Below, one piece after another: positions 1 through 64,000 of a stretch of DNA of 64,000 nt. The notes under the pieces were generated by a model, which was given only the letters and a program-made list of their open reading frames with translations, was not told where the DNA came from and made no database searches. The translations under genes and the position numbers were made by a program. The stretch spans positions 186,001-250,000 of the forward strand of contig NZ_AP014924.1 in assembly GCF_001544015.1 (NCBI RefSeq), given 5' to 3'. This DNA comes from Limnochorda pilosa. Lineage in GTDB: Bacteria > Bacillota > Limnochordia > Limnochordales > Limnochordaceae. Positions within the stretch are counted from its first letter, which is position 1, and every line of letters starts with the position of its first letter.

Positions 1-2
1 AG

Positions 3-47
3 GCCTCGGAGACCAGCGACGAAGCCGCGACGAGCGGGAGGCGATGA
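3..47 (+). CDS. 3' end of an upstream gene (partial)
   Basis: A frame open from the left edge reads 14 codons (ending S-G-R-R) and stops at TGA 45-47, one base before the ATG of the next gene. This close spacing suggests an upstream gene co-transcribed with the glycerophosphodiesterase. Too little is visible to name a function. An ABC ATPase of the UgpC type would be a plausible neighbour, but that is only a guess. Confidence 0.35.
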   Translation, partial: ASETSDEAATSGRR

Positions 48-48
48 G

Positions 49-786
49 ATGGAGAGGCCGTTGATCCTGGCCCACCGGGGTGCCAGCCTGGAGGCCCCGG
101 AGAACACCCTGGCTGCCTTTCGCCTGGCCCTGGAGCAGGGGGCCGACGGCTGGGAGCTGGACGTGCACCGGAGCCGCGACGGGCACCTGGTGGTCTGTCA
201 CGACGAGCGGGTCGATCGCACCACCGATGGCTCGGGGCTCATCCGCGAGATGACCCTGGCCGACCTGGGCCGGCTGGATGCGGGAGCCTGGTTCGACCGC
301 CGCTTTGCGGGCGAGCGGATCCCCACCCTGGACCAGGTGTGGGCCCTGGCGGAGGAGGCCGGGGGGATCCGGCTCCTGAACGTGGAGCTGAAGCTGGGCT
401 TCGCCGCCTACCCGGGCATCGAGGAGCAGCTCGCGGAGTGGATCGAATCGCACGGGCTCGTGGACCGGGTGATCGTCTCTTCCTTCAACCACTTCAGCCT
501 GCTTCGCCTGGGGCAGGTGGCGCCCCAGGTACGTACGGGCATCCTCTACATGGCCGCGTGGGTGGAGCCGTGGGCCGGCGCCCGGAGGGTGGGTGCCCGT
601 AGCCTGCACCCCTACCACCCCACCCTGGTTCCGCCGCTGGTGGAGGCGGCCCACGCTCAGGGCCTGGAGGTCTACCCCTTCACCGTGGACGAGCCCGCGC
701 GGCTGCGGGAGCTGGCGGCCATGGGCGTGGACGGGCTCATCACCGGGCGGCCTGCGGAGGCGCGGGCGGTGGTCGCGGCGCCCTGA
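49..786 (+). CDS. Glycerophosphodiester phosphodiesterase (GDPD family)
   Basis: This 245-aa cytosolic-type GDPD hydrolyses glycerophosphodiesters to glycerol 3-phosphate and an alcohol. The family signature is complete at the N-terminus: HRGASLEAPENTLAAF near residues 9-24, then a WELDVH segment and VVCHDERVDRTTDGSG, which supply the catalytic histidines and the metal-binding Glu/Asp residues. No signal peptide is visible, so the protein should act on diesters inside the cell, like UgpQ. The ATG follows GGGAGG by seven bases. A second GDPD domain occurs in this window as the C-terminal half of the protein at 35583-37367. Confidence 0.9.
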   Translation: MERPLILAHRGASLEAPENTLAAFRLALEQGADGWELDVHRSRDGHLVVCHDERVDRTTDGSGLIREMTLADLGRLDAGAWFDRRFAGERIPTLDQVWALAEEAGGIRLLNVELKLGFAAYPGIEEQLAEWIESHGLVDRVIVSSFNHFSLLRLGQVAPQVRTGILYMAAWVEPWAGARRVGARSLHPYHPTLVPPLVEAAHAQGLEVYPFTVDEPARLRELAAMGVDGLITGRPAEARAVVAAP

Positions 787-831
787 GGGAGCGCGGGCCG
801 GTAGGCCTCGGAGCCCTGGAACGGTCGTACC

Positions 832-1572
832 CTAGAAGAAGGCCACCAGCCATGCGCCCACCAGCGCCCCCAGGGCGTAGGCGAGACGGACGGTGGAGGC
901 CGGGCCGAGCCGGAAGGCCTGGGGAGGCAGGGTGATCGAGCCCAGGTAGAGCATGAGGCCCCCGGCCAGCCCCAGGGCGAGCCCGGGCCCCAGGGGAGCC
1001 CCGCCGGTCGCGTAGCCGGCCGCAGCGCCGGCCGCCATGGGGAGGCTGGTGAGCACGCAGGCTCCCAGCGCCAGGGCGGGGGTCAGGCCGCCCAGGCGGA
1101 GGGGGATGGCCATGGCCATCCCCTCGGGGATGTTGTGGAGCGCGATCAGGAGCGCCACGCTCAGACCCACCGACGGCTGGTGGTGGTAGCTCGCCCCCAC
1201 GGCCACGCCCTCAGCCAGGTCGTGGAGGGCGATGCCTCCTGCCGCGCTGAGGCCCGCGGCCCGCAGGTGCTCCGGGGAAGGGGGCGCCCCAGGGTCGCCG
1301 TGGGGCGACCGCCTCCCCTCCCAGGAGGCCGGCAGCAGCAGCCCCAGGGCGAGCCCGGCCAGAGACGCGGGCGAGACGGTGCCCGGGCCGAAGGCTTCCG
1401 CCGCCAGCTCCAGCGCCGCCACGGCCAGCATCATCCCCGCGGCGACGGCCAGGAGGGCGGCCACCAGCCGGGGTGAGGAGCGGCGCACCAGGAGGGCGGC
1501 GACCCCCCCGAGCCCGGTACCCAGGAGTCCTGAGAGGAAGGCGACCAGGATGGACGCAGACAGCGGACGCAC
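832..1572 (-). CDS. ZIP family divalent metal transporter
   Basis: This 246-aa polytopic membrane protein has the two ZIP metal-site motifs, HDLAEG in the fourth helix and HNIPEG in the fifth, each followed by small-residue helices. It resembles ZupT-type importers of zinc and other divalent cations. The N-terminal helix (ASILVAFLSGLLGTGLGG) is typical, and the central loop is short and Pro/Gly-rich without a long His tract. The GTG start has AAGGA nine bases upstream. The gene is divergent from the threonine synthase-like gene, and the two 5' ends overlap by 23 bp. The metal specificity cannot be read from the sequence. Confidence 0.85.
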   Translation of the reverse strand: MRPLSASILVAFLSGLLGTGLGGVAALLVRRSSPRLVAALLAVAAGMMLAVAALELAAEAFGPGTVSPASLAGLALGLLLPASWEGRRSPHGDPGAPPSPEHLRAAGLSAAGGIALHDLAEGVAVGASYHHQPSVGLSVALLIALHNIPEGMAMAIPLRLGGLTPALALGACVLTSLPMAAGAAAGYATGGAPLGPGLALGLAGGLMLYLGSITLPPQAFRLGPASTVRLAYALGALVGAWLVAFF

Positions 1573-2779
1573 CCCCCGGGATCCTTATGAGGGTGAGGCC
1601 GGCATCCAGAAGGAAACGGGCCGCGGGGAAGACGCGCGGGACGTCTTTCGCTGCCAGGCCTGCGGTGCCGCCTATCCGGCGGCAGGAACCACCTGGCGGT
1701 GCCGGTGCGGCTCGCCCCTGGAGTGGGCGGGGCGAGAGCCCTCCTTTTCCCTGGAAGCCATCCGGACGCGGCCGGCGGACCTCTGGCGGTACGCCGAGGC
1801 CCTGCCCAGCGTGCCGGCTTGGGCGCGCGTCAGCCTGGGCGAGGGGATGACCCCTCTGGTGGAGGAGCGCCGGGGGGGCCGCTCGTTCCTCCTCAAGCTG
1901 GACCATCTGATGCCCACAGGCTCCTTCAAGGATCGGGGCTCGGCCGTGATGGTGAGCCTGCTGCGAGCCTGGGGGATCGACGCGGTGGTGGAGGACTCCT
2001 CGGGTAATGCCGCGGCGAGCCTCGCGGCCTACGCCGCCCGCGCGGGGATCGACTGCCGCATCCTGGTGCCCGAAAGCGCCTCTCCCGCCAAGCTGGTTCA
2101 GGCTCAAGCGGCCGGCGCCCGGGTGGTGCGGGTGCCGGGGGATCGCCAGGCGACAGCCCGGGCGGCGGAAAGAGAGGCGGTCGGGCGGTACTACGCGAGC
2201 CACGTCTGGAATCCGCTCTTCATGGAAGGCACGCAGACCGCCGCGTTCGAGATCTGGGAGCAGCTGGAGGGCCGGGTACCGGCCGCGGTGGTGACGCCCG
2301 TGGGCAACGGCTCGCTCCTGTTGGGGCTCGCTCGCGGCTTCCAGGCCCTGCGCCGGGCACGGGTGGCAAGCCAGGTCCCCACCCTGATCGGAGTGCAGGC
2401 CAAGGGCTGTGCACCCCTGGCCAGGGCCTTCGCCCGGGGCGATGAACGACCGGCCCCGCTGGAACCGGGGGACCAGGGCCGCACCGTGGCCGAGGGCATC
2501 GCGGTCGCGCGGCCCGCCCGGGGGACACAGATCCTGCGCGCGGTGCGTGAGAGCGGGGGAACCTTCCTCGAGGTGGACGACGACGGGATCTGGCAGGCGG
2601 CGGAGTGGCTCGCCCGGCGGGGGTGTTTCGTGGAACCGACGGGTGCCGCCGCGGTGGCCGGCTTGTTCCAGTGGAGGGCGGTGGCCGGCGCCGCCTGGGA
2701 GGAGGGGCCCGTGGTGCTGATGGTGACGGGGTCCGGGCTGAAGCAGGCCGACGCCTGGCGCGGTCGGATGGGCGCCTGA
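1550..2779 (+). CDS. thrC: Threonine synthase-like PLP enzyme with N-terminal zinc ribbon
   Basis: This 409-aa fold-type II PLP enzyme probably converts O-phosphohomoserine to threonine. A zinc ribbon (Cys35, Cys38, Cys51, Cys53) precedes the catalytic domain. TGSFKDRGS carries the Schiff-base lysine (about K127), DSSGNAAAS binds PLP phosphate or substrate, and a glycine loop (TPVGNGSLLLGL) follows. The ATG at 1550 is chosen because AGGAAGG lies about nine bases upstream and no later in-frame start would keep the ribbon. Related fold-type II lyases share these motifs, so threonine synthase is the likeliest but not the only reading. The threonine catabolic genes kbl and tdh lie nearby at 10.2-12.5 kb. 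Confidence 0.75.
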   Translation: MDADSGRTPRDPYEGEAGIQKETGRGEDARDVFRCQACGAAYPAAGTTWRCRCGSPLEWAGREPSFSLEAIRTRPADLWRYAEALPSVPAWARVSLGEGMTPLVEERRGGRSFLLKLDHLMPTGSFKDRGSAVMVSLLRAWGIDAVVEDSSGNAAASLAAYAARAGIDCRILVPESASPAKLVQAQAAGARVVRVPGDRQATARAAEREAVGRYYASHVWNPLFMEGTQTAAFEIWEQLEGRVPAAVVTPVGNGSLLLGLARGFQALRRARVASQVPTLIGVQAKGCAPLARAFARGDERPAPLEPGDQGRTVAEGIAVARPARGTQILRAVRESGGTFLEVDDDGIWQAAEWLARRGCFVEPTGAAAVAGLFQWRAVAGAAWEEGPVVLMVTGSGLKQADAWRGRMGA

Positions 2780-2907
2780 AGCCGGCCGGACTCCGTGGCC
2801 CAAAAAGGACATCTTCCATTTGCCGCGTCGGGAGGATGGCCCCACCTCGGGTAGAATATATAGGGTACCTTTCAGGCATACCAGGAACGGGCCTGCAGCC
2901 GTTTCGA

Positions 2908-2957
2908 GGCGCCCGCCCTCCCTTGGAGGGGGGGCGCCCTTTACCCTCCAAAGGCGC
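2908..2957 (+). promoter_or_regulatory. Two overlapping, mutually exclusive hairpins upstream of ypiB
   Basis: Hairpin A pairs 2908-2921 (GGCGCCCGCCCTCC) with 2925-2938 and has one G-G mismatch and a three-base loop. Hairpin B pairs 2934-2938 plus 2940-2942 with 2950-2957 (AAAGGCGC) and bulges C2939. Bases 2934-2938 belong to both, so only one can form. They lie just before the ypiB ribosome-binding site (GGCGGGGTGA). This could be a terminator for the upstream gene or an attenuator. No T-run follows hairpin A. Confidence 0.4.
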
Positions 2958-2974
2958 ATGGGCAGGCGGGGTGA

Positions 2975-3586
<612 letters not shown>

Positions 3587-3608
3587 TGACCGAAGGGAGC
3601 GCGCGCCT

Positions 3609-4202
3609 TTGACCGACCCCGAGGAATCCGGCCAGCAGGGCGCCTACGCCGAGGGCCGCGTCCGACCCTCCTTCGTGGCCGAGTTCGTCCGTGCCGCCAC
3701 GGGCGCGCTGATCCTGGCCTTCGTGATCATGACCTTCGTCGCCCGCGCCTTCACGGTGGAAGGCCCCTCCATGCTCCCCACCCTTCACACCGGCGAGCGC
3801 CTGGTGGTGGAGCGGGTCACCTACCTCTTCCGGCCGCCCCGACGGGGAGAGGTGGTGGTCTTCCGCTACCCCCTGGATCCCCGTGAGTACTTCGTCAAGC
3901 GGGTGGTGGGGATCCCGGGCGATCGGGTCGCGGTCCGCGCCGGGTACCTGTGGGTGAACGGGCAGAAGCTCGAGGAGCAGTACGTCAGCGCTCGGCCGCT
4001 CCGGTCCTTTCCCGAGGTCCAGGTGCCGGAAGGCCGTTACTTCGTCATGGGCGACAACCGGAACAACAGCGAGGACAGCCGCGACCCACGGGTCGGCTTC
4101 GTACCCAAGGAGCTGATCGTGGGCCGTGCCATATGGCGCTACTGGCCCATCCAAAGCCTCGCGGTGCTGACGCCGCCCGAGAGCCTGCGCACCCTTCCGT
4201 GA
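3609..4202 (+). CDS. lepB: Signal peptidase I
   Basis: This 197-aa type I signal peptidase removes Sec/Tat signal peptides at the outer face of the membrane. A single N-terminal helix (about residues 28-46, ATGALILAFVIMTFVARAF) anchors it. GPSMLPT carries the nucleophile Ser54, and YFVKRVVGIPGD carries the general base Lys97. MGDNRNNSEDSRDPRVGF is box E. Length and single anchor match the Bacillus SipS type. The TTG start is preceded by AAGGGAG at good spacing, and the nearby ATG at 3586 is in another frame. Confidence 0.92.
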   Translation: MTDPEESGQQGAYAEGRVRPSFVAEFVRAATGALILAFVIMTFVARAFTVEGPSMLPTLHTGERLVVERVTYLFRPPRRGEVVVFRYPLDPREYFVKRVVGIPGDRVAVRAGYLWVNGQKLEEQYVSARPLRSFPEVQVPEGRYFVMGDNRNNSEDSRDPRVGFVPKELIVGRAIWRYWPIQSLAVLTPPESLRTLP

Positions 4203-4226
4203 GCGTTGCCGCCCGAACGTGCCTGC

Positions 4227-5450
4227 CTACTTGAGCGCGTCGACGGCGTCCGTGGGGATGAGGAGCACCCGGCCCGTCTCCAGGTGATGGGGGTTGCTGA
4301 TGCCGTTCAGGTCCGCGATCTCACGGTAACGGGTGGGGTCGCCCAGGAGGCGGAGGCTGATCCGCCAGAGGGTCTCCCCCCGGCGCACGGTGTGGGTGGC
4401 GTAACGGGGTGCGGAGCCGCGTCCGAGCGCGTCCTCGGACCCTGTCGAAGAGGCCGCCGCCGGAGCCGGCAACGGGGAGCCCACATCTTCCTGGCCGGGA
4501 GCCGGCGGCTCCATCTCCCACTCCAAGGAAGGCGATGGGATCTCTGGCTCCCCAGCTCCGTCGCTGGGCCCGGCGAGGCCCGTTGGACCGCTTCTTCCGG
4601 GGCCGGCCTCGGACCCTCCGTCACCGCCGCTCCAGGCCACCAGCGGGAGCGGCGGCTCCGCTGGCGGCGGAGCCTCGGGAGTGGTGCGGCCCGCCGGGCG
4701 CACCAAGGACGGGATCGAACCGGGAGCAAACGGCAGGGCCAGGTAGACGACCGCCGCCGCCGCGGCCACCACCAGCCAGGACTTCAGCGCCAGGATGCCC
4801 GCCAGGGCGCCCGCGCGGCGGGCCGCGGGGGCGCTGCTGCCGCGGGGCGGCAGCTCTCGCGCGGGGACCTCAGGCGTCTCGGTGCAGCGCCAGTAGCCCG
4901 GGACCGGGACCAGGTCCGCGCCCTCCCAGCGGTAGAGGGCCTGCCGCCCGCGCTCGGGGTCGAGCACCCAGGTGAACTGGAGCGGGTCGGCGAAGCGCTG
5001 GTGCGCGGTGAACCGGTCGTAGCTTCCAAGGGAGGTGCCCCGCCCCGCCTGCAGGCGGAACCAGCCCACGGGCTCCAGGTCGGGGATCTCCTCCTGCCAG
5101 CGCCGGGAGAGCGTCCACCAGCTCTGGCGCGGGATCCGCAGCCCGCCCTCCAGGGGTTCCACCTGGGGGAAAGGCAACGCCCGCAACGCGACCACGTAGG
5201 GATCCGTGGCATCCCGCGCCGCATACCCGAAGACGACCCCTGCCGCCTCATCGGGCTGCTCTTCGCTGATGTCGATCATCTCTTCCTCAAGGGCGGGGGC
5301 GAGGTACGGGGCAGGCTGGGGCTCGGCCACTCCGGCCCAGGTAGCGGCCGGCCTGGCCGCCGACCGCAGACGCGGCCGGTACCCGCCGATCCAGTCCCGG
5401 GCGGGAAGCTCGCGCGGCGACCTCCCTCCGCCTTGCGTTGGCCGGCCCAT
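4227..5450 (-). CDS. Degenerate JAMM/MPN domain, membrane anchor and LysM domain
   Basis: This 407-aa multidomain protein starts at an ATG behind GAGAGGGGGG. Residues 65-187 read as a JAB/MPN (JAMM) fold: VVFGYAARD, then VGWFRLQAGRGTSLGSYDRF, then TWVLDPERG. The HxH of the zinc site (usually VGWFHTHP) is replaced by R-L-Q, so isopeptidase or metalloprotease activity is unlikely. A membrane segment follows (about 216-241), then a Pro/Gly/Ser-rich linker and a C-terminal LysM domain (about 350-400, HTVRRGETLWRISLRLLGD ... LETGRVLLIP) for peptidoglycan binding. The predicted topology is a cytoplasmic JAMM-like sensor and an extracytoplasmic LysM. Its partners are unknown. It is convergent with lepB. 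Confidence 0.7.
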   Translation of the reverse strand: MGRPTQGGGRSPRELPARDWIGGYRPRLRSAARPAATWAGVAEPQPAPYLAPALEEEMIDISEEQPDEAAGVVFGYAARDATDPYVVALRALPFPQVEPLEGGLRIPRQSWWTLSRRWQEEIPDLEPVGWFRLQAGRGTSLGSYDRFTAHQRFADPLQFTWVLDPERGRQALYRWEGADLVPVPGYWRCTETPEVPARELPPRGSSAPAARRAGALAGILALKSWLVVAAAAAVVYLALPFAPGSIPSLVRPAGRTTPEAPPPAEPPLPLVAWSGGDGGSEAGPGRSGPTGLAGPSDGAGEPEIPSPSLEWEMEPPAPGQEDVGSPLPAPAAASSTGSEDALGRGSAPRYATHTVRRGETLWRISLRLLGDPTRYREIADLNGISNPHHLETGRVLLIPTDAVDALK

Positions 5451-5661
5451 GGTTTCCCCCCCTCTCGGTGCGAGCGAAGACCTTCGTTCGAGGCCTGGAC
5501 GCGCAGGACCCAGACGCGCAGGCACGGCCTTGCGGGCTGTCGCGTGCTTTCGCTAAGCGTCCTGGGATCTCCTTCCGGTGAGGAAGGGCCCTCCACGGGG
5601 CAGGAAGGGTTTACCGCCGGGGTGTCGAAGACGTGCTAGAACTCAGCAAGGAGGCTCAACG

Positions 5662-5850
5662 GTGCAGCGGAACATCTGCCCCTTCTGCCAGCGTGCCAGC
5701 TACACCTCGGAGGGCATGGGTCGGGTCACCAGCTGCCCCTACTGCGGGGCGCACTTCCTCACCGGCTTCGACACCCCATCGGGCCGGCCCGCGCCCAAGG
5801 AGCCGGTTGAGGCTCGCAAGGACTCCGAGGGGGCTCGGGAAGGCCTTTGA
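5662..5850 (+). CDS. Small zinc-ribbon protein
   Basis: This 62-aa protein has two CxxC knuckles (NICPFCQRA and SCPYCGAHF) separated by about 17 residues, typical of a rubredoxin-like or zinc-ribbon fold, and a charged tail. The GTG start is chosen because AAGGAGG sits seven bases upstream. Its stop overlaps the TTG start of the DUF554 gene, so the two are translationally coupled. The function is unknown. Small ribbons of this kind often bind nucleic acid or protein. Confidence 0.65.
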   Translation: MQRNICPFCQRASYTSEGMGRVTSCPYCGAHFLTGFDTPSGRPAPKEPVEARKDSEGAREGL

Positions 5851-6533
5851 CGGGAACCTGGATCAACGTGGCGGCGGTGCTTGCCGGAAGCCTGGTAGGG
5901 TTGGCGCTGCGGCGCACGCTTCCGGAACGCGTCGCGGGGACGGTCCTCCAGGGGGTCGGGCTCGCGGTCTTGCTGATCGGCGCCCAGATGAGCCTGGAGA
6001 CGGGCAACGTCCTCCTTCCCCTTTTCAGCCTCGCGCTCGGGGCAGCGGTGGGCGAGGCTCTGGACCTTGAGGCCGCCCTGGAGCGGTTGGGAGAGGGCCT
6101 GCAGCGGAGGGTGGCGCGCCTCGACCCGGGCGGGCGCTTCACCGAGGCCTTCGTCACCCCCACGCTCCTGTTCCTGGTGGGTCCCATGGCCATCATGGGG
6201 GCCATCAACGACGGGTTGCTGGGAGACTCGAGCTTGCTGGTCACCAAGTCGCTCCTGGATGGCATCACCGCCCTAGCCCTGGCCTCCACCCTGGGTGTGG
6301 GGGTCGTCTTCAGCGCCATCCCCGTTCTTCTCTATCAGGGTGCCATCGCCCTCGCGGCAGGGACTGCCCGGGCGCTCTTCACCGACCCCGTGGTACGGGA
6401 GATGACGGCCACGGGGGGGCTGCTCGTGATCGGGATCGGCATCAACATGCTCCGCCTGGGAAGCATGCGGGTGGGCAACCTGCTCCCTGCGCTCGCCGTG
6501 GTGCTGGTGCTGGCTCGGCTGGTCGGGAGGTGA
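5847..6533 (+). CDS. DUF554 family membrane protein
   Basis: This 228-aa integral membrane protein matches the DUF554 (YdfK/YqgA) family. It opens with TGTWINVAAVLAGSLVGL, then AVLLIGAQMSLE, and has a conserved central FLVGPMAIMGAINDGLLGD segment before the last helices. It has six or seven hydrophobic segments and no recognisable catalytic residues. A possible transport role in this family is not established. The TTG start overlaps the stop of the zinc-ribbon gene by four bases, and moaD starts six bases after its stop, suggesting one transcript. Confidence 0.8.
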   Translation: MTGTWINVAAVLAGSLVGLALRRTLPERVAGTVLQGVGLAVLLIGAQMSLETGNVLLPLFSLALGAAVGEALDLEAALERLGEGLQRRVARLDPGGRFTEAFVTPTLLFLVGPMAIMGAINDGLLGDSSLLVTKSLLDGITALALASTLGVGVVFSAIPVLLYQGAIALAAGTARALFTDPVVREMTATGGLLVIGIGINMLRLGSMRVGNLLPALAVVLVLARLVGR

Positions 6534-6539
6534 TCGAAG

Positions 6540-6788
6540 GTGCAGGTGCGCGTCCTTTACTTCGCTGCGGCCCGCGACGCGGCCGGGCGGAAAGAGGAGG
6601 CCCTGGAGCTCCCCGAAGGCGCGACGCTCCAGACCCTCCTGGACGAACTGACCCGCCTCCACCCGGAGATCGGCCGGCTCCGGCCTGCGCTCCGGGTGGC
6701 CGTGGACGAGAGTTACCAGGCGGTCGAGTACGTGCTCCGCGGGGGCGAAGAGGTCGCCCTCATTCCTCCCGTGGCGGGCGGTTCATGA
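6540..6788 (+). CDS. moaD: MoaD-like sulfur carrier (molybdopterin synthase small subunit)
   Basis: This 82-aa ubiquitin-fold protein (MQVRVLYFAAARDAAGRKEE ... VALIPPVAGGS) delivers thiocarboxylate sulfur in molybdenum cofactor synthesis, with MoaE as partner. A GTG start follows GGGAGGTGATC. MoaD proteins normally end exactly in Gly-Gly, which is adenylated and thiocarboxylated. Here a serine codon (TCA) follows the GG before TGA, so the tail would have to be trimmed or the protein acts in another sulfur-carrier context. No other moa gene is in the window. Confidence 0.75.
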   Translation: MQVRVLYFAAARDAAGRKEEALELPEGATLQTLLDELTRLHPEIGRLRPALRVAVDESYQAVEYVLRGGEEVALIPPVAGGS

Positions 6789-6807
6789 TGGCTCTGGGAC
6801 GAGCGGC

Positions 6808-7071
6808 TCAGTCGGTCTCCTCGTCGTCGTCCGCCTCGTCGTCCAGGAGGTCGGGGTCGTCGAAGTGGAGCTGGAGGGTGAGCACCACGCCGCGCTCGGT
6901 GGTCTTCACCGACTGGAAGAAGCGGGTGGGGGCTTCGGGAAAGGCGACCCGCAGCTCGAAGCTGTCCGGATCCGGCTCTTGCGGGTCCCGGGGTTCCATC
7001 CCCGGGCGTGTCCAGTCGGGAAGGTTGTTGAAGTAGCGGAACCAATCCCCGCGCCGGTGGAACGTTGCCAT
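6808..7071 (-). CDS. Small acidic protein of unknown function
   Basis: This 87-aa soluble protein starts MATFHRRGDWFRYFNNLPDW and ends in an acidic run (DDEADDDEETD). I do not recognise a family. The middle (FELRVAFPEAPTRFFQSVK and VVLTLQLHFDDPDLL) looks like a small beta-rich domain. The ATG at 7071 has GGGGGTGGGAGAG upstream, and an in-frame GTG at 7089 is an alternative. It is monocistronic, driven by a perfect consensus promoter at 7108-7136, so it is probably strongly expressed. It is convergent with moaD. Confidence 0.6.
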   Translation of the reverse strand: MATFHRRGDWFRYFNNLPDWTRPGMEPRDPQEPDPDSFELRVAFPEAPTRFFQSVKTTERGVVLTLQLHFDDPDLLDDEADDDEETD

Positions 7072-7107
7072 CTCTCCCACCCCCGTCACGTGGCATGCAA
7101 CACACGG

Positions 7108-7136
7108 ATTATATCAATGCGCCCGGGGGGTGTCAA
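7108..7136 (-). promoter_or_regulatory. Perfect sigma-A promoter (TTGACA-17-TATAAT)
   Basis: On the minus strand TTGACA (7136-7131) and TATAAT (7113-7108) are separated by exactly 17 bases. Both hexamers match the consensus at all six positions. Transcription would start near 7101 and read the small acidic protein gene, leaving a leader of about 30 bases. Confidence 0.85.
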
Positions 7137-7186
7137 CGCGACGGCAGGCCCTTTGCGGGCCCGGTCCCGAGGAGGAGGGTGGGGGA

Positions 7187-7972
7187 ATGAGCGGCCTCGT
7201 CGTCTTGCTTTCGGACTTCGGGTCCAGCGAGTACGCGGGCGTGATGAAGGGCATCCTCGCCCGGCACCCGGCCGGCCTCCGATGGTGCGACCTCACGCAC
7301 GCTGTCTCGCCCCAGGGGGTTCGGGAAGGGGCATGGATCCTCTATACGTCTTACCGGTATTTCCCGGAAGGAGCGGTCTTCCTGGCCGTGGTGGACCCTG
7401 GTGTGGGCACGAGCCGCCAGGCGGTGGCCGTGCGGACCCGGGGGTACATGTTCGTGGGTCCCGACAACGGCCTCTTGTGGGCGGCGGTGCAGGACGACGG
7501 CGGGCCGCTGGAGGCGGTGGCCTTACCGGTGCCGCCTGAAGCCTCCAGCACCTTTCACGGCCGGGACGTCTTCGCGCCGGCCGCAGCCAGACTGGCGGCA
7601 GGTGAGCCGCTGGCCGCCCTGGGGCCGCCCACAACCTTGCGGGAGACGCTCCGTTTCCACCGGCAGGGCCGGGAGGGCGAGGTGGTGCGGGTGGACGCCT
7701 TCGGTAACGTGGTGACCAACCTCCCCCCGGTGCCGGGTTCGGATGCCTACGAGCTGGAGCTGGACGGACAGCCCCGGTCCCGCCGGGCTGCGGTGCGCGC
7801 CGTGGCCACCTACGCCGACGGCGTGACGGGAGAATGGGTGGCGGTGACCGGCTCCGCGGGCACGCTGGAGGTGGCGGTGGTGGGCGGCAGTGCGTCGCGG
7901 CGGCTCAAGGTGCAACCGGGCCGGAAGATTCGGCTCGAACCCGTGGGAGAAGGGGGTGGGCCGCGTGCGTGA
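7187..7972 (+). CDS. SAM hydroxide adenosyltransferase (DUF62 family)
   Basis: This 261-aa protein belongs to the DUF62/fluorinase-like family, which splits S-adenosylmethionine with hydroxide to adenosine and methionine. Family hallmarks are LVVLLSDFGSSEYAGVMKG at the N-terminus, DLTHAVSPQ, FLAVVDPGVGT, VGPDNGLL and FHGRDVFAPAAARLA, followed by a C-terminal beta-barrel domain with DAFGNVVTNLP. The ATG at 7187 follows GGAGGAGGGTGGGGGA. Its stop overlaps the start of thyX, so the two are co-translated. The physiological role of the family is unclear. Confidence 0.88.
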   Translation: MSGLVVLLSDFGSSEYAGVMKGILARHPAGLRWCDLTHAVSPQGVREGAWILYTSYRYFPEGAVFLAVVDPGVGTSRQAVAVRTRGYMFVGPDNGLLWAAVQDDGGPLEAVALPVPPEASSTFHGRDVFAPAAARLAAGEPLAALGPPTTLRETLRFHRQGREGEVVRVDAFGNVVTNLPPVPGSDAYELELDGQPRSRRAAVRAVATYADGVTGEWVAVTGSAGTLEVAVVGGSASRRLKVQPGRKIRLEPVGEGGGPRA

Positions 7973-8810
7973 GGCGCGGCTTGAGATCGTCAAGGTGGCG
8001 GAGACCCGGTTCGTGCTGGAACGGTTCCAGGGAGCCCCCTGGGAGGTGTGGACCACCGACTCCAGCGCCGACGCCGAACGGCTGGCCGAGTTCGCCGGCC
8101 GGGCGTGTTACCAGAGCTGGAAGAACCCCTCCGGCCGCCGGAACGCGGAGTACCTGGCCAACATCTTGGCGCACGAGCACTTCTCGGTCCTTGAGCACGC
8201 AGGCTTCACGGTGATCCTCACGGGCGTCTCCCGCTCGTTCACCCACGAGTTCGTGCGCCATCGCCACCTCTCGCCCTCGCAGCTCTCCCAACGGTACTTC
8301 AACGAGGCGGCCGCCCGGGCGGTGGTACCCCCGCTCTTCCGGGAGGACCCCGAGGCCCGGGCCATCCTGGAGGAGATCCACCAGTGCACCTTGGACGCGT
8401 ACAGTCGCCTGGTGGAGCTGGCGAACCGGCGCCTGTCGGGGCTGGAGGACGCGACGCTGAGGCGGAAACGGGCCCGGGAAGCCGCCCGGGCAGTCCTGCC
8501 CAACATGACCGAGACCCACATCGTCATGTCCGGGAACCACCGGGCCTGGAGGGAGTTCTTCGAGAAGCGGGGAAGCCTCCACGCAGAGGCGGAGATGCGG
8601 GAGGTGGCGGTCCGGCTCTTCCGCGAGGTGGCCCAGCCCATGGCCCCGGGGATCTACCAGGACTTCCGGGTGGAGACGCTCCACCTTCCCGTCCGGCAGG
8701 AGCCTCCTGGGCTCGAGCCCGAGGCGGTGGAGGTGCTGGTGCGTGCGGTCGGGCCGGAAGACCGGGCTTCCGGGGCGTCGCCGGCGGCCTCCGAGCCGGG
8801 AGAGGGGTAA
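7965..8810 (+). CDS. thyX: Flavin-dependent thymidylate synthase
   Basis: This 281-aa ThyX makes dTMP from dUMP with FAD, NADPH and methylene-tetrahydrofolate. The ThyX motif RHRHLSPSQLSQR begins at about Arg98. EHFSVLEHAGFTVILTGVSR precedes it, and LPNMTETHIVMSGNHRAWREF completes the dUMP/FAD site. The C-terminal 30 residues or so are Pro/Glu-rich and not conserved. The GTG at 7965 fits the upstream AGAAGGGGGTGG best, and an in-frame GTG at 7956 is possible. It overlaps the DUF62 gene by eight bases. Confidence 0.93.
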   Translation: MREARLEIVKVAETRFVLERFQGAPWEVWTTDSSADAERLAEFAGRACYQSWKNPSGRRNAEYLANILAHEHFSVLEHAGFTVILTGVSRSFTHEFVRHRHLSPSQLSQRYFNEAAARAVVPPLFREDPEARAILEEIHQCTLDAYSRLVELANRRLSGLEDATLRRKRAREAARAVLPNMTETHIVMSGNHRAWREFFEKRGSLHAEAEMREVAVRLFREVAQPMAPGIYQDFRVETLHLPVRQEPPGLEPEAVEVLVRAVGPEDRASGASPAASEPGEG

Positions 8811-8896
8811 GGCCCCGGGGTGCGGGACGCGGCACAAACGCCCACTTCCCGCTCGGATGGGCGGGAAGCGGGCGAAACGGGGTCAGGCGGCCTGGA

Positions 8897-9109
8897 TCAT
8901 GGAATGGACACTGCCTGTTGGGACTCCATTTGGAGCCGGATGTATGCCACCACTAGCGCGTCGAGCCGTTCGTAGAGCTCAGGTGCTTCTTCGTATGCCG
9001 GCAGCCGCTCACCCTCGGCAAGCTGGCTGCGCAGCATCGCGATCTGGCGCCGCAGGCGCCGTGCCTCTGGGTTCGCTTCGCTGACAGACGGGCGAGCCGC
9101 CTCGAGCAT
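8897..9109 (-). CDS. Spo0E-like small phosphatase (tentative)
   Basis: This 70-aa helical protein has a core of two helices: RRLRRQIAMLRSQLAEG, then ELYERLDALVVAYIRLQ. The spacing and the LDxLVxxY motif match the Spo0E family of aspartyl-phosphate phosphatases, which dephosphorylate Spo0A~P. The usual S-Q-E-L-D is Y-E-R-L-D here, keeping the Leu-Asp. The ATG at 9109 has only a weak upstream site, so the start is uncertain and the frame stays open further upstream. The call rests on a short similarity. Confidence 0.45.
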   Translation of the reverse strand: MLEAARPSVSEANPEARRLRRQIAMLRSQLAEGERLPAYEEAPELYERLDALVVAYIRLQMESQQAVSIP

Positions 9110-9251
9110 CGCTTCGCTCGTTCTGACCCCTCCGGTTCTGCGCAGGCGAACCTGACCCCGAAAGCTGGCTGTTTCGCCGGGCCGTGCTCGGGGACCGCAG
9201 GCAGGCGCGGCCCTCAAGCCCCTCTTCGGCCAGAGGCGGAGGTTCTTGAAT

Positions 9252-9545
9252 TCAGGTCTTCAGGTCTCCGTCGAGAGCGGCCCGGCGCACGCGCTCCCTG
9301 AGGGATTCGATCTGCTGCCGGACCCGGGTCTCCGCGTCGTCCTGGGTGGCCTGGTAGTAGGGAAGCTCCTGGGACTTGACCTGGATGTTGTGCAGCATAT
9401 CGCCCTCGACCTCGTCCAGGAAATCGAAGAGCTCGCCGGCCGTCACAGCGCCCAGGCGTCGCCGGAGGGCCTCCTCCACGAACTCCTCCAGGCCGACGGG
9501 CTCTTCCAGGGCCCGCTCTGTGTAGAGGTCGTGCAGACGGCTCAC
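9252..9545 (-). CDS. Hypothetical protein, small and helical
   Basis: This 97-aa soluble protein is rich in Glu, Arg and Leu, and I do not recognise it. The N-terminal MSRLHDLYTERALEEPVGLE and middle LRRRLGAVTAGELFDFLDEV suggest amphipathic helices. No cysteines or membrane segments are present. The GTG start follows GAGAGGAGGGG at good spacing, which supports a real gene, and a plausible promoter lies at 9570-9598. Confidence 0.6.
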   Translation of the reverse strand: MSRLHDLYTERALEEPVGLEEFVEEALRRRLGAVTAGELFDFLDEVEGDMLHNIQVKSQELPYYQATQDDAETRVRQQIESLRERVRRAALDGDLKT

Positions 9546-9569
9546 CGGACCCCTCCTCTCGACGCACCA

Positions 9570-9598
9570 AGTCTACCAGATGCTTACATGCCCTTCAA
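9570..9598 (-). promoter_or_regulatory. Probable sigma-A promoter for the 97-aa gene
   Basis: On the minus strand TTGAAG (9598-9593) and TAGACT (9575-9570) are separated by 17 bases. Each hexamer matches the consensus at four of six positions. The predicted start is about 20 bases before the GTG at 9545. Confidence 0.4.
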
Positions 9599-9958
9599 GC
9601 TGCAAGAACGGTCTCCTCGGAGGGAAAACCGAGAATAAGTGGGGGAAGATTGGGAAAAGCAAGGACGAGATCCCCCAGAGGCTGCGGAAGAGATGTGGCC
9701 ACCCAGGCAGGGAGGAACCCGAGGCGGGTACGACGTACCTTCCTCGGGTCCCGTGAGGGGTTGGGGGAAACTCGTCTCGGATAATGGTATTCGTTAGCGT
9801 CTGCTGATTCCCTCCTGCCGCGCGAAAAAAAGTCTTCTCCCTGCCGCGCGGAACGCCGGGCCTCCCCCGGGAGCGCTGCACGGGACTATACTGGAAACGA
9901 CCGGCGCGAGCCGACGGGGCGTCCCCCACGGGGGAACCCCCAGGGGAGGGGTGGCTCA
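9599..9958. other. Non-coding interval with a strong hairpin at 9718-9748
   Basis: No convincing gene is seen in these 360 bases. CCCGAGG (9718-9724) pairs with CCTCGGG (9742-9748). Inside it GGTAC (9727-9731) pairs with GTACC (9735-9739) around a GAC loop, giving 12 base pairs with small internal bulges. No T-run follows on either strand. A TATACT hexamer at 9887-9892 could be the -10 box of the next gene, but no good -35 is visible. Confidence 0.5.
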
Positions 9959-10210
9959 GTGCGGTACCTGGGTGAGGCCGCCTTCTGGCTGACCCTCCTG
10001 GCGGTGGGCCTGGCCTTCTACCTGGCTGCGGGCCGGGGCGTGGGGCCAGGCCGGCTGCTGGGCGAAAGCTGGCCGCTGATGGTGCTGGTGGCGGCCCTGC
10101 TGACGGCGAGCATGGGGTTGGGCTGGCTCTTCGTCCGGCTGGCGCGGGGGCCCGCGCGGGGTGGAGAGGATCGGCCCGCCGGCGAGGGCGACGAGCGCCC
10201 CAACCCCTGA
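9959..10210 (+). CDS. Small two-helix membrane protein
   Basis: This 83-aa protein has two hydrophobic helices (about residues 8-25, FWLTLLAVGLAFYLAAG, and 38-60, SWPLMVLVAALLTASMGLGW) and a charged Gly/Pro/Glu-rich cytosolic tail. The GTG start follows GGGGAGGGGTGG. No family is recognised. It is convergent with kbl. Confidence 0.55.
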   Translation: MRYLGEAAFWLTLLAVGLAFYLAAGRGVGPGRLLGESWPLMVLVAALLTASMGLGWLFVRLARGPARGGEDRPAGEGDERPNP

Positions 10211-10237
10211 GGGCTCGGCCGGCGGGCCACCACGGTG

Positions 10238-11431
<1,194 letters not shown>

Positions 11432-11489
11432 GCCAGATGCCTCCTTCCCCATGGGGACGGATTCCCCTCGCGTCGCCTCGCGCCGGGGT

Positions 11490-12536
11490 TCAGGGCTGCG
11501 GGGGCACCAGGATGATCTTGCCGCACTGGCCGGACGCAGCCAGCTCGAAGGCCTCCTGGTAGCGCTCCAGCGGGAAGCGGTGGGTGATCACCGGCCGGAT
11601 GTCGAGGCCTGCCTGCAGCAGGGCCTGCACCTGGTACCAGGTCTGGAAGATGCGCCGGCCGTTGATCCCCCGCAGGGTGATCTCCTTGAAGATGATCCCC
11701 TCGCCCAGGTCCAGGGCCACGGGCTCGCCCGGGAGTCCCAGGAGGACCATCTCGCCGCCCTTCTTGAGACTGCTCAGACCGTCTCGGATCGCCGTGGGGT
11801 GGCCCGACATCTCCAGGACCACGTCCGCACCGAGGCCGTCGGTCTGCTCCAGCATGCGAGGGAGGACGCCCTCCCGCGGATCCAGAGCCCGCGCGCCCAG
11901 GCGCGAGGCCAGCTCCCGCCGGTAGGCGCTCACATCCGTGGCCGTGATGCTGGCGGCTCCCGCCATGCGGGCGATGGCCACGCTGATGAGGCCGATGGGA
12001 CCGCAGCCCGTCACCAGCACGTGGCGCCCCGTCAGGGGCACCGACAGGGCCGTGTGGACCGCGTTCCCCAGGGGATCCAGGATCGAGGCGACCTCTTCGG
12101 GGATCGAGGGGTCCAGCTTCCAGACGTTGGCGGCCGGAACCGCGACGTACTGGGCGAAGCTGCCGTCCGCGTCGATGCCACCGATGCGTACGTCCTGGCA
12201 GATGTGCGACTGGCCGGTGCGGCAGTAGTAGCAGCGGCCGCAGGCCATGTGCATCTCGGCGGTGACGTAGGTCCCGGGCTGGAACTCGGCCGGGTTGACG
12301 CCTGGTCCGACAGAGACCAGCCGCCCGCAGAACTCGTGGCCGAAGACGCGCGGCACCGTGAGGCGCGCCCTGGCCCACTCGTTCCACTCATAGATGTGCA
12401 CGTCCGTACCGCAGATAGAGGCAGTGGTGACCTGAACGAGAACCTGACCGGGGCCGGGCTCCGGTACCGGGCGCTCCACCAGCCTCGCACCGGGCTCGGG
12501 CCGTGCTTTCTCAAGGGCCAGCATGCGCGTGTCCAC
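11490..12536 (-). CDS. tdh: L-threonine 3-dehydrogenase
   Basis: This 348-aa zinc-dependent medium-chain dehydrogenase oxidises threonine to 2-amino-3-ketobutyrate with [20 protein letters not shown] holds the catalytic-zinc Cys and the Tdh-typical substrate motif, FGHEFCG the histidine. [15 protein letters not shown] is the four-Cys structural zinc lobe, and [17 protein letters not shown] the Rossmann glycine motif. The GTG start follows GGGAGGGACC. It pairs with kbl for threonine breakdown to glycine and acetyl-CoA. Confidence 0.92.
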
Positions 12537-12623
12537 GTGGGTCCCTCCCCTGGCTACTTCGAGGGGGGAAACGCCACTCCTCTGCGGAGCCCGTTGCCAG
12601 GTGGGCGTCCCGGGGGCCGCCCT

Positions 12624-12851
12624 TCACGACCCGGCTTCCGGCTCCGGGGGCCGTCCGGCGGCCGGATGGGCGCCCCGCTGGGCGCGCACCCGTCCTTCCC
12701 GTGCGAAGAGCTCCACGTGCTCGGGCTTGAAACACCACTCCCCGTCCTCCTGGAACGCCGGGAGCCTTTGCTCCCGGACCAGCTCCAGCACCCGGGCGGG
12801 ATCCAGGTCCAACCGTCGGCTCGTCTCGGCCAGGCTCAGGAACGGCCTCAT
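12624..12851 (-). CDS. Excisionase/MerR-type helix-turn-helix protein
   Basis: This 75-aa DNA-binding protein reads LSLAETSRRLDLDPARVLEL then EQRLPAFQEDGEWCFKPEHV, the classic winged HTH_17 layout in which the second half carries the wing. The tail is Arg/Ala/Pro-rich. The ATG has GGGAGGG at seven or eight bases. It lies downstream of the membrane winged-helix gene (12941-13633) on the same strand and upstream of tdh-kbl, so it could regulate either. That link is inference. Confidence 0.7.
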   Translation of the reverse strand: MRPFLSLAETSRRLDLDPARVLELVREQRLPAFQEDGEWCFKPEHVELFAREGRVRAQRGAHPAAGRPPEPEAGS

Positions 12852-12940
12852 CGTGCCAGCCCTCCCTATACGAGGTGGACACGGGTGCAGGGTGCCCCCG
12901 CTCAGCCCGCCCATGCGCCAGGCGTTTCCTCGGGGTTCGA

Positions 12941-13633
12941 TCAGGCCAGAGCCGCTTCGTCCCAGAGTCGGGTGACCAGGTCGCGGGCCAAGTCGCCCAG
13001 GGCTGCCTGGCGCTCGCCGTCGAGCCGGGAGAGGGCGTCCTGGTAACGGCCCACGTCGGAGGCGATGCGGCGCGGTAGGCGACGGTAGTACTGGTAGATC
13101 ACCGCCAGCGCGGCTCCGGTGAAGAGGATGACGCCCAGCTGAGCCGAGAGCAGGGGTAGGAGCGTGTGGATCAACCAGGCCCCCTCCAGGGTGTCGCTGA
13201 GGGCCTTGAGGGTGACCAGCAGCACTGCGGTGTAGAGGGCGCAGAAAGCAAGGGGCGAGGGGTTCCGCCGCAGTTCCTGGTGCAGGTCCCGCAGGACCTC
13301 GGCCGTTCCCTGGCGGCGAGCCCGGTCGGCCTGCTGCAGCAGCCACGGCCTGAGGCTCTGCCAGTCCGCCGGGACCGATGCGGGCTCGTCCGAAGGGCCG
13401 CGCGCCCCCTCGGCCTTCACGGGACGGAAGAGGATGCGCGAGCGCCCGCTCGAGCCACCATCCACCTCGTAGAGACGTTCCACGTATCCCGCCGCTTCCA
13501 GACGGGTCATCATGTCGTACGCGGTCCACTTGCTGACCTGCAGGCGGAGCGCCACGTCGCTGTAGTGGGCCGCGCCCTGATGGCGACAGAGATCGGTGAG
13601 GGCCGCGAGGAACTGCTCCTGTCGGGGGGTCAC
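12941..13633 (-). CDS. Membrane-anchored winged-helix protein
   Basis: This 230-aa protein has an N-terminal winged helix-turn-helix (about residues 1-70, AAHYSDVALRLQVSKWTAYD then MMTRLEAAGYVER), resembling MarR- or DtxR-like regulators. Two membrane helices follow at about 128-145 and 154-182, then a short cytosolic helical tail. DNA-binding domains tethered to membrane helices are uncommon in this class. The GTG at 13633 is preferred because GGAGGA lies seven bases upstream. An extended -10 promoter precedes it (13686-13694). Confidence 0.65.
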   Translation of the reverse strand: MTPRQEQFLAALTDLCRHQGAAHYSDVALRLQVSKWTAYDMMTRLEAAGYVERLYEVDGGSSGRSRILFRPVKAEGARGPSDEPASVPADWQSLRPWLLQQADRARRQGTAEVLRDLHQELRRNPSPLAFCALYTAVLLVTLKALSDTLEGAWLIHTLLPLLSAQLGVILFTGAALAVIYQYYRRLPRRIASDVGRYQDALSRLDGERQAALGDLARDLVTRLWDEAALA

Positions 13634-13685
13634 CGCAAATTCCTCCTGCACGAGTCCCCGGGGAGGACACCTGGGTTTCGGCGCC

Positions 13686-13694
13686 AGTATACCA
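13686..13694 (-). promoter_or_regulatory. Extended -10 promoter (TGGTATACT)
   Basis: On the minus strand TG-G-TATACT gives an extended -10 element about 55 bases before the GTG at 13633. No good -35 hexamer is present, which is usual for extended -10 promoters. Confidence 0.45.
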
Positions 13695-13717
13695 CGACCC
13701 GGCGAGGCGCGCCAGGA

Positions 13718-13755
13718 CGCGAGAAGCCCCCGGATGGCTCCGGGGGCTTCTCGCG
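13718..13755. terminator. Perfect 17-bp hairpin between two minus-strand genes
   Basis: CGCGAGAAGCCCCCGGA (13718-13734) is perfectly complementary to 13739-13755 around a TGGC loop. It lies after the zinc-ribbon stop at 13849 and before the next gene's promoter, so it should end zinc-ribbon transcription. There is no clear T-run, so it may work as a bidirectional stem or an RNA 3'-end stabiliser. Confidence 0.6.
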
Positions 13756-13848
13756 CTTGGGCATCTGGCTGGCTGCCTGTTCGGGGAGGGGAGGCCGGTC
13801 CGGCATACCGGCCTCCGTTGGGCCTAAGCGTTCAACGGTCCACGGGCC

Positions 13849-14001
13849 TTACCAGAGGGAAAGCCCGTTGAGGAAGCTCTGGATCCATCCGAGGCGGCGG
13901 CCTCGCGTGGCCTGGCGGCGGGTGTAGAGCTCAGCACCGCAGCGCCGGCACGTCTCGGCGCCGCTCCAGTTCTGGGTCTGACAATCACGGCAGCGGATCA
14001 T
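13849..14001 (-). CDS. Small zinc-ribbon protein
   Basis: This 50-aa protein has a zinc ribbon (CRDCQTQNWSGAETCRRCGAE), then a basic linker and a C-terminal amphipathic or hydrophobic end (LGWIQSFLNGLSLW). The ATG at 14001 has AAGGGGG eight bases upstream. It stands alone with its own promoter (14075-14103) and a strong hairpin downstream. The function is unknown. Confidence 0.6.
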   Translation of the reverse strand: MIRCRDCQTQNWSGAETCRRCGAELYTRRQATRGRRLGWIQSFLNGLSLW

Positions 14002-14074
14002 CGATCGTGTCCCCCTTCCCCTGCCTATGGGACCATCTGGGTCCCGGTGGGTTCCATATCGTCCCGACACCTGT

Positions 14075-14103
14075 AGCATACAGGGGCGGCCGCACCCTGT
14101 CAA
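14075..14103 (-). promoter_or_regulatory. Sigma-A promoter of the zinc-ribbon gene
   Basis: On the minus strand TTGACA (14103-14098) and TATGCT (14080-14075) are separated by 17 bases. Transcription would begin near 14068, leaving a leader of about 65 bases before the ATG at 14001. Confidence 0.6.
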
Positions 14104-14386
14104 CGGGTTCCGGAGAACCTTTACCCTTTGTTTACAGAAGCTGCTGGAGGCGGGCAGGTGCGCTGTGCGGGGCCCTCTGATGCGCTAGGACGGATGCCTC
14201 CCCACCCCCGGAGGTCCATGGAACGGACTGGAAGGATTCGTCCGTTCCATGGTCAAGTAGGTATTGGGCTCGGAGGCGTCGAGTCACGGTCAGGAATCGA
14301 TTGCAGCCGTCTTCGGCTGGCTGGGGCGGCACGGGCCGGCACAGGCGCCGCCGGGAACCGGAGAAGCAAAAGAGGAGGCGGTTGGC
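14104..14386 (+). promoter_or_regulatory. Upstream region of the sugar ABC operon with a 13-bp inverted repeat
   Basis: This non-coding interval precedes the first binding-protein gene. CCATGGAACGGAC (14216-14228) is repeated as its exact inverse complement at 14240-14252 across an 11-base gap. It may be an operator, for example for the LacI protein at 17589, or an RNA hairpin in the leader. No strong promoter pair is seen. Confidence 0.5.
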
Positions 14387-15685
14387 GTGCGCATGCGGCG
14401 CGACATCCTGGCCTGGCTGGCGGTGGCGGCGCTCTCCTTCCCGCTCGCGCCGGTGCTCGCGGCCCAGGGGGGCACGGTGACGATCCTGGGCACGTGGGGC
14501 GGTCAGGAGCTGGCTGCGTTCGAGAAGGTGCTGGAGCCCTTCGAGGCGGCCACGGGCATCAACGTCGAGTTCACGGGCACCCGCGACCTGCCCGCGGTAC
14601 TCACCACGCGCGTCCAGGCCGGCGACCCGCCGGACATGGCGGCGCTGCCCAACCCCGGCCAGATGCAGGAGCTGGCGGCCGGCGGCCACCTGGTGGACCT
14701 CGGCAAGGTGTTGGACATGAAGCAGCTGCGGAACGACTACGCCCCCGTTTGGGTGGAGATGGGCAGCTACGGTGGCAAGCTCCAGGCCATCTTCATCTCC
14801 GCCGACCTCAAGAGCCTGGTTTGGTACGATCCCAAGGCGTTCGCGGCTGCGGGCTACTCGGTGCCCACCACCTGGGACGAGATGATGGCCCTCACCGATC
14901 GGATCGCCTCGCAGGGCGAGACCGCCTGGTCCATCGGCCTGGAGAGCGGTGCGGCCAGCGGCTGGCCGGGAACCGACTGGATCGAGGACATCATGCTCCG
15001 CACGGCCGGACCCGCACTCTACGACCAGTGGGTCGCCCACGACATCCCGTGGACCCATCCGGCCGTGAAGCGGGCCTTCGAGATCTTCGGCCAGATCGCC
15101 CGGAACCCGCGCTACGTCTACGGCGGGCCGACGGCGGTGCTCTCCACCAACTTCGGCGACGCGGCGAACCCGCTCTTCACCAAGCCGCCGGGAGCCTACC
15201 TGCACCGTCAGGCCAGCTTCATCACCAGCTTCATTCGGGAGAAGAACCCGGGGCTGGTGGCGGGAGAGGACTTCACCTTCTTCCCGCTGCCCGCCATCGA
15301 CCCCAAGTACGGCGTGCCCGCGCTGGGTGCGGCGGACATGATCGGCGTCTTCAAGGATACGCCCCAGACGCGCGCCCTGGTCCGCTATCTGGCCACGCCG
15401 GGCGCCCAGGAGATCTGGGTCGCCCAGCTCGGCAAGCTCTCCGCACACAAGCGGGTCAACCCCAACGCCTACCCGGACGAGCTGACCCGCAAGATGGCCG
15501 AGGTCCTGGTGAACGCCCAGGTCTTCCGCTTCGACGGGTCGGACCTGATGCCGCCGGCCGTGGGCTCGGGAGCCTTCTGGGAGGGCGTGCTCAACTACGT
15601 GGGCGGCGAGGACCTGGACACGGTCCTGGAGACCATCGAGGCGGCCGCCGACGACGCCTACACCAGCGGGAAGGCGACCGACTGA
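14387..15685 (+). CDS. Sugar ABC transporter substrate-binding protein (family 1)
   Basis: This 432-aa exported solute-binding protein has a basic N-terminus and hydrophobic core (DILAWLAVAALSFPLAPVLAA) forming a signal peptide cleaved near A-A-Q. The mature part (VTILGTWGGQELAAFEKVLE ... FTGTRDLPAVLTTRVQAGDP) resembles alpha-glucoside binding proteins of the AglE kind. No lipobox cysteine is visible. The GTG start is preferred because GGAGG lies about eight bases upstream, and an ATG two codons later is possible. It heads an operon with two permease genes. Confidence 0.85.
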   Translation: MRMRRDILAWLAVAALSFPLAPVLAAQGGTVTILGTWGGQELAAFEKVLEPFEAATGINVEFTGTRDLPAVLTTRVQAGDPPDMAALPNPGQMQELAAGGHLVDLGKVLDMKQLRNDYAPVWVEMGSYGGKLQAIFISADLKSLVWYDPKAFAAAGYSVPTTWDEMMALTDRIASQGETAWSIGLESGAASGWPGTDWIEDIMLRTAGPALYDQWVAHDIPWTHPAVKRAFEIFGQIARNPRYVYGGPTAVLSTNFGDAANPLFTKPPGAYLHRQASFITSFIREKNPGLVAGEDFTFFPLPAIDPKYGVPALGAADMIGVFKDTPQTRALVRYLATPGAQEIWVAQLGKLSAHKRVNPNAYPDELTRKMAEVLVNAQVFRFDGSDLMPPAVGSGAFWEGVLNYVGGEDLDTVLETIEAAADDAYTSGKATD

Positions 15686-15763
15686 CCCATCCATGACCGC
15701 ACGACCGATCGAACCGCCGGGGGCCCCGCCCCCGGCGGGCCCGTCACGAGGGGAGGCAAGCCG

Positions 15764-16633
15764 ATGCGCACGGGCCGCTCCTGGGCCTGGTCCTTCGTGG
15801 CCCCGGCGCTCCTGATCCTGGGTCTCTATCTGGTTTACCCCACCCTGGCTACCATCTACACAAGCTTCCTCGACCGGGGCTCCGTCCACTGGGTGGGTCT
15901 GGAGAACTACGGCTACGCCTTCACATCCCCGGCCATGCTCACCGCGTTCCGCAACAACCTGCTCTGGCTCTTCCTCTTCACCGCCGCGACGGTGGGGCTG
16001 GGGCTGATGCTGGCCGTGCTCACCGACCGGGTCCGGTACGAGGCGGTGGCCAAGTCCGTCATCTTCCTGCCCATGGCCGTCTCCTTCGTGGGGGCGGGCG
16101 TGGTCTGGAAGTTCGTCTACGCCTACAACCCGCCGGGAGCCTCGCAGATCGGCCTCCTCAACCAGATCGTGGTCGCCCTGGGCGGCCAGCCCGTGGGGTG
16201 GCTGCTCGAGCGGCCCTGGATGAACAACATCGCCCTGATCGTGGTGGGCGTCTGGATCTGGACGGGCTTCGCGATGGTCATCCTGTCGGCGGCCTACAAG
16301 GGGATCCCCAGGGACCTGAAGGAGGCGGCCCGGGTGGACGGGGCCGGCGAGTGGCAGCTCTTCTGGCGCGTCAGCCTGCCCTACATCCAGTCGACCCTCG
16401 CCGTGGTGACCACCACCATGCTCATCAACGTCCTGAAGGTCTTCGACATCGTCTACGTGATGACCAACGGCAACTTCGGCACCGAGGTGGTGGCCAACCG
16501 GATGTACAAGGAGATGTTCCAGTTCCGCAACTTCGGCCGGGCCAGTGCAGTGGCGGTGGTGCTCTTCCTGGCCATCGTCCCGCTGATGCTCCTCAACATC
16601 CGCCGGTTCCGGCAGCAGGAGGTGGAGCGCTGA
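15764..16633 (+). CDS. Sugar ABC transporter permease (MalF/UgpA type)
   Basis: This 289-aa inner-membrane protein has six helices. The EAA loop EAARVDGAGEWQLFWRVSLP docks the ATPase, and VFDIVYVMTNGNFGTEVVAN follows. It resembles AglF-type permeases. The ATG follows GAGGGGAGGCAAGCCG. Its stop overlaps the start of the second permease (TGATG), so the two should be made together. Confidence 0.88.
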   Translation: MRTGRSWAWSFVAPALLILGLYLVYPTLATIYTSFLDRGSVHWVGLENYGYAFTSPAMLTAFRNNLLWLFLFTAATVGLGLMLAVLTDRVRYEAVAKSVIFLPMAVSFVGAGVVWKFVYAYNPPGASQIGLLNQIVVALGGQPVGWLLERPWMNNIALIVVGVWIWTGFAMVILSAAYKGIPRDLKEAARVDGAGEWQLFWRVSLPYIQSTLAVVTTTMLINVLKVFDIVYVMTNGNFGTEVVANRMYKEMFQFRNFGRASAVAVVLFLAIVPLMLLNIRRFRQQEVER

Positions 16634-17481
16634 TGGAGCGCGAGGGCGCACCGCCCCTGGTCCACCTGGTGCTGGTCCTCGTCTGCCTGGCATGGGTCCT
16701 GCCCACCCTGGGGCTTCTGGTGAGCTCGGTGCGGCCTGCGGCGGACGTGGCCTCGAGCGGGTGGTGGACGGTCTTCCGCAACCCGCTGGATCTGACGCAG
16801 TACACCCTGGCCAACTACCGGCAGGTCCTCTACCAGAACGGCATGGCGCAGGCGTTCGTCAACAGCTTCATCGTCACCGTGCCGGCCACCCTCATCCCCA
16901 TGCTGATCGCCGCGTTCGCCGCCTTCGCCTTCGCCTGGTTCACCTTCCCGGGCCGGGACGCGCTCTTCCTGATGGTGGTGGGCCTGCTCGTGGTTCCGCT
17001 CCAGATGACCCTGATCCCGGTGCTCCGCATCTACAACTCCCTGGGTCTCTCGGGGACCTTCCTGGGCATCTGGCTGGCCCACGCGGGCTACGGGCTCCCC
17101 TTCGCCGTCTACCTGCTGCGGAACTTCTTCGGCTCGCTGCCCTCGGACCTCTTCGAGTCGGCCTACATCGACGGAGCGTCGCCCCTCACCGCTTTCTTCC
17201 GGCTGGCGCTCCCCCTCTCGGTTCCCGCCCTGGCGAGCCTGGGGATCTTCCAGTTCCTCTGGGTGTGGAACGACCTGCTGGTGAGCCTGATCTACCTGGG
17301 CGGGAGCCCGTCGGTGGCGCCGCTTACCCTGCGGCTCAGCAGCCTGGTGGGCTCCCTCGGGCAGAACTGGCACCTGCTCACGGCCGCCGCCTTCGTGGCC
17401 ATGGTGGTGCCCGTGGCGGTCTTCTTCGCCCTCCAGCGCTACTTCGTGCGGGGCATCCTGGCCGGCGCCGTGAAGGGCTGA
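16633..17481 (+). CDS. Sugar ABC transporter permease (MalG/UgpE type)
   Basis: This 282-aa partner permease has six helices and the EAA-type loop ESAYIDGASPLTAFFRLALP. It ends in FVRGILAGAVKG, the typical MalG-family C-terminus. The ATG at 16633 overlaps the previous stop. No ABC ATPase gene follows. Family members with this layout usually share a MsmX/UgpC-type ATPase encoded elsewhere. Confidence 0.9.
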   Translation: MEREGAPPLVHLVLVLVCLAWVLPTLGLLVSSVRPAADVASSGWWTVFRNPLDLTQYTLANYRQVLYQNGMAQAFVNSFIVTVPATLIPMLIAAFAAFAFAWFTFPGRDALFLMVVGLLVVPLQMTLIPVLRIYNSLGLSGTFLGIWLAHAGYGLPFAVYLLRNFFGSLPSDLFESAYIDGASPLTAFFRLALPLSVPALASLGIFQFLWVWNDLLVSLIYLGGSPSVAPLTLRLSSLVGSLGQNWHLLTAAAFVAMVVPVAVFFALQRYFVRGILAGAVKG

Positions 17482-17528
17482 GGACGAGAACCCACTTGGC
17501 GTTGGATGATGTTGTCTGAATAGATCGT

Positions 17529-17555
17529 GGTGCGCGGGAGGAGATCCCGCGCACC
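17529..17555 (+). terminator. 11-bp perfect hairpin after the first sugar ABC operon
   Basis: GGTGCGCGGGA (17529-17539) pairs exactly with TCCCGCGCACC (17545-17555) around a GGAGA loop, 47 bases after the permease stop. Only TT follows, so it is a weak intrinsic terminator or partial attenuator between the permease and the LacI gene. Confidence 0.5.
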
Positions 17556-17588
17556 TTGAGGAAGGACCTAACCTGGGACAGGAATGGG

Positions 17589-18683
17589 ATGGATTTCATG
17601 ACACATTCCGCCGACGGAGAGCGGCTTACGATCCAAGACGTCGCGAAGATCGCGGGGGTTTCAGCCTCCACCGTCTCCCGGGTGCTGAACGGGAGCCCGC
17701 TGGTGCGGGAGGCCACCCGGAAGCAGGTGGAGGAGGCGGTGCGCCGCCTGCGGTACGCGCCGCACCCCGTGGCGCGGGGCCTGCGGCTTCGGTCGGGCCA
17801 CCTCCTGGGGCTGATCGTGTCGGACCTGTCCTTCCCCTTCTTCGGTGAGGTGATGAAGGGGATCCACGCGGCCGCCGCGGCGCGGGGCTACGGGGTGCTC
17901 CTGGCCAACAGCGACGCGCGTCCCGACCGGGAGCTGGAGCTCCTGGAGGAGATGCGGCGCAGGGGCTGCGACGCGTCGCTCCTCATCACCGGCGACTACC
18001 GCCCCGAGCACGCGGTATTCGTCCGGCGGAGCCGGGTGCCGGTGGTGCTGGCCAGCGCCCACGTGGCCGACGCGGAGGTGCCCTGTGTGGGCGTGGACAA
18101 TGCCGGGGCCGCTTTCGAGATGATGCGGCACCTGCTGGAGCTGGGCCACCGCCGCATCGGCATCATCCGCGGCTCGCTGGCGGACCCGGTGACCAGCGGC
18201 GAGCGGTTGAAGGGCTGCCGGCTGGCGCTCCAGGGTGCGGACCTCGCGTGGGACGAGACCCTCGTCGAGGAGGGGGACTTCTCCATCCGGGGAGGGAGGG
18301 AGGCGATGGAGCGGCTGCTGAAGCGAGGAGCGCCCCCCAGCGCCCTCTTCGCCTTCAGCGACGAGATGGCCCTCGGCGCTCTCCAGGCGCTCCACCGGGC
18401 GGGGCTCCGGGTGCCCGAGGACGTGGCCCTGGCGGGCTTCGACGACCTGGCCCTGGCGGAGGGGGTCGAGCCCCCCCTGACCACCATCGCGCAGCCCAGG
18501 TTCCAGATGGGGTGGGTCAGCGCGGAGCTGGCCATGGACCTGGCCGAGGGGCGGCCCGTGGGGATGGTCAAGCGGGTGCTCCCCCACCGCCTGGTGGTAC
18601 GGCGCTCGAGCCAGCGGGCTCTCGCCCAAGGCAAGCCGCCGGCCGGCCGCCGGGCGGCGGCAGCAGGGTACCCGGACGGATGA
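17589..18683 (+). CDS. LacI family transcriptional regulator
   Basis: This 364-aa repressor has an N-terminal helix-turn-helix (TIQDVAKIAGVSASTVSRVL) with the hinge helix RLRYAPHPVARGLR, then a periplasmic-binding-protein-like sensor domain (GLIVSDLSFPFFGEVMKGIH ... VALAGFDDLALAEGVEPPLT). The ATG at 17589 has AGGAA upstream, and ATG 17598 is an alternative. It lies between two sugar ABC operons on the same strand and probably represses one or both in response to the imported sugar. Its operator is not identified. Confidence 0.88.
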   Translation: MDFMTHSADGERLTIQDVAKIAGVSASTVSRVLNGSPLVREATRKQVEEAVRRLRYAPHPVARGLRLRSGHLLGLIVSDLSFPFFGEVMKGIHAAAAARGYGVLLANSDARPDRELELLEEMRRRGCDASLLITGDYRPEHAVFVRRSRVPVVLASAHVADAEVPCVGVDNAGAAFEMMRHLLELGHRRIGIIRGSLADPVTSGERLKGCRLALQGADLAWDETLVEEGDFSIRGGREAMERLLKRGAPPSALFAFSDEMALGALQALHRAGLRVPEDVALAGFDDLALAEGVEPPLTTIAQPRFQMGWVSAELAMDLAEGRPVGMVKRVLPHRLVVRRSSQRALAQGKPPAGRRAAAAGYPDG

Positions 18684-18715
18684 GTTGGATCCCACTCCTG
18701 TGAGGAGGCTGATGG

Positions 18716-20029
18716 ATGAGTCAGAGATCGTGGCGGAGGATGCAAGGATGGGGGGCGGCGCTCGCCTTTCTGCTCGCCATGGCGCTCCTGTCCGGAGCCG
18801 CGGCGGCCCAACCCGAGGTGCAGTGGCCGGATCTGTCGGGCGTCTCCCTGACGGTGGCCGCTGGCGCGGTGGGGCAGGAGCTGCAGCTCACCAAGGAAGC
18901 GGCAGCCGCCTTCAGCGAGCTCACGGGGGCCAAGGTCGACGTGCTCGAAACGCCCGACCTGGCCACAGACCGGCTGGGCCTCTACCTCCAGTACCTGGGG
19001 GCTCGCTCGCCGGACATCGACGTCTATCAGATCGACGTGATCTGGCCAGGCATCCTGGCCGAGCACGCGGTGGACCTCTCCCAGTACGTGCCCGAAGAGG
19101 AGATCGCTCAGCACTTCCCGGCCATCATCGAGAACAACACGGTGGACGGGAAGCTGGTGGGCCTCCCCTGGTTCACCGACGCCGGCCTCCTCTACTACCG
19201 CACGGACCTCCTGGAGAAGTACGGGTATGACGGGCCGCCCCAGACCTGGCAGGAGCTGACCGACATGGCCAAGGCCATCCAGGAGGGTGAGCGGGCGGCC
19301 GGCAATCGCTCCTTCTGGGGCTTCGTCTGGCAGGGGAACCGTTACGAGGGCCTCACCTGCGACGCGCTGGAGTGGCAGGCTTCCTTCGGCGGCGGGAGCA
19401 TCATCGAGCCCGACGGGACCGTCTCGGTCAACAACGCCAAGACGGCCGAGGCGCTGAATCTGGCCCGGAGCTGGGTCGGTACCATCTCGCCGCCAGGCGT
19501 GACCACCTACGCCGAGGAGGAAGCCCGGGCCATCTTCCAGAGTGGCAACGCCGCCTTCATGCGGAACTGGCCCTACGCCTACGCCCTGGCTCAGGGTGAG
19601 GACTCGGCCGTAGCCGGCAAGGCGGACGTGGCGCCCTTGCCTTCGGGCGGTGCAGGCAGCGCGGCCACCCTGGGCGGCTGGGAGCTGATGGTCTCCACCT
19701 ACTCCAGGAACCAGGAGGCGGCGGCCTGGCTGGCCCGCTACCTGGCCAGCTACGAGGAGCAGAAGCGGCGAGCTGTCATCGGGAGCTTCAACCCCACCAT
19801 CGAAGCGCTCTATGAGGACCCTGAGGTCCTGGCGGCGTCGCCCTTCATGGGGAGTCTCTACGACGTCTTCACCCACGCGGTCGCCCGGCCGTCCACGGTC
19901 TCAGGCGACCGCTACAACGAGGTCTCCACAGCCTACTTCACCGCGGTGCACCAGGTGCTCACCGGCGAGGCGACTGCGGAGCAGGTGCTGCCCAGGCTGG
20001 ATTCCGAGCTGAAGCGGATCATGCGGTAG
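18716..20029 (+). CDS. Trehalose/maltose-type ABC substrate-binding protein
   Basis: This 437-aa exported protein has a signal peptide (WGAALAFLLAMALLSGAAAA). The mature part resembles ThuE/LpqY-type disaccharide-binding proteins: DIDVYQIDVIWPGILAEHAV, LPWFTDAGLLYYRTDLLEKY, WQGNRYEGLTCDALEW and AFMRNWPYAYALAQ. The ATG follows GAGGAGG at seven bases, 32 bases after the LacI stop, so it is in one operon with the regulator. It is paired with the two permeases that follow. Confidence 0.85.
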   Translation: MSQRSWRRMQGWGAALAFLLAMALLSGAAAAQPEVQWPDLSGVSLTVAAGAVGQELQLTKEAAAAFSELTGAKVDVLETPDLATDRLGLYLQYLGARSPDIDVYQIDVIWPGILAEHAVDLSQYVPEEEIAQHFPAIIENNTVDGKLVGLPWFTDAGLLYYRTDLLEKYGYDGPPQTWQELTDMAKAIQEGERAAGNRSFWGFVWQGNRYEGLTCDALEWQASFGGGSIIEPDGTVSVNNAKTAEALNLARSWVGTISPPGVTTYAEEEARAIFQSGNAAFMRNWPYAYALAQGEDSAVAGKADVAPLPSGGAGSAATLGGWELMVSTYSRNQEAAAWLARYLASYEEQKRRAVIGSFNPTIEALYEDPEVLAASPFMGSLYDVFTHAVARPSTVSGDRYNEVSTAYFTAVHQVLTGEATAEQVLPRLDSELKRIMR

Positions 20030-20100
20030 CCCAGGCCGGGCGGGGGCGTCGCAGCCACAGGGCGTGAGGCGCCGGCCGCCCGGCCCCTTCCTCGGGGGTG

Positions 20101-21039
20101 ATGGTCATCGACCGACCGGAACCGCTGCTGCTGGAGGAGGCGGCCACCGGTGGGCGGGGCGGGGTGACGCTCGCGGCCCGCCAGGCCCGCCTGGGGTGGC
20201 TCCTGGTCCTGCCCACGCTGCTGGTGCTGGTGGGGGTCGCGCTCTATCCTCTGGTGGACACCTTCCTCAACAGCCTCACCAACGCGAGGCTGGGTTCGAG
20301 CCGGGCGGTGCGGTTCGTGGGGCTGGCCAACTACAAGGACCTCTTCAGCGACCCCGTCTTCCTCCAGGCCGTGGGGAACACCCTCTACTTCACCGTGGTC
20401 TCGGTGGCGGCCGAGCTGGTGCTGGGGCTGCTCATGGCCCTGGTGATCCACTCCCGCTTCCCGGCCCGGGGGCTGATGCGGGCGGCGGTGCTGGTGCCCT
20501 GGGCGATCCCCACCGTCGTCTCGGCCCAGATGTGGCGGTGGATGTACAATGACGTCTTCGGCGTGCTCAACGACCTCTTGATGCGGGTGGGCCTCCTGGA
20601 CGCGCCGGTCGCCTGGACCGCCTCGCCCGGGCTTGCGATGAACGCCGTCATCGCGGTGGACGTCTGGAAGACGACGCCCTTCATGGCCCTCCTGCTCCTG
20701 GCGGGTCTGCAGGTGATCGCAGGCGACCTCTACGAGGCGGCCACCGTCGACGGGGCGAGCCGCATCCGCCAGTTCTTCTCGATCACCCTGCCCCTCCTGC
20801 GGCCAGCCATGCTGGTGGCCCTCATCTTCCGGACCCTCGACGCCCTGCGGGTCTTCGACGTGGTCTTCGTCATGACCGCGGGCGCCTCGGGCACCGAGAC
20901 CGTGGCCACCTACAACCGGAGGATCCTGGTGGAGTTCCAGCAACTCGGCTATGGCTCGGCCATCAGCATGGTGATCTTCCTGATCATCTTCCTTTTTGTC
21001 CTGCTCTACGTGCGCGTCCTGGGGGTGTCGGAGGAATGA
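20101..21039 (+). CDS. Sugar ABC transporter permease (ThuF/MalF type)
   Basis: This 312-aa permease has six helices and a longer cytosolic N-terminus. The EAA loop is [20 protein letters not shown], then [20 protein letters not shown]. It matches the ThuF/LpqY-SugA type of disaccharide importer. The start is uncertain: a GTG at 20098 and this ATG both follow a short G-rich site. The stop overlaps the next gene's start by four bases. Confidence 0.87.
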
Positions 21040-21881
21040 ACCCGAGGCGGTGGGAAGGCGTGAGGAAGGCGCTCTTCTGGGGGGTCGCCCTGGTCCTGGT
21101 CTTCTGGACCATCTTCCCCTTCTACTGGGCGGTGGTCTCGTCGCTGAAGCCCAGGGGCGAGCTCTTCACCACGCCCGTGCTCTACTGGCCCAGCCACTTC
21201 AACTGGCAGAACTACGTCTCGGTCTTCACCGCCCGGCCTTTCGGCCGGAACCTGCTCAACTCCGCGATCGTCTCGACCGTGACGGTCATCGGTTCGCTGG
21301 TGATCGGCGCCTTCGCCTCCTACGCCCTGGGGCGGCTCCGCTTCCGGGGGAAGGGGGTGGTCCTCTACTCGGTGCTGGCCATGACCATGTTCCCGCAGAT
21401 CGCCATCCTGGGGGCGCTCTTCCTCTTCGTGCGGGCCCTGGGGCTCTACAACAGCTGGTGGGGCCTCGCCCTCACCTACCTCACCTTCACCTTGCCCTTC
21501 ACCGTCTGGGTGCTCACCAGCTTCTTCCGGGAGACGCCCGCGGAGTTGGAGCAGGCGGCCTTCGTGGACGGAGCGACGCCCATGCAGACCCTGCGGATGG
21601 TGCTCCTGCCGCTGGCGGCGCCGGCCCTGGTGACCACGGGGCTCCTGGCCTTCATCCAGGCGTGGAACGAGTTCCTCTTCGCCCTCACCTTCACCATCAA
21701 CGACAACGCCCGCACCGTGCCGGTGGCCATCGCCTACTTCTCGGGCGCCACCCGGTTCGAGATCCCATGGGGCGAGATCATGGCGGCGTCGGTCATCGTC
21801 ACCGTGCCGCTCATCGTGCTGGTGCTGGTCTTCCAGAACCGAATCGTGGAGGGGCTCACGGCAGGGGCCGTCAAGGGGTGA
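21036..21881 (+). CDS. Sugar ABC transporter permease (ThuG/MalG type)
   Basis: This 281-aa permease has six helices, the EAA loop [20 protein letters not shown] and the MalG-type end [13 protein letters not shown]. Its ATG overlaps the previous stop (ATGA). As with the first sugar system, no ATPase gene is present. It ends the operon and is convergent with the large exported protein. Confidence 0.9.
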
Positions 21882-21906
21882 CCCGTCCGGGGGTGCGCGG
21901 GGCCCC

Positions 21907-23688
21907 TCACCCCAGCCCCGCCATCTTCCAGAGGGTGAAGGGCCAGGCGGTCACGGCCACCTGCGCCGCCAGGTAGAAAAGGGCCAGTTCCCAGCGGCCG
22001 CGGTGGGTCGACGCCTGCGCCGGGCGCCAGCGGAGCCAGAGGACGGCCAGGAGCGGCGGCAGCAGGTAGGCCGTACGGAAGGCGAGGGCCCAGGCGCCCA
22101 GGTCGAAGGCCTCGGGCGACCACAGGGGCAGGAGGCCCACCCGGCTCACCAGGTCGGCCGCGAGGACACCGGCCAGCCAGAGCCATCGGGAGGGCTCCCG
22201 GCCCACCACCCGTTCCCAGCCCCACACCAGCAAGAGGGCGGGCCCCTGCGCGGGCAGGAGCGCCGCTACCGCGAAGAAGGCGAAGAAACCCAGGAGCGCG
22301 AGCAGCCTCTCCGGATGATCCGAGCTGGCCACGGACTCGAGCCGGTCCGCGAGGAGCGTGGTCTGCTGGACCCGGTCGGTGCGGTAAAGGAGCTGCCACC
22401 CCTCCTCCCGGGGCGATACCCAGGCCGCGTGGAGATTGCCCTGCGGATCCCGCAGGGCGGAAGGGACGAAGCTGCCCTGCCATCCGGCCGTGACGGGCAT
22501 TCCAGCCAGCTCTCCGGGACGGTCTGGATCCAGCCGCGCGCTCAGCACCTGCCAGGTCCCCGTCTGGTCCGGTGCCGTCCAGGTCAGGTCGAGCCCCTGG
22601 GACCAGGTGAGCCGGGGCTGCGAGCGGGGCTGGAGCGGAACGGTGCGGATCGGGGCCAGAAGTCCGTCGGCGTCGACCTGGAAGAGGTAGGCGGCCGGGA
22701 GCACCGATCGATCCCGCAGCACGACGATCGCGAGGACGTAGAGCCGCCCCGCGGGGGAGACGGCCCAGGCGAAATCCAACCGGTCGCGTTCAGGCAGCCC
22801 CACCCGAGGCGAGACGATCTGGAGGGTGAGCCCGGGCGCCCCCCCGCCATCGGGCCAGACCAGCCGGAAGCTCCGCAGGCGGGCGGTGGTCTCGCCGGTC
22901 CGCTCCAGCACCAGACCGTAGTCGGCCCGCTCGCGCCGGCCCAGGGCGAAGGCCAGCACCGGAGTGCCCTCGCTGGCAACCGCCGGCGAGCCGAAGGCGC
23001 CGCCCGCTGCCGAGCGGGCCACCACCAGGCGGCCACCGGCGCCGGTCCCCTCAATCCAGGCAAGGGTGGCCCCGGGATCCTCACCGGCGAGCGCGGCAAC
23101 CACGGCAGGAGCGCGGGCGTCCTGGGACGGGGAGGCCAGCTGCTCGGCGGGCCCCAGTCGGTCGCCCTCGAGGGGCGCGACCCAGAGCGAGCGAGCCCCC
23201 GGAGAGCCTTCCACCCACACCAGTCGGTCCCGTGCGGGGCCGGAATCCCCCGCGCCGGCGCCGGGGAGGAGGAGGGGCTGGTGCGGCCGCACAGGCGCGC
23301 CGGCTTTAGGGCCGGCCGGATCCGCCAGAGGCTCGCCGCCCTGGCGGAGGATCGCCGCGTCGCCCACCTGCATCCGCCCGCCGCGGAAAGCGATGGTTCG
23401 GGTGACCAGGGCAAGGCCGCCCTCCGTCTCCGCCGTCCAGAGAAGGCGCAGCAAGCCGCCTTCGAGCGCGCCCGACCAGAGGAGCTCCGGGGCCCGCAGC
23501 ACGACCCCCTCGCCCAGCTTCACCACCCGCGACCGGGCGCGGTCGTAGCCGGGCGGGGGAGTGGGGGCGGCCTGGAGCACAGGGGCGGCCAGGCACGCAA
23601 GCGTGACCGCCAGCGCTGCCCCCAGCGTGCGCAGAGCGCGCACCGGCGGCCGGGCAGGGAAGAAAGGCAGGGCGTCTCCGGGGCGCAA
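21907..23688 (-). CDS. Exported protein with C-terminal membrane helices, unknown function
   Basis: This protein is about 593 aa. A signal sequence (LGAALAVTLACLAAPVLQAA) is followed by about 400 residues of repeated beta-strand blades, e.g. RDRLVWVEGSPGARSLWVAP, GATLAWIEGTGAGGRLVVAR and NLHAAWVSPREEGWQLLYRT. These suggest a beta-propeller outside the membrane. Four hydrophobic helices at the C-terminus (from about residue 455) anchor it. The TTG at 23688 is chosen for its GGAAGGGAG nine bases upstream. I do not recognise the family, and no enzyme motif is seen. Confidence 0.6.
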   Translation of the reverse strand: MRPGDALPFFPARPPVRALRTLGAALAVTLACLAAPVLQAAPTPPPGYDRARSRVVKLGEGVVLRAPELLWSGALEGGLLRLLWTAETEGGLALVTRTIAFRGGRMQVGDAAILRQGGEPLADPAGPKAGAPVRPHQPLLLPGAGAGDSGPARDRLVWVEGSPGARSLWVAPLEGDRLGPAEQLASPSQDARAPAVVAALAGEDPGATLAWIEGTGAGGRLVVARSAAGGAFGSPAVASEGTPVLAFALGRRERADYGLVLERTGETTARLRSFRLVWPDGGGAPGLTLQIVSPRVGLPERDRLDFAWAVSPAGRLYVLAIVVLRDRSVLPAAYLFQVDADGLLAPIRTVPLQPRSQPRLTWSQGLDLTWTAPDQTGTWQVLSARLDPDRPGELAGMPVTAGWQGSFVPSALRDPQGNLHAAWVSPREEGWQLLYRTDRVQQTTLLADRLESVASSDHPERLLALLGFFAFFAVAALLPAQGPALLLVWGWERVVGREPSRWLWLAGVLAADLVSRVGLLPLWSPEAFDLGAWALAFRTAYLLPPLLAVLWLRWRPAQASTHRGRWELALFYLAAQVAVTAWPFTLWKMAGLG

Positions 23689-23808
23689 GGAGCTCGACTC
23701 CCTTCCGAAGGTCGGATTCGGGAGCACTTTCGCCCCGGGGTCGCGGGTTCCTTCGTGGGGGGCCGGCGCGGGGTCGCCTGCGCCCGGCGCCCGCACGAGG
23801 CCGGGGGA

Positions 23809-25194
23809 TCAGACGTGGATCACCCGGCCCAGGGCCGCGAGGGCTGCCTCCTTCACCGCCTCGGAGACGGTGGGGTGGGCGTGGACGGTGCCGCCCAGCT
23901 CCTCCAGGGTGGTCTCCATGGCCACGGCCAGGCCCGCCTCGGCCAGGATTTCGGTCACCTGAGGACCCACCATGTGTACGCCCAGCACCTGGCCGTAGCG
24001 GCGCTCGCCCACCACCTTCACCAGGCCGCCGGTCTCCTGGAGCACCACTGCCTTGCCGTTGCCCTGGAGCGGGAAGAGCCCCGTGGTCACGTCGTACCCT
24101 TGCTCCCGGGCCTGGGCCTCGGTGAGGCCCACGGAGGCCACTTGGGGCTCGCAGTAGGTGGCCCGGGGCATCCGCTCGGGGTAGAGCCGGGGAGGCTCCT
24201 GTCCCGCCATGTGCTCCACGGCGGTCACACCCTGCTCGGAGGCCACGTGGGCCAAGAGCGGCGGGCCCGTCAGGTCGCCGATGGCATAGACGCCGGGGCG
24301 GGTGGTCTGCATGTGCTCGTCGACCCGCACGAAGCCGCGTTCGGTCTCGATCCCGAGCTCCTCGAGCCCCAGGTTCTCGCTGTTGGCCTGGACACCCACG
24401 GCCATCAGCACCGTGTCCGCCTCGAGACGCTCCTCCTGGCCCTCGAGCCGGATGCGTAGGGTCTCACCCTCCCGCTCGAGGCCAGCCACCCGGGCCCCGG
24501 TCTCCACCCGGATCCCCCGGCGCTTGAACGCCCGTTCCAGCGCCTCGGAGACCTCGGGCTCCTCCTGCGGGAGCAGGTGGGGGAGCATCTCCAGCACGGT
24601 GACCTCCACCCCGTAGGCGCGGTAGATGTAGGCGAACTCCACGCCGATGGCGCCCCCGCCCACGATCACCAGCCGCCGGGGAAGCTCCCGCCGGGCCAGG
24701 GCGTGCCGGCTGGAGAGGATACGCTCCCCGTCGATCTCCACCCCGGGCAGCCCCCGGGCACGGCCGCCCGTGGCCAGGATCACGTGGCGGGCGTCGAGCT
24801 CCCGCCCGGAGGGCTCCACCACCACCCGGCCCTCAGCGCCCAGGCGGCCCCGTCCCTGGATGACGTCCACCCCGTTCTTCCGCATGAGGAACTCGACGCC
24901 GCGGGAGAGGCGGTCGGCCGCTTGGCGGCTCAGGTCGACGGCCTTCGCGTAATCGGCCGTCACCTCGCCCGTCTGGATGCCGTAGCGGGAGGCGTCCCGC
25001 ACGTGGCGGAGCACCTCGGCCGTGTGAAGCAGCGACTTGGTGGGGATGCACCCCCAGTTGAGGCAGATGCCCCCCAGGCGATCGTTCTCCACCAGGGCCG
25101 TCCGCAACCCGAGCTGGCACGCCCGGATCGCGGCCACGTACCCTCCCGGGCCGCCCCCCACGATGACCACGTCGTAGGCCTCTGATTCCGGCAA
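23809..25194 (-). CDS. lpdA: Dihydrolipoyl dehydrogenase (E3)
   Basis: This 461-aa flavoprotein reoxidises dihydrolipoamide on E2 with NAD. The FAD motif VVIVGGGPGGYVAAIRA opens the protein, GGICLNWGCIPTKSLL has the redox disulfide (C-x4-C), and VIVGGGAIGVEFAYIY is the NAD site. The C-terminal HAHPTVSEAVKEAA holds the His-Glu pair. The TTG at 25194 is preferred over the GTG at 25203 because AAGGAG then sits eight bases upstream. It is the last gene of pdhABC-lpd. Confidence 0.93.
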   Translation of the reverse strand: MPESEAYDVVIVGGGPGGYVAAIRACQLGLRTALVENDRLGGICLNWGCIPTKSLLHTAEVLRHVRDASRYGIQTGEVTADYAKAVDLSRQAADRLSRGVEFLMRKNGVDVIQGRGRLGAEGRVVVEPSGRELDARHVILATGGRARGLPGVEIDGERILSSRHALARRELPRRLVIVGGGAIGVEFAYIYRAYGVEVTVLEMLPHLLPQEEPEVSEALERAFKRRGIRVETGARVAGLEREGETLRIRLEGQEERLEADTVLMAVGVQANSENLGLEELGIETERGFVRVDEHMQTTRPGVYAIGDLTGPPLLAHVASEQGVTAVEHMAGQEPPRLYPERMPRATYCEPQVASVGLTEAQAREQGYDVTTGLFPLQGNGKAVVLQETGGLVKVVGERRYGQVLGVHMVGPQVTEILAEAGLAVAMETTLEELGGTVHAHPTVSEAVKEAALAALGRVIHV

Positions 25195-25206
25195 TCGTTC
25201 CACTCC

Positions 25207-26721
25207 TTATCCACGGAGGTGGGGGCTCACCAGGAGCCAGGGGTGCTCGAGCAGCTCGCGGGTACGGTTCAGGAAGCGAGCCACCTCCACACCGTCGGTC
25301 ACCCGGTGGTCCGCTGCGACGGTCAGGTGGAGGACGGTGGCGGGCCGCATCTGGCCGTCCGCCACCACCACCTCCTGGCGGGTCCCACCTGCGGCGAGGA
25401 TGGCCGTTTGGGGCGGGTTGATGATCGCGCTGAACGACTCCACCCCGAACATGCCCAGGTTGCTGATGGTGAAGGTGCCCCCCGCGTACTCCTCGGGCTT
25501 GAGCCGCCCCTTCCGGGCTGCGCGGACCACCCGGTGGACCTCCCGGGCCAGCTCCACCAGCCCCCGGGCGTTGCAGTCGCGCACCACGGGGGTGAGCAGG
25601 CCGCCCTCGACGGCCACGGCGATCGCGACATCGACGGTCTGGTTCAGGCGCAGCCCTTCCTCGGTGTAGGTTCCATTGAGGGTGGGAAACTCCTCCAGCG
25701 CCAGGGCCGCGGCCCGCACCAGGAGGTCGTTCACCGAGAGCCGGTCCTCGTCCGGCAGGTCGTCGTTCACGTCCACCCGGAAGGCGAGGGCCTGATCCAT
25801 CTCCACCCGCATGGTCTCGTAGAAGTGGGGGATCTCCCGCTTGGCCTGGCTCATCCGGCGCGCGATCGTCTGGCGCATGCGGCTCCAGGGTTCCACATCC
25901 ACGGGTTCCTGAGCGTCGCGCTCGGGGCGGGCGGCTGGTCTCTGCTCCGCTTGGGCGCGTTCCGAAGGGGCGGCCCGCAGGCCCTCGGGCTCCACGCCCG
26001 TTCGGCTCACGGTCGAGGGGGGGCCGGCGAAGGGCTGCTCGCCCAGGCTCTGGCCCGAGGTGTAGCCGGCCGGCCACCGGGTGGGCGTGTCCAGGTAGTC
26101 CGCCGGATCGTGGTAGGGGGGCTGGAACCGGTAGGGTCCGGCCTGCCGGGCGCGCCGGCCGGTGCCGTCGCGCCCGGCGCCACCGTCTTGCTGGGTTCCG
26201 TCGCGACCGTCCGCCCGGGAGGGCGCCCGGGCGGCGGGGCTTTCCTCGGCCACGTCGCGTCCCAGGATGCGGCCGCCCGGGCCGCTGCCGCGCACCTTCT
26301 CCAGGTCCACACCCCGCTCCTGGGCCAGGCGCCGGGCCACCGGGCTCGCCCGCCGGCCAGCTTCCGCCGCCCGGGCCGGAGCGGGGCCCTGCTCCGCGCC
26401 GGGGGCCTCGCCTGGGCCGACTTCGGGGCGCGCGGGGCCTGGCGGAGCCAGCCGCGCCGGTGTTGGGGCGACGGCGGCCTCGGGTGCCGTCTCCAGCAGG
26501 GCCACCGGCTCGCCCACGGGCACCGTGGCCCCTTCCTCCACCAGGATCTGGGCGAGCCTGCCGCTCTCGAAGGCCTCCAGCTCCACCGTGGCCTTGTCGG
26601 TCTCGATCTCGGCCAGGGCCTCGCCCTTCTGCACGGCGTCGCCCGGAGCCTTCAGCCAGCGCACCAGCCGGCCCTCACGCATGTCGAAGCCCATCTGGGG
26701 CATGGTCACCGGGCTTGCCAC
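25207..26721 (-). CDS. pdhC: Dihydrolipoamide acyltransferase (E2)
   Basis: This 504-aa E2 core has a lipoyl domain (residues 1-80, lipoylated lysine in IETDKATVE), a Pro/Ala linker, and an E1/E3-binding domain near 140-175 (SPVARRLAQERGVDLEKVRG). A long flexible linker precedes the catalytic domain, whose active site is VAADHRVTDGVEVARFL (HxxxDG). The GTG start follows GGAGGGGGGACG and overlaps the pdhB stop by 16 bases. It transfers acyl groups from E1 to CoA. Whether the substrate is pyruvate or branched-chain 2-oxoacids cannot be settled here. Confidence 0.92.
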   Translation of the reverse strand: MASPVTMPQMGFDMREGRLVRWLKAPGDAVQKGEALAEIETDKATVELEAFESGRLAQILVEEGATVPVGEPVALLETAPEAAVAPTPARLAPPGPARPEVGPGEAPGAEQGPAPARAAEAGRRASPVARRLAQERGVDLEKVRGSGPGGRILGRDVAEESPAARAPSRADGRDGTQQDGGAGRDGTGRRARQAGPYRFQPPYHDPADYLDTPTRWPAGYTSGQSLGEQPFAGPPSTVSRTGVEPEGLRAAPSERAQAEQRPAARPERDAQEPVDVEPWSRMRQTIARRMSQAKREIPHFYETMRVEMDQALAFRVDVNDDLPDEDRLSVNDLLVRAAALALEEFPTLNGTYTEEGLRLNQTVDVAIAVAVEGGLLTPVVRDCNARGLVELAREVHRVVRAARKGRLKPEEYAGGTFTISNLGMFGVESFSAIINPPQTAILAAGGTRQEVVVADGQMRPATVLHLTVAADHRVTDGVEVARFLNRTRELLEHPWLLVSPHLRG

Positions 26722-27707
26722 ACCACGTCCCCCCTCCGGCCCATGAGGCTGGCCACCGCGTCGACCACCTGCTCCACCTGGGGCAGGGCCAGCTGCTCCA
26801 GGTTGGCCGCATAGGGCATGGGCACCTCCGAGCCCGCCACCCTCAGGATCGGGCCCGCGAGGGCGTCGAAGGCCTCTTCCGCGATCCGGGCCGACAGCTC
26901 CGCACCCACCCCGTACGTCTTCCAGTCCTCTTCGACCACCACCGCCCGGTGGGTCTTTCGCACGGACTCGAGCACGGGGCCCGCGTCCAGGGGACGCAGG
27001 GAGCGCAGGTCGATGACCTCTGCCTCCACCCCCCGGTCCGCCAGCACGTTGGCGGCCTCCAGGGCCAGGGCCACCGCCCGGGAGTAGGCCACCAGGGTCA
27101 CGTCCCGACCGGGGCGCCGCACGGTACTGCGCCCCAGGGGCACCAGGTGGTCGGGGTCGTCGGGCACCTCGCCCTTGACGCTGTAGAGGAGCGCGTGCTC
27201 CACGAAGAGCACGGGGTCGGGGTCGCGGATCGCGGCCTTCAGCATGCCGTGGGCATCGGCGGGGGAGGCGGGCGCAGCCACCTTCAGCCCGGGGATGAAC
27301 GCGAAGAGGACCTCAAGGTCCTGGGAGTGGGTGGCCGCCAGGCGCCGCCCACCGTTGACCGTGCGCACCACCAGGGGCACCGAGAACTGTCCGTTGAACA
27401 TGTAGTGGAACTTGGCCGCGCCGTTGATGAGCTGGTCCGCTGCGGGCAGGAGGAAGTTGATGGTCATGATCTCCACCACCGGGCGAAGCCCGCCCATTGC
27501 CGCTCCCGTGCCGGCCCCCAGAATGGCCGCCTCGGAGATGGGCGTATCGCGCACCCGCTCGGGGCCGAACCGTTCCAGCAGCCCCTTGGTGACCGCGTAG
27601 GAGCCTCCGTACGCGCCCACGTCCTCGCCCATGATGAAGACCCGCTCGTCCCGGTCCATCTCCTCGATCAGGGCCCGGCGCACCGCCTCACGAAAGGTGA
27701 GCTCCAT
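26706..27707 (-). CDS. pdhB: 2-oxoacid dehydrogenase E1 beta
   Basis: This 333-aa transketolase-like subunit pairs with E1 alpha to decarboxylate 2-oxoacids. It begins LTFREAVRRALIEEMDRDER, then VFIMGEDVGAYGGSYAVTKG, and has the conserved ATHSQDLEVLFAFIPGLKV segment and a C-terminal ligand domain with VVVEEDWKTYGVGAELSARI. The ATG follows GGAGGCGACGGCC. The start overlaps the pdhA stop by 20 bases. Confidence 0.92.
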   Translation of the reverse strand: MELTFREAVRRALIEEMDRDERVFIMGEDVGAYGGSYAVTKGLLERFGPERVRDTPISEAAILGAGTGAAMGGLRPVVEIMTINFLLPAADQLINGAAKFHYMFNGQFSVPLVVRTVNGGRRLAATHSQDLEVLFAFIPGLKVAAPASPADAHGMLKAAIRDPDPVLFVEHALLYSVKGEVPDDPDHLVPLGRSTVRRPGRDVTLVAYSRAVALALEAANVLADRGVEAEVIDLRSLRPLDAGPVLESVRKTHRAVVVEEDWKTYGVGAELSARIAEEAFDALAGPILRVAGSEVPMPYAANLEQLALPQVEQVVDAVASLMGRRGDVVWQAR

Positions 27708-28797
27708 GGCCGTCGCCTCCTCTGCCGTCTGCCGCCTCACCGTCCAGGGGGGCCCGGTAGATCCCGGCCAGGAGGGTCTCGGGGGCAGGCTCGGGGCTCT
27801 CCTCGGCGAAGGCCGCCGCCCGCTCCACCTCAGCCTCGGCTTGCCGGTCCACCTGGTCCAGTTGCTCCTGGGTGGCCACGCCGCCCTCGAGCAGCTCCGC
27901 ACCGAAGACCCGGATGGGGTCGCGCTGGCGCCAGGCCTCTCGCTCCTCCCGGCTGCGGTAGAGCTCGGGATCGGCCATGGAGTGACCCCTGAAGCGGTAG
28001 GTGAGCACCTCCAGCAGCACCGGCCCGCGCCCCTCTCGGGCCCAGCGGGCCGCGCTCCGAACGGCCTCTCGCACCCCCAGCACCCGCATGCCGTTCACCC
28101 GCGCCGCCGGGATCCCGTACGGCTCGGCCCGGCGGCGGATCTCGGTCACCGGCATGGCCCGCTCCACTGCCGTGCCCATGCCGTACAGGTTGTTCTGGCA
28201 GAGGAAGACCACCGGCAACCGCCAGAGGGCCGCCAGGTTCAGCGATTCGTGGAACTCCCCGGTGTTGGTGGAGCCGTCGCCGAAGATGCAGAGCACCACG
28301 TGGGGCCGCTCCAGGTAGGCATGGGCCAGGGCGAGCCCCACCGCCACCGGTAGGTGGAGCCCCACGATGGCATGTCCTCCCCAGAAGCGGCGCTCGGCAT
28401 CGGCCAGGTGCATGGAGCCGCCCCGGCCGCCGCTGGAGCCGTCCCGCCGGCCGTAGAGCTCGGCCATCACCCGGCCCGGGTCGAGGCCGCGGGCGAGGGC
28501 GTCGCCGTGGTCGCGGTAGTGGGTGATCACGTCATCGTCGGGTTCCAGACCGGCCATGGCGCCCACGGCCACGGGCTCTTCCCCGATGGCCAGGTGCAGG
28601 AAGCCTCCGATCTTGCCGTGCGCGTAGGCCTCGGCCGCCCGCTCCTCGAAGCGGCGGATGCGCTGCATTTCAAGGTAATAGCCGATGAGGCGTTCGGCGG
28701 GCTCCCTTGCCAGCGGCGGGGGTGGGTCGGGCACCCATTGGGCCGGGTGCCCGCTGGACGCGCCGGGCGCGGTGAGCGGGCCCGTCCGGTTCTCCAT
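27688..28797 (-). CDS. pdhA: 2-oxoacid dehydrogenase E1 alpha
   Basis: This 369-aa thiamine-diphosphate subunit has the ThDP motif GDGSTNTGEFHESLNLAALW ending at QNN. RYRDHGDALA-type sequence (ITHYRDHGDALARG) and the phosphorylation-loop-like YRFRGHSMADPELYRS match the family. The N-terminal 30 residues are Pro/Gly-rich and not conserved. The ATG follows GAGGGGGGAGCGTC. It is the first gene of the complex, and the 163-base gap to livM upstream should hold its promoter, though no clear -35/-10 pair was found. Confidence 0.92.
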   Translation of the reverse strand: MENRTGPLTAPGASSGHPAQWVPDPPPPLAREPAERLIGYYLEMQRIRRFEERAAEAYAHGKIGGFLHLAIGEEPVAVGAMAGLEPDDDVITHYRDHGDALARGLDPGRVMAELYGRRDGSSGGRGGSMHLADAERRFWGGHAIVGLHLPVAVGLALAHAYLERPHVVLCIFGDGSTNTGEFHESLNLAALWRLPVVFLCQNNLYGMGTAVERAMPVTEIRRRAEPYGIPAARVNGMRVLGVREAVRSAARWAREGRGPVLLEVLTYRFRGHSMADPELYRSREEREAWRQRDPIRVFGAELLEGGVATQEQLDQVDRQAEAEVERAAAFAEESPEPAPETLLAGIYRAPLDGEAADGRGGDGHGAHLS

Positions 28798-28960
28798 GAC
28801 GCTCCCCCCTCGGGGTCCACGGGGGGTGGCCCCCGGTCGTGTCGGGTGCGGGATGGGCCATCCTCCCATGGGACGGCCACCGCCCCGGCGGGATCTGACA
28901 GGCCCCTCCCCGGGCCGTATAGAAAGGAACGGGCGTTGAGGCGAGGGTGACCGACGTGGG

Positions 28961-29983
28961 CTAGACTTGCCGGGAGTGCCGGGAATTATGCGATCGCGCG
29001 GGCGCGCTCCGGGCCGGCAGGCCGGACGGCCCGGGTTCCAGGGCCAAGCGGGAGACCTGGCGCTCTTCGCCCAGGACCCCCTGGGGGCGCCAGAGGAGGA
29101 CCACCTCCAGCAGCACGCCGATGAGCACCATGCGCAGGGCGGCGGCCCGGGCGCTCAGGGCGGCGGGAAGGGCGTCGGCCAGGGCGTCGGACCCGGACCA
29201 GATGGCCCAGAGGAGCACCGCCCCCAGCACGGCTCCCCGGTTGTTTCCGCTTCCGCCCAGGATCAGCCCCACCCACACCAGGAAGGTGGCGTTCCAGGGC
29301 ATGAAGGCGTCGGGACTGATGAACTTGGTGAAAGAGGCGTAGAGGGCGCCCGCCACCCCCATGATGGTCGAGCCCAATACCAGTGCCTCCATGCGGTGAC
29401 GGAAGACGTCCTTTCCCACCGCGGCCGCCACCGCGTCGTCCTCGCGGATGGCGCGCAGCACCCGGCCCCAGGGCGAACGGATGCCTCGTTCCACCAGGAG
29501 GTAGCTGATCGCCACCACGGCCACCACCCCCGCGGCGAAGACCCAGGCGTCGTACCGGCCCGGCACGAGCCCGGCGAGCGGCCGCGGGATGCCTGGGATG
29601 CCCCGCACCCCGTTGGTGAGCCACGCCTCGTTCTTCAGCACGAGGCGCAGGGTCTCCGCAATGCCGATGCTGGCGATGGCCAGGTAGTCCTCCTTCAAGC
29701 GGAGGGTGGGGAGCCCGATGAGGTAGGCGGCCAGCCCTGCCAGCAGCCCGGAGACCGGGAGGGCCAGGACCACCGGCCACCCGAACCCACCCAGGTGGTT
29801 GGGGCTGGGGCCCGTGGTGAGGATGGCCGAGGTGTAGGCACCCACCGCGAAGAACCCGGCCACGCCGATGTTGAAGAGGCCCGTGTAGCCCCACTGCACG
29901 TTGAGCCCCAGGCTCAGGAGGGCGTAGATGCCCGCGATGGAGATGAAGAAGACGAGGTACGCGATCAGGCCGGACAGCTCCAT
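28961..29983 (-). CDS. livM: Branched-chain amino acid ABC permease LivM
   Basis: This 340-aa inner-membrane permease has LivM features: SLGLNVQWGYTGLFNIGVAG, GLPTLRLKEDYLAIASIGIA, and the cytosolic GRVLRAIREDDAVAAAVGKD. It ends LLWRPQGVLGEER plus a Pro/Ser-rich tail. The ATG follows GGGAGGG and overlaps the livH stop (TGATG). It is the last gene of the minus-strand liv operon. Confidence 0.92.
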   Translation of the reverse strand: MELSGLIAYLVFFISIAGIYALLSLGLNVQWGYTGLFNIGVAGFFAVGAYTSAILTTGPSPNHLGGFGWPVVLALPVSGLLAGLAAYLIGLPTLRLKEDYLAIASIGIAETLRLVLKNEAWLTNGVRGIPGIPRPLAGLVPGRYDAWVFAAGVVAVVAISYLLVERGIRSPWGRVLRAIREDDAVAAAVGKDVFRHRMEALVLGSTIMGVAGALYASFTKFISPDAFMPWNATFLVWVGLILGGSGNNRGAVLGAVLLWAIWSGSDALADALPAALSARAAALRMVLIGVLLEVVLLWRPQGVLGEERQVSRLALEPGPSGLPARSAPARSHNSRHSRQV

Positions 29984-30843
29984 CAGGCAGCCCTCCCTGT
30001 GCCCAGCAGGCCAGTGGGCCGCCAGACGAGCACCAGCACCAGCAGGACGAAGGCGACGGCGGGCTTGTACCCCGGGTTGAGGAAGGCCGTGGCCAGCTCC
30101 TGGACGATGCCGATGGCCAGCGCCCCCAGGATCGCCCCGTACAGGTTCCCCACGCCCCCCAGGACCACCGCCGCGAAGATGGGGAGAAGCAGGGTCCACC
30201 CCATGACGGGCTGGAGGTGGGTGTCCAGGGCCAGGAGGATGCCGCCCGTGCCTGCCAGCACCGCGCCGAGCCCCCACGTCCAGCGCACCACCTGCTCGGT
30301 CTTGATGCCTGAGATGCCGGCCAGGTCGGGGTTGTCGGCCACGGCCCGCATCGCCTTCCCCAGGCGCGTGCGGGTGAGGAAAAGGTGGAGGAGCACCACC
30401 AGAACCACCGCGAGCCCAAGGATGAGAAGGTGGATGGGCTTCACCCGCACCCCTCCGGGCAGAACCAGAGGAAACTGGACGCCCTGCTGGAGAAAGAGGT
30501 TGTCGGGGCCGAAGACCGCCTGGATCCCGTTCCGGAGGATCAGGGCCGCGCCCACCGAGGCGATGAGCAGAACCACCGGGTTGCTCCGGCGGAAGGGCAG
30601 GTAGAGGAGCCGGTCCAGAACCAGCGCCGCGAGCACGGTGCCGGCCACCGCGGCCGGCGCGGCGACCGCCAGGGGCCACCCGAGCCCCACGTGGAAGAGG
30701 AAGGCCAGGTAGGCGCCCAGGGTCATCATGTCGCCATGGGCGAAGTGAGCGAAGTTGAGGATCCGGAAGATCAGGGTGAGCCCGATGGCCCCCAGGGCGA
30801 TGATGGCCCCGGAGACGAGGCCGTACACGACGAGCTGGACCAT
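29983..30843 (-). CDS. livH: Branched-chain amino acid ABC permease LivH
   Basis: This 286-aa permease has the family opening LVSGAIIALGAIGLTLIFRI, LNFAHFAHGDMMTLGAYLAF, and the cytosolic GKAMRAVADNPDLAGISGIK. LGGVGNLYGAILGALAIGIV forms a late helix. Its ATG overlaps the livF stop (TGATG). It forms the transmembrane pore with LivM. Confidence 0.93.
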   Translation of the reverse strand: MVQLVVYGLVSGAIIALGAIGLTLIFRILNFAHFAHGDMMTLGAYLAFLFHVGLGWPLAVAAPAAVAGTVLAALVLDRLLYLPFRRSNPVVLLIASVGAALILRNGIQAVFGPDNLFLQQGVQFPLVLPGGVRVKPIHLLILGLAVVLVVLLHLFLTRTRLGKAMRAVADNPDLAGISGIKTEQVVRWTWGLGAVLAGTGGILLALDTHLQPVMGWTLLLPIFAAVVLGGVGNLYGAILGALAIGIVQELATAFLNPGYKPAVAFVLLVLVLVWRPTGLLGTGRAA

Positions 30844-31592
30844 CAGGAGGCACCTCCGAGGAAGAGACGGCCCACGCCGGGGTCGGTCAGGAGCCGTTCA
30901 GCCGGGGCCTCCAGCCGTTCGGTCCCCTGGGTGAAGACGTAGCCGCGATGAGCGATCTCCAGGCCCGCCCGGGCATTCTGCTCCACCAGGCAGACGCCCA
31001 CACCCTGCCCGTTGATCGCGCGGACCCGCTCCAGGATCATGGAGGTGTACAGGGGCGACAGGCCGGCCGTGGGCTCATCCAGCAGGAGCACCCGGGGATC
31101 CAGCATGAGGGCACGGCCGATGGCCACCATCTGCTGCTGGCCGCCCGAGAGTGCACCGGCCCGATGGCGGCGCTTCTCCTTCAGGGTCTCGAAGAGCGCG
31201 AAGACACGGTCCTTCCGGGCTTCCAGGGACTGATCGCGCACGACGTAGGCACCCATCTCCAGGTTCTCTTCCACGGTGAGCGACGGGAAGACGTTACCCG
31301 TCTGGGGGACGTAGCAGATGCCGAGGCGCACCGCCTGAGCGGGAGGGAGCCCCGTGATCTCCCGGTCTTCGAGCAGGACCCGGCCCGAGCGGATGCGGAC
31401 GAGCCCCACCATCGCCTTGAGGAGCGTGGATTTCCCGGCGCCATTGGGCCCGATGATGCAGACCAGCTCCCCGGGCGCCATGCGGAAGTTGACGCCGTGG
31501 AGGACGTCGAGCTGCCCGTAGCCTCCGTGCACCGCCTCCACCCGCATCAGGGACGCGGCGCCTGCGGGAGGGACCGGCTGCGCCGGGTTCAC
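30843..31592 (-). CDS. livF: Branched-chain amino acid ABC ATPase LivF
   Basis: This 249-aa ATPase has Walker A (GPNGAGKSTLLKAMVG), the signature LSGGQQQMVAIGRALM and Walker B (RVLLLDEPTAGLSP). QTGNVFPSLTVEENLEMGAY is the LivF-type Q-loop. The GTG at 31592 overlaps the livG stop (GTGA) and is favoured. The ATG at 31547 would give the canonical N-terminus but has no upstream ribosome site. Confidence 0.9.
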   Translation of the reverse strand: MNPAQPVPPAGAASLMRVEAVHGGYGQLDVLHGVNFRMAPGELVCIIGPNGAGKSTLLKAMVGLVRIRSGRVLLEDREITGLPPAQAVRLGICYVPQTGNVFPSLTVEENLEMGAYVVRDQSLEARKDRVFALFETLKEKRRHRAGALSGGQQQMVAIGRALMLDPRVLLLDEPTAGLSPLYTSMILERVRAINGQGVGVCLVEQNARAGLEIAHRGYVFTQGTERLEAPAERLLTDPGVGRLFLGGAS

Positions 31593-32422
31593 GCCGTGGG
31601 CACCCCCCCGAGGTAGGCCTCCACCACGATCGGGTTGGTCCGGATCGTCTCCAGCGTCCCCTGAGCCAGGAGGCGCCCCTGGTGCATCACGAGGACGGGG
31701 TCGCACAACTCGGCCACCAGGTCCATGTCGTGCTCGATGAGAAGGAAGGTCTTCCCCTGGTCGCGCAGCTCCCCGATGAGCCTCACCAGATCGCGCATGA
31801 GCGAGGGGTTCACCCCCGCCCCGGGCTCGTCGAGGAGGATCATCACCGGGTCCCCCATGAGTGTACGGGCGAGCTCCAGCAGTTTCTTCTGCCCGCCCGA
31901 GAGGTGCGCGGCCAGCTCGTCCTTCAACTCCGTGAGGTGGACGAACTCCAGGACCTCCATGGCCCGCCGGCGGATGGACCGCTCAGCGTCCACCACCCGC
32001 CCGGGCCGCGTCCACACGTTCCAGAGCGACTCGCCCGGTTGGGCCAGGGGCACCACCATCAGGTTCTCCAGCACCGTCATCTGGCCCAGCCCCCGGGGGA
32101 TCTGAAAGGTGCGGAGGATCCCCTGTGCGGCCACCTGGTGGGCTGCAAGCCCGTCGATCCGCCGGCCGAGGAAGCGGATCTGGCCGCCATCGGGTTTCAG
32201 GACCCCGGCAATCAGGTTGAAGGCGGTGGTCTTGCCCGCGCCGTTGGGCCCCACCAGCCCAGTGATCGAGCCCTGGGGCACGGAGAAGGTGAGACCGTCC
32301 ACAGCCTTGATCCCACCGAAGCTTTTCTCGAGGCCCTGTACATCAAGGATCGCTGGGCGCCCCAAGATCCTCTCCCTCTCGGCGGCGTCCCCCGGAGCGG
32401 GCTCCGGCAAGGGAAGCCGCAC
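31589..32422 (-). CDS. livG: Branched-chain amino acid ABC ATPase LivG
   Basis: This 277-aa ATPase has Walker A (GPNGAGKTTAFNLIAGVL), the signature LSGGQKKLLELARTLM and Walker B (VMILLDEPGAGVNP). RTFQIPRGLGQMTVLENLMV is the LivG Q-loop. The GTG start follows GGGAG at seven bases. It is the first gene of livGFHM, transcribed away from the binding-protein gene at 32626. Confidence 0.92.
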   Translation of the reverse strand: MRLPLPEPAPGDAAERERILGRPAILDVQGLEKSFGGIKAVDGLTFSVPQGSITGLVGPNGAGKTTAFNLIAGVLKPDGGQIRFLGRRIDGLAAHQVAAQGILRTFQIPRGLGQMTVLENLMVVPLAQPGESLWNVWTRPGRVVDAERSIRRRAMEVLEFVHLTELKDELAAHLSGGQKKLLELARTLMGDPVMILLDEPGAGVNPSLMRDLVRLIGELRDQGKTFLLIEHDMDLVAELCDPVLVMHQGRLLAQGTLETIRTNPIVVEAYLGGVPTA

Positions 32423-32625
32423 AGGCCATCTCCCACGAGCGGCCCGGTGAGTGGGAGAGCCTTTCGACGCCGTACCATCGAATCCTGCTCACGAGAACCG
32501 TTACGACCTGCCTCGCGAAGGGCCCGCCGGAGCTGGCGGGCGGCAGGACTGGCCCGGTGGACGTCGAAAGAAGAGACTCATAATCGTAGCGATCTCTGGT
32601 TTCTAACAAGGAGCGTGAGGTCTCT

Positions 32626-33867
32626 GTGAACTCCACGCGGGCCACCGTCGTCGGGCAGCGTCTCGTCTTCTCCATGGTCCTCGGCCTCCTGGTGGTGCTC
32701 GCCTCGGCCCCTGCACGGGCGCAGGAGGCGCTCCTGGGAACCCTCCTCTCCCTCACCGGCGACCTTGCCGCCTACGGTGAGCCTCTGAAGAACGCCTCCG
32801 ACCTGGCAGCCGACCAGATCAACGCCCAGGGAGGCGTTCGGAACGGGGCCTTCCTGCGCCTGGTCCACCGGGACGACCAGACCTCGCCCCAGCCCGGGGT
32901 GGAGGCGGCTCAACGGCTGGTCTCGGTCGACCGGGTGCCGGCCTTCGTCGGCGCCCTCTCCAGTGGCGTCACGATCCCCGTGGCGACGTCCGTCGCGGTG
33001 CCCAACCGCGTCGTGCAGATCTCACCGGCGTCCACCAGCCCCGAGATCACGAACCTTGACGACGACGACTACCTCTTCCGCACCGTCCCCTCCGACGCGC
33101 TGCAGGGCAAGGTGCTGGCGCAGGTGGCTCAGGAGCAGGGGTACAAGGCGGTGAGCGTCGTCTACATCAACAACGCCTACGGCGAGGGCCTGGCGCGTAA
33201 CTTCCAGGCGGCCTTCGAGGCCGGCGGCGGCCGGGTTCTGGTCAGTGTGGCCATGGAGGGTGGCCAGGCCTCCTACCGGGGCGAGCTCCAGAGGGCCGCC
33301 CGGGGCAACCCTGAGGCGCTGGTGCTCATCGCCTACCCCGAGAACGGCGCCACGGTCCTCCGCCAGGCGGTGGAGGAGGGCTTCTTCCGGGCGTTCCTCT
33401 TCTCCGACGGGCTCCAGTCCGAAGACCTGGTGGCCGCGGTGGGCGCGCAAGCCCTGGAGGGAACCCACGGAACCTCGCCCCTGCCACCCACCGAAAGCCC
33501 CGCCTACCAGCTCTTCCGGGACGCGTACGCGAAGAAGTACGGAACGCCGCCTCCTCAGCCCTACATGCCGGAAGCGTACGACGGGACCTTCGTCCTGGCG
33601 CTGGCCATGGAGAAGGCAGGGCCCGGTGCCACGGGCCAGCAGATCCGCGACGCGCTCCGGGAGGTGGCCAACGCCCCCGGCGAGGTGATCCACCCCGGGG
33701 AGTGGGCCAAGGCCAAGGAGCTCATCGCCCGAGGGGTCGACGTCGACTACCAGGGTGCCTCAGGTCCCGTGGAGTTTGACGAGAACGGTGACGTGGTCAA
33801 CGCGACCTACGGGGTCTGGAAGTTCGAGGGCGGCCGCATCGTCCAGGTGAGGACGGTCGAGATCTGA
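32626..33867 (+). CDS. livJ: Branched-chain amino acid ABC substrate-binding protein
   Basis: This 413-aa exported LivJ-type protein has a signal peptide (LVFSMVLGLLVVLASAPARA) cleaved near A-Q-E. The mature part opens with LLGTLLSLTGDLAAYGEPLK and has VGALSSGVTIPVATSVAVPN and VVYINNAYGEGLARNFQAAF. The GTG start follows GAGCGTGAGG. A CATAAT at 32579-32584 may be its -10 box. It is divergent from livGFHM, so both units are probably co-regulated from 32423-32625. Confidence 0.88.
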   Translation: MNSTRATVVGQRLVFSMVLGLLVVLASAPARAQEALLGTLLSLTGDLAAYGEPLKNASDLAADQINAQGGVRNGAFLRLVHRDDQTSPQPGVEAAQRLVSVDRVPAFVGALSSGVTIPVATSVAVPNRVVQISPASTSPEITNLDDDDYLFRTVPSDALQGKVLAQVAQEQGYKAVSVVYINNAYGEGLARNFQAAFEAGGGRVLVSVAMEGGQASYRGELQRAARGNPEALVLIAYPENGATVLRQAVEEGFFRAFLFSDGLQSEDLVAAVGAQALEGTHGTSPLPPTESPAYQLFRDAYAKKYGTPPPQPYMPEAYDGTFVLALAMEKAGPGATGQQIRDALREVANAPGEVIHPGEWAKAKELIARGVDVDYQGASGPVEFDENGDVVNATYGVWKFEGGRIVQVRTVEI

Positions 33868-33873
33868 AGCCCG

Positions 33874-33902
33874 CCCGCCCTATCCGGGCGCAGCAGGGCG
33901 GG
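33874..33902. terminator. Possible bidirectional terminator hairpin
   Basis: CCCGCCCT (33874-33881) pairs with AGGGCGGG (33895-33902) across a 13-base loop between the convergent livJ and hypothetical genes. There is no T-run. Confidence 0.3.
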
Positions 33903-33909
33903 GCGACCC

Positions 33910-34374
33910 TCAGCGGGAAGGGGGCTCGCCCTGCCCCGGCGCGCCCTCGCCCGTGGGACCCTCGGTGGGCGCGCCCTTCGCGGCGGCCCCGGGGGGACCT
34001 GCCGTCCCCGGCACGGCCGTTTCGGCCCGAGCGAACTGCACCCGGGGCTGGCGACCCGGGAGGAGGCGGGTCGTCAGGTACGGGAGCACCTCCTCCACCA
34101 CGAAGTCGAACCGGTAGTAGGCCGGGTACTCGTTGACCCGGGTCAGGCAGACCCGGGCCACCGGCACCAGCCGGTCGCCGTCCACCCTCACCACCTGGGC
34201 GGGCAGCCCCGGCCGGACGGCTCCTTCCCGCAGGTCCTCCAGGACGTCGAGATCGACCCTGCCGGGGTCGTAGGCCAGGTGGTACGTCGACCCGGGCCCG
34301 AGGTGGGCCAGGTTCTCCACCACCCAGTCGGTAAAGACCGGCAGGAGCAGCTGAACCCCCTCCACCGCGCTCAC
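33910..34374 (-). CDS. Hypothetical protein with Pro/Gly-rich tail
   Basis: This 154-aa soluble protein has an N-terminal domain (VQLLLPVFTDWVVENLAHLG ... YDPGRVDLDVLEDLREGAVR ... RVCLTRVNEYPAYYRFDFVV) of about 110 residues, then a low-complexity Gly/Pro/Ala/Glu tail. I do not recognise it. The GTG start has only a G-rich stretch upstream. It is divergent from trpS. Confidence 0.5.
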   Translation of the reverse strand: MSAVEGVQLLLPVFTDWVVENLAHLGPGSTYHLAYDPGRVDLDVLEDLREGAVRPGLPAQVVRVDGDRLVPVARVCLTRVNEYPAYYRFDFVVEEVLPYLTTRLLPGRQPRVQFARAETAVPGTAGPPGAAAKGAPTEGPTGEGAPGQGEPPSR

Positions 34375-34415
34375 CCCCTGGTTCCATCTCTATGCCTGGG
34401 ACCGGCCCCCGGTGG

Positions 34416-34444
34416 TTGACACGAACAGCGAGCTGGCGCAGAAT
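34416..34444 (+). promoter_or_regulatory. trpS promoter (TTGACA-17-CAGAAT)
   Basis: TTGACA (34416-34421) and CAGAAT (34439-34444) are spaced by 17 bases, and the predicted start is about 22 bases before the trpS ATG. The leader is too short for a T-box or trp attenuator. Confidence 0.65.
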
Positions 34445-34472
34445 CGACAGCAGGACGCCAGGAGGTGAGCGG

Positions 34473-35459
34473 ATGGGCCGGATCTTTTCGGGCATTCAGC
34501 CCACGGGCGGGGTGCACGTGGGGAACTACGTGGGCGCCATCCAGAACTGGGTGCGCATGCAGGACGAGATGGAGTCCTTCTTCTGCATCGTGGACTACCA
34601 CGCGATGACGGTTCCCTACGACCCTTCCGACTTCCGCCGGAGGGTCCGGGAGGCCGCAGCCATCAATCTGGCCGCGGGGCTGGACCCGGCCAAGACCACG
34701 CTCTTCGTCCAATCCCACGTGCCCGAGCACGCGGAGCTTGCATGGATTCTGGGCTGCGTCACCCCGCTGGGCGAGCTGCAGCGCATGACCCAGTTCAAGG
34801 ACAAGGCCCGCCAGCACGCGGAGAACGTCAACGCGGGCCTGCTCAACTACCCGATCCTCATGGCCGCCGACATCCTGATCTACAAGGCCGACACGGTCCC
34901 CGTGGGCGAGGATCAGGTGCAGCACCTGGAGCTGGCCCGGGAGATCGCCCGCCGCTTCAACGGGACCTTCGGCCCCACCTTCCCCGAGCCCCAGCCCCGC
35001 CTCACCGCGGGCGCCCGCATCATGGCCCTGACCGACCCCGAGAGCAAGATGTCCAAGAGCGTTCCCGGTAGCTACGTGGCCCTCACCGACCCTCCCGACG
35101 AGATCCGCAGGCGGCTGCGCCGGGCCGTGACCGACACGGGCCCCACCACGGGCGAGATGAGCCCGGGGGTGCGGAACCTCTTCACCCTCCTGGAGGTCTT
35201 CGACGCCCAGGGTGACACCTTCCGCGCCCTGCGCCGGGCGTACGACGAGGGTACCCTTCGCTACGTGGAGCTGAAGGACGCGGTGGCCGAGCACATGATC
35301 GAGCAGCTTCGACCCATCCGCGAGCGGTACGAGGAGCTTGTGGCCCACCCGGACCGTCTCCGCACCATCCTGGCCGAGGGGGCCGATCGCGCCCGGCGGG
35401 TGGCCAGGACCACCATGGAGGAGGTGTACGAGCGCACAGGACTCCGTTCCCGAGCCTGA
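34473..35459 (+). CDS. trpS: Tryptophanyl-tRNA synthetase
   Basis: This 328-aa class I synthetase charges tRNA-Trp. The HIGH-type motif is in FSGIQPTGGVHVGNYVGAIQ (HVGN), and SKMSKSVPGS is the KMSKS loop. YPILMAADILIYKADTVPVG and QVQHLELAREIARRFN are typical. Length matches bacterial TrpRS. The ATG has CAGGAGGTGAGCGG directly upstream. Confidence 0.96.
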   Translation: MGRIFSGIQPTGGVHVGNYVGAIQNWVRMQDEMESFFCIVDYHAMTVPYDPSDFRRRVREAAAINLAAGLDPAKTTLFVQSHVPEHAELAWILGCVTPLGELQRMTQFKDKARQHAENVNAGLLNYPILMAADILIYKADTVPVGEDQVQHLELAREIARRFNGTFGPTFPEPQPRLTAGARIMALTDPESKMSKSVPGSYVALTDPPDEIRRRLRRAVTDTGPTTGEMSPGVRNLFTLLEVFDAQGDTFRALRRAYDEGTLRYVELKDAVAEHMIEQLRPIRERYEELVAHPDRLRTILAEGADRARRVARTTMEEVYERTGLRSRA

Positions 35460-35488
35460 GCGGCTACCAGGCCGCAGCGGCTGGTCCC

Positions 35489-35515
35489 GCTGCCGGGGGG
35501 CCTCTCCCCGGCAGC
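35489..35515 (+). terminator. 10-bp hairpin after trpS
   Basis: GCTGCCGGGG (35489-35498) pairs with CCCCGGCAGC (35506-35515) around a seven-base loop, 30 bases after the trpS stop. There is no T-run. It sits just before the next promoter. Confidence 0.5.
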
Positions 35516-35517
35516 CC

Positions 35518-35547
35518 ATGACGAAGACAGCCGGCGTCTGGTATGAT
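35518..35547 (+). promoter_or_regulatory. Promoter with extended -10 for the PAP2-GDPD gene
   Basis: ATGACG (35518-35523) lies 18 bases before TATGAT (35542-35547), which is preceded by TGG to form an extended -10. The coding region starts 36 bases downstream. Confidence 0.55.
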
Positions 35548-35582
35548 GCCTCTGGTAGGATTCGGAAGGAGGCCTGCCGGCC

Positions 35583-37367
35583 ATGTTCGATCCGGCCGTC
35601 AACGTCTGGCTGCAGCAATTCTCGAATCCCTTGCTGGATCGGTTCTTCCTGGCCTTCACCGCCCTGGGCACCGAGCTCTTCTACATACTCCTCCTCCCCG
35701 CGCTCTTCTGGCTGGTGGACCGGCGCAGGACCCACCAGGTGGCCCTCGTCTTCCTGGTCTCCATGGCTCTGAACGGCATCCTGAAGGAGTGGCTGGTCCT
35801 GCCCCGGCCGGGCCCGGCGGAGGGGGTCGTCCCCATCGCCACCGAGACGAGCCCGGGCTTCCCCTCGGGACACGCCCAGGGCTCCGCCACCCTGTGGACC
35901 TCCCTCGCCCTGGCGTACCCCTCGGCCTTCCTGGTGGGGGCCGCCATCGCCCTCATCGCGCTCATCAGCCTGTCGCGGCTCTACCTGGGGGTCCACTACC
36001 TGGGTGACGTCCTGGGCGGGCTGGCCATCGGGTTGGCCCTGGTCGCCGTCTTCTTCGTGGGATACCGCCGGGGATGGGGAGGCCGCTGGCCTCTGGGCCT
36101 CAAGGTGGTCCTGGCCCTGCTCCTGGTTCCGCTTGCCCTCTTCCTGGAGCCCAGCAGCGGGAGCGTGCGGCTGCTGGGATTCCTGCTGGGCTTCCTCATC
36201 GGCGACGGGGTGGGTCTCGCGCACCTCCCCTACGCGCCGCAGGCAGCGGTCGTGCGCCAGCTTGTCAAGCTGCTGGTGGGGTACGGTGGCTTCTTCGGGC
36301 TCGTCTTCCTGGTGGAAGGCGTCCTGCCCGCCGGGATCCCCAGCCTGTTGGGCTACGGGTTGGTCGCCCTCTGGGTGACGGTGGGCGCCCCTCTCGTCTT
36401 CCTGGCGACGGGTCTGGCGCCGCGGCGGTGGGGGCTGGACGGGGCTCCCGATCATCCCGCCCTGGCCCGGCTGGGCGTCGGGGTGCTGGTGGTGGTCCTG
36501 CTGCTGGCGGGTGTCGTCTGGGCGGTGGGTCCCTCGAAGGGCGGAGAGCGGCTGCCGGTCCTGGCGGGGCTGGAGCCGGGGGCCGTGCAGGTCATCGCCC
36601 ATCGGGGCGGGGCCCTGGAGGCGCCCGAGAACACCCTGGTCGCCTTCGGGCACGCCCGGGTGGTGGGGGCCACCATGGTGGAGCTGGACGTTCACCTGAC
36701 GGCCGACGGCCGCGTCGTGGTCCTCCACGACGAGACGGTGGACCGAACCACCGACGGCTCGGGGCGCGTGCGCGAGCTGACGCTGGAGCAGGTGAAGGGC
36801 CTGGATGCCGCGTACCGCTTCTCACCCGATGGCTCGAGCTATCCCTTCCGGGGGCTGGGGGTGCGGATCCCCACCCTGGACGAGGTGCTTCAGACCTTCC
36901 CGGACCTGCCGCTGATCGTGGAGCTGAAGGACGACGACCCCCGCCTGGCCCAAGCCGTGGCCTTGCTCCTGAGGGAGCACGGTGCAGACGGACGGGTGCT
37001 CGTCTCCTCCTTCCACCAGGGGGTCCTGACCCGGTTCCGGAGCGCCGCCCCCGGCGTGGCCACCGGAATGACCCTGCAGGAAGCCTTGCCCTTTGTGCTG
37101 CTGGAGCGCTTCGGTCTCAGCTTCCTCTATCGGCGGCCGCCGGCGCCCTCGCTCCAGGCGCCCGAGCGGCACGGGATCCTCCCGGTGGCGGGCAAGGACC
37201 TGATCGAGCGGGCGGCCGAGCGGGGGCTTCCGGTCTACGTCTGGACCGTGAACGACGAGGCCGCCATGCGGCGGTGGGTGGGTCTGGGCGCCGCAGGCGT
37301 CATCACCGACGCGCCCTCGACCCTGGCGCGCGTCGTGCAGGAGCTGCGGGGCCAGCCCGGAGGGTGA
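35583..37367 (+). CDS. PAP2 phosphatase-glycerophosphodiesterase fusion
   Basis: This 594-aa membrane protein joins two lipid-hydrolase domains. The N-terminal PAP2 domain has all three phosphatase motifs (KEWLVLPRP, PSGH, SRLYLGVHYLGD) within helices over about residues 1-170. Further helices run to about residue 320. The GDPD domain begins at about residue 336 (VIAHRGGALEAPENTLVAF) and keeps ELDVHL and VVLHDETVDRTTDGSG. The ATG follows GGAAGGAGG. Together the domains could turn phospholipid-derived diesters and phosphatidate-like monoesters into glycerol and lipid products at the membrane. Confidence 0.85.
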   Translation: MFDPAVNVWLQQFSNPLLDRFFLAFTALGTELFYILLLPALFWLVDRRRTHQVALVFLVSMALNGILKEWLVLPRPGPAEGVVPIATETSPGFPSGHAQGSATLWTSLALAYPSAFLVGAAIALIALISLSRLYLGVHYLGDVLGGLAIGLALVAVFFVGYRRGWGGRWPLGLKVVLALLLVPLALFLEPSSGSVRLLGFLLGFLIGDGVGLAHLPYAPQAAVVRQLVKLLVGYGGFFGLVFLVEGVLPAGIPSLLGYGLVALWVTVGAPLVFLATGLAPRRWGLDGAPDHPALARLGVGVLVVVLLLAGVVWAVGPSKGGERLPVLAGLEPGAVQVIAHRGGALEAPENTLVAFGHARVVGATMVELDVHLTADGRVVVLHDETVDRTTDGSGRVRELTLEQVKGLDAAYRFSPDGSSYPFRGLGVRIPTLDEVLQTFPDLPLIVELKDDDPRLAQAVALLLREHGADGRVLVSSFHQGVLTRFRSAAPGVATGMTLQEALPFVLLERFGLSFLYRRPPAPSLQAPERHGILPVAGKDLIERAAERGLPVYVWTVNDEAAMRRWVGLGAAGVITDAPSTLARVVQELRGQPGG

Positions 37368-37596
37368 GCCGGAGGAGCGCAGCCCCCCCCCCGGACCCGC
37401 CTCGGGGACCGCGATGTCCCGGGACCAAGGGGTCATCGATGGCACGCGACTTAGTGAAAATGGGGACTACCACACACCCGGCCGTCTTCCCTAGACTGAA
37501 GCTGAGAGGAATATCAGGTTTGGGGCCGATGCCGTACCGGGCGGCCTCCGGTCTAGAATGTACGTGCGTGCATGGATCCCGAGCGGGGGGCAGCCC

Positions 37597-38751
37597 ATGA
37601 GAGAGCTTGGGGTTGACGACCGAGAGACCCCCGGGTTCGATCCAGTCCCGGATCGGTTCCGAAGGGCGCTCCGGCCGGCGCGGTGGACGGGCGGGGGCGC
37701 CCTCGTGGTGCTGCTGGCCGCAGCGCTGGTGGCGATGCTCTCCGCCCGGGAAGCGACCGCCGCCTCCGACGACGGGTCGTGCGCCGACTGCCACGCCAGC
37801 CGGACCCTCGGCACCACCTTCCCGTCGGGGCAGTTTCACGACCTGTTCGTGAAAGAGAAGACTTTCCTTGATTCCGTCCATGGAGAGGCCGGCCTCTCCT
37901 GCACCGACTGCCACTGGGGGTACGACGAGGTGCCCCACCCGGCCGAGGAGAGCCGTACCCGGCGTGAATACGAGGTGGGCTCGGCCGAGGTCTGCCAGAC
38001 CTGCCATTTCGACCAGGCCAAGGAGTGGGAGGCGGGGGAGCACGCCCGGGTGCTGAGCACCCAGAACCTCCAGTCCGCCACCTGTACCGACTGCCATGGC
38101 GCCCACGACGCGCAGCCCGCCCGGAGCTTGCAGGGCCAGGGGCTGGACGCCTCGTGTGCGAGCTGTCACGAGCCGCTGGTGCGGGAGTTCGAGGGCAGCA
38201 TCCACGGGCAGGCGCTCCTGGCCGGCGACCCGGCGGCACCCAGCTGCAGCACCTGCCACGATCCCCACACCACCGAACCCGTGGGCACCGCGGCCTATCG
38301 GGTCCAGTCGGTGGGGACGTGCGTCTCTTGCCATGAGGACACCTCCCTGGCCGAAGGTCACGGCATCAACCCCGACGTGGTGAACACCTACTTCGACGAG
38401 TTCCACGGCCGGAGCCTCCGGCTCACCATGGCCACCCAGCCCGGGGAGTGGGTCGCGCAGGCCGTCTGCACCGACTGCCACGGGGTGCACGGCATCCTGC
38501 CGCCCGACGACCCCCACGCCCAGGTGGCTCCCGAGAACCTGGTGGCCACCTGCAGCCAGTGCCACCCCGGCGCCACCAGCAACTTCGTGGCCAGCTTCGG
38601 AGGGCACGTGCCGCCTGAGCGATCGACGCTGGTGCGGGCGATCGAGCTCTTTTACCAGATCGTGATCCCGGTGTCCGTGGCGGGCTTCGTACTCTTCGCG
38701 GTCCTGGACGGGGCCCGCCGCTTCAGGGAACGGAGGAGGGTGGGGCGATGA
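37597..38751 (+). CDS. Nine-heme membrane-anchored cytochrome c
   Basis: This 384-aa protein has nine CxxCH sites: CADCH, CTDCH, CQTCH, CTDCH, CASCH, CSTCH, CVSCH, CTDCH and CSQCH. An N-terminal signal/anchor (about 32-50, [19 protein letters not shown]) and a C-terminal membrane helix (about 355-372, [19 protein letters not shown]) place the hemes outside the membrane. The ATG at 37597 follows GCGGGGGG. Its stop overlaps the start of a cytochrome b gene. Nine c hemes beside a FdnI/HydC-like b subunit recall CbcL of Geobacter, where both parts are one polypeptide. The electron acceptor is unknown. Confidence 0.85.
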
Positions 38752-39521
38752 GCGCGCAGGCTGTCGAACGCCCGGGGGAGCCGGGGAAGGTGGCGCGGCT
38801 CGAGATCGGTCCGGACGGCCGGCCCGTCTACCGGCGCTTCAGCCGCCTGGAAACCGTGGAGCACGCGGTGCTCCTGGCCTCCTTCACCATGCTGGCCCTC
38901 ACGGGCCTGCCCCAGATCTGGCCTGAGGCTGCCTTGGGAAGCTGGTGGCTGCGGCTCCTGGGCGGCATCGATGCGGCCCGAGCCGTCCACCGCTTCTTTG
39001 CGGTGGTGATGATGGCCGAGACCTTCTTCCACGTGGCCCGCACCTTCCTGGGCGGGCTCCGCCACGGCTTCCGTTTCGACATCTTCCCGGGACTGGGCGA
39101 CGTGCGGGAGCTCTTCCACACGGTCCGCTACCTGGTGGGCCTGGAGCCCGCCCCGCCGCCCGTGGGCCGCTTCGGCTTCAAGGAGAAGTTCGAGTACTGG
39201 GCCCTCATCTGGGGCGTGGTGGTCATGGGGATCACCGGCCTGATCCTCTGGTACCCGGTGCTCTTCACCCGGTACCTCCCGGGCGTGGCGGTACCCGCCG
39301 CCCGGGTGGCCCACCGGGGCGAGGCGATCCTGGCCGTGCTGGCCATCGTCATCTGGCACATGTACAACGCGCACCTGCGGCCCGACGTCTTCCCCATGGA
39401 CCGGAGCATCTTCTCGGGCACCATCACCCTCGAGCGCCTCAAAGAGGAGCACCCGCTCGAGTATCAGCAGGCCTTTGGCCGGGAGCCTTCCCGGTCCAGA
39501 TCCAGGCGGAAGGAGGGGTAG
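38748..39521 (+). CDS. Cytochrome b subunit (FdnI/HydC-like quinone site)
   Basis: This 257-aa protein has four membrane helices with histidines placed as b-heme ligands: the helix with [29 protein letters not shown], and [19 protein letters not shown]. It resembles the cytochrome b of formate dehydrogenase and hydrogenase. It would carry electrons between the quinone pool and the adjacent nine-heme protein. The ATG overlaps the previous stop (ATGA), and the next cytochrome follows two bases after its own stop. Confidence 0.8.
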
Positions 39522-39523
39522 AG

Positions 39524-39958
39524 ATGAGAAGCACGTGGCGGGGACAGGCCCGCTGGATCGCGCTGGGTCTGGTGGCGGCCGTGGCCGTTCTGGGCTTCAC
39601 CTTCATTGGCCAGGCTGCGGACCAGCTCCGGGAGATCCCGGGCATCACCGTGGCCGACGACCACCCCAACGGGTGCGTGGACTGCCACAAGCCCGACAGC
39701 AAGTACTCGCTGCAGGCCGAGGTCACGAACCTCGCGGACGCGGGCGGACATCCCGACGTCGCGAGCAAGATGAAGGAGCCGGCCGACTGCCTGATGTGCC
39801 ACGAGAGCGATGGTCGCCTTCCCATGGGCGAGATCATGCACGTGGCGCACCTGACGGGCGGCGCTGAGAACCACTTCATCTCGGGCTACGACGGCGAATG
39901 CATGTACTGCCACAGCCTGGGAGACGACGGGTCCATCGGCGTGAAGGGTCTGGAATAA
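39524..39958 (+). CDS. Tri-heme cytochrome c with membrane anchor
   Basis: This 144-aa protein has an N-terminal signal/anchor (WIALGLVAAVAVLGFTFIG) and three CxxCH motifs: CVDCH, CLMCH and CMYCH. Extra histidines (H-L, HVAH) are available as distal ligands. The ATG follows AAGGAGGGG. It is the third gene of the cytochrome operon and probably relays electrons from the nine-heme subunit, or forms part of the same complex. Confidence 0.82.
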   Translation: MRSTWRGQARWIALGLVAAVAVLGFTFIGQAADQLREIPGITVADDHPNGCVDCHKPDSKYSLQAEVTNLADAGGHPDVASKMKEPADCLMCHESDGRLPMGEIMHVAHLTGGAENHFISGYDGECMYCHSLGDDGSIGVKGLE

Positions 39959-40031
39959 GGAAGCCCGGGACTGCGGGGTCGCTTCCTCCCCGCAGCCCCG
40001 GTCCCCTGGCTCCCCAGAAGAGGTGATGGCC

Positions 40032-40460
40032 GTGCGGAAGCGGTGGAAGCTCCTGGTCGTCCTGGCCGCGGTGGTCCTGGTGGGGGCGTTGCTGGCCTCA
40101 GGCCTGCGCGGGGGAACCACCTACTACTTCACCGTGGATGAGGCGCTGGCGCGCGAGGCGACCAAGCCCGGACAGCGGTTCCGCATCGCGGGCAAGGTGG
40201 TGCCGGGGAGCATCGATTGGCAACCGAACCAGTTCCGCCTCGCCTTCTCGGTGGAGGACGAGGGCGGTCAGGTGCCCGTGGTCTACCAGGGCGCCCGTCC
40301 CGACAACTTCACCGACGGCGGTGACGTGGTGGTGGAGGGCCGCTTCCAGGGAGCCGCCTTCCAGGCGGAGACGCTCCTGGTCCAGTGCCCCAGCAAGTAC
40401 GAACCCGCACCGGAGGGACACCCCACCTCCGCCGGGACCGAAGCGGGTGAGCGGCCATGA
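40032..40460 (+). CDS. ccmE: CcmE heme chaperone, cysteine type (CxxxY)
   Basis: This 142-aa membrane-anchored beta-barrel protein has an N-terminal anchor (LLVVLAAVVLVGALLASGL), then YYFTVDEALAREATK, FRIAGKVVPGSI and FTDGGDVVVEGRF, as in CcmE. The heme-binding HxxxY of most bacteria is replaced by CPSKY, the CxxxY form known from archaea and some bacteria. The start is uncertain: GTG 40032 fits AGAGG best, and GTG 40023 and ATG 40026 are alternatives. It overlaps ccmF by four bases. Confidence 0.85.
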   Translation: MRKRWKLLVVLAAVVLVGALLASGLRGGTTYYFTVDEALAREATKPGQRFRIAGKVVPGSIDWQPNQFRLAFSVEDEGGQVPVVYQGARPDNFTDGGDVVVEGRFQGAAFQAETLLVQCPSKYEPAPEGHPTSAGTEAGERP

Positions 40461-42478
40461 CCTCCCTCGGCCACTGGACGCTGATCGCCGCCCTCGCGAC
40501 CGGCCTGTACGGCCTGGTGGTCCTGGTGGGCTCGGCCCGGAACGGGGACGCCCGTCTCCTCCGGCACGGGCGCGCGGCGCTCTGGGCCTCCGTCCTGCTG
40601 GTGACCGCCTCCTCCGCCGTTCTGCTTGGAGCCCTGTTGCGGGCGGACTTCAGCTTCCTCTACGTGGCCCAGCACACCAACCTGGACCTCTCGCCCATCT
40701 ACCGGCTCTCGGCCTTCTGGGCCGGGCAGGAGGGGTCGCTGCTGCTGTGGCTGTGGCTCCTGCTCTTGGAGGGTGCCCTGGCCCTGGGTCTCGGGCGGAG
40801 GGAGCGGGCCGACGGCACCGGGCACCTGGACGCGCCCGCGGGCGCGGTGATCCTGGGTGTGGCCCTCTTCTTCGAGGTGCTGCTGGTGACGGCTACGTCG
40901 CCCTTCCGGTCCCTGAGCCCCGTACCGCCTGACGGTGCCGGTCTCAACCCGCTCCTGCAGAACGCGGGGATGCTCATCCACCCGGTGACCCTGTACCTGG
41001 GTTTCGTCGGCTTCACCATCCCCTTCGCCTTCGCCATGGCCGCCCTGCTCGCGGGCGACCCGAGCCCCGCGTGGGTGCGGCGCACCCGGCGCTGGAGCCT
41101 GCTGTCCTGGCTCTTCCTCACCCTGGGGATCGTCTACGGCATGCAGTGGGCGTACGTGGAGCTGGGCTGGGGCGGCTTCTGGGCGTGGGATCCGGTGGAG
41201 AACGCCTCCCTCATCCCGTGGCTCACGGCCACCGCCTTCCTCCACGGGGCGCGGGTCTGGGAGCAGCGGGGCGGCTTCAAACTGTGGACGGTGGGCCTCC
41301 TGGCGGCCACCTTCCTTCTGACCCTCTTCGGCACGTACCTCACCCGCAGCGGCGTGGTCAGCTCGGTGCACGCCTTCGCCGACACCTCCCTGGGCTACTT
41401 CTTCCTAGGCTTTCTGCTGCTGGCAGGTGCGGCCAGCGCTGGGTTGATCCTTTACCGCCGGGGGACCCTGGGCGATGATCGGGAGGTGGACCATCCGGTG
41501 AGCCGGGAGGGCGCGTTCTTGCTGGGCGTTCTGCTGCTGACGGGGGCAGCGGTCACCGTGCTCCTGGGCACCCTCTCTCCCGTGCTCTCGGAGCTGATCA
41601 CCGGGGCCAGGGTGCAGCTCGACGCCACCTTCTTCAACCGGGTGGTACCGCCCATCGGGCTGGCCATCGTGGCTGTGATGGGCCTGGCGCCCGTCCTGCC
41701 GTGGAGGAAGGCTTCGGGGCGGACGGCCCGGAGGCTGCTCTGGCCCGTAGGGATGGCGGTTCTGACGGCGGGCCTCCTCGCGGCGCTCGGCATGCGAAAC
41801 GGCCCGGCGCTGGGCACCTTTTCCCTCGCCGCCCTGGTGCTGACCGTGACCGGGCTCGAGCTCTTCCGAGGCGCCCGCACCCACGCCCGCGGCCCCGCCG
41901 GCTGGGTGGCCGGGGCCGCACGCTCGGCGCGCCTCAACCGGAGCCGGGTGGGCGGCTACCTCGTCCACGTGGGCGTGGTGGTGATGGTGGTGGGCATGAC
42001 GGGAGCGGTCCTTTTCGCCAGCTCCAGCGACCACGTCCTCCAGGCCGGGCAGATGGTGGACGTGGGCGGATACGGGGTACACTTCACGGGGCTGCGGGAG
42101 CGGCTCGACTCGCGCACCCAGGCGACCGTCTACACCGACCTCCTCCTCATCCGCGACAAGAAGCCGGCCGGGAGCCTCAGGCCCGAGAAGGTCTTCTACA
42201 GCTACTCGGAGCAGCCCACCACCGAGCCCGCCATCCTGGGCGGCCCCCGGGGCGACCTGTACGTGATCCTGAACGGATGGGAGGACGGCGGCCGGGTGGC
42301 CGGCTTCACCTTCGTCCAGCACCCATTGATCAGCTGGATGTGGTGGGGATCCTATCTCATGGGCCTGGGCGGGCTGGTGGCCCTCTGGCCGGCGGCGCAG
42401 ACCCAGGCGGCCTGGGCCCGGCGGCCGGCCGTGCACCGCGGCGCCGCCATGGCGGCGAGGGAGGCGAGCAAGGGATGA
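40457..42478 (+). CDS. ccmF: CcmF heme lyase for c-type cytochromes
   Basis: This 673-aa polytopic protein attaches heme to CxxCH sites. WGGFWAWDPVENASLIPW is the tryptophan-rich heme-handling motif, and GQEGSLLLWLWLLLL and TRSGVVSSVHAF are conserved. About a dozen or more helices and the large C-terminal periplasmic domain are present. The ATG overlaps ccmE (ATGA). It would mature the multiheme cytochromes encoded just upstream. Confidence 0.95.
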   Translation: MTSLGHWTLIAALATGLYGLVVLVGSARNGDARLLRHGRAALWASVLLVTASSAVLLGALLRADFSFLYVAQHTNLDLSPIYRLSAFWAGQEGSLLLWLWLLLLEGALALGLGRRERADGTGHLDAPAGAVILGVALFFEVLLVTATSPFRSLSPVPPDGAGLNPLLQNAGMLIHPVTLYLGFVGFTIPFAFAMAALLAGDPSPAWVRRTRRWSLLSWLFLTLGIVYGMQWAYVELGWGGFWAWDPVENASLIPWLTATAFLHGARVWEQRGGFKLWTVGLLAATFLLTLFGTYLTRSGVVSSVHAFADTSLGYFFLGFLLLAGAASAGLILYRRGTLGDDREVDHPVSREGAFLLGVLLLTGAAVTVLLGTLSPVLSELITGARVQLDATFFNRVVPPIGLAIVAVMGLAPVLPWRKASGRTARRLLWPVGMAVLTAGLLAALGMRNGPALGTFSLAALVLTVTGLELFRGARTHARGPAGWVAGAARSARLNRSRVGGYLVHVGVVVMVVGMTGAVLFASSSDHVLQAGQMVDVGGYGVHFTGLRERLDSRTQATVYTDLLLIRDKKPAGSLRPEKVFYSYSEQPTTEPAILGGPRGDLYVILNGWEDGGRVAGFTFVQHPLISWMWWGSYLMGLGGLVALWPAAQTQAAWARRPAVHRGAAMAAREASKG

Positions 42479-42819
42479 TGCTGGTCTTGGCAGGCCTCCT
42501 GCTGGCCATCGGGCTCAGCCTGGTGGTACTGCCCCTCACCCGGGGGCCCATGGGCGGATCGTGGGTCCCCGCCCGGGCGGACGGGGGAGCAGGAGAGGCG
42601 CGCCGGCGCGTCCTCGCAGGCCTCGCCGAGCTGGAGATGGACTACCGCACGGGGAAGCTCTCGAAGGCCGACTACCGGCTCATGAAGGAGGACCTCCTGA
42701 CCCGGGCCGTGCAGTCGGCGGGAACCGTGAGCCCCCAGGCTCAGGGGAAGGACGACCTGAGGGCCGCCCTGGAGGCGGACGTGTCCGAGGTCGTGCGGCG
42801 CCGCCTCGAGGACCGGTAG
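42475..42819 (+). CDS. Small membrane protein, Ccm-associated (CcmI-like)
   Basis: This 114-aa protein has one N-terminal helix (LVLAGLLLAIGLSLVVLPL) and a charged cytosolic helical region (LAGLAELEMDYRTGKLSKAD then YRLMKEDLLTRAV). The LxELExDYxxGKLSxxDY pattern recurs in CcmI/CycH N-termini and in small membrane proteins next to ccm genes. No CxxC heme-ligating motif of CcmH is present. The start overlaps the ccmF stop. The exact role is uncertain. Confidence 0.6.
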   Translation: MMLVLAGLLLAIGLSLVVLPLTRGPMGGSWVPARADGGAGEARRRVLAGLAELEMDYRTGKLSKADYRLMKEDLLTRAVQSAGTVSPQAQGKDDLRAALEADVSEVVRRRLEDR

Positions 42820-42942
42820 GAGACTCGGGGCTCCGATGGGCTCCATCTCCACGCCCCGGGGAGGCGGGTGGCGCGCCCGGGTCAGCCAGACAGGGAGGAG
42901 GCGGCCGGCCGAGGCACCAAGCGGGAGAAGGGTTGGTAGGCC

Positions 42943-44280
42943 ATGGCGTTGCAGATGAGCAGCAGGCGGCACGTGGGGCTCCTCACCCACCGGTGGCTCG
43001 ATGCCTACACCCGGAGCCGCTGGCAGGCCGGGGCCCTCTTCGCCCTCTGCCTGGCCGTGCTGGATCGCTTCTTCGCCCTGCCCTACCCGCTCCTGCCGCT
43101 GCTGGCTCTCACCGCCGTCTACGCGGCGCTCCAGCCGCTCTTCACCGCTCTGCTCGAGCGGTTCGACGAGTCCGACGCCAGCATGGCCGGGGTGGAACTG
43201 GTGGTGGACAGCCTGCTGGTGGCGGGCGTCCTCTACTGGACGGGCGGCGTCGAGAGCCCCTTCCACTGGCTCTGGATCGTGATGGTGATGCTGGCGGCCC
43301 TGGCCGGCGGGCGCAGGGCGAGCCTGCTCATGGCCGCGTGGATCACGGGCCTCGACGCGATCGAGATGGGTTTCGAGTACTGGGGCATCCTTCCACACCA
43401 CCACGTGGACATCATGCCCAACCACCCCCTCGGCCAGTTCCTGGACCCACGCGCCGTGGCCGTCAACCTGGCGATCAACGGGCTCTTCTTTCTGGTGGCC
43501 GGGTACCTGTCGGGGATCCTGGTGGAGACCGCCCAGCATCAGGCCCGCCGTCTGGGTGTGGTGGAGCAGGAGCTGCGGCGCCAGGAGGAGACCCGCAAGC
43601 GGTTGCTGCGCCAGGTGGTGACCGCCCAGGAGGAGGAGCGCAAGCGGGTGGCCCGGGAGCTGCACGACGAGTCGAGCCAGATGGTGACGGCCCTGCTGCT
43701 GAACGTGAAGCACGTGGAGCAGCAGATCCGGGCGGGAGGCGACATCTCGGGCCCCATCCGCACCGTGGAGACCCTGGCCGATCGGGCCCTCAGCGCGCTG
43801 GGGCGGGTGATCTGGGCCCTGCGCCCCCAGGACCTGGACGAGCTGGGGCTGGTGGCGGCGGTGCGCCACGCGGCGGAGACGGTGCTGGGCGCATCCGCGG
43901 CCGTCCACTTCGACGCCCGCATCGACCGGGAGCTGCCCGACGAGGTGGAGATCACCCTCTACCGGGTGCTGCAGGAGGCCATCACCAACGTGGCCCGGCA
44001 CGCGCACGCGCGGCAGGTCTGGATTGACCTCCACGAGGACGAGACGGGCGTCCGCCTTCGGGTGGAGGACGACGGGGTGGGTTTCCGTCCCGACGAGGTC
44101 CGCCGGGAGCCCGAGGGGGGCATCGGGCTCTCGGGGATGGAGGAGCGGATCCGCCTGTTCGATGGTTCCTTCGAGCTGGACTCGGCGCCCGGCCGCGGGA
44201 CCCGGGTCACGGCCTGGATACCCCTGGAATCCGAGGAGGTGCAGCCCGATGAGGCCCGTGCGCGTGCTGATCGTCGATGA
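42943..44280 (+). CDS. NarL-type sensor histidine kinase (HisKA_3)
   Basis: This 445-aa kinase has five or six N-terminal membrane helices (to about residue 195) forming an MASE-like sensor, with an unusual HHHVD segment in the last loop. A coiled region (EQELRRQEETRKRLLRQVVT) precedes the phospho-accepting His241 in VARELHDESSQ. A HATPase domain follows with EAITNVARHA, VEDDGVGF and GIGLSGMEERI. It overlaps its response regulator by 32 bases. It may sense redox or heme state for the adjacent cytochrome genes, which is inference from position. Confidence 0.9.
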   Translation: MALQMSSRRHVGLLTHRWLDAYTRSRWQAGALFALCLAVLDRFFALPYPLLPLLALTAVYAALQPLFTALLERFDESDASMAGVELVVDSLLVAGVLYWTGGVESPFHWLWIVMVMLAALAGGRRASLLMAAWITGLDAIEMGFEYWGILPHHHVDIMPNHPLGQFLDPRAVAVNLAINGLFFLVAGYLSGILVETAQHQARRLGVVEQELRRQEETRKRLLRQVVTAQEEERKRVARELHDESSQMVTALLLNVKHVEQQIRAGGDISGPIRTVETLADRALSALGRVIWALRPQDLDELGLVAAVRHAAETVLGASAAVHFDARIDRELPDEVEITLYRVLQEAITNVARHAHARQVWIDLHEDETGVRLRVEDDGVGFRPDEVRREPEGGIGLSGMEERIRLFDGSFELDSAPGRGTRVTAWIPLESEEVQPDEARARADRR

Positions 44281-44899
44281 CCAGCAAATGATCCGCGAGG
44301 GTATCTCCCTCATTCTCAAGAGCCACCCCGGCATCGAGGTGGTCGGTGAGGCCGCCAACGGGCGGGAGGCTCTGGAACGGGTGGAGGCGAGCCAGCCCGA
44401 CGTGGTCTTGATGGACATCAGCATGCCGGAGCTGAACGGCATCGACGCCACGGTGGTCTTGAAGCGCCGCTTCCCCCAGGTGAAGGTGCTGGCCCTCACG
44501 GTCCACGACGCGGAGGGCTACATCCTGCAGCTCCTGCGGGCGGGGGCGTCGGGCTACATCGTGAAGAAGGCGGCCGGCGACGAGCTGATCGAGGCGATCC
44601 GGTGCGTCTGCCGGGGCGACTACTACCTCCACCCCACCGTCACTCGCCAGGTGATCGAGGAGTACGTCCGTCACATGCAGGAAGGCACCCGCGGCCCTGA
44701 GGACCTCCTCACCGAGCGCGAGCGGCAGATCGTCCAGCTCGCGGCCGAAGGGTACAAGAACCGGGAGATCGCCGAGCGGCTCAACATCTCCCTGAAGACG
44801 GTGGAGACCCACCGGGCCAACATCATGCAGAAGCTGAACATCTCAGACCGGGTCGAGTTGGTGCGGTACGCCATCCGCGCCGGCATCATCGAGCCGTGA
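44249..44899 (+). CDS. NarL/FixJ-type response regulator
   Basis: This 216-aa regulator has a receiver domain (VRVLIVDDQQMIREGISLIL) with phospho-acceptor Asp56 in VLMDISMP and conserved Lys in YIVKKAAGDE, and a C-terminal LuxR-type helix-turn-helix (LTERERQIVQLAAEGYKNRE ... ISLKTVETHRANIMQKLNI). The ATG follows GAGGAGGTG. It is partnered with the preceding kinase. Confidence 0.94.
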   Translation: MRPVRVLIVDDQQMIREGISLILKSHPGIEVVGEAANGREALERVEASQPDVVLMDISMPELNGIDATVVLKRRFPQVKVLALTVHDAEGYILQLLRAGASGYIVKKAAGDELIEAIRCVCRGDYYLHPTVTRQVIEEYVRHMQEGTRGPEDLLTERERQIVQLAAEGYKNREIAERLNISLKTVETHRANIMQKLNISDRVELVRYAIRAGIIEP

Positions 44900-45006
44900 C
44901 ACAGATAGGGTTTCGCCTGAACGAAGATGGGGTGGCCACCGGATGGGGAGCCTGCAGTCTTCCGCCTAGAATGGAGGTGGATGGGAGGCCGCAGGAGGTG
45001 GCACCG

Positions 45007-45243
45007 ATGCGGTGGATCGGCTGCCTGGTCTGGGCGGGAGTATCGCTCTACGGATCGTACCTGATCGGGCGCGAACTCCTGGCCGTGCTGCGCCGGCGGG
45101 AGCTGCTGGACGCCTTCGGCGAGCGCCGGTCGGCCCTCACGTGGCTCCGGATCGAACTGGGCGGGGTCTGGCTTGCCTCCTCCGCCGCCTGGACGCTGCT
45201 CCTCGCGCTCACGCCCCCCGTCTCCCTCTACTCGATCTTCTGA
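45007..45243 (+). CDS. Small two-helix membrane protein
   Basis: This 78-aa protein has helices at about residues 4-20 (IGCLVWAGVSLYGSYLIG) and 52-70 (GVWLASSAAWTLLLAL) joined by a basic loop. The ATG follows GCAGGAGGTGG. No family is recognised. It lies downstream of the two-component system, with a 107-base gap. Confidence 0.55.
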   Translation: MRWIGCLVWAGVSLYGSYLIGRELLAVLRRRELLDAFGERRSALTWLRIELGGVWLASSAAWTLLLALTPPVSLYSIF

Positions 45244-45324
45244 GGCTGGACCCGCAACACGGCGCGCGAGAGAGAGCGTGCTTCCCTGGTGGACCCTGTT
45301 CCTGCTGGTGGAACCACGACAAGA

Positions 45325-45353
45325 TTGACGACTCCCAATGAATTCGTTACACT
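45325..45353 (+). promoter_or_regulatory. Promoter of the fatty-acid locus (TTGACG-17-TACACT)
   Basis: TTGACG (45325-45330) and TACACT (45348-45353) are separated by 17 bases. Transcription would start near 45360, just before the inverted repeat at 45367-45384 and about 100 bases before the TetR start. Confidence 0.65.
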
Positions 45354-45366
45354 TGATGACAGTTCT

Positions 45367-45384
45367 ACCGACCGTTTGGTAGGT
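45367..45384 (+). promoter_or_regulatory. Probable TetR operator
   Basis: ACCGACC (45367-45373) and GGTAGGT (45378-45384) form an imperfect inverted repeat with a four-base centre and one mismatch. Palindromes of the ACCnACC/GGTnGGT kind are typical TetR-family operators. Lying about 13 bases after the -10 box, it suits autorepression of the downstream TetR gene and its operon. Confidence 0.6.
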
Positions 45385-45462
45385 CGTCATCGGGTGGCGC
45401 CCTGGGTGGATCGTGGGGTGCCGGCCGCGTGCGAGTCCGACGTCCGGGGGGAGCCGTCACCC

Positions 45463-46095
45463 GTGCACGAGACGCGCAAGGAGCAGGTGCTCGAGGCCGC
45501 AGTCCACCTCTTCCGGGCCAAGGGATACCACGCCACCTCGGTCCAGGACATCGCGGACGCGGTGGGGTTGCGCAAGGGCAGCCTCTACCACTACATCCGC
45601 AGCAAGGAAGAGCTCCTTTTCGAGATCATCCACAGCACCATCCAGACGTACATCCACCGCCTGGAATCGATCGCGGCTCGGCCCGAACCCGCCTCCGCCA
45701 GGCTGGCCGCCGCCATCGAAGCCCACATCAAGGCCGTGGCCCAGGACACCGAGGGCTTCGCCATCTTCATCGGCGAGACCCGCGCGCTGGAGCCGGAACA
45801 GCGGCAGCGCATCGAGGAAGCCAGCAGTCAGTACGGCCACCTGCTGGAGCGCCTCATCGAGGAGGCGTCCCTGGAGGGCGCCTTCCGTCCCGCCGACAGC
45901 GCCATGGCCGCCCTGGCCATCCTGGGCGCGTGCAACTGGATGCACCGGTGGTACGATCCTCAGGGGCGTCTGAGCCCAAAGGAGATCGCGGCAGCCTTCA
46001 CGGAGGTATTCTTCGGAGGGCTGCTCCAACAGCCCCAAATCCAGGCCTCCCTTCCCGGCAAAGGCCGGACGGGGGGCGTGACCACGAGGAGGTAG
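45463..46095 (+). CDS. TetR family regulator (FadR-like)
   Basis: This 210-aa regulator has the helix-turn-helix ETRKEQVLEAAVHLFRAKGY then HATSVQDIADAVGLRKGSLY, and a TetR_C ligand domain with ALAILGACNWMHRWYDPQGR as in FadR/YsiA-type acyl-CoA sensors. The GTG follows GGGGGGAG. It heads the fatty-acid locus and probably represses it until long-chain acyl-CoA binds. Confidence 0.88.
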   Translation: MHETRKEQVLEAAVHLFRAKGYHATSVQDIADAVGLRKGSLYHYIRSKEELLFEIIHSTIQTYIHRLESIAARPEPASARLAAAIEAHIKAVAQDTEGFAIFIGETRALEPEQRQRIEEASSQYGHLLERLIEEASLEGAFRPADSAMAALAILGACNWMHRWYDPQGRLSPKEIAAAFTEVFFGGLLQQPQIQASLPGKGRTGGVTTRR

Positions 46096-46103
46096 CGCTC
46101 ACC

Positions 46104-46427
46104 ATGCCGGATCTCAACCGGATCTTCGCCGAGCTCCACCAGAAGCTGGAGGCCGCCCCCGACCGCTGGAAGGAAACCGAGATCTCCTGCCAGTTCGACC
46201 TCTCGGGCGAGGGCGGGGGCACGTACCACCTGGTCCTGGCGGGCGGCCGGGCCGACGTGGGGCCGGGCGCGCCCGACGCCCCCAAGGTGACCCTCTCCAT
46301 GGCGGCCGACGCCTTTGAGCGCATGCTAGGGGGCCAGCTGAACCCCACCGCCGCCTTCATGAGCGGCCAGCTCAAGATCCAGGGAGACATGGGGATGGCC
46401 ATGAAGCTCCAGGGCCTTCTCCAGTAG
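46104..46427 (+). CDS. SCP2 sterol-carrier-domain protein
   Basis: This 107-aa lipid-binding protein has the SCP2 core: CQFDLSGEGGGTYHLVLAGG, VTLSMAADAFERMLGG and LNPTAAFMSGQLKIQGDMGM. Such proteins carry acyl chains or acyl-CoA. The ATG lies eight bases after the TetR stop behind GAGGAGG, so both are on one transcript. Confidence 0.85.
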   Translation: MPDLNRIFAELHQKLEAAPDRWKETEISCQFDLSGEGGGTYHLVLAGGRADVGPGAPDAPKVTLSMAADAFERMLGGQLNPTAAFMSGQLKIQGDMGMAMKLQGLLQ

Positions 46428-46552
46428 CACCGGCGGGAGCGGCGGCGCGAGCCCGTCGAGGGCGCCGGTGCCGCTCCCCGTCCACGGACCGCGGGTTCGT
46501 ACACGGCCGGGCTGCGACAGGGCGGGTCAGCACGGAGGAGGGAGCACAGATC

Positions 46553-47380
46553 GTGATCAACCTGGAGGGCAAGGTGGCCCTGGTGACGGGGGCCTCCCGG
46601 GGCATCGGGCGGGTAGACGCCCTCACCCTGGCCCGGGCCGGGGCCGACGTGGTGGTGACCGACATCCTGCTCGAGTCGGACCTGGAGTCCAGGGCCCGGG
46701 CGGAGCAGTACGGGCCGCTGGCCCAGGTCATGCAGTCCACGGGCCAGGTCTACACCGAGCGGACGGCTGAGGCGATCCGGGCCATGGGCCGCCGTTCGGC
46801 CGCCTACCGGATGGACGTGACCAACCCCGAGCAGGTGCGGGAGGTCTTCGCCCGGGTACGGGAGGAGTTCGGTGGGCTCCACGTCCTGGTGAACAACGCC
46901 GGCACCCTGGACCACCTGGGCCAGATCGAGAACCAGAGAGACGAGCTCTGGGAACGGGACCTGCGGGTGAACCTCACCGGGGCCTACACCTGCTGCAAGG
47001 CCGTCTGGCCTATCATGAAGGAGCAGCAGGACGGCCGGATCGTGAACATGTCCAGCGTGGCCGGCACCCTGGGGGGCTTCGGCCAGGCGAGCTACTCCAG
47101 CACCAAGGCCGGTCTCATCGGGCTCACCAAGAGCCTCGCGCTGGAGGGCGCCCGCCACGGCATCCGGGTGAACGCGGTGGCGCCCGGCATCATCGGCACC
47201 GAGGCCTTCAAGATGGGGACCGGACATCAGGACCGGATGGTGGCCCGCACCGCCTTCCGCCGGGTGGGGGAGCCGGAAGACGTGGCCAACGCCATCGCCT
47301 TCCTGGTGTCGGACCTGGCCCGGTACATCACGGGCGTCGTGCTGAACGTCTCGGGCGGCATCGAGCTCTTCACCTTCTAG
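46553..47380 (+). CDS. Short-chain dehydrogenase/reductase
   Basis: This 275-aa Rossmann enzyme has the cofactor motif TGASRGIGRVDA, NNAGTL, and the catalytic Ser-Tyr-Lys (VNMSSVAG ... YSSTKAG). An insert of about 30 residues near 45-75 lengthens the usual beta2-alpha3 loop. In this context a 3-hydroxyacyl-CoA dehydrogenase role is plausible. The GTG follows GGAGGAGGGAG. Confidence 0.85.
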   Translation: MINLEGKVALVTGASRGIGRVDALTLARAGADVVVTDILLESDLESRARAEQYGPLAQVMQSTGQVYTERTAEAIRAMGRRSAAYRMDVTNPEQVREVFARVREEFGGLHVLVNNAGTLDHLGQIENQRDELWERDLRVNLTGAYTCCKAVWPIMKEQQDGRIVNMSSVAGTLGGFGQASYSSTKAGLIGLTKSLALEGARHGIRVNAVAPGIIGTEAFKMGTGHQDRMVARTAFRRVGEPEDVANAIAFLVSDLARYITGVVLNVSGGIELFTF

Positions 47381-47461
47381 CCGCGGCCTCCGGGCCGGGC
47401 AAGGCCGCGCGGGAGCGGCCCGAGCCCGGCGGGTGAGGTCGCCAGGAAAGGAGTGGATCCG

Positions 47462-48271
47462 TTGGGCCTCATCGAGCACGAGCTGCAGGAGGGCGTGGCG
47501 GTCGTCCGTTTCAACAGCCCGCCGGTGAACGCGCTCTCGCAGGCTTTCTTCGAGGAGCTGGCACGGGTGGTGGCGTGGCTGGAAGGGACGGCCGGCATCC
47601 GGGCGGCTCTTTTCACCAGCGCCTTCCCCGGCGTCTTCATGGCCGGAGCCGACCTGACCGAGTTCCAGCCGGCCGGCGGCGCTGGGGCTCCGGACGCGGA
47701 GCGGCTGCGCGCCCGGGTGTGGGAGACCATCGGCATGTACCACGACCTTTTCGGGCGCATCGAGGCCCTGCCCTATCCCACCGTGGCGGCCATCAACGGC
47801 CACGCGCTGGGGGGCGGGTGCGAGTTCTCCCTGGCCTGCGACTTCCGCCTGATGGTGGACGACGGGCGCTCGGAGATCGGCCTGCCCGAGGTGCGGCTGG
47901 GCCTCTTCCCGGGCGGCGGCGGTACCCAGCGGCTGCCCCGGCTGATCGGAGAGGCACGGGCCAAGGAGCTGATCCTGCGGGGCTGGCGGCTGAAGGCGCC
48001 CGAGGCGCGGCAGATCGGTCTGGTGACCGACCTCTACCCGGCCGAGACCTTCGCGGACCAGGCGCTGGACTTCACCCGGCGGCTGGCGCTGCAGGCCACC
48101 CAGGCCCTGGCCTTCGCCAAGCGGAACGTCCACCGCAGCCTCGAGGTGCCGCTTTCCGAGGGACTCAAGGGTGAGCAGGAAGACTTCGCAGCCGTGGTGG
48201 TCACTGAGGACGCCCGGGAAGGGATTCAGGCCTTCTTCGAGGGACGCAAGGCCAACTTCCGCGGGCGCTGA
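47462..48271 (+). CDS. Enoyl-CoA hydratase
   Basis: This 269-aa crotonase-family enzyme has oxyanion-hole motifs FMAGADLTEF and GHALGGGCEFSLACDF and both catalytic glutamates (GGGCEF; LPEVRLGLFPGGGGTQRLPR), so hydratase rather than isomerase activity is expected. The TTG at 47462 is chosen because AAAGGAG lies eight bases upstream, while GTG 47453 would sit on top of it. Confidence 0.9.
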   Translation: MGLIEHELQEGVAVVRFNSPPVNALSQAFFEELARVVAWLEGTAGIRAALFTSAFPGVFMAGADLTEFQPAGGAGAPDAERLRARVWETIGMYHDLFGRIEALPYPTVAAINGHALGGGCEFSLACDFRLMVDDGRSEIGLPEVRLGLFPGGGGTQRLPRLIGEARAKELILRGWRLKAPEARQIGLVTDLYPAETFADQALDFTRRLALQATQALAFAKRNVHRSLEVPLSEGLKGEQEDFAAVVVTEDAREGIQAFFEGRKANFRGR

Positions 48272-48325
48272 GGCGTCAGCGCCCACCGGCTCGGGGGTTG
48301 GGAGAGAGACCAAGGGGGGTCTCCG

Positions 48326-49489
48326 TTGAGCGAGGCGTGGATCCTGGATGCGGTCCGCACGCCCGTGGGGCGGCGGAAGGGGCGGGTGAGCCGGCTTCAC
48401 CCGCAGGAGCTGGTGGTCCACCTCCTGCACGCGCTGGAGGAGCGGGACCACCTGGACCCGGCCCAGGTGGAGGACGTGATCCTGGGCTGCGTGACCAACA
48501 TCGGGGAGCAGGGCTTCAACATCGCGCGGATGAGCGTGCTGGCGGCCGGGTGGCCCGTGGAGGTCCCGGGCACCACCGTCAACCGCATGTGCGCCTCCAG
48601 CCTCCAGGCGTTCAACTTCGCCGCCCAGGCCATCCGGGCCGGCGACCACGACCTGCTGGTGGCGGGGGGCGTGGAGAGCATGACCCGGGTGGAGATGGGC
48701 TCCGACGGTGGGCCCATGAGCCGCCCGCTGCAGGAGCGCTTCGACCTGGTGCCCCAGGGGATCTCGGCCGAGCTGATCGCCGAGCGGTGGAGGCTGGCGC
48801 GGGAGGAGCTGGACGCCTACTCCTACGAGAGCCACCAGCGGGCCCTCCGGGCCACGGATCGGGGTCACTTCCAGGGTGAGATCGTGCCTCTGCCCGTCCC
48901 GGCGTGGGAGGACCAGCCCGCCGAGGTCCTGGCCGTCGACGAAGGTCCCCGGCGCGACACCAGCCCGGAAAAGATGGCCACCCTCCAACCGGCCTTCAAG
49001 CCCGATGGGGTGGTGACCGCCGGCAACTCGAGCCAGATCTCGGACGGGGCGTCGCTGGTACTGGTGTCCTCGCCCGAGAGGGCGAAGAGCCTGGGGCTCA
49101 GGCCCCGGGCCCGGGTGGTGGCCACCGCGGTGGTGGGGGTGGACCCCGTCATCATGCTCACCGGCCCCATCCCCGCGACGCGGAAGGTGCTCCAGAAGGC
49201 GGGGCTCACCCTGGACCAGATGGACGTGGTCGAGATCAACGAGGCCTTCGCCTCGGTGGTGCTGGCCTGGCAGCGGGAGCTCGATCCTGACATGACCCGG
49301 GTGAACCCCAACGGCGGCGCCATCGCGCTGGGGCATCCGCTGGGGGCTTCGGGCACGCGGCTGCTGGCCACGGCCCTCAACGAGCTGGAGCGACGGGAGG
49401 GCCGCTACGCCCTGATCACCCTCTGCATCGGCTTCGGCCAGGCGGTGGCCACCATCATCGAGCGGATCCAGGAGGCGCGTCCCTCATGA
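48326..49489 (+). CDS. Thiolase (acetyl-CoA acyltransferase)
   Basis: This 387-aa thiolase cleaves 3-ketoacyl-CoA. The nucleophile Cys89 is in NRMCASSLQAF, ALGHPLGASGTRL holds the histidine, and LITLCIGFGQAVATI the second cysteine. The TTG start follows AAGGGGGG. It overlaps the first acyl-CoA dehydrogenase by four bases. Confidence 0.93.
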   Translation: MSEAWILDAVRTPVGRRKGRVSRLHPQELVVHLLHALEERDHLDPAQVEDVILGCVTNIGEQGFNIARMSVLAAGWPVEVPGTTVNRMCASSLQAFNFAAQAIRAGDHDLLVAGGVESMTRVEMGSDGGPMSRPLQERFDLVPQGISAELIAERWRLAREELDAYSYESHQRALRATDRGHFQGEIVPLPVPAWEDQPAEVLAVDEGPRRDTSPEKMATLQPAFKPDGVVTAGNSSQISDGASLVLVSSPERAKSLGLRPRARVVATAVVGVDPVIMLTGPIPATRKVLQKAGLTLDQMDVVEINEAFASVVLAWQRELDPDMTRVNPNGGAIALGHPLGASGTRLLATALNELERREGRYALITLCIGFGQAVATIIERIQEARPS

Positions 49490-50682
49490 TCTCCTTCCAG
49501 CCCGGCCAGGAGGAGAAGGACCTGCGCGACCTGGCCCGGGAGTTCGCCGAGACGCGCCTCCGCCCCGCCGCCCGGGCAGCGGAAGGGGAAGGGGAACCGC
49601 CTGGGGAGCTGGCCCAGGCGTACGAGGAGCTGGGGTTGGGCAGCATCGCCCTCCCCGAGGCGCTGGGCGGTGCGGGCCTCGGCATGGTGGCGGCGTGCCT
49701 GGTTGAGGAGGAACTGGCGTGGGGCGACCCCGGGCTCGCCTTGGCCCTGGGGCAAAGGGGCGCCGCCCTGGCCTTCGCCGCGGACCTGCTGGGGGACGAT
49801 TCCGCCCCCATGCCGGCCGACCTGGTGGGCCCGGGCGCCCTGCTCTGGCCCCAGGCCCCCGACGATCCTCGCGCGGGGACCCGCGGGATCACCTTCACCG
49901 TCCAGGCTCACCCAGGTTCGAGCGCCGAGCACGCGCTGTACGGCCGCGTTCCGGCTGCGGCGGGCGCGGCGCACGCCTCCTGGCTCCTGGTGGCCGCCAA
50001 CCTGGGCGAGGAGACAGCCCTCTTCCGGGTGACCCCGGGCGGGCCCGGCGTGCAGGTCGCGCCGGTGCCACATCCTTTGGGCCTCGCGGCTGCAGGCTTC
50101 GGCGAGCTGGCCCTGGAGGGCGCCGAGGTGGACGCAGGGGCGCTCCTCTGGCGGGGCGACCCGCGAACCCCGGCCCTCCTCCGCGCCCGGGAGCGGGCCC
50201 GCCTGCGGGTGGCCGCGCAGCTGGTGGGCACCGCCCGGGCCGCCCTCGAGTACGCGACGGGCTATGCGGCGGAGCGGCAGGCCTTCGGGGAGCCCATCGC
50301 CCGCTTCCAGGGCGTCTCCTTCATGGTGGCCGAGATGGCCATGGAGGTAGAGGCCGCCCGGAACCTGCTCTGGCAGGCGGCCTGGCGCCTCGATCGCGGG
50401 AAGGCCCCCGCGGGAGCGGCCCAGGCGCTGCTGCAGGCCCGGGCGGCGGCGGTGGCCGTCACCAGTGGCGGGGTGCAGGTGCTGGGTGGCCACGGGTACA
50501 TGGCCGACCACCCCGTGGAGAAGTGGATGCGGGACGCCCGGGCCCTGGGGGTGGCCGTCTTCCCCGAGACCGCGCTGGAGGTGGAGGCGGCGACAGAGCT
50601 CGGCCTGGGCCCCCGATGGACGGCCCCGGGGCTCGCGGCCAGCCGGGATGCAGGCCGGCCTGGAGAGGGGGGCGCGGCATGA
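49486..50682 (+). CDS. Degenerate acyl-CoA dehydrogenase-like subunit
   Basis: This 398-aa protein has the ACAD C-terminal fold (ARAALEYATGYAAERQAFGE then PIARFQGVSFMVAEMAMEVE, and VLGGHGYMADHPVEKWMRDA), but the middle domain lacks the FAD/substrate motif TEPEAGSD. Where the catalytic Glu of YEGTNE should be it reads VFPETALE. It overlaps a complete ACAD gene (ATGA), suggesting a heteromeric enzyme with one active and one structural subunit. Confidence 0.75.
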   Translation: MISFQPGQEEKDLRDLAREFAETRLRPAARAAEGEGEPPGELAQAYEELGLGSIALPEALGGAGLGMVAACLVEEELAWGDPGLALALGQRGAALAFAADLLGDDSAPMPADLVGPGALLWPQAPDDPRAGTRGITFTVQAHPGSSAEHALYGRVPAAAGAAHASWLLVAANLGEETALFRVTPGGPGVQVAPVPHPLGLAAAGFGELALEGAEVDAGALLWRGDPRTPALLRARERARLRVAAQLVGTARAALEYATGYAAERQAFGEPIARFQGVSFMVAEMAMEVEAARNLLWQAAWRLDRGKAPAGAAQALLQARAAAVAVTSGGVQVLGGHGYMADHPVEKWMRDARALGVAVFPETALEVEAATELGLGPRWTAPGLAASRDAGRPGEGGAA

Positions 50683-51890
50683 TCGACTTCGAGCTCAGCG
50701 ACGCACAGCGGAACATCCAGCAATTCCTTCACTGGGTGGCGGAGAGCGAGATCCGGCCCGTCTCCCTGGAGGCGGACGAGGCCCACGAGGTACCCATGAC
50801 GCTCCTTCGGAAGCTGAAGGAGCTGGGGGTGACCATGGATGCGCTCCCCGGGCCCACGTCGTCGGCTTCGGCCGGGTCCGGCGACGGGGATCGCCCGGTC
50901 GAGCGGCAGGGGAACCGGATCGGGGTCCTGGCCGCGGAGGAGCTGGCGTGGGGGGACGCCGCCGTGGCCATCAGCCTGCCCGGGGCAGGGCTGGGCGGCC
51001 CGCCCGTTCAGATGATGGGGACACCCGAGCAGAAGGAGCGGTTCCTGGGCATCTTCAAGGATCCCGAGCCCCGCTGGGGGGCCTACGCCCTCACCGAGCC
51101 CGAGGCCGGCTCCGACGTGTCGGGGATCCGCACCACCTGCCGCAAGGACGGCGACCACTGGGTCCTGAACGGCACCAAGCTCTTCATCACCAACGGCGCC
51201 CGGGCCAGCTGGAACGTGGTCTTCGCCACCGTGGACCCCACCCTGGGGAGAGCCGGGCACCGGGTCTTCGTGGTGGAGAAGGGCACGCGCGGCTTCCAGG
51301 TGGGGCGCATCCTCGACAAGATGGGCATCCGGGCCTCGGAGACGGCGGAGCTGCTCTTCCAGGACTGCCGGGTGCCGGCGGAGAACCTCCTGGGCGGGGA
51401 GGAGCGCTACGCCCAGCGCGAGGGGTTCAAGGCGGCCATGCAGACCTTCGACGTCACCCGGCCCACGGTGGGCGCCATGGCCGTGGGGATCGGACGGGCC
51501 GCCTTCGAGTACACCCGCGACCGGCTGCGGCAGGAGCTGGACCTGAGCCGTCCCATCCCCCGCTACGGCGTCCTCGCCGAGCGGCTCACCCGTATGGAGC
51601 GGGAGCTCCAGGCGGCCCGGCTCCTGGTGTGGCAGGCGGCCTCCATGGCCGACCAGCGGATCCCCAACACCAAGGAGGCGTCCATGGCCAAGGCGTACGC
51701 GGGTACGGTGGCCACCCGGGCCTGCGCCGACGCCGTGGAGCTCCTGGGGGCGGCCGGCGTCCGGCACGACCGCTGGGTGGAGAAGTGGTACCGGGACATC
51801 AAGGTCTTCGACATCTTCGAGGGAACCGGCCAGGTGCAGCGCCTGGTGGTGGCCCGCCGGCTCTTCGAGCAGCTCGGGCTGCGGGTGTAG
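50679..51890 (+). CDS. Acyl-CoA dehydrogenase
   Basis: This 403-aa flavoenzyme has all the motifs: ALTEPEAGSDVSGIRTTCRK, LNGTKLFITNGA, MGIRASETAELLFQDCRVPA and IFEGTGQVQRLVV with the catalytic Glu. A low-complexity Ser/Gly insert (PTSSASAGSGDGD) sits near residue 60. The start overlaps the degenerate ACAD gene. Electrons go to EtfAB encoded just downstream. Confidence 0.9.
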   Translation: MIDFELSDAQRNIQQFLHWVAESEIRPVSLEADEAHEVPMTLLRKLKELGVTMDALPGPTSSASAGSGDGDRPVERQGNRIGVLAAEELAWGDAAVAISLPGAGLGGPPVQMMGTPEQKERFLGIFKDPEPRWGAYALTEPEAGSDVSGIRTTCRKDGDHWVLNGTKLFITNGARASWNVVFATVDPTLGRAGHRVFVVEKGTRGFQVGRILDKMGIRASETAELLFQDCRVPAENLLGGEERYAQREGFKAAMQTFDVTRPTVGAMAVGIGRAAFEYTRDRLRQELDLSRPIPRYGVLAERLTRMERELQAARLLVWQAASMADQRIPNTKEASMAKAYAGTVATRACADAVELLGAAGVRHDRWVEKWYRDIKVFDIFEGTGQVQRLVVARRLFEQLGLRV

Positions 51891-51981
51891 GCGGTCCGTG
51901 TCCAGGTGCGAGCCGGGGCCGCGGAGCGTTCGCGGCTCCAGGGCGACCCCGGCGTTCCCGGTTCCCCAGGGAGGGTTGCCT

Positions 51982-52776
51982 GTGCACACGGTGGTCTGCA
52001 TCAAGCAGATCCTCGACCCGGAGATCCCGCCCCGGGAGTTTCGCGTGGACCCCGAGGCGAAAGAGGCGATCCGGGGCCGCGCCTCGCTGGTGATCGGCCC
52101 CTTCGACCTCAACGCCCTGGAAGTGGCTCTCCAGCTCAAGGAGCGCGACCCCGGCGGCAAGGTCACCGTGGTGAGCCTGGGCGGCGACGAGACCAAGGAG
52201 GCCCTCCGCCGTGCCCTGGCCATGGGCTGCGACGAGGCCGTCTGGATCCACGATCCGGCCCTGGCCCGCCCCGACGCCAGCGCGACCGCCCGCACCCTGG
52301 CGGCCGCGATCGGCAAGCTCGAGCCGGTAGACGTGGTCCTCTTCGGCCGGCAGGCGGGCGACTGGGACCAGGGCCAGGTGGGCCCCATGGTGGCCGAGGC
52401 GCTTGAGCGGACCCTGGTGGCCAACGTCTTCCAGACCCGGGGCCAGGGCGCTTCCCTGCAGATGCTGCAGGCGGCTGAGGGCGGCTACCGGGTGGTGGAG
52501 GCGACGCTTCCGGCCGCGGCCACCGTCACCAACCACGAGTCCAACGCGGCCCGGCTCCCCAAGGTACGGGACATCATGCTCGCCAACCGGAAGCCCATCG
52601 CCGAGTGGGGCCTGACCGACCTGGGCCTCGCACCCGAGGAGCTGGCGGCGCGGGTGGTGGTGGAGGAGCTGGCCATCCCCGCCCAGGAAGGAAGCTGCAC
52701 CTTCGTGGAGGGCGAGAGCCCTCAGGAGAAGGCCCAGAACCTGGCCCGGACCCTGCGGGATCTTAAGGTCATCTAG
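51982..52776 (+). CDS. etfB: Electron transfer flavoprotein beta subunit
   Basis: This 264-aa EtfB opens with VHTVVCIKQILDPEIPPREF and has the AMP-binding region VLFGRQAGDWDQGQVGPMVA and the recognition loop area ATVTNHESNAARLPKVRDIM. The GTG follows GGGAGGGTTGCCT, the same initiation region as etfA. It receives electrons from the acyl-CoA dehydrogenases. Confidence 0.94.
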   Translation: MHTVVCIKQILDPEIPPREFRVDPEAKEAIRGRASLVIGPFDLNALEVALQLKERDPGGKVTVVSLGGDETKEALRRALAMGCDEAVWIHDPALARPDASATARTLAAAIGKLEPVDVVLFGRQAGDWDQGQVGPMVAEALERTLVANVFQTRGQGASLQMLQAAEGGYRVVEATLPAAATVTNHESNAARLPKVRDIMLANRKPIAEWGLTDLGLAPEELAARVVVEELAIPAQEGSCTFVEGESPQEKAQNLARTLRDLKVI

Positions 52777-52787
52777 GAGGGTTGCCT

Positions 52788-53765
52788 GTGCTCTTCGTGG
52801 CGCTGACCGTACCATCGGAAGGCATCGGCCGCCCCGGCCGGGAGGTGCTGGGTCTGGCCCGGCGGCTGGCCGATGGCGGTGCTCCGGGTCCCGTGGTGGC
52901 TGGCATCGCCGGGCCGGGTGCGGCCCAGGCGGCAGCGGAGGCCGTCGGCCTCGGGGCGGACCGGGTGGTGGCCGTGACGGGGCGGGGGGAGACGGCGGAC
53001 CGTACGCTGCTTCTCCGGGACCTGCTGGCCGCCTGGGAGAGGGCCGGAGGCAACGCGGGATGGGTGCTCGTCCCCGGTGACGACGCGGGCCGGGAACTGG
53101 CCCCGCGGCTCGCCTTTCGCCTGAACGCAGGCGTGGTGACCGACGCGGTCCAGGTGGCGTGGGAGGGCGGCCGGCTGGAGACCCGGCGGCCCGTCTACGG
53201 CGGGAAGGCGGTGGCCGCCCTGGCTCTCCAGGGCCAGGTGGGCGTCATCCAGGTGAAGGATCGCGCCTTCGATGCCGCCGAGCCCGACCCGGCGCGCACC
53301 GGCCAGGCCGAAGAGATCCCGGCGGAAGGCGGCTCGCCTCGCATGAAGGTGGTGGAGCAGGTCCGGGAGGAGGTCGAGGGCATCCCCATGGAGGAAGCGC
53401 CCGTGGTGGTCGCCGGTGGACGGGGCATGGGCGGGCCCGAACCCTTCCAAACGGAACTGAACGAGCTCGCCCGGATCCTGGGCGGCGCCGTGGGCGCGTC
53501 CCTGGCCGCGGTGGATGCCGGCTGGGTGCCCCCCTCGTACCAGGTAGGGCAGACGGGGAAGAGCGTCGCGCCCAACCTCTACGTGGCCGTAGGCATCTCC
53601 GGCGCGAGCCAGCACGTGGCCGGCATCGCGGGCGCCAAGCACGTGGTGGCCATCAACAAGGACGCGGAGGCGCCCATCTTCCGCGTGGCCGAGCTGGGGT
53701 TGGTGGGCGACTGGAAAGAGGTCCTCCCCGCCTTCATACAGGCGGTGCGGGAGCTGCGGGGCTAG
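52788..53765 (+). CDS. etfA: Electron transfer flavoprotein alpha subunit
   Basis: This 325-aa EtfA has an N-terminal Rossmann-like domain and the C-terminal FAD domain [35 protein letters not shown] then [19 protein letters not shown]. The GTG at 52788 has GGAGGGTTGCCT upstream. It forms a heterodimer with EtfB and passes electrons to FadF. Confidence 0.95.
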
Positions 53766-53864
53766 GGGACGCCACCGCTGGGGGTGGCATGCGAGCGGCG
53801 GCACCCGGGCGGACCCATCGAGGCCTGGGCCGGGGTGAGAGGCCGCCCGATCGGGGGGAAACGG

Positions 53865-55976
53865 ATGGCCGACGTTCTCGGCACGCCGACGCGCGAGGTC
53901 TACTGGAACATCCAGGGCATCTGGGTCATGTACGCTCTGCTCTTCCCCACGGCCCTGATCTTCGTCTACGGGTTGGGCCGCCGGGTGGAGCGCTGGCTGA
54001 TGGGCAAGCCCCAGGTCCGTTGGGACCGGCCGTGGCTCCGGCTGCGGCTCTTCCTGCGCGACGCCCTCGCCCAGGGCCAGGTCCTGCGGGAGCGGTACGC
54101 AGGGTTCGCCCACCTCTCCTTCTCGTGGGGTTTCGCGATCCTCTTCGTGGCCACGGTGGTGATCATGATCGACGAGGACCTGCGGATCCCCATCATGCAG
54201 GGTCCCTTCTACCTCTACTTCCAGTCGCTCACCGTGGACCTCTTCGGCCTGGCGGCCATCGTGGGCGTCACCCTGGCCCTGGTCCAGCGCTACGGGCTGC
54301 GCCCGCCCCGCCTCACCCACGGCGTACTCTCCGACGGGGTGCTCCTGGCCGGCTTCCTCCTGATCCTGATCCAGGGGTACCTCATCGAGGGACTCCGCAT
54401 CGTGGCCACCCAGGATCCGTGGGGCGCCTGGTCGCCCGTGGGCTACCTGACGGGGAGGCTGCTGGAGGCCTCGGGGGCGCGGGATCTGCCCAGCCAGCTC
54501 GCCCTTCACCGCTTCCTCTGGTGGTTCCACCTGGTCACGGCCTTCAGCTGGCTCGCGTACGTCCCCTACTCCAAGCTGATGCACCTCTTCGTGGCCCCCG
54601 CCGCCATCCTCTTCCGGAACCTGGAGCCCCGGGGGGCACTGCGGCCCATCGACCTGGAGACGGCACCCCGGCTGGGGGTCAGGGATCTGCCCGACTTCGG
54701 GTGGAAGGACCTTCTGGACCTGGATGCCTGCACCGAGTGCGGCCGCTGCCAGGAGGTCTGCCCGGCCCACGCGGCGGGCAAGCCGCTCAACCCCAAGCAG
54801 CTCATCCTGGACCTGCAGCGCCAGATGCGGGGGCTCACCGCCGAGCAAGCCGCGGTGCCGCTCACCACGGGCCTGGCTCCCGGGCTGCTGGTGGCTGCTT
54901 CCGCGACGGGCGGGGCCACCGCGACCGCAGAGGCACCCCCGGAGTTCCCCGGGCTCGAGATCGTCGGCCATTCCATCGATCCGGAGACCATCTGGTCCTG
55001 CACCACCTGCCACGCGTGCGTCGAGGTCTGTCCCGTGGAGATCGAACACGTCTCCAAGATCGTCGACCTCCGCCGCTACCAGGTGATGGAGGAGGCGGCC
55101 ATCGACGAGACGCCGCAGCAGGCGCTCCAGGGCATCGAGGACCGGGCGCACCCCTTCCGGGGCACCCAGGCCGGCCGTACCGACTGGTACCGGGACCTGC
55201 CTTACGTGAAGGAGATCGCCGAGACCGGGCCCGTGGACTACCTGTTCTGGGTGGGGTGCGCCGTCTCGCTCAACGAGCGGAACCAGTCGACGGCCCGGGC
55301 GCTGGCCAGGATCCTGCACGCGGCCGGCCTGGAGTTCGCCGTGCTGGGCGAGGAGGAGAGCTGCACCGGCGACCCGGCCCGGCGCATGGGGAACGAGTAC
55401 CTCTTCGAGACCATGGCCCGCCGGAACATCGAGACGCTGGCGCGCCACCAGGTGAAGCGGATCGTCACCACCTGCCCCCACTGCTACAACACCTTCAAGA
55501 ACGAGTACGGCGCCTTCGGCGGGCACTACGAGGTGATTCACCACAGCGAGCTGATCGAGCGGCTCCTGGCGGAAGGGCGCATCACCCTGAGCAAGCCGCT
55601 GGACCGGGCCCGGATCACCTTCCACGACCCCTGCTACCTCGGGCGCTGCAACGGCGTCTACGACGCGCCGCGGGCGGTGGTCGGCGCCGTCGCGGGGGAG
55701 CCGGTGGAGATGGAGCGGAGCCGGCAGGAGAGCTTCTGCTGCGGGGCCGGCGGTGGGCGCTACTTCATGGACGACCGGCCCGGCCAGCGGGTGAACGTGG
55801 AGCGCTCCCGGCAGGCGCTGGCCACGGGGGCGGAGGTGGTGGGCACCGCCTGCCCCTTCTGCATGCTGATGATGGAGGACGGGGTGCGCACCGCCGCCCA
55901 GGAGGTGGGCCGGCCCGAGGCGCCGCCGGTGAAGGACATCGCCGAGCTGGTGGCCGAGGCCCTGGCAGAGGGCTGA
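53865..55976 (+). CDS. fadF: FadF-type membrane Fe-S oxidoreductase (ETF:quinone link)
   Basis: This 703-aa protein matches Bacillus FadF (YwjF) in length and layout. About six N-terminal helices form a cytochrome b/NarI-like domain (HLSFSWGFAILFVATVVIMI ... HRFLWWFHLVTAFSWLAYV). Two 4Fe-4S clusters follow, CTECGRCQEVCP and CTTCHACVEVCP, then two CCG-type domains (VGCAVSLNERN ... CTGDPARR; HDPCYLGRCN ... FCCGAGGG) as in heterodisulfide reductase. It probably passes EtfAB electrons to menaquinone. The ATG follows CGGGGGGAAACGG. Confidence 0.9.
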   Translation: MADVLGTPTREVYWNIQGIWVMYALLFPTALIFVYGLGRRVERWLMGKPQVRWDRPWLRLRLFLRDALAQGQVLRERYAGFAHLSFSWGFAILFVATVVIMIDEDLRIPIMQGPFYLYFQSLTVDLFGLAAIVGVTLALVQRYGLRPPRLTHGVLSDGVLLAGFLLILIQGYLIEGLRIVATQDPWGAWSPVGYLTGRLLEASGARDLPSQLALHRFLWWFHLVTAFSWLAYVPYSKLMHLFVAPAAILFRNLEPRGALRPIDLETAPRLGVRDLPDFGWKDLLDLDACTECGRCQEVCPAHAAGKPLNPKQLILDLQRQMRGLTAEQAAVPLTTGLAPGLLVAASATGGATATAEAPPEFPGLEIVGHSIDPETIWSCTTCHACVEVCPVEIEHVSKIVDLRRYQVMEEAAIDETPQQALQGIEDRAHPFRGTQAGRTDWYRDLPYVKEIAETGPVDYLFWVGCAVSLNERNQSTARALARILHAAGLEFAVLGEEESCTGDPARRMGNEYLFETMARRNIETLARHQVKRIVTTCPHCYNTFKNEYGAFGGHYEVIHHSELIERLLAEGRITLSKPLDRARITFHDPCYLGRCNGVYDAPRAVVGAVAGEPVEMERSRQESFCCGAGGGRYFMDDRPGQRVNVERSRQALATGAEVVGTACPFCMLMMEDGVRTAAQEVGRPEAPPVKDIAELVAEALAEG

Positions 55977-56060
55977 CGGGAACCCGCGAGGCGCGCGGCT
56001 CACGCGTGGCTGGTTGGGACGTTCGGCTTGCCAGAGTGCACCGGCAGGGAGGGGAAACGG

Positions 56061-57230
56061 ATGGACGTGGACCTGAAGCTGACCGACGAGCAGCGGCAGA
56101 TCCTGGAGATGGTGCGGGAGCTCGCGCGCGAGAGGATCGCTCCCGGCGCGGGCGAGTGGGACGAGAAGGACGAGTTCCCTTGGGAGGTGGTGGACGCCTA
56201 CCGGGAGGCAGGGCTCTACGGCCTGGCCATTCCCGAAGCGTACGGGGGCGTGGGCGCCTCGGAGCTGACCCAGGTGCTGGTGGTGGAGGAGCTGGCCAAG
56301 GTGGACGCGGGCTCGGCCATCATCCTCGCGGTGCAGTGGCTGGGGGCGCTGCCCATCCTGGTGGCCGGCTCCGAGGAGCAGAAGCAGCGCTACCTGCCCA
56401 GGCTGGCCACCGGCGAGTGGCTCTCGGCCATGGGCCTCACCGAGCCCGAGGCGGGCTCCGACGTGGCCGGGCTCCAGACCCGGGCGGTGCGGGAGCCTGG
56501 CGGCTACCGCCTGACGGGACAGAAGAAGTTCATCACCAACGGCGGCGTGGCCGACGTGGTGACCACCTTCGCCCGCACGGGCGGGCCAGGGCCCAAGGGG
56601 ATCTCGGCCTTCATTGTCGAGAAAGGTTATGAAGGCTTTTCCGTAGGCCGCATCGAAAGGAAACTCGGAATTCGCTCGTCGAACACCGCCGAGCTCCTCT
56701 TCGACGACTGCCGGGTGCCCGAGGAGAACCGCATCGGCGAGGAGGGCGAGGGCTTCTCCGTCGCCATGCGCACCCTGGACCGAAGCCGCCCGTCGGTGGC
56801 CGCCCAGGCCCTCGGGATCGCCGAAGGTGCTTTCGACGCGGCGCTCCAGTATGCGCAGGAGAGGAAGGCGTTCGGCCGGGAGATCGCCCAGTTCCAGGCG
56901 ATCCAGTTCATGCTGGCCGACATGGCCATGGGCATCGAGGCCGCACGGGGGCTGGTCTACCGGGCGGCGGAGATGGTGGAGGAGGAAGGCCGGGGAGGGC
57001 GACGGCTAGTGCGGGCCAACCGCTACTCCTCCATGGCCAAGTGCTTCGCCTCCGACATGGCCATGAAGGTGACCACCGACGCCGTCCAGATCTTCGGGGG
57101 ATACGGGTACATCAAGGACTTCCCGGTGGAGCGCTACATGCGGGACGCGAAGATCACCCAGATCTACGAGGGCACCAACGAAATCCAGAGGATCGTCATC
57201 GCGAGGAGCTACCTCTCGGAAGGAGCGTGA
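56061..57230 (+). CDS. Acyl-CoA dehydrogenase
   Basis: This 389-aa canonical ACAD has GLTEPEAGSDVAGLQTRA, TGQKKFITNGG, LGIRSSNTAELLFDDCRVPE, FGGYGYIKDFPVERYMRDAK and ITQIYEGTNEIQRI with the catalytic Glu. It is most like short/medium-chain enzymes (butyryl-CoA type). The ATG follows GGAGGGG. It directly precedes the citrate synthase gene. Confidence 0.94.
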   Translation: MDVDLKLTDEQRQILEMVRELARERIAPGAGEWDEKDEFPWEVVDAYREAGLYGLAIPEAYGGVGASELTQVLVVEELAKVDAGSAIILAVQWLGALPILVAGSEEQKQRYLPRLATGEWLSAMGLTEPEAGSDVAGLQTRAVREPGGYRLTGQKKFITNGGVADVVTTFARTGGPGPKGISAFIVEKGYEGFSVGRIERKLGIRSSNTAELLFDDCRVPEENRIGEEGEGFSVAMRTLDRSRPSVAAQALGIAEGAFDAALQYAQERKAFGREIAQFQAIQFMLADMAMGIEAARGLVYRAAEMVEEEGRGGRRLVRANRYSSMAKCFASDMAMKVTTDAVQIFGGYGYIKDFPVERYMRDAKITQIYEGTNEIQRIVIARSYLSEGA

Positions 57231-57234
57231 TGAC

Positions 57235-58368
57235 ATGAGCGCGACCCGGGGCGGTCTGGAAGGCGTCGTCGCCGCTTCCAGCGCCGTCTCGTTCATCGAC
57301 GGTGAGCGAAGCGAGCTCACCTACCGAGGCTACCCGGTGCCCGACCTGGCCCGGCGGGCCACCTTCGAGGAGGTGACCTACCTGCTCCTGGAGGGCGAGC
57401 TACCCACCCGGTCCCAGCTGGAGGCGTTCGCGCAGGAACTGGAGCGCCTGCGCCCCTTGCCGGGCGCCGTGCTCGAGCGGTTGGGCCAGCTCCCGAAGGA
57501 GGCGCCCATGGACCTGCTGCGAACCGGCATCTCCATCCTGGGCCACTACGATCCCGACGGGGAGAGCACCGACCCGGCCGCCCGCAAGCGGGTGGTGATG
57601 CGGCTGGTGGCCCGCATGGGCACCCTGGTGGCCGCCATCGGGCGCCTGCGCCGGGGGCTGGCTCCCGTCCCACCCTCGGTGGAGCACGACCCCACCGGCC
57701 GATCCACCGCCTGGCAGCTCCTCTTCATGCTGCAGGGCCGCGCCCCCGACCCTGAGTACACCCGCCTCCTGGACATGGCGCTCACCCTCCACGCGGATCA
57801 CGAGTTGAACGCTTCCACCTTCACCGGCCGGGTGATCGCGGCCACCCTCTCGGACATCTACTCCAGCGTCGTGGGGGCCATCGGCGCCCTCAAGGGGCCG
57901 CTCCACGGCGGCGCCAACGAGGCGGCCCGGCGCACCTTCGAGCAGATCGGCGAGGCTTCCCAGGCTGCGCCGTGGACCCGCGCCGCGCTGGAGCGGAAGG
58001 AGCGCATCATGGGCATCGGCCACCGGGTCTACAAGCACTTCGACCCCCGGGCCGAGCTCCTGCGCGAGGAGCTCACCGCCCTCCGCGATCGACCCGAAGT
58101 GGGTCCGTGGCTCGAGATCGCGTTGGAGGTGGAGCGGGTGGTGAAGGAGGAAAAGGGGATGCACCCCAACCCCGACTTCTTCACCGCCATCGCCTACGGG
58201 GCCATGGGGATCCCCACCGATCTCTTCACGCCTGTCTTCGCCGTAAGTCGCATCACCGGCTGGTGCGCGCACCTCCTGGAGCAGTACGAGAACAACCGGC
58301 TCATCCGGCCCCGGGCCGAGTACGTGGGTCCCCCGCCGCGGGCCCTGGTGCCGCTGGCGGAGCGCTAG
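57235..58368 (+). CDS. Citrate/2-methylcitrate synthase
   Basis: This 377-aa type II-like citrate synthase has active-site motifs LTLHADHELNASTFTGRV, GALKGPLHGGANEAA, MGIGHRVYKHFDPRAELL and NPDFFTAIAYGAMGIP. It condenses acetyl- or propionyl-CoA with oxaloacetate. Its place after the beta-oxidation genes would suit disposal of acetyl-CoA, or of propionyl-CoA from odd-chain acids. The ATG lies four bases after the ACAD stop. T5 at 58374-58378 may mark transcript end. Confidence 0.92.
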   Translation: MSATRGGLEGVVAASSAVSFIDGERSELTYRGYPVPDLARRATFEEVTYLLLEGELPTRSQLEAFAQELERLRPLPGAVLERLGQLPKEAPMDLLRTGISILGHYDPDGESTDPAARKRVVMRLVARMGTLVAAIGRLRRGLAPVPPSVEHDPTGRSTAWQLLFMLQGRAPDPEYTRLLDMALTLHADHELNASTFTGRVIAATLSDIYSSVVGAIGALKGPLHGGANEAARRTFEQIGEASQAAPWTRAALERKERIMGIGHRVYKHFDPRAELLREELTALRDRPEVGPWLEIALEVERVVKEEKGMHPNPDFFTAIAYGAMGIPTDLFTPVFAVSRITGWCAHLLEQYENNRLIRPRAEYVGPPPRALVPLAER

Positions 58369-58395
58369 GCTTGTTTTTCGCAGTTAGACAAGTGA

Positions 58396-59190
58396 CTATT
58401 GGGGCTCGGGAGACGAGGTGTCCAGGAAGTGGAGCGGGCGGTCGATGCCGAGCGTCTCGAAGATCTGCTGCTGGAGCGGTGTGGGACGGGGGACGAGGTA
58501 TTCGACATCCCCGGCCAGTTGGCGGCGCTGGACGGCGTAGAATTCGAAGGCGAGCATCAGGCGCCGGGCTGCCTGAGCGGCTTGCGGGTGTAGGGGTCCG
58601 TCAGGGTGGTACCCGTCGCCGTCAGGTTCTTCCTGGCCGCCCGCTCCAGGTGCAGTAGAGCATGAGGGCGGCGTAGAGCACAAAGGCCAGCGAAGCGATG
58701 CGCCGGTTCTCTTCCAGAAGACGGGCCGTACCTGGAGCGGGCCCTTGAGGTCGGCGAAGCGCCGCTCCGAGAGGTACTGGCGCTTGTAGCGTTCGAGGAA
58801 CTGCTCGTTCGTGTACTCAGGGCCCAGGTTGGTCACCAGGGTGTAGACCCCGTCGAGTTGCTGCAGGCGTCGCAAGGCGGCCTCGTTCTTGGTGAACTGG
58901 AGGCGCATCGCTCGCCCCTGCCCCTCCACGGACCAGTCGAAGGCGTCTTCGAGCTTGGCCGTGGCCAGCAGACCCTTCATTCGATCCTTCACGGCCTCAG
59001 GGGTCGTGAGGGTGCGAAGCCCCAGGTTCCGTTGGACCTTGTCGATGGCCTCGCAGAGCTTGGTGATCTTGCGCCGGCGGTTCTTCCTGGCGGCACGCCG
59101 CTCTTCGGAGGAGGCGACGAAGGTCCGCCGGAAGGGGTACACCTTCCCGGTCTCGAGGTCCGTGAGGGTGAAGGAAGTCTCAAAGGCCAT
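58396..59190 (-). pseudogene. IS1634-type transposase remnant
   Basis: The open frame (264 codons) matches the C-terminal half of an IS1634/IS4-type DDE transposase: GVYTLVTNLGPEYTNEQFLE and YKRQYLSERRFADLKGPLQV, with the catalytic Glu in a Y(2)Q(3)E(6)K arrangement. After RPVF the reading frame is wrong: the expected LEENRRIASLAFVLYAALML is found in the -1 frame. Single-base deletions near 58717, 58650 and 58564 add to three, so the frame returns for RLMLAFEFYAVQRRQ. The N-terminal half is missing, and the fragment ends about 100 bases from the CRISPR array. No terminal inverted repeats were recognised. Confidence 0.8.
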
Positions 59191-59295
59191 GTAGAGGTGA
59201 GGACGGGGTTCGTGATCCCGGCCGTAGGAGAGAAGTTCGAGGCCACGGGGCGGATCCCCAGCCCGGAGGTGGGCGCGGTCGCGCGGGTCTATGAG

Positions 59296-59331
59296 GTTTC
59301 AACGGAGCCACCGCTCTCCAGCGGTGGTCAC
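59296..59331 (-). repeat. Leader-distal repeat with one substitution
   Basis: This copy reads GTTTCAACGG where all others read GCTTCAACGG, a single change in the second base. Terminal repeats farthest from the leader commonly drift like this, so it marks the trailer end. Confidence 0.9.
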
Positions 59332-61356
59332 TCGGATACTGCTCGGGGTGGACCAGGCGGGCGTTGTCGCTTCAACGGAGCCACCGCTCTCCAGCGGTGG
59401 TCACTCAAGGTGGGCGTGGATCTTGGGGTTGCATAGGAGGGCTTCAACGGAGCCACCGCTCTCCAGCGGTGGTCACCCATGACCGGGAGGAGGTTGAGAT
59501 CCTTCCAGTACTCGCTTCAACGGAGCCACCGCTCTCCAGCGGTGGTCACGTGGCCCAGCCCGCATGAGTCAGTGGAGGGTGCCGTTGCTTCAACGGAGCC
59601 ACCGCTCTCCAGCGGTGGTCACAAATCCATTTCATCTCGATGTTGTGACTAACAGAGAGCTTCAACGGAGCCACCGCTCTCCAGCGGTGGTCACGAGAAC
59701 AGGCCGCCGTACTATGCGCTGTGCTTCATCATGCTTCAACGGAGCCACCGCTCTCCAGCGGTGGTCACAAGAAGGTGGAGGGCGCGTCCGTGGACCTAGC
59801 CCGGGCTTCAACGGAGCCACCGCTCTCCAGCGGTGGTCACCACCTGCTGCCAGTCAGCCTGGGCGGTCCAGCGGCGGCTTCAACGGAGCCACCGCTCTCC
59901 AGCGGTGGTCACGCTGGAGGAGGGTGTAGACGCGCCGCCTCTGGTACCAGCTTCAACGGAGCCACCGCTCTCCAGCGGTGGTCACACCGAGGAGGGTGGT
60001 GAAGGCGATCCGGCTTTGCTCGCTTCAACGGAGCCACCGCTCTCCAGCGGTGGTCACTAGCTGGGAGGCAGGGCGGAGGATGCCAGACTACGGGCTTCAA
60101 CGGAGCCACCGCTCTCCAGCGGTGGTCACCCGAGGCTGGGAATGTCGTGCTGGTCAGGGCCCCGTGGCTTCAACGGAGCCACCGCTCTCCAGCGGTGGTC
60201 ACTAATCGTGCGTAGGTGCGGACGCTGGGAGGCGGAGGCGCTTCAACGGAGCCACCGCTCTCCAGCGGTGGTCACCCGGGAGGCCCTTGATGGTTCCCTG
60301 GTAGTACCAGGCTTCAACGGAGCCACCGCTCTCCAGCGGTGGTCACGAACGTCAGCGCCCCCACGGGGAGCGACAGGGCCATGCTTCAACGGAGCCACCG
60401 CTCTCCAGCGGTGGTCACGATCACTTGGCCGTCGCGCAGGATCAGGGAGCCGGACGCTTCAACGGAGCCACCGCTCTCCAGCGGTGGTCACCGAGCGGGC
60501 CGCCATCGAGACGTGGACGCGGAGCGCGCTTCAACGGAGCCACCGCTCTCCAGCGGTGGTCACCAGAATCGGCGCTCCGGCGCTTGCGGGCGGCCAAGGG
60601 CTTCAACGGAGCCACCGCTCTCCAGCGGTGGTCACAGGGCCGCGGAGATGCGCGAACCGGTGGAGAGGAGGCTTCAACGGAGCCACCGCTCTCCAGCGGT
60701 GGTCACGGTACTTAACTATCCACCACCCTTCGCGCTCACGTATGCTTCAACGGAGCCACCGCTCTCCAGCGGTGGTCACCCGCGAAAGGGTCGAGCAGCC
60801 GGGCGCCGGGGAATGCGTAGCTTCAACGGAGCCACCGCTCTCCAGCGGTGGTCACGCCCCAATCGATGCCCTGCTGAAGATGCTGGGCCCGCTTCAACGG
60901 AGCCACCGCTCTCCAGCGGTGGTCACGAGTTCGTGGACGTCTTGGCGACCGAGGCGTTTCTTGCTTCAACGGAGCCACCGCTCTCCAGCGGTGGTCACCA
61001 GGGTACGAGCCACGGCGTGCTGCTTGCCTGCCTGGCTTCAACGGAGCCACCGCTCTCCAGCGGTGGTCACGAGAGGGCCGACCCGTGCCATCTTAGGATG
61101 ATCTGGCTTCAACGGAGCCACCGCTCTCCAGCGGTGGTCACGCCTCCGCCCGCAACCTGTTGAATCGGAATCCAGTGGCTTCAACGGAGCCACCGCTCTC
61201 CAGCGGTGGTCACCTCATCCACGTCAATGCAGACCAGACCCATGGAAGCGCTTCAACGGAGCCACCGCTCTCCAGCGGTGGTCACCACCAAGGTCTTCCG
61301 CCCTGGGGTGATATTGGTCAGCTTCAACGGAGCCACCGCTCTCCAGCGGTGGTCAC

Positions 61357-61466
61357 TTCAGGCGCAGATACAGGTCCTCTGGCACGTCCACGCGCTTCAA
61401 CGGAGCCACCGCTCTCCAGCGGTGGTCACTTCAGGCGCAGATACAGGTCCTCTGGCACGTCCACGC
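61357..61466 (-). repeat. Duplicated repeat-spacer unit
   Basis: The 37-base spacers at 61357-61393 and 61430-61466 are identical and separated by one repeat (61394-61429). This indicates a tandem duplication of one unit by recombination or replication slippage. Confidence 0.97.
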
Positions 61467-62298
61467 GCTTCAACGGAGCCACCGCTCTCCAGCGGTGGTC
61501 ACCCTCGTGGATGCGTGGCGCCCCTGCGGCGCGTCCTGACGCTTCAACGGAGCCACCGCTCTCCAGCGGTGGTCACTCCTCGTCGAAGCCGCGCCCCGTG
61601 CCCACACTCGATGCTTCAACGGAGCCACCGCTCTCCAGCGGTGGTCACAGGTGGCTTGGGGGCGGCAAGGTTCCGATATACGTGCTTCAACGGAGCCACC
61701 GCTCTCCAGCGGTGGTCACGAGAAGTACAACCGGAACACGGCGCAGGCCGCCCCGCGCTTCAACGGAGCCACCGCTCTCCAGCGGTGGTCACATGCCAGC
61801 CGAAGGGCGGCCCGAACGACTGGTGGCCGGCTTCAACGGAGCCACCGCTCTCCAGCGGTGGTCACGTGGCTCATCAACACGATCCGCTACGTTGCGGCCA
61901 GCTTCAACGGAGCCACCGCTCTCCAGCGGTGGTCACGGCCGATGCCGTGAATGGGCACGAGTTCCGCAACGGTGGGCTTCAACGGAGCCACCGCTCTCCA
62001 GCGGTGGTCACGCGACAACTCGTTCAGACGCCGCTCCAAGCCCGCTGGCTTCAACGGAGCCACCGCTCTCCAGCGGTGGTCACGACGCGAAGTCCGTCAC
62101 GCCCCACTCGGCGTAGTCGCTTCAACGGAGCCACCGCTCTCCAGCGGTGGTCACGGGAGCTTGGCGATGAGGTCCCGCAGCGCGCCGACGCTTCAACGGA
62201 GCCACCGCTCTCCAGCGGTGGTCACCAGCGAACGAGACGCCGGTTGCCACGTCGATATCGACGCTTCAACGGAGCCACCGCTCTCCAGCGGTGGTCAC

Positions 62299-62571
62299 CC
62301 CTCCTTGTGCAGGACGCTTCCCTAGGGCTCTCTCGCCCTTCCTTTCGAGCACCCCCCTTGGCTCCAGTGGAGCAGGGGTCTCTCTGGCACGCGCACCAAC
62401 CGCGCGACTCCGTCTGCGTCGAGCTTTCGAGCACCGCCAGGCGATTCGTGCTCACTGGAGCGCTCGAACCGTGGACCGAGTCTCGTCACTGCTCCCGTCT
62501 TCACCACCCGGCTTCTTTCAATTGTCAAGGTACAAAGACAAGGCAAAGGCATTCCGTCTCCGTCGGTCCCC
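62299..62571 (-). promoter_or_regulatory. CRISPR leader
   Basis: This 273-base non-coding interval lies between the last cas stop and the first repeat. On the minus strand a perfect TTGACA (62528-62523) begins about 45 bases after the cas stop, overlapping CAATTGAAAG, which echoes the repeat's 3' end. No good -10 box follows at 17 bases. The 12-mer CTTTCGAGCACC (plus strand) occurs twice, at 62342-62353 and 62422-62433, 80 bases apart. GCTCCAGTGGAGC (62361-62373) is a small inverted repeat. Confidence 0.7.
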
Positions 62572-63519
62572 CTAGACCGCAACGACCTCCCGTGGACCAG
62601 CGCCAAGGAGCGCTCGTGCGGCCGAGAAGTTCCGGTACCGGTCTTCGGTGGACCGCAGGGACTCGAACACTTCCACTACCCCCAGCGCATGCAGCCTTCT
62701 CGGATCAGGTCGCTCGCGCCCGAGCTCGGGGTGGGTCATCAGCGAGCGCGCAACGTCCAGAGGGATCGCCGGCTCCCAAATGGGCCAGCGTGTGGCCCAG
62801 CCGCGCTCGTTGCGCACGAAGGAGGCCGTGAAGAGCATCCTCCCCACGATGGCTGTCGGGAAGAACGGGAGCGCCTCAATGGCGAGCCTATTCGCCCCGC
62901 GCTCGGTTCGGATGGGGAACTCCTTGGAGTCCTTCGGGTCGTCGGCTCGGTACGCGTAGCGCCGATCATCCGCCGGGTCCCAGCGCATGGCCGGGCTTGG
63001 GTCCCGATAGCGCCAAACCTCGAAGAGGGCCTGACGGATGTGCTCGGGCTTCGTACCCCGCACGAGCTTTCCGATCATGTCGAAGAACCGTTGCTGTCCC
63101 GCACCGACCGTCCGAAGGGCCGTGTCCTGGATGCGGCCGTTATCGTTGGTGACGAGCTCACAGCCGTAAGCCAGCGCAAAGTCCGCGAGCCTCCGATCCG
63201 TCGCTCCCGCAGCGTCCGCCGCTTGGCGAGCGAACGCGGCAAACGCTGGTCCCTCCACGGGGAGGCTGTTCCCAAGGGCCGTGAACTCGGGCGCCCCGTC
63301 CCTCGCACTCAGGTATTCGTGCAGTGCTTCGACAAGCGCCTCCTGAGAGACGTCTGGGGCAACATGCCAAGCCGGCCGCCATCCCTGGGGGAGCAACTGC
63401 CATCGCATCCGGACGTCGCTCGAAGGCCGGATCTCGGTCAAGGTTCTGAACGTCCCCATCGTCGCCAGGAACCCCAGGAGGTTCTCCCCCGGTGGGCCGA
63501 TCGCGATGTGTTCGCTCAT
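62572..63519 (-). CDS. Type I-G Cas small subunit (Csb3/Cas3-extension type)
   Basis: This protein has 315 residues from the ATG at 63519, which overlaps the cas3 stop (ATGA). It opens IAIGPPGENLLGFLATMGTF and has GNSLPVEGPAFAAF, LADFALAYGCELV, RFFDMIGKLVRG, then GANRLAIEALPFFPTAIVGR and RWPIWEPAIPLDVARSLM. Position right after a cas3 with a C-terminal HD, size, and the LPFFPTA/WPIWEP segments match the GSU0052/Csb3 or Cas3-extension proteins of type I-G. The exact family name needs a profile search. It may serve as a Cascade or Cas3-linked subunit. Confidence 0.65.
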   Translation of the reverse strand: MSEHIAIGPPGENLLGFLATMGTFRTLTEIRPSSDVRMRWQLLPQGWRPAWHVAPDVSQEALVEALHEYLSARDGAPEFTALGNSLPVEGPAFAAFARQAADAAGATDRRLADFALAYGCELVTNDNGRIQDTALRTVGAGQQRFFDMIGKLVRGTKPEHIRQALFEVWRYRDPSPAMRWDPADDRRYAYRADDPKDSKEFPIRTERGANRLAIEALPFFPTAIVGRMLFTASFVRNERGWATRWPIWEPAIPLDVARSLMTHPELGRERPDPRRLHALGVVEVFESLRSTEDRYRNFSAARALLGAGPREVVAV

Positions 63520-64000
63520 GCCGACCCCTCCCTCTCGGAGACCCGGTGGTCCGCAAGCCGGAGCACCGCCTCCAGGTAGGCCAGGCCGTACCATCCGAAC
63601 CGCCGGGTCAGCCTCCAGAACCGCTCCGCGACCCCGCCGTCCAGCCTCGCGAAGCCGTCAGGTCTGAGGGCAAACCGTCTTCCTGCATGTCCGACAGAGA
63701 CTACAGGTGCCTGGTGGTCATCTACGGGAGGCATGAAGGGCCTTCCACACCCGTGGTGACTCGACACCAGGTGCATGAAGAGCTCCCTTTGCCACTCCTC
63801 CCACCCTTCACGGCCCCGGGCCTGCTCTTCCACGAGAAGGAGCGATGTCGCCTCGTGGCGATACCCTGCAGGTAAGCCGCTGGCGCGTCGTGCAAGCTGA
63901 ATGCCGGCCCGTGAGCGGGCTGGCATCGGTGACTTGGCGAGCGGGGCCTCCGCCACGGCAGCCGCCACTTCGTCTCCGCCATGAAGGAGGAGCTGGAAAC
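63516..64000 (-). CDS. cas3: cas3, 3' end: C-terminal HD nuclease domain (partial)
   Basis: The frame is open to the right edge and stops at 63516. Visible residues begin FQLLLHGGDE (the end of the HD motif region, normally after HDxGKxDPRFQ), then YRHEATSLLL, FMHLVSSHHGCGRPFMPPVD and RFWRLTRRFGWYGLAYLEAV, ending RLADHRVSERE. These are the helices of a Cas3'' HD nuclease. With the HD at the extreme C-terminus the helicase should lie upstream, outside the window, the order known for type I-G Cas3. It is coupled to the next gene by ATGA. Confidence 0.85.
   Translation of the reverse strand, partial: FQLLLHGGDEVAAAVAEAPLAKSPMPARSRAGIQLARRASGLPAGYRHEATSLLLVEEQARGREGWEEWQRELFMHLVSSHHGCGRPFMPPVDDHQAPVVSVGHAGRRFALRPDGFARLDGGVAERFWRLTRRFGWYGLAYLEAVLRLADHRVSEREGSA

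Follow-up and report, generated by a model that had tools for sequence, protein, structure and literature searches.

The window analysed here, a stretch of 64,000 nucleotides (bases 186001-250000) from the genome of Limnochorda pilosa (3,817,036 bases, a single contig), contains on its forward strand three consecutive genes for a nine-heme c-type cytochrome, a cytochrome b and a triheme cytochrome. A reading made from the sequence only had taken this trio for an unusual, split version of the fused CbcL protein that feeds extracellular electron transfer in Geobacter. The locus thus raises the question whether such a split is unusual at all, from where the module derives and to which reaction it might contribute.

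The first gene (37597..38751) encodes a protein of 384 amino acids that starts with an export helix, ends in a membrane helix (residues 344-383 in the AlphaFold2 model, pLDDT 83) and contains nine CxxCH motifs. At most two such motifs were obtained in 20,000 shuffles of the same composition. All nine motifs are invariant and situated in the same alignment columns in 21 of 21 nine-heme homologues, and exactly nine additional histidines (positions 95, 114, 149, 170, 203, 224, 270, 298 and 337) are likewise invariant in 21 of 21, which is the number expected if each of the nine hemes has bis-histidine coordination. Because the nine motifs are matched by nine extra invariant histidines, no obvious open catalytic heme is left, and the alignment suggests electron transfer rather than catalysis; the protein is predicted to be a membrane-anchored, periplasmic electron-transfer subunit. 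The top PDB matches of its predicted fold are hydroxylamine oxidoreductases, with a TM of only 0.36, too low to be informative. A 7+2 heme insertion specific to Limnochorda, hinted at by the first alignment, was dropped, since the nine motifs co-align in the 21 nine-heme homologues.

The second gene (38748..39521; 257 amino acids) contains no CxxCH motif, matches Pfam PF01292 above cut-off and has its closest solved relative in the cytochrome b556 subunit of formate dehydrogenase-N (1kqf_C, E 4e-12). Its His39, 81, 189 and 204 align with His18, 57, 155 and 169 of FdnI, which we take to be the heme-ligand positions, and are invariant across a 14-sequence alignment of relatives; the ligand positions of a diheme cytochrome b, as in split oxidoreductases of the CbcBA/Mco type, are present. 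The product is predicted to be an FdnI/HydC-like diheme cytochrome b forming the quinone-site subunit. Concerning TIGR01583 (formate dehydrogenase gamma / hydrogenase cytochrome b), it scores 59 bits and stays below the cut-off of 116, which is passed by a separate gene at 1908780 in the same genome, and no catalytic subunit of a formate dehydrogenase or hydrogenase is encoded with it.

The third gene (39524..39958; 144 amino acids, ATG start) possesses three CxxCH motifs, compared with a maximum of one in 20,000 same-composition shuffles, and an export signal recognised by eye. It encodes a secreted triheme c-type cytochrome, the role of which is probably that of a periplasmic shuttle. Its structure model is poor (pLDDT 50) and its PDB matches are weak, neither of which demonstrates a PpcA-like fold.

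That a nine-heme membrane cytochrome, an FdnI/HydC-like cytochrome b and a triheme cytochrome occur together, as the sequence-only reading had stated, is borne out by the CxxCH counts, PF01292 and 1kqf_C. The overlapping operon that it described exists only in part: genes 1 and 2 are separate ORFs that share the 4 bases ATGA (38748-38751), in which the one stops and the other starts, whereas genes 2 and 3 are separated by 2 bases. A scan for promoters and terminators yielded nothing exceeding shuffles. After the trio follow, on the same strand, the System I cytochrome c maturation genes (40023-42478) for a CcmE heme chaperone (40023..40460; PF03100, E 2e-29) and a CcmF/NrfE-type heme lyase (40457..42478; PF16327, PF01578, TIGR00353). 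These are followed by a two-component system of possible regulators, i.e., a sensor histidine kinase (42943..44280; HisKA_3, HATPase_c) and a LuxR/NarL-type response regulator (44252..44899; Response_reg, GerE; start codon selected manually). In a second genome of the order (G190), the trio is likewise followed by CcmE and by a LuxR-type regulator. With CcmE, CcmF and the two-component system as next genes, no terminal reductase lies beside the trio, in agreement with the earlier reading; within the window, neither an adjacent NrfA catalytic subunit, as in NrfHA nitrite reductase, nor any further protein with multiple CxxCH motifs is encoded.

A search throughout GTDB with the cytochrome b of gene 2, from which the best 80 of a larger number of loci were taken and their neighbours read by script, places this arrangement in a wider context. 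In 79 of these best 80 loci, from many phyla, a homologous multiheme cytochrome is either encoded next to the cytochrome b or joined to it in one polypeptide: 56 loci are split, 23 are fused, and one (L133), cut near a contig end, is undecided. Among the split loci, the multiheme gene is situated directly upstream in 51 and directly downstream in three; in L099 and L141, a nine-heme gene lies just upstream of the cytochrome b, behind an over-long ORF start. Heme counts among the 51 upstream-paired loci peak at nine (19/51), the commonest split form, and nine hemes were therefore rejected as a mark of CbcL ancestry for the best 80 loci. Another multiheme gene (3 to 19 hemes) follows next downstream in 31 of the 51. 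Homologues standing consistently beside a dedicated reductase, which would have spoken against the earlier reading, were not encountered: the neighbours are mostly other multiheme cytochromes, and the ten downstream ones scanned are NrfH-, DmsE- or octaheme-like, below cut-off, without one dedicated reductase. At least seven changes between split and fused forms are found on the cytochrome b tree.

The two-gene design is thus widespread, and it is already described: split Cbc-like pairs are published for the Gram-positive Carboxydocella (PMC6085454), CbcBA has been described from Geobacter as well as Seep-SRB2 (PMC10553843), and Mco from ANME archaea (PMC9012536). Genes 1 and 2, an adjacent FdnI/HydC-like cytochrome b and membrane-anchored multiheme cytochrome c, therefore belong to a known kind, and the supposed peculiarity of the split does not hold. 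Split cytochrome c-b quinone modules constitute the common form, of which the fused CbcL-type proteins are one variant.

Concerning descent, the cytochrome b tree, which is of quick grade, unites the gene 2 protein and four Geochordaceae sequences in a clade (support 97) within a clade of 24 rows (support 96), consisting mainly of split modules of Chloroflexota. Most other Bacillota modules, mostly with seven hemes, form another clade (support 97). Fused proteins of CbcL-like architecture sit in the same tree; since all 24 rows of the window's clade are split and no fused member occurs among them, nothing shows a derivation from CbcL. A common origin with the other Bacillota modules is rejected by the tree and by an AU test in which the Limnochordales rows were forced together with the other Bacillota (p-AU 0.017, on the quick tree and for a group named after the tree had been seen). 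In these diderm Bacillota, the module thus has its affinities with Chloroflexota and not with other Bacillota.

A neighbourhood search for the trio in other genomes, suggested by the sequence-only reading, revealed the same gene order in four other Limnochordales genomes. The triheme is present in 5 of 14 genomes of the order, in all five directly after the genes for a multiheme cytochrome c and a cytochrome b. While the multiheme subunit of L. pilosa has nine hemes, those of the remaining four genomes have seven. As the seven-heme Geochordaceae subunits (L179, L043, L178, L180) are nevertheless located in the nine-heme clade on the cytochrome b tree, a loss from nine is suggested. In a Limnochordales genome that lacks the trio, a sequence matching the cytochrome b weakly (33%) is interrupted by a single stop (L208, G215:C8:5983-6642) and may be a decayed copy. 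The triheme family is also found in other Bacillota, where the loci examined have no cytochrome b of the gene 2 family nearby, except for one (G090) with the triheme near a cytochrome c-b pair on the opposite strand. Because it thus occurs mostly away from such a cytochrome b outside the order, the triheme looks like a free carrier recruited into the operon. The pairing of the two-gene design with a dedicated triheme carrier is all that looks particular to this lineage.

We consider it likely that the trio forms an inner-membrane quinol:periplasmic cytochrome c oxidoreductase served by a dedicated triheme shuttle, since the FdnI-like cytochrome b keeps its four ligands, b and c are paired in nearly all of the best GTDB loci, and the gene order is conserved in five genomes; the quinone-to-cytochrome c role assigned by the sequence-only reading is likewise supported, as a prediction from sequence. 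Further points in its favour are that CbcL, with nine c hemes, donates electrons to its triheme partner PpcA in Geobacter (PMC9129911), and that quinol/methanophenazine:cytochrome c activity is assigned to CbcBA and Mco (PMC10553843, PMC9012536). The cytochrome b would exchange electrons with menaquinone via its two b hemes. Next in line, on the periplasmic face, would be the membrane-anchored gene 1 protein with its nine c hemes, predicted to be bis-histidine coordinated. The small secreted triheme may accept electrons from this protein and ferry them to a periplasmic or outer-membrane acceptor, or may instead bring them in from a donor at one of these sites; a secreted pentaheme cytochrome encoded elsewhere is a candidate partner.

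An outer membrane is present, as the host, a deep-branching member of the Bacillota, is not Gram-positive in its envelope, contrary to the sequence-only reading: Limnochordia are diderm (PMC11448272, PMC11456536), and Omp85 is encoded in the L. pilosa genome. This diderm envelope, the same kind of protein as CbcL and CbcBA, and the co-occurrence of a secreted pentaheme that is weakly OcwA-like would suit a module through which, as with those proteins in Geobacter, electrons enter a complete extracellular transfer chain at the inner membrane, with minerals, electrodes or humics as acceptors. However, among the matches listed by family searches of the genome there are few multiheme proteins, and neither an MtrA-type decaheme nor a large extracellular cytochrome. 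Besides the trio, they comprise another cytochrome c-b module, a cytochrome of a Psr locus, a split-Soret-like protein and the secreted pentaheme. Moreover, two of the trio genomes (G355 and G190) appear to be those of the cultivated strains LN and L945, which did not respire Fe-NTA, nitrate or nitrite (PMC11456536). L. pilosa, LN and L945 are given there as the three closed genomes of the order; G355, with NirK above cut-off and 71-72% GC in the pieces analysed, fits LN (nirK; 70.96%), and G190, without NirK and with 68-70% GC, fits L945 (69.48%). If these assignments are right, the trio does not confer respiration of Fe-NTA. Full extracellular electron transfer appears unlikely.

The same strains bear on two further explanations. 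According to PMC11456536, both isolates have a nitric-oxide reductase, LN has NirK, L945 has a nitrous-oxide reductase, and most Limnochordales possess aa3 oxidases. Each of these enzymes might receive electrons from the module, but none is encoded near the trio, the oxidases occur also where the trio is absent (PMC11456536), and NirK exceeds its cut-off in one trio genome (G355) and in three genomes without the trio while lacking in G190. Copper nitrite reductase was rejected as trio partner, as it shows no co-occurrence across the Limnochordales genomes, and delivery to any such known terminal enzyme is decidedly unlikely. That the module runs in reverse, reducing quinone with electrons from periplasmic or external donors, finds a parallel in CbcL/MtrH/MtoC homologues, which occur in Fe(II)-oxidising as well as Fe(III)-reducing organisms (PMC6295460), and in the direction proposed for CbcBA in Seep-SRB2 (PMC10553843). 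Yet the neighbouring genes include none for a dedicated donor enzyme, and LN, which unlike L945 does not oxidise CO, H2 and formate (PMC11456536), appears to carry the trio nonetheless. We regard this direction as very unlikely.

The second cytochrome c-b module of L. pilosa (L039:13292-15807; G000:C1:383291-385806) pairs a ten-heme membrane cytochrome with a cytochrome b that carries two CxxCH motifs in its C-terminal part. It is situated in an apparent selenium locus with a YedE selenium transporter (484 bits, cut-off 200), UGSC-like proteins, a rhodanese and a cysteine desulfurase, a setting that hints at a respiratory role linked to selenium or sulfur. A Psr/Phs-like molybdoenzyme locus (L040:10695-19424; G000:C1:1420694-1429423) holds a seven-heme ExtM-like cytochrome and a two-heme C_GCAxxG_C_C (split-Soret-like) protein.

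For the preferred quinol:cytochrome c oxidoreductase, the secreted pentaheme (L041:7671-8693; G000:C1:1532670-1533692) is the candidate partner. Homologues with 31% identity exist in G190, G354 and G355 (L214:6074-7300, L216:6331-7482 and L215), so that, counting L. pilosa, four of five genomes with the trio have it, against 0 of 9 in the rest of the order (Fisher p 0.005, a value that ignores kinship among few related genomes). The pentaheme profile weakly matches NrfA and 6qvm (E 6e-4), presumably OcwA, and CxxCK is absent from the pentaheme homologues. As a partner of the trio it is a lead only. A complete minimal chain, acquired independently of the other Bacillota modules and leading from quinol via diheme b, nine-heme c and triheme shuttle to the OcwA-like pentaheme and a periplasmic or extracellular acceptor, is a speculative extension that we regard as unlikely. 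Should the pentaheme prove to be where the chain ends, its small number of parts would make it amenable to reconstitution; the trio itself points to a putative respiratory branch in cultivable strains.

Among known systems close to the trio are the split nine-heme modules of Chloroflexota (Anaerolineales, Bellilinea, Thermoflexus; L074, L076, L077, L085, L086, L093), which share its gene order and nine motif columns and the cytochromes b of which belong to its 24-row clade. They differ in that the third gene is another one or absent; a triheme of the gene 3 family was not found in these loci. CbcBA of Geobacter sulfurreducens, likened by description, equally has separate b and multiheme c subunits and a quinone:periplasmic cytochrome c role. 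Its CbcA subunit presumably has seven c hemes, compared with nine in gene 1. Also by description, the clusters of Carboxydocella thermautotrophica resemble genes 1 and 2 in a diheme b separate from a membrane-anchored multiheme c (PMC6085454). Mco of ANME archaea likewise has a cytochrome b beside a multiheme c, namely a VhtC-like b and a c of 7-11 hemes (PMC9012536), but is archaeal, uses methanophenazine and is related to the hydrogenase subunit VhtC. CbcL, MtrH and MtoC share with genes 1 and 2 c hemes and an FdnI/HydC-like diheme b domain, and gene 1, by its nine motifs, is comparable to their N-terminal multiheme part (3-23 CxxCH; nine in CbcL). Their homologues are listed from 15 phyla, without Firmicutes or Chloroflexi among them, and form one fused polypeptide, mostly with six membrane helices (PMC6295460), whereas in the window the c- and b-heme domains are encoded by two genes.
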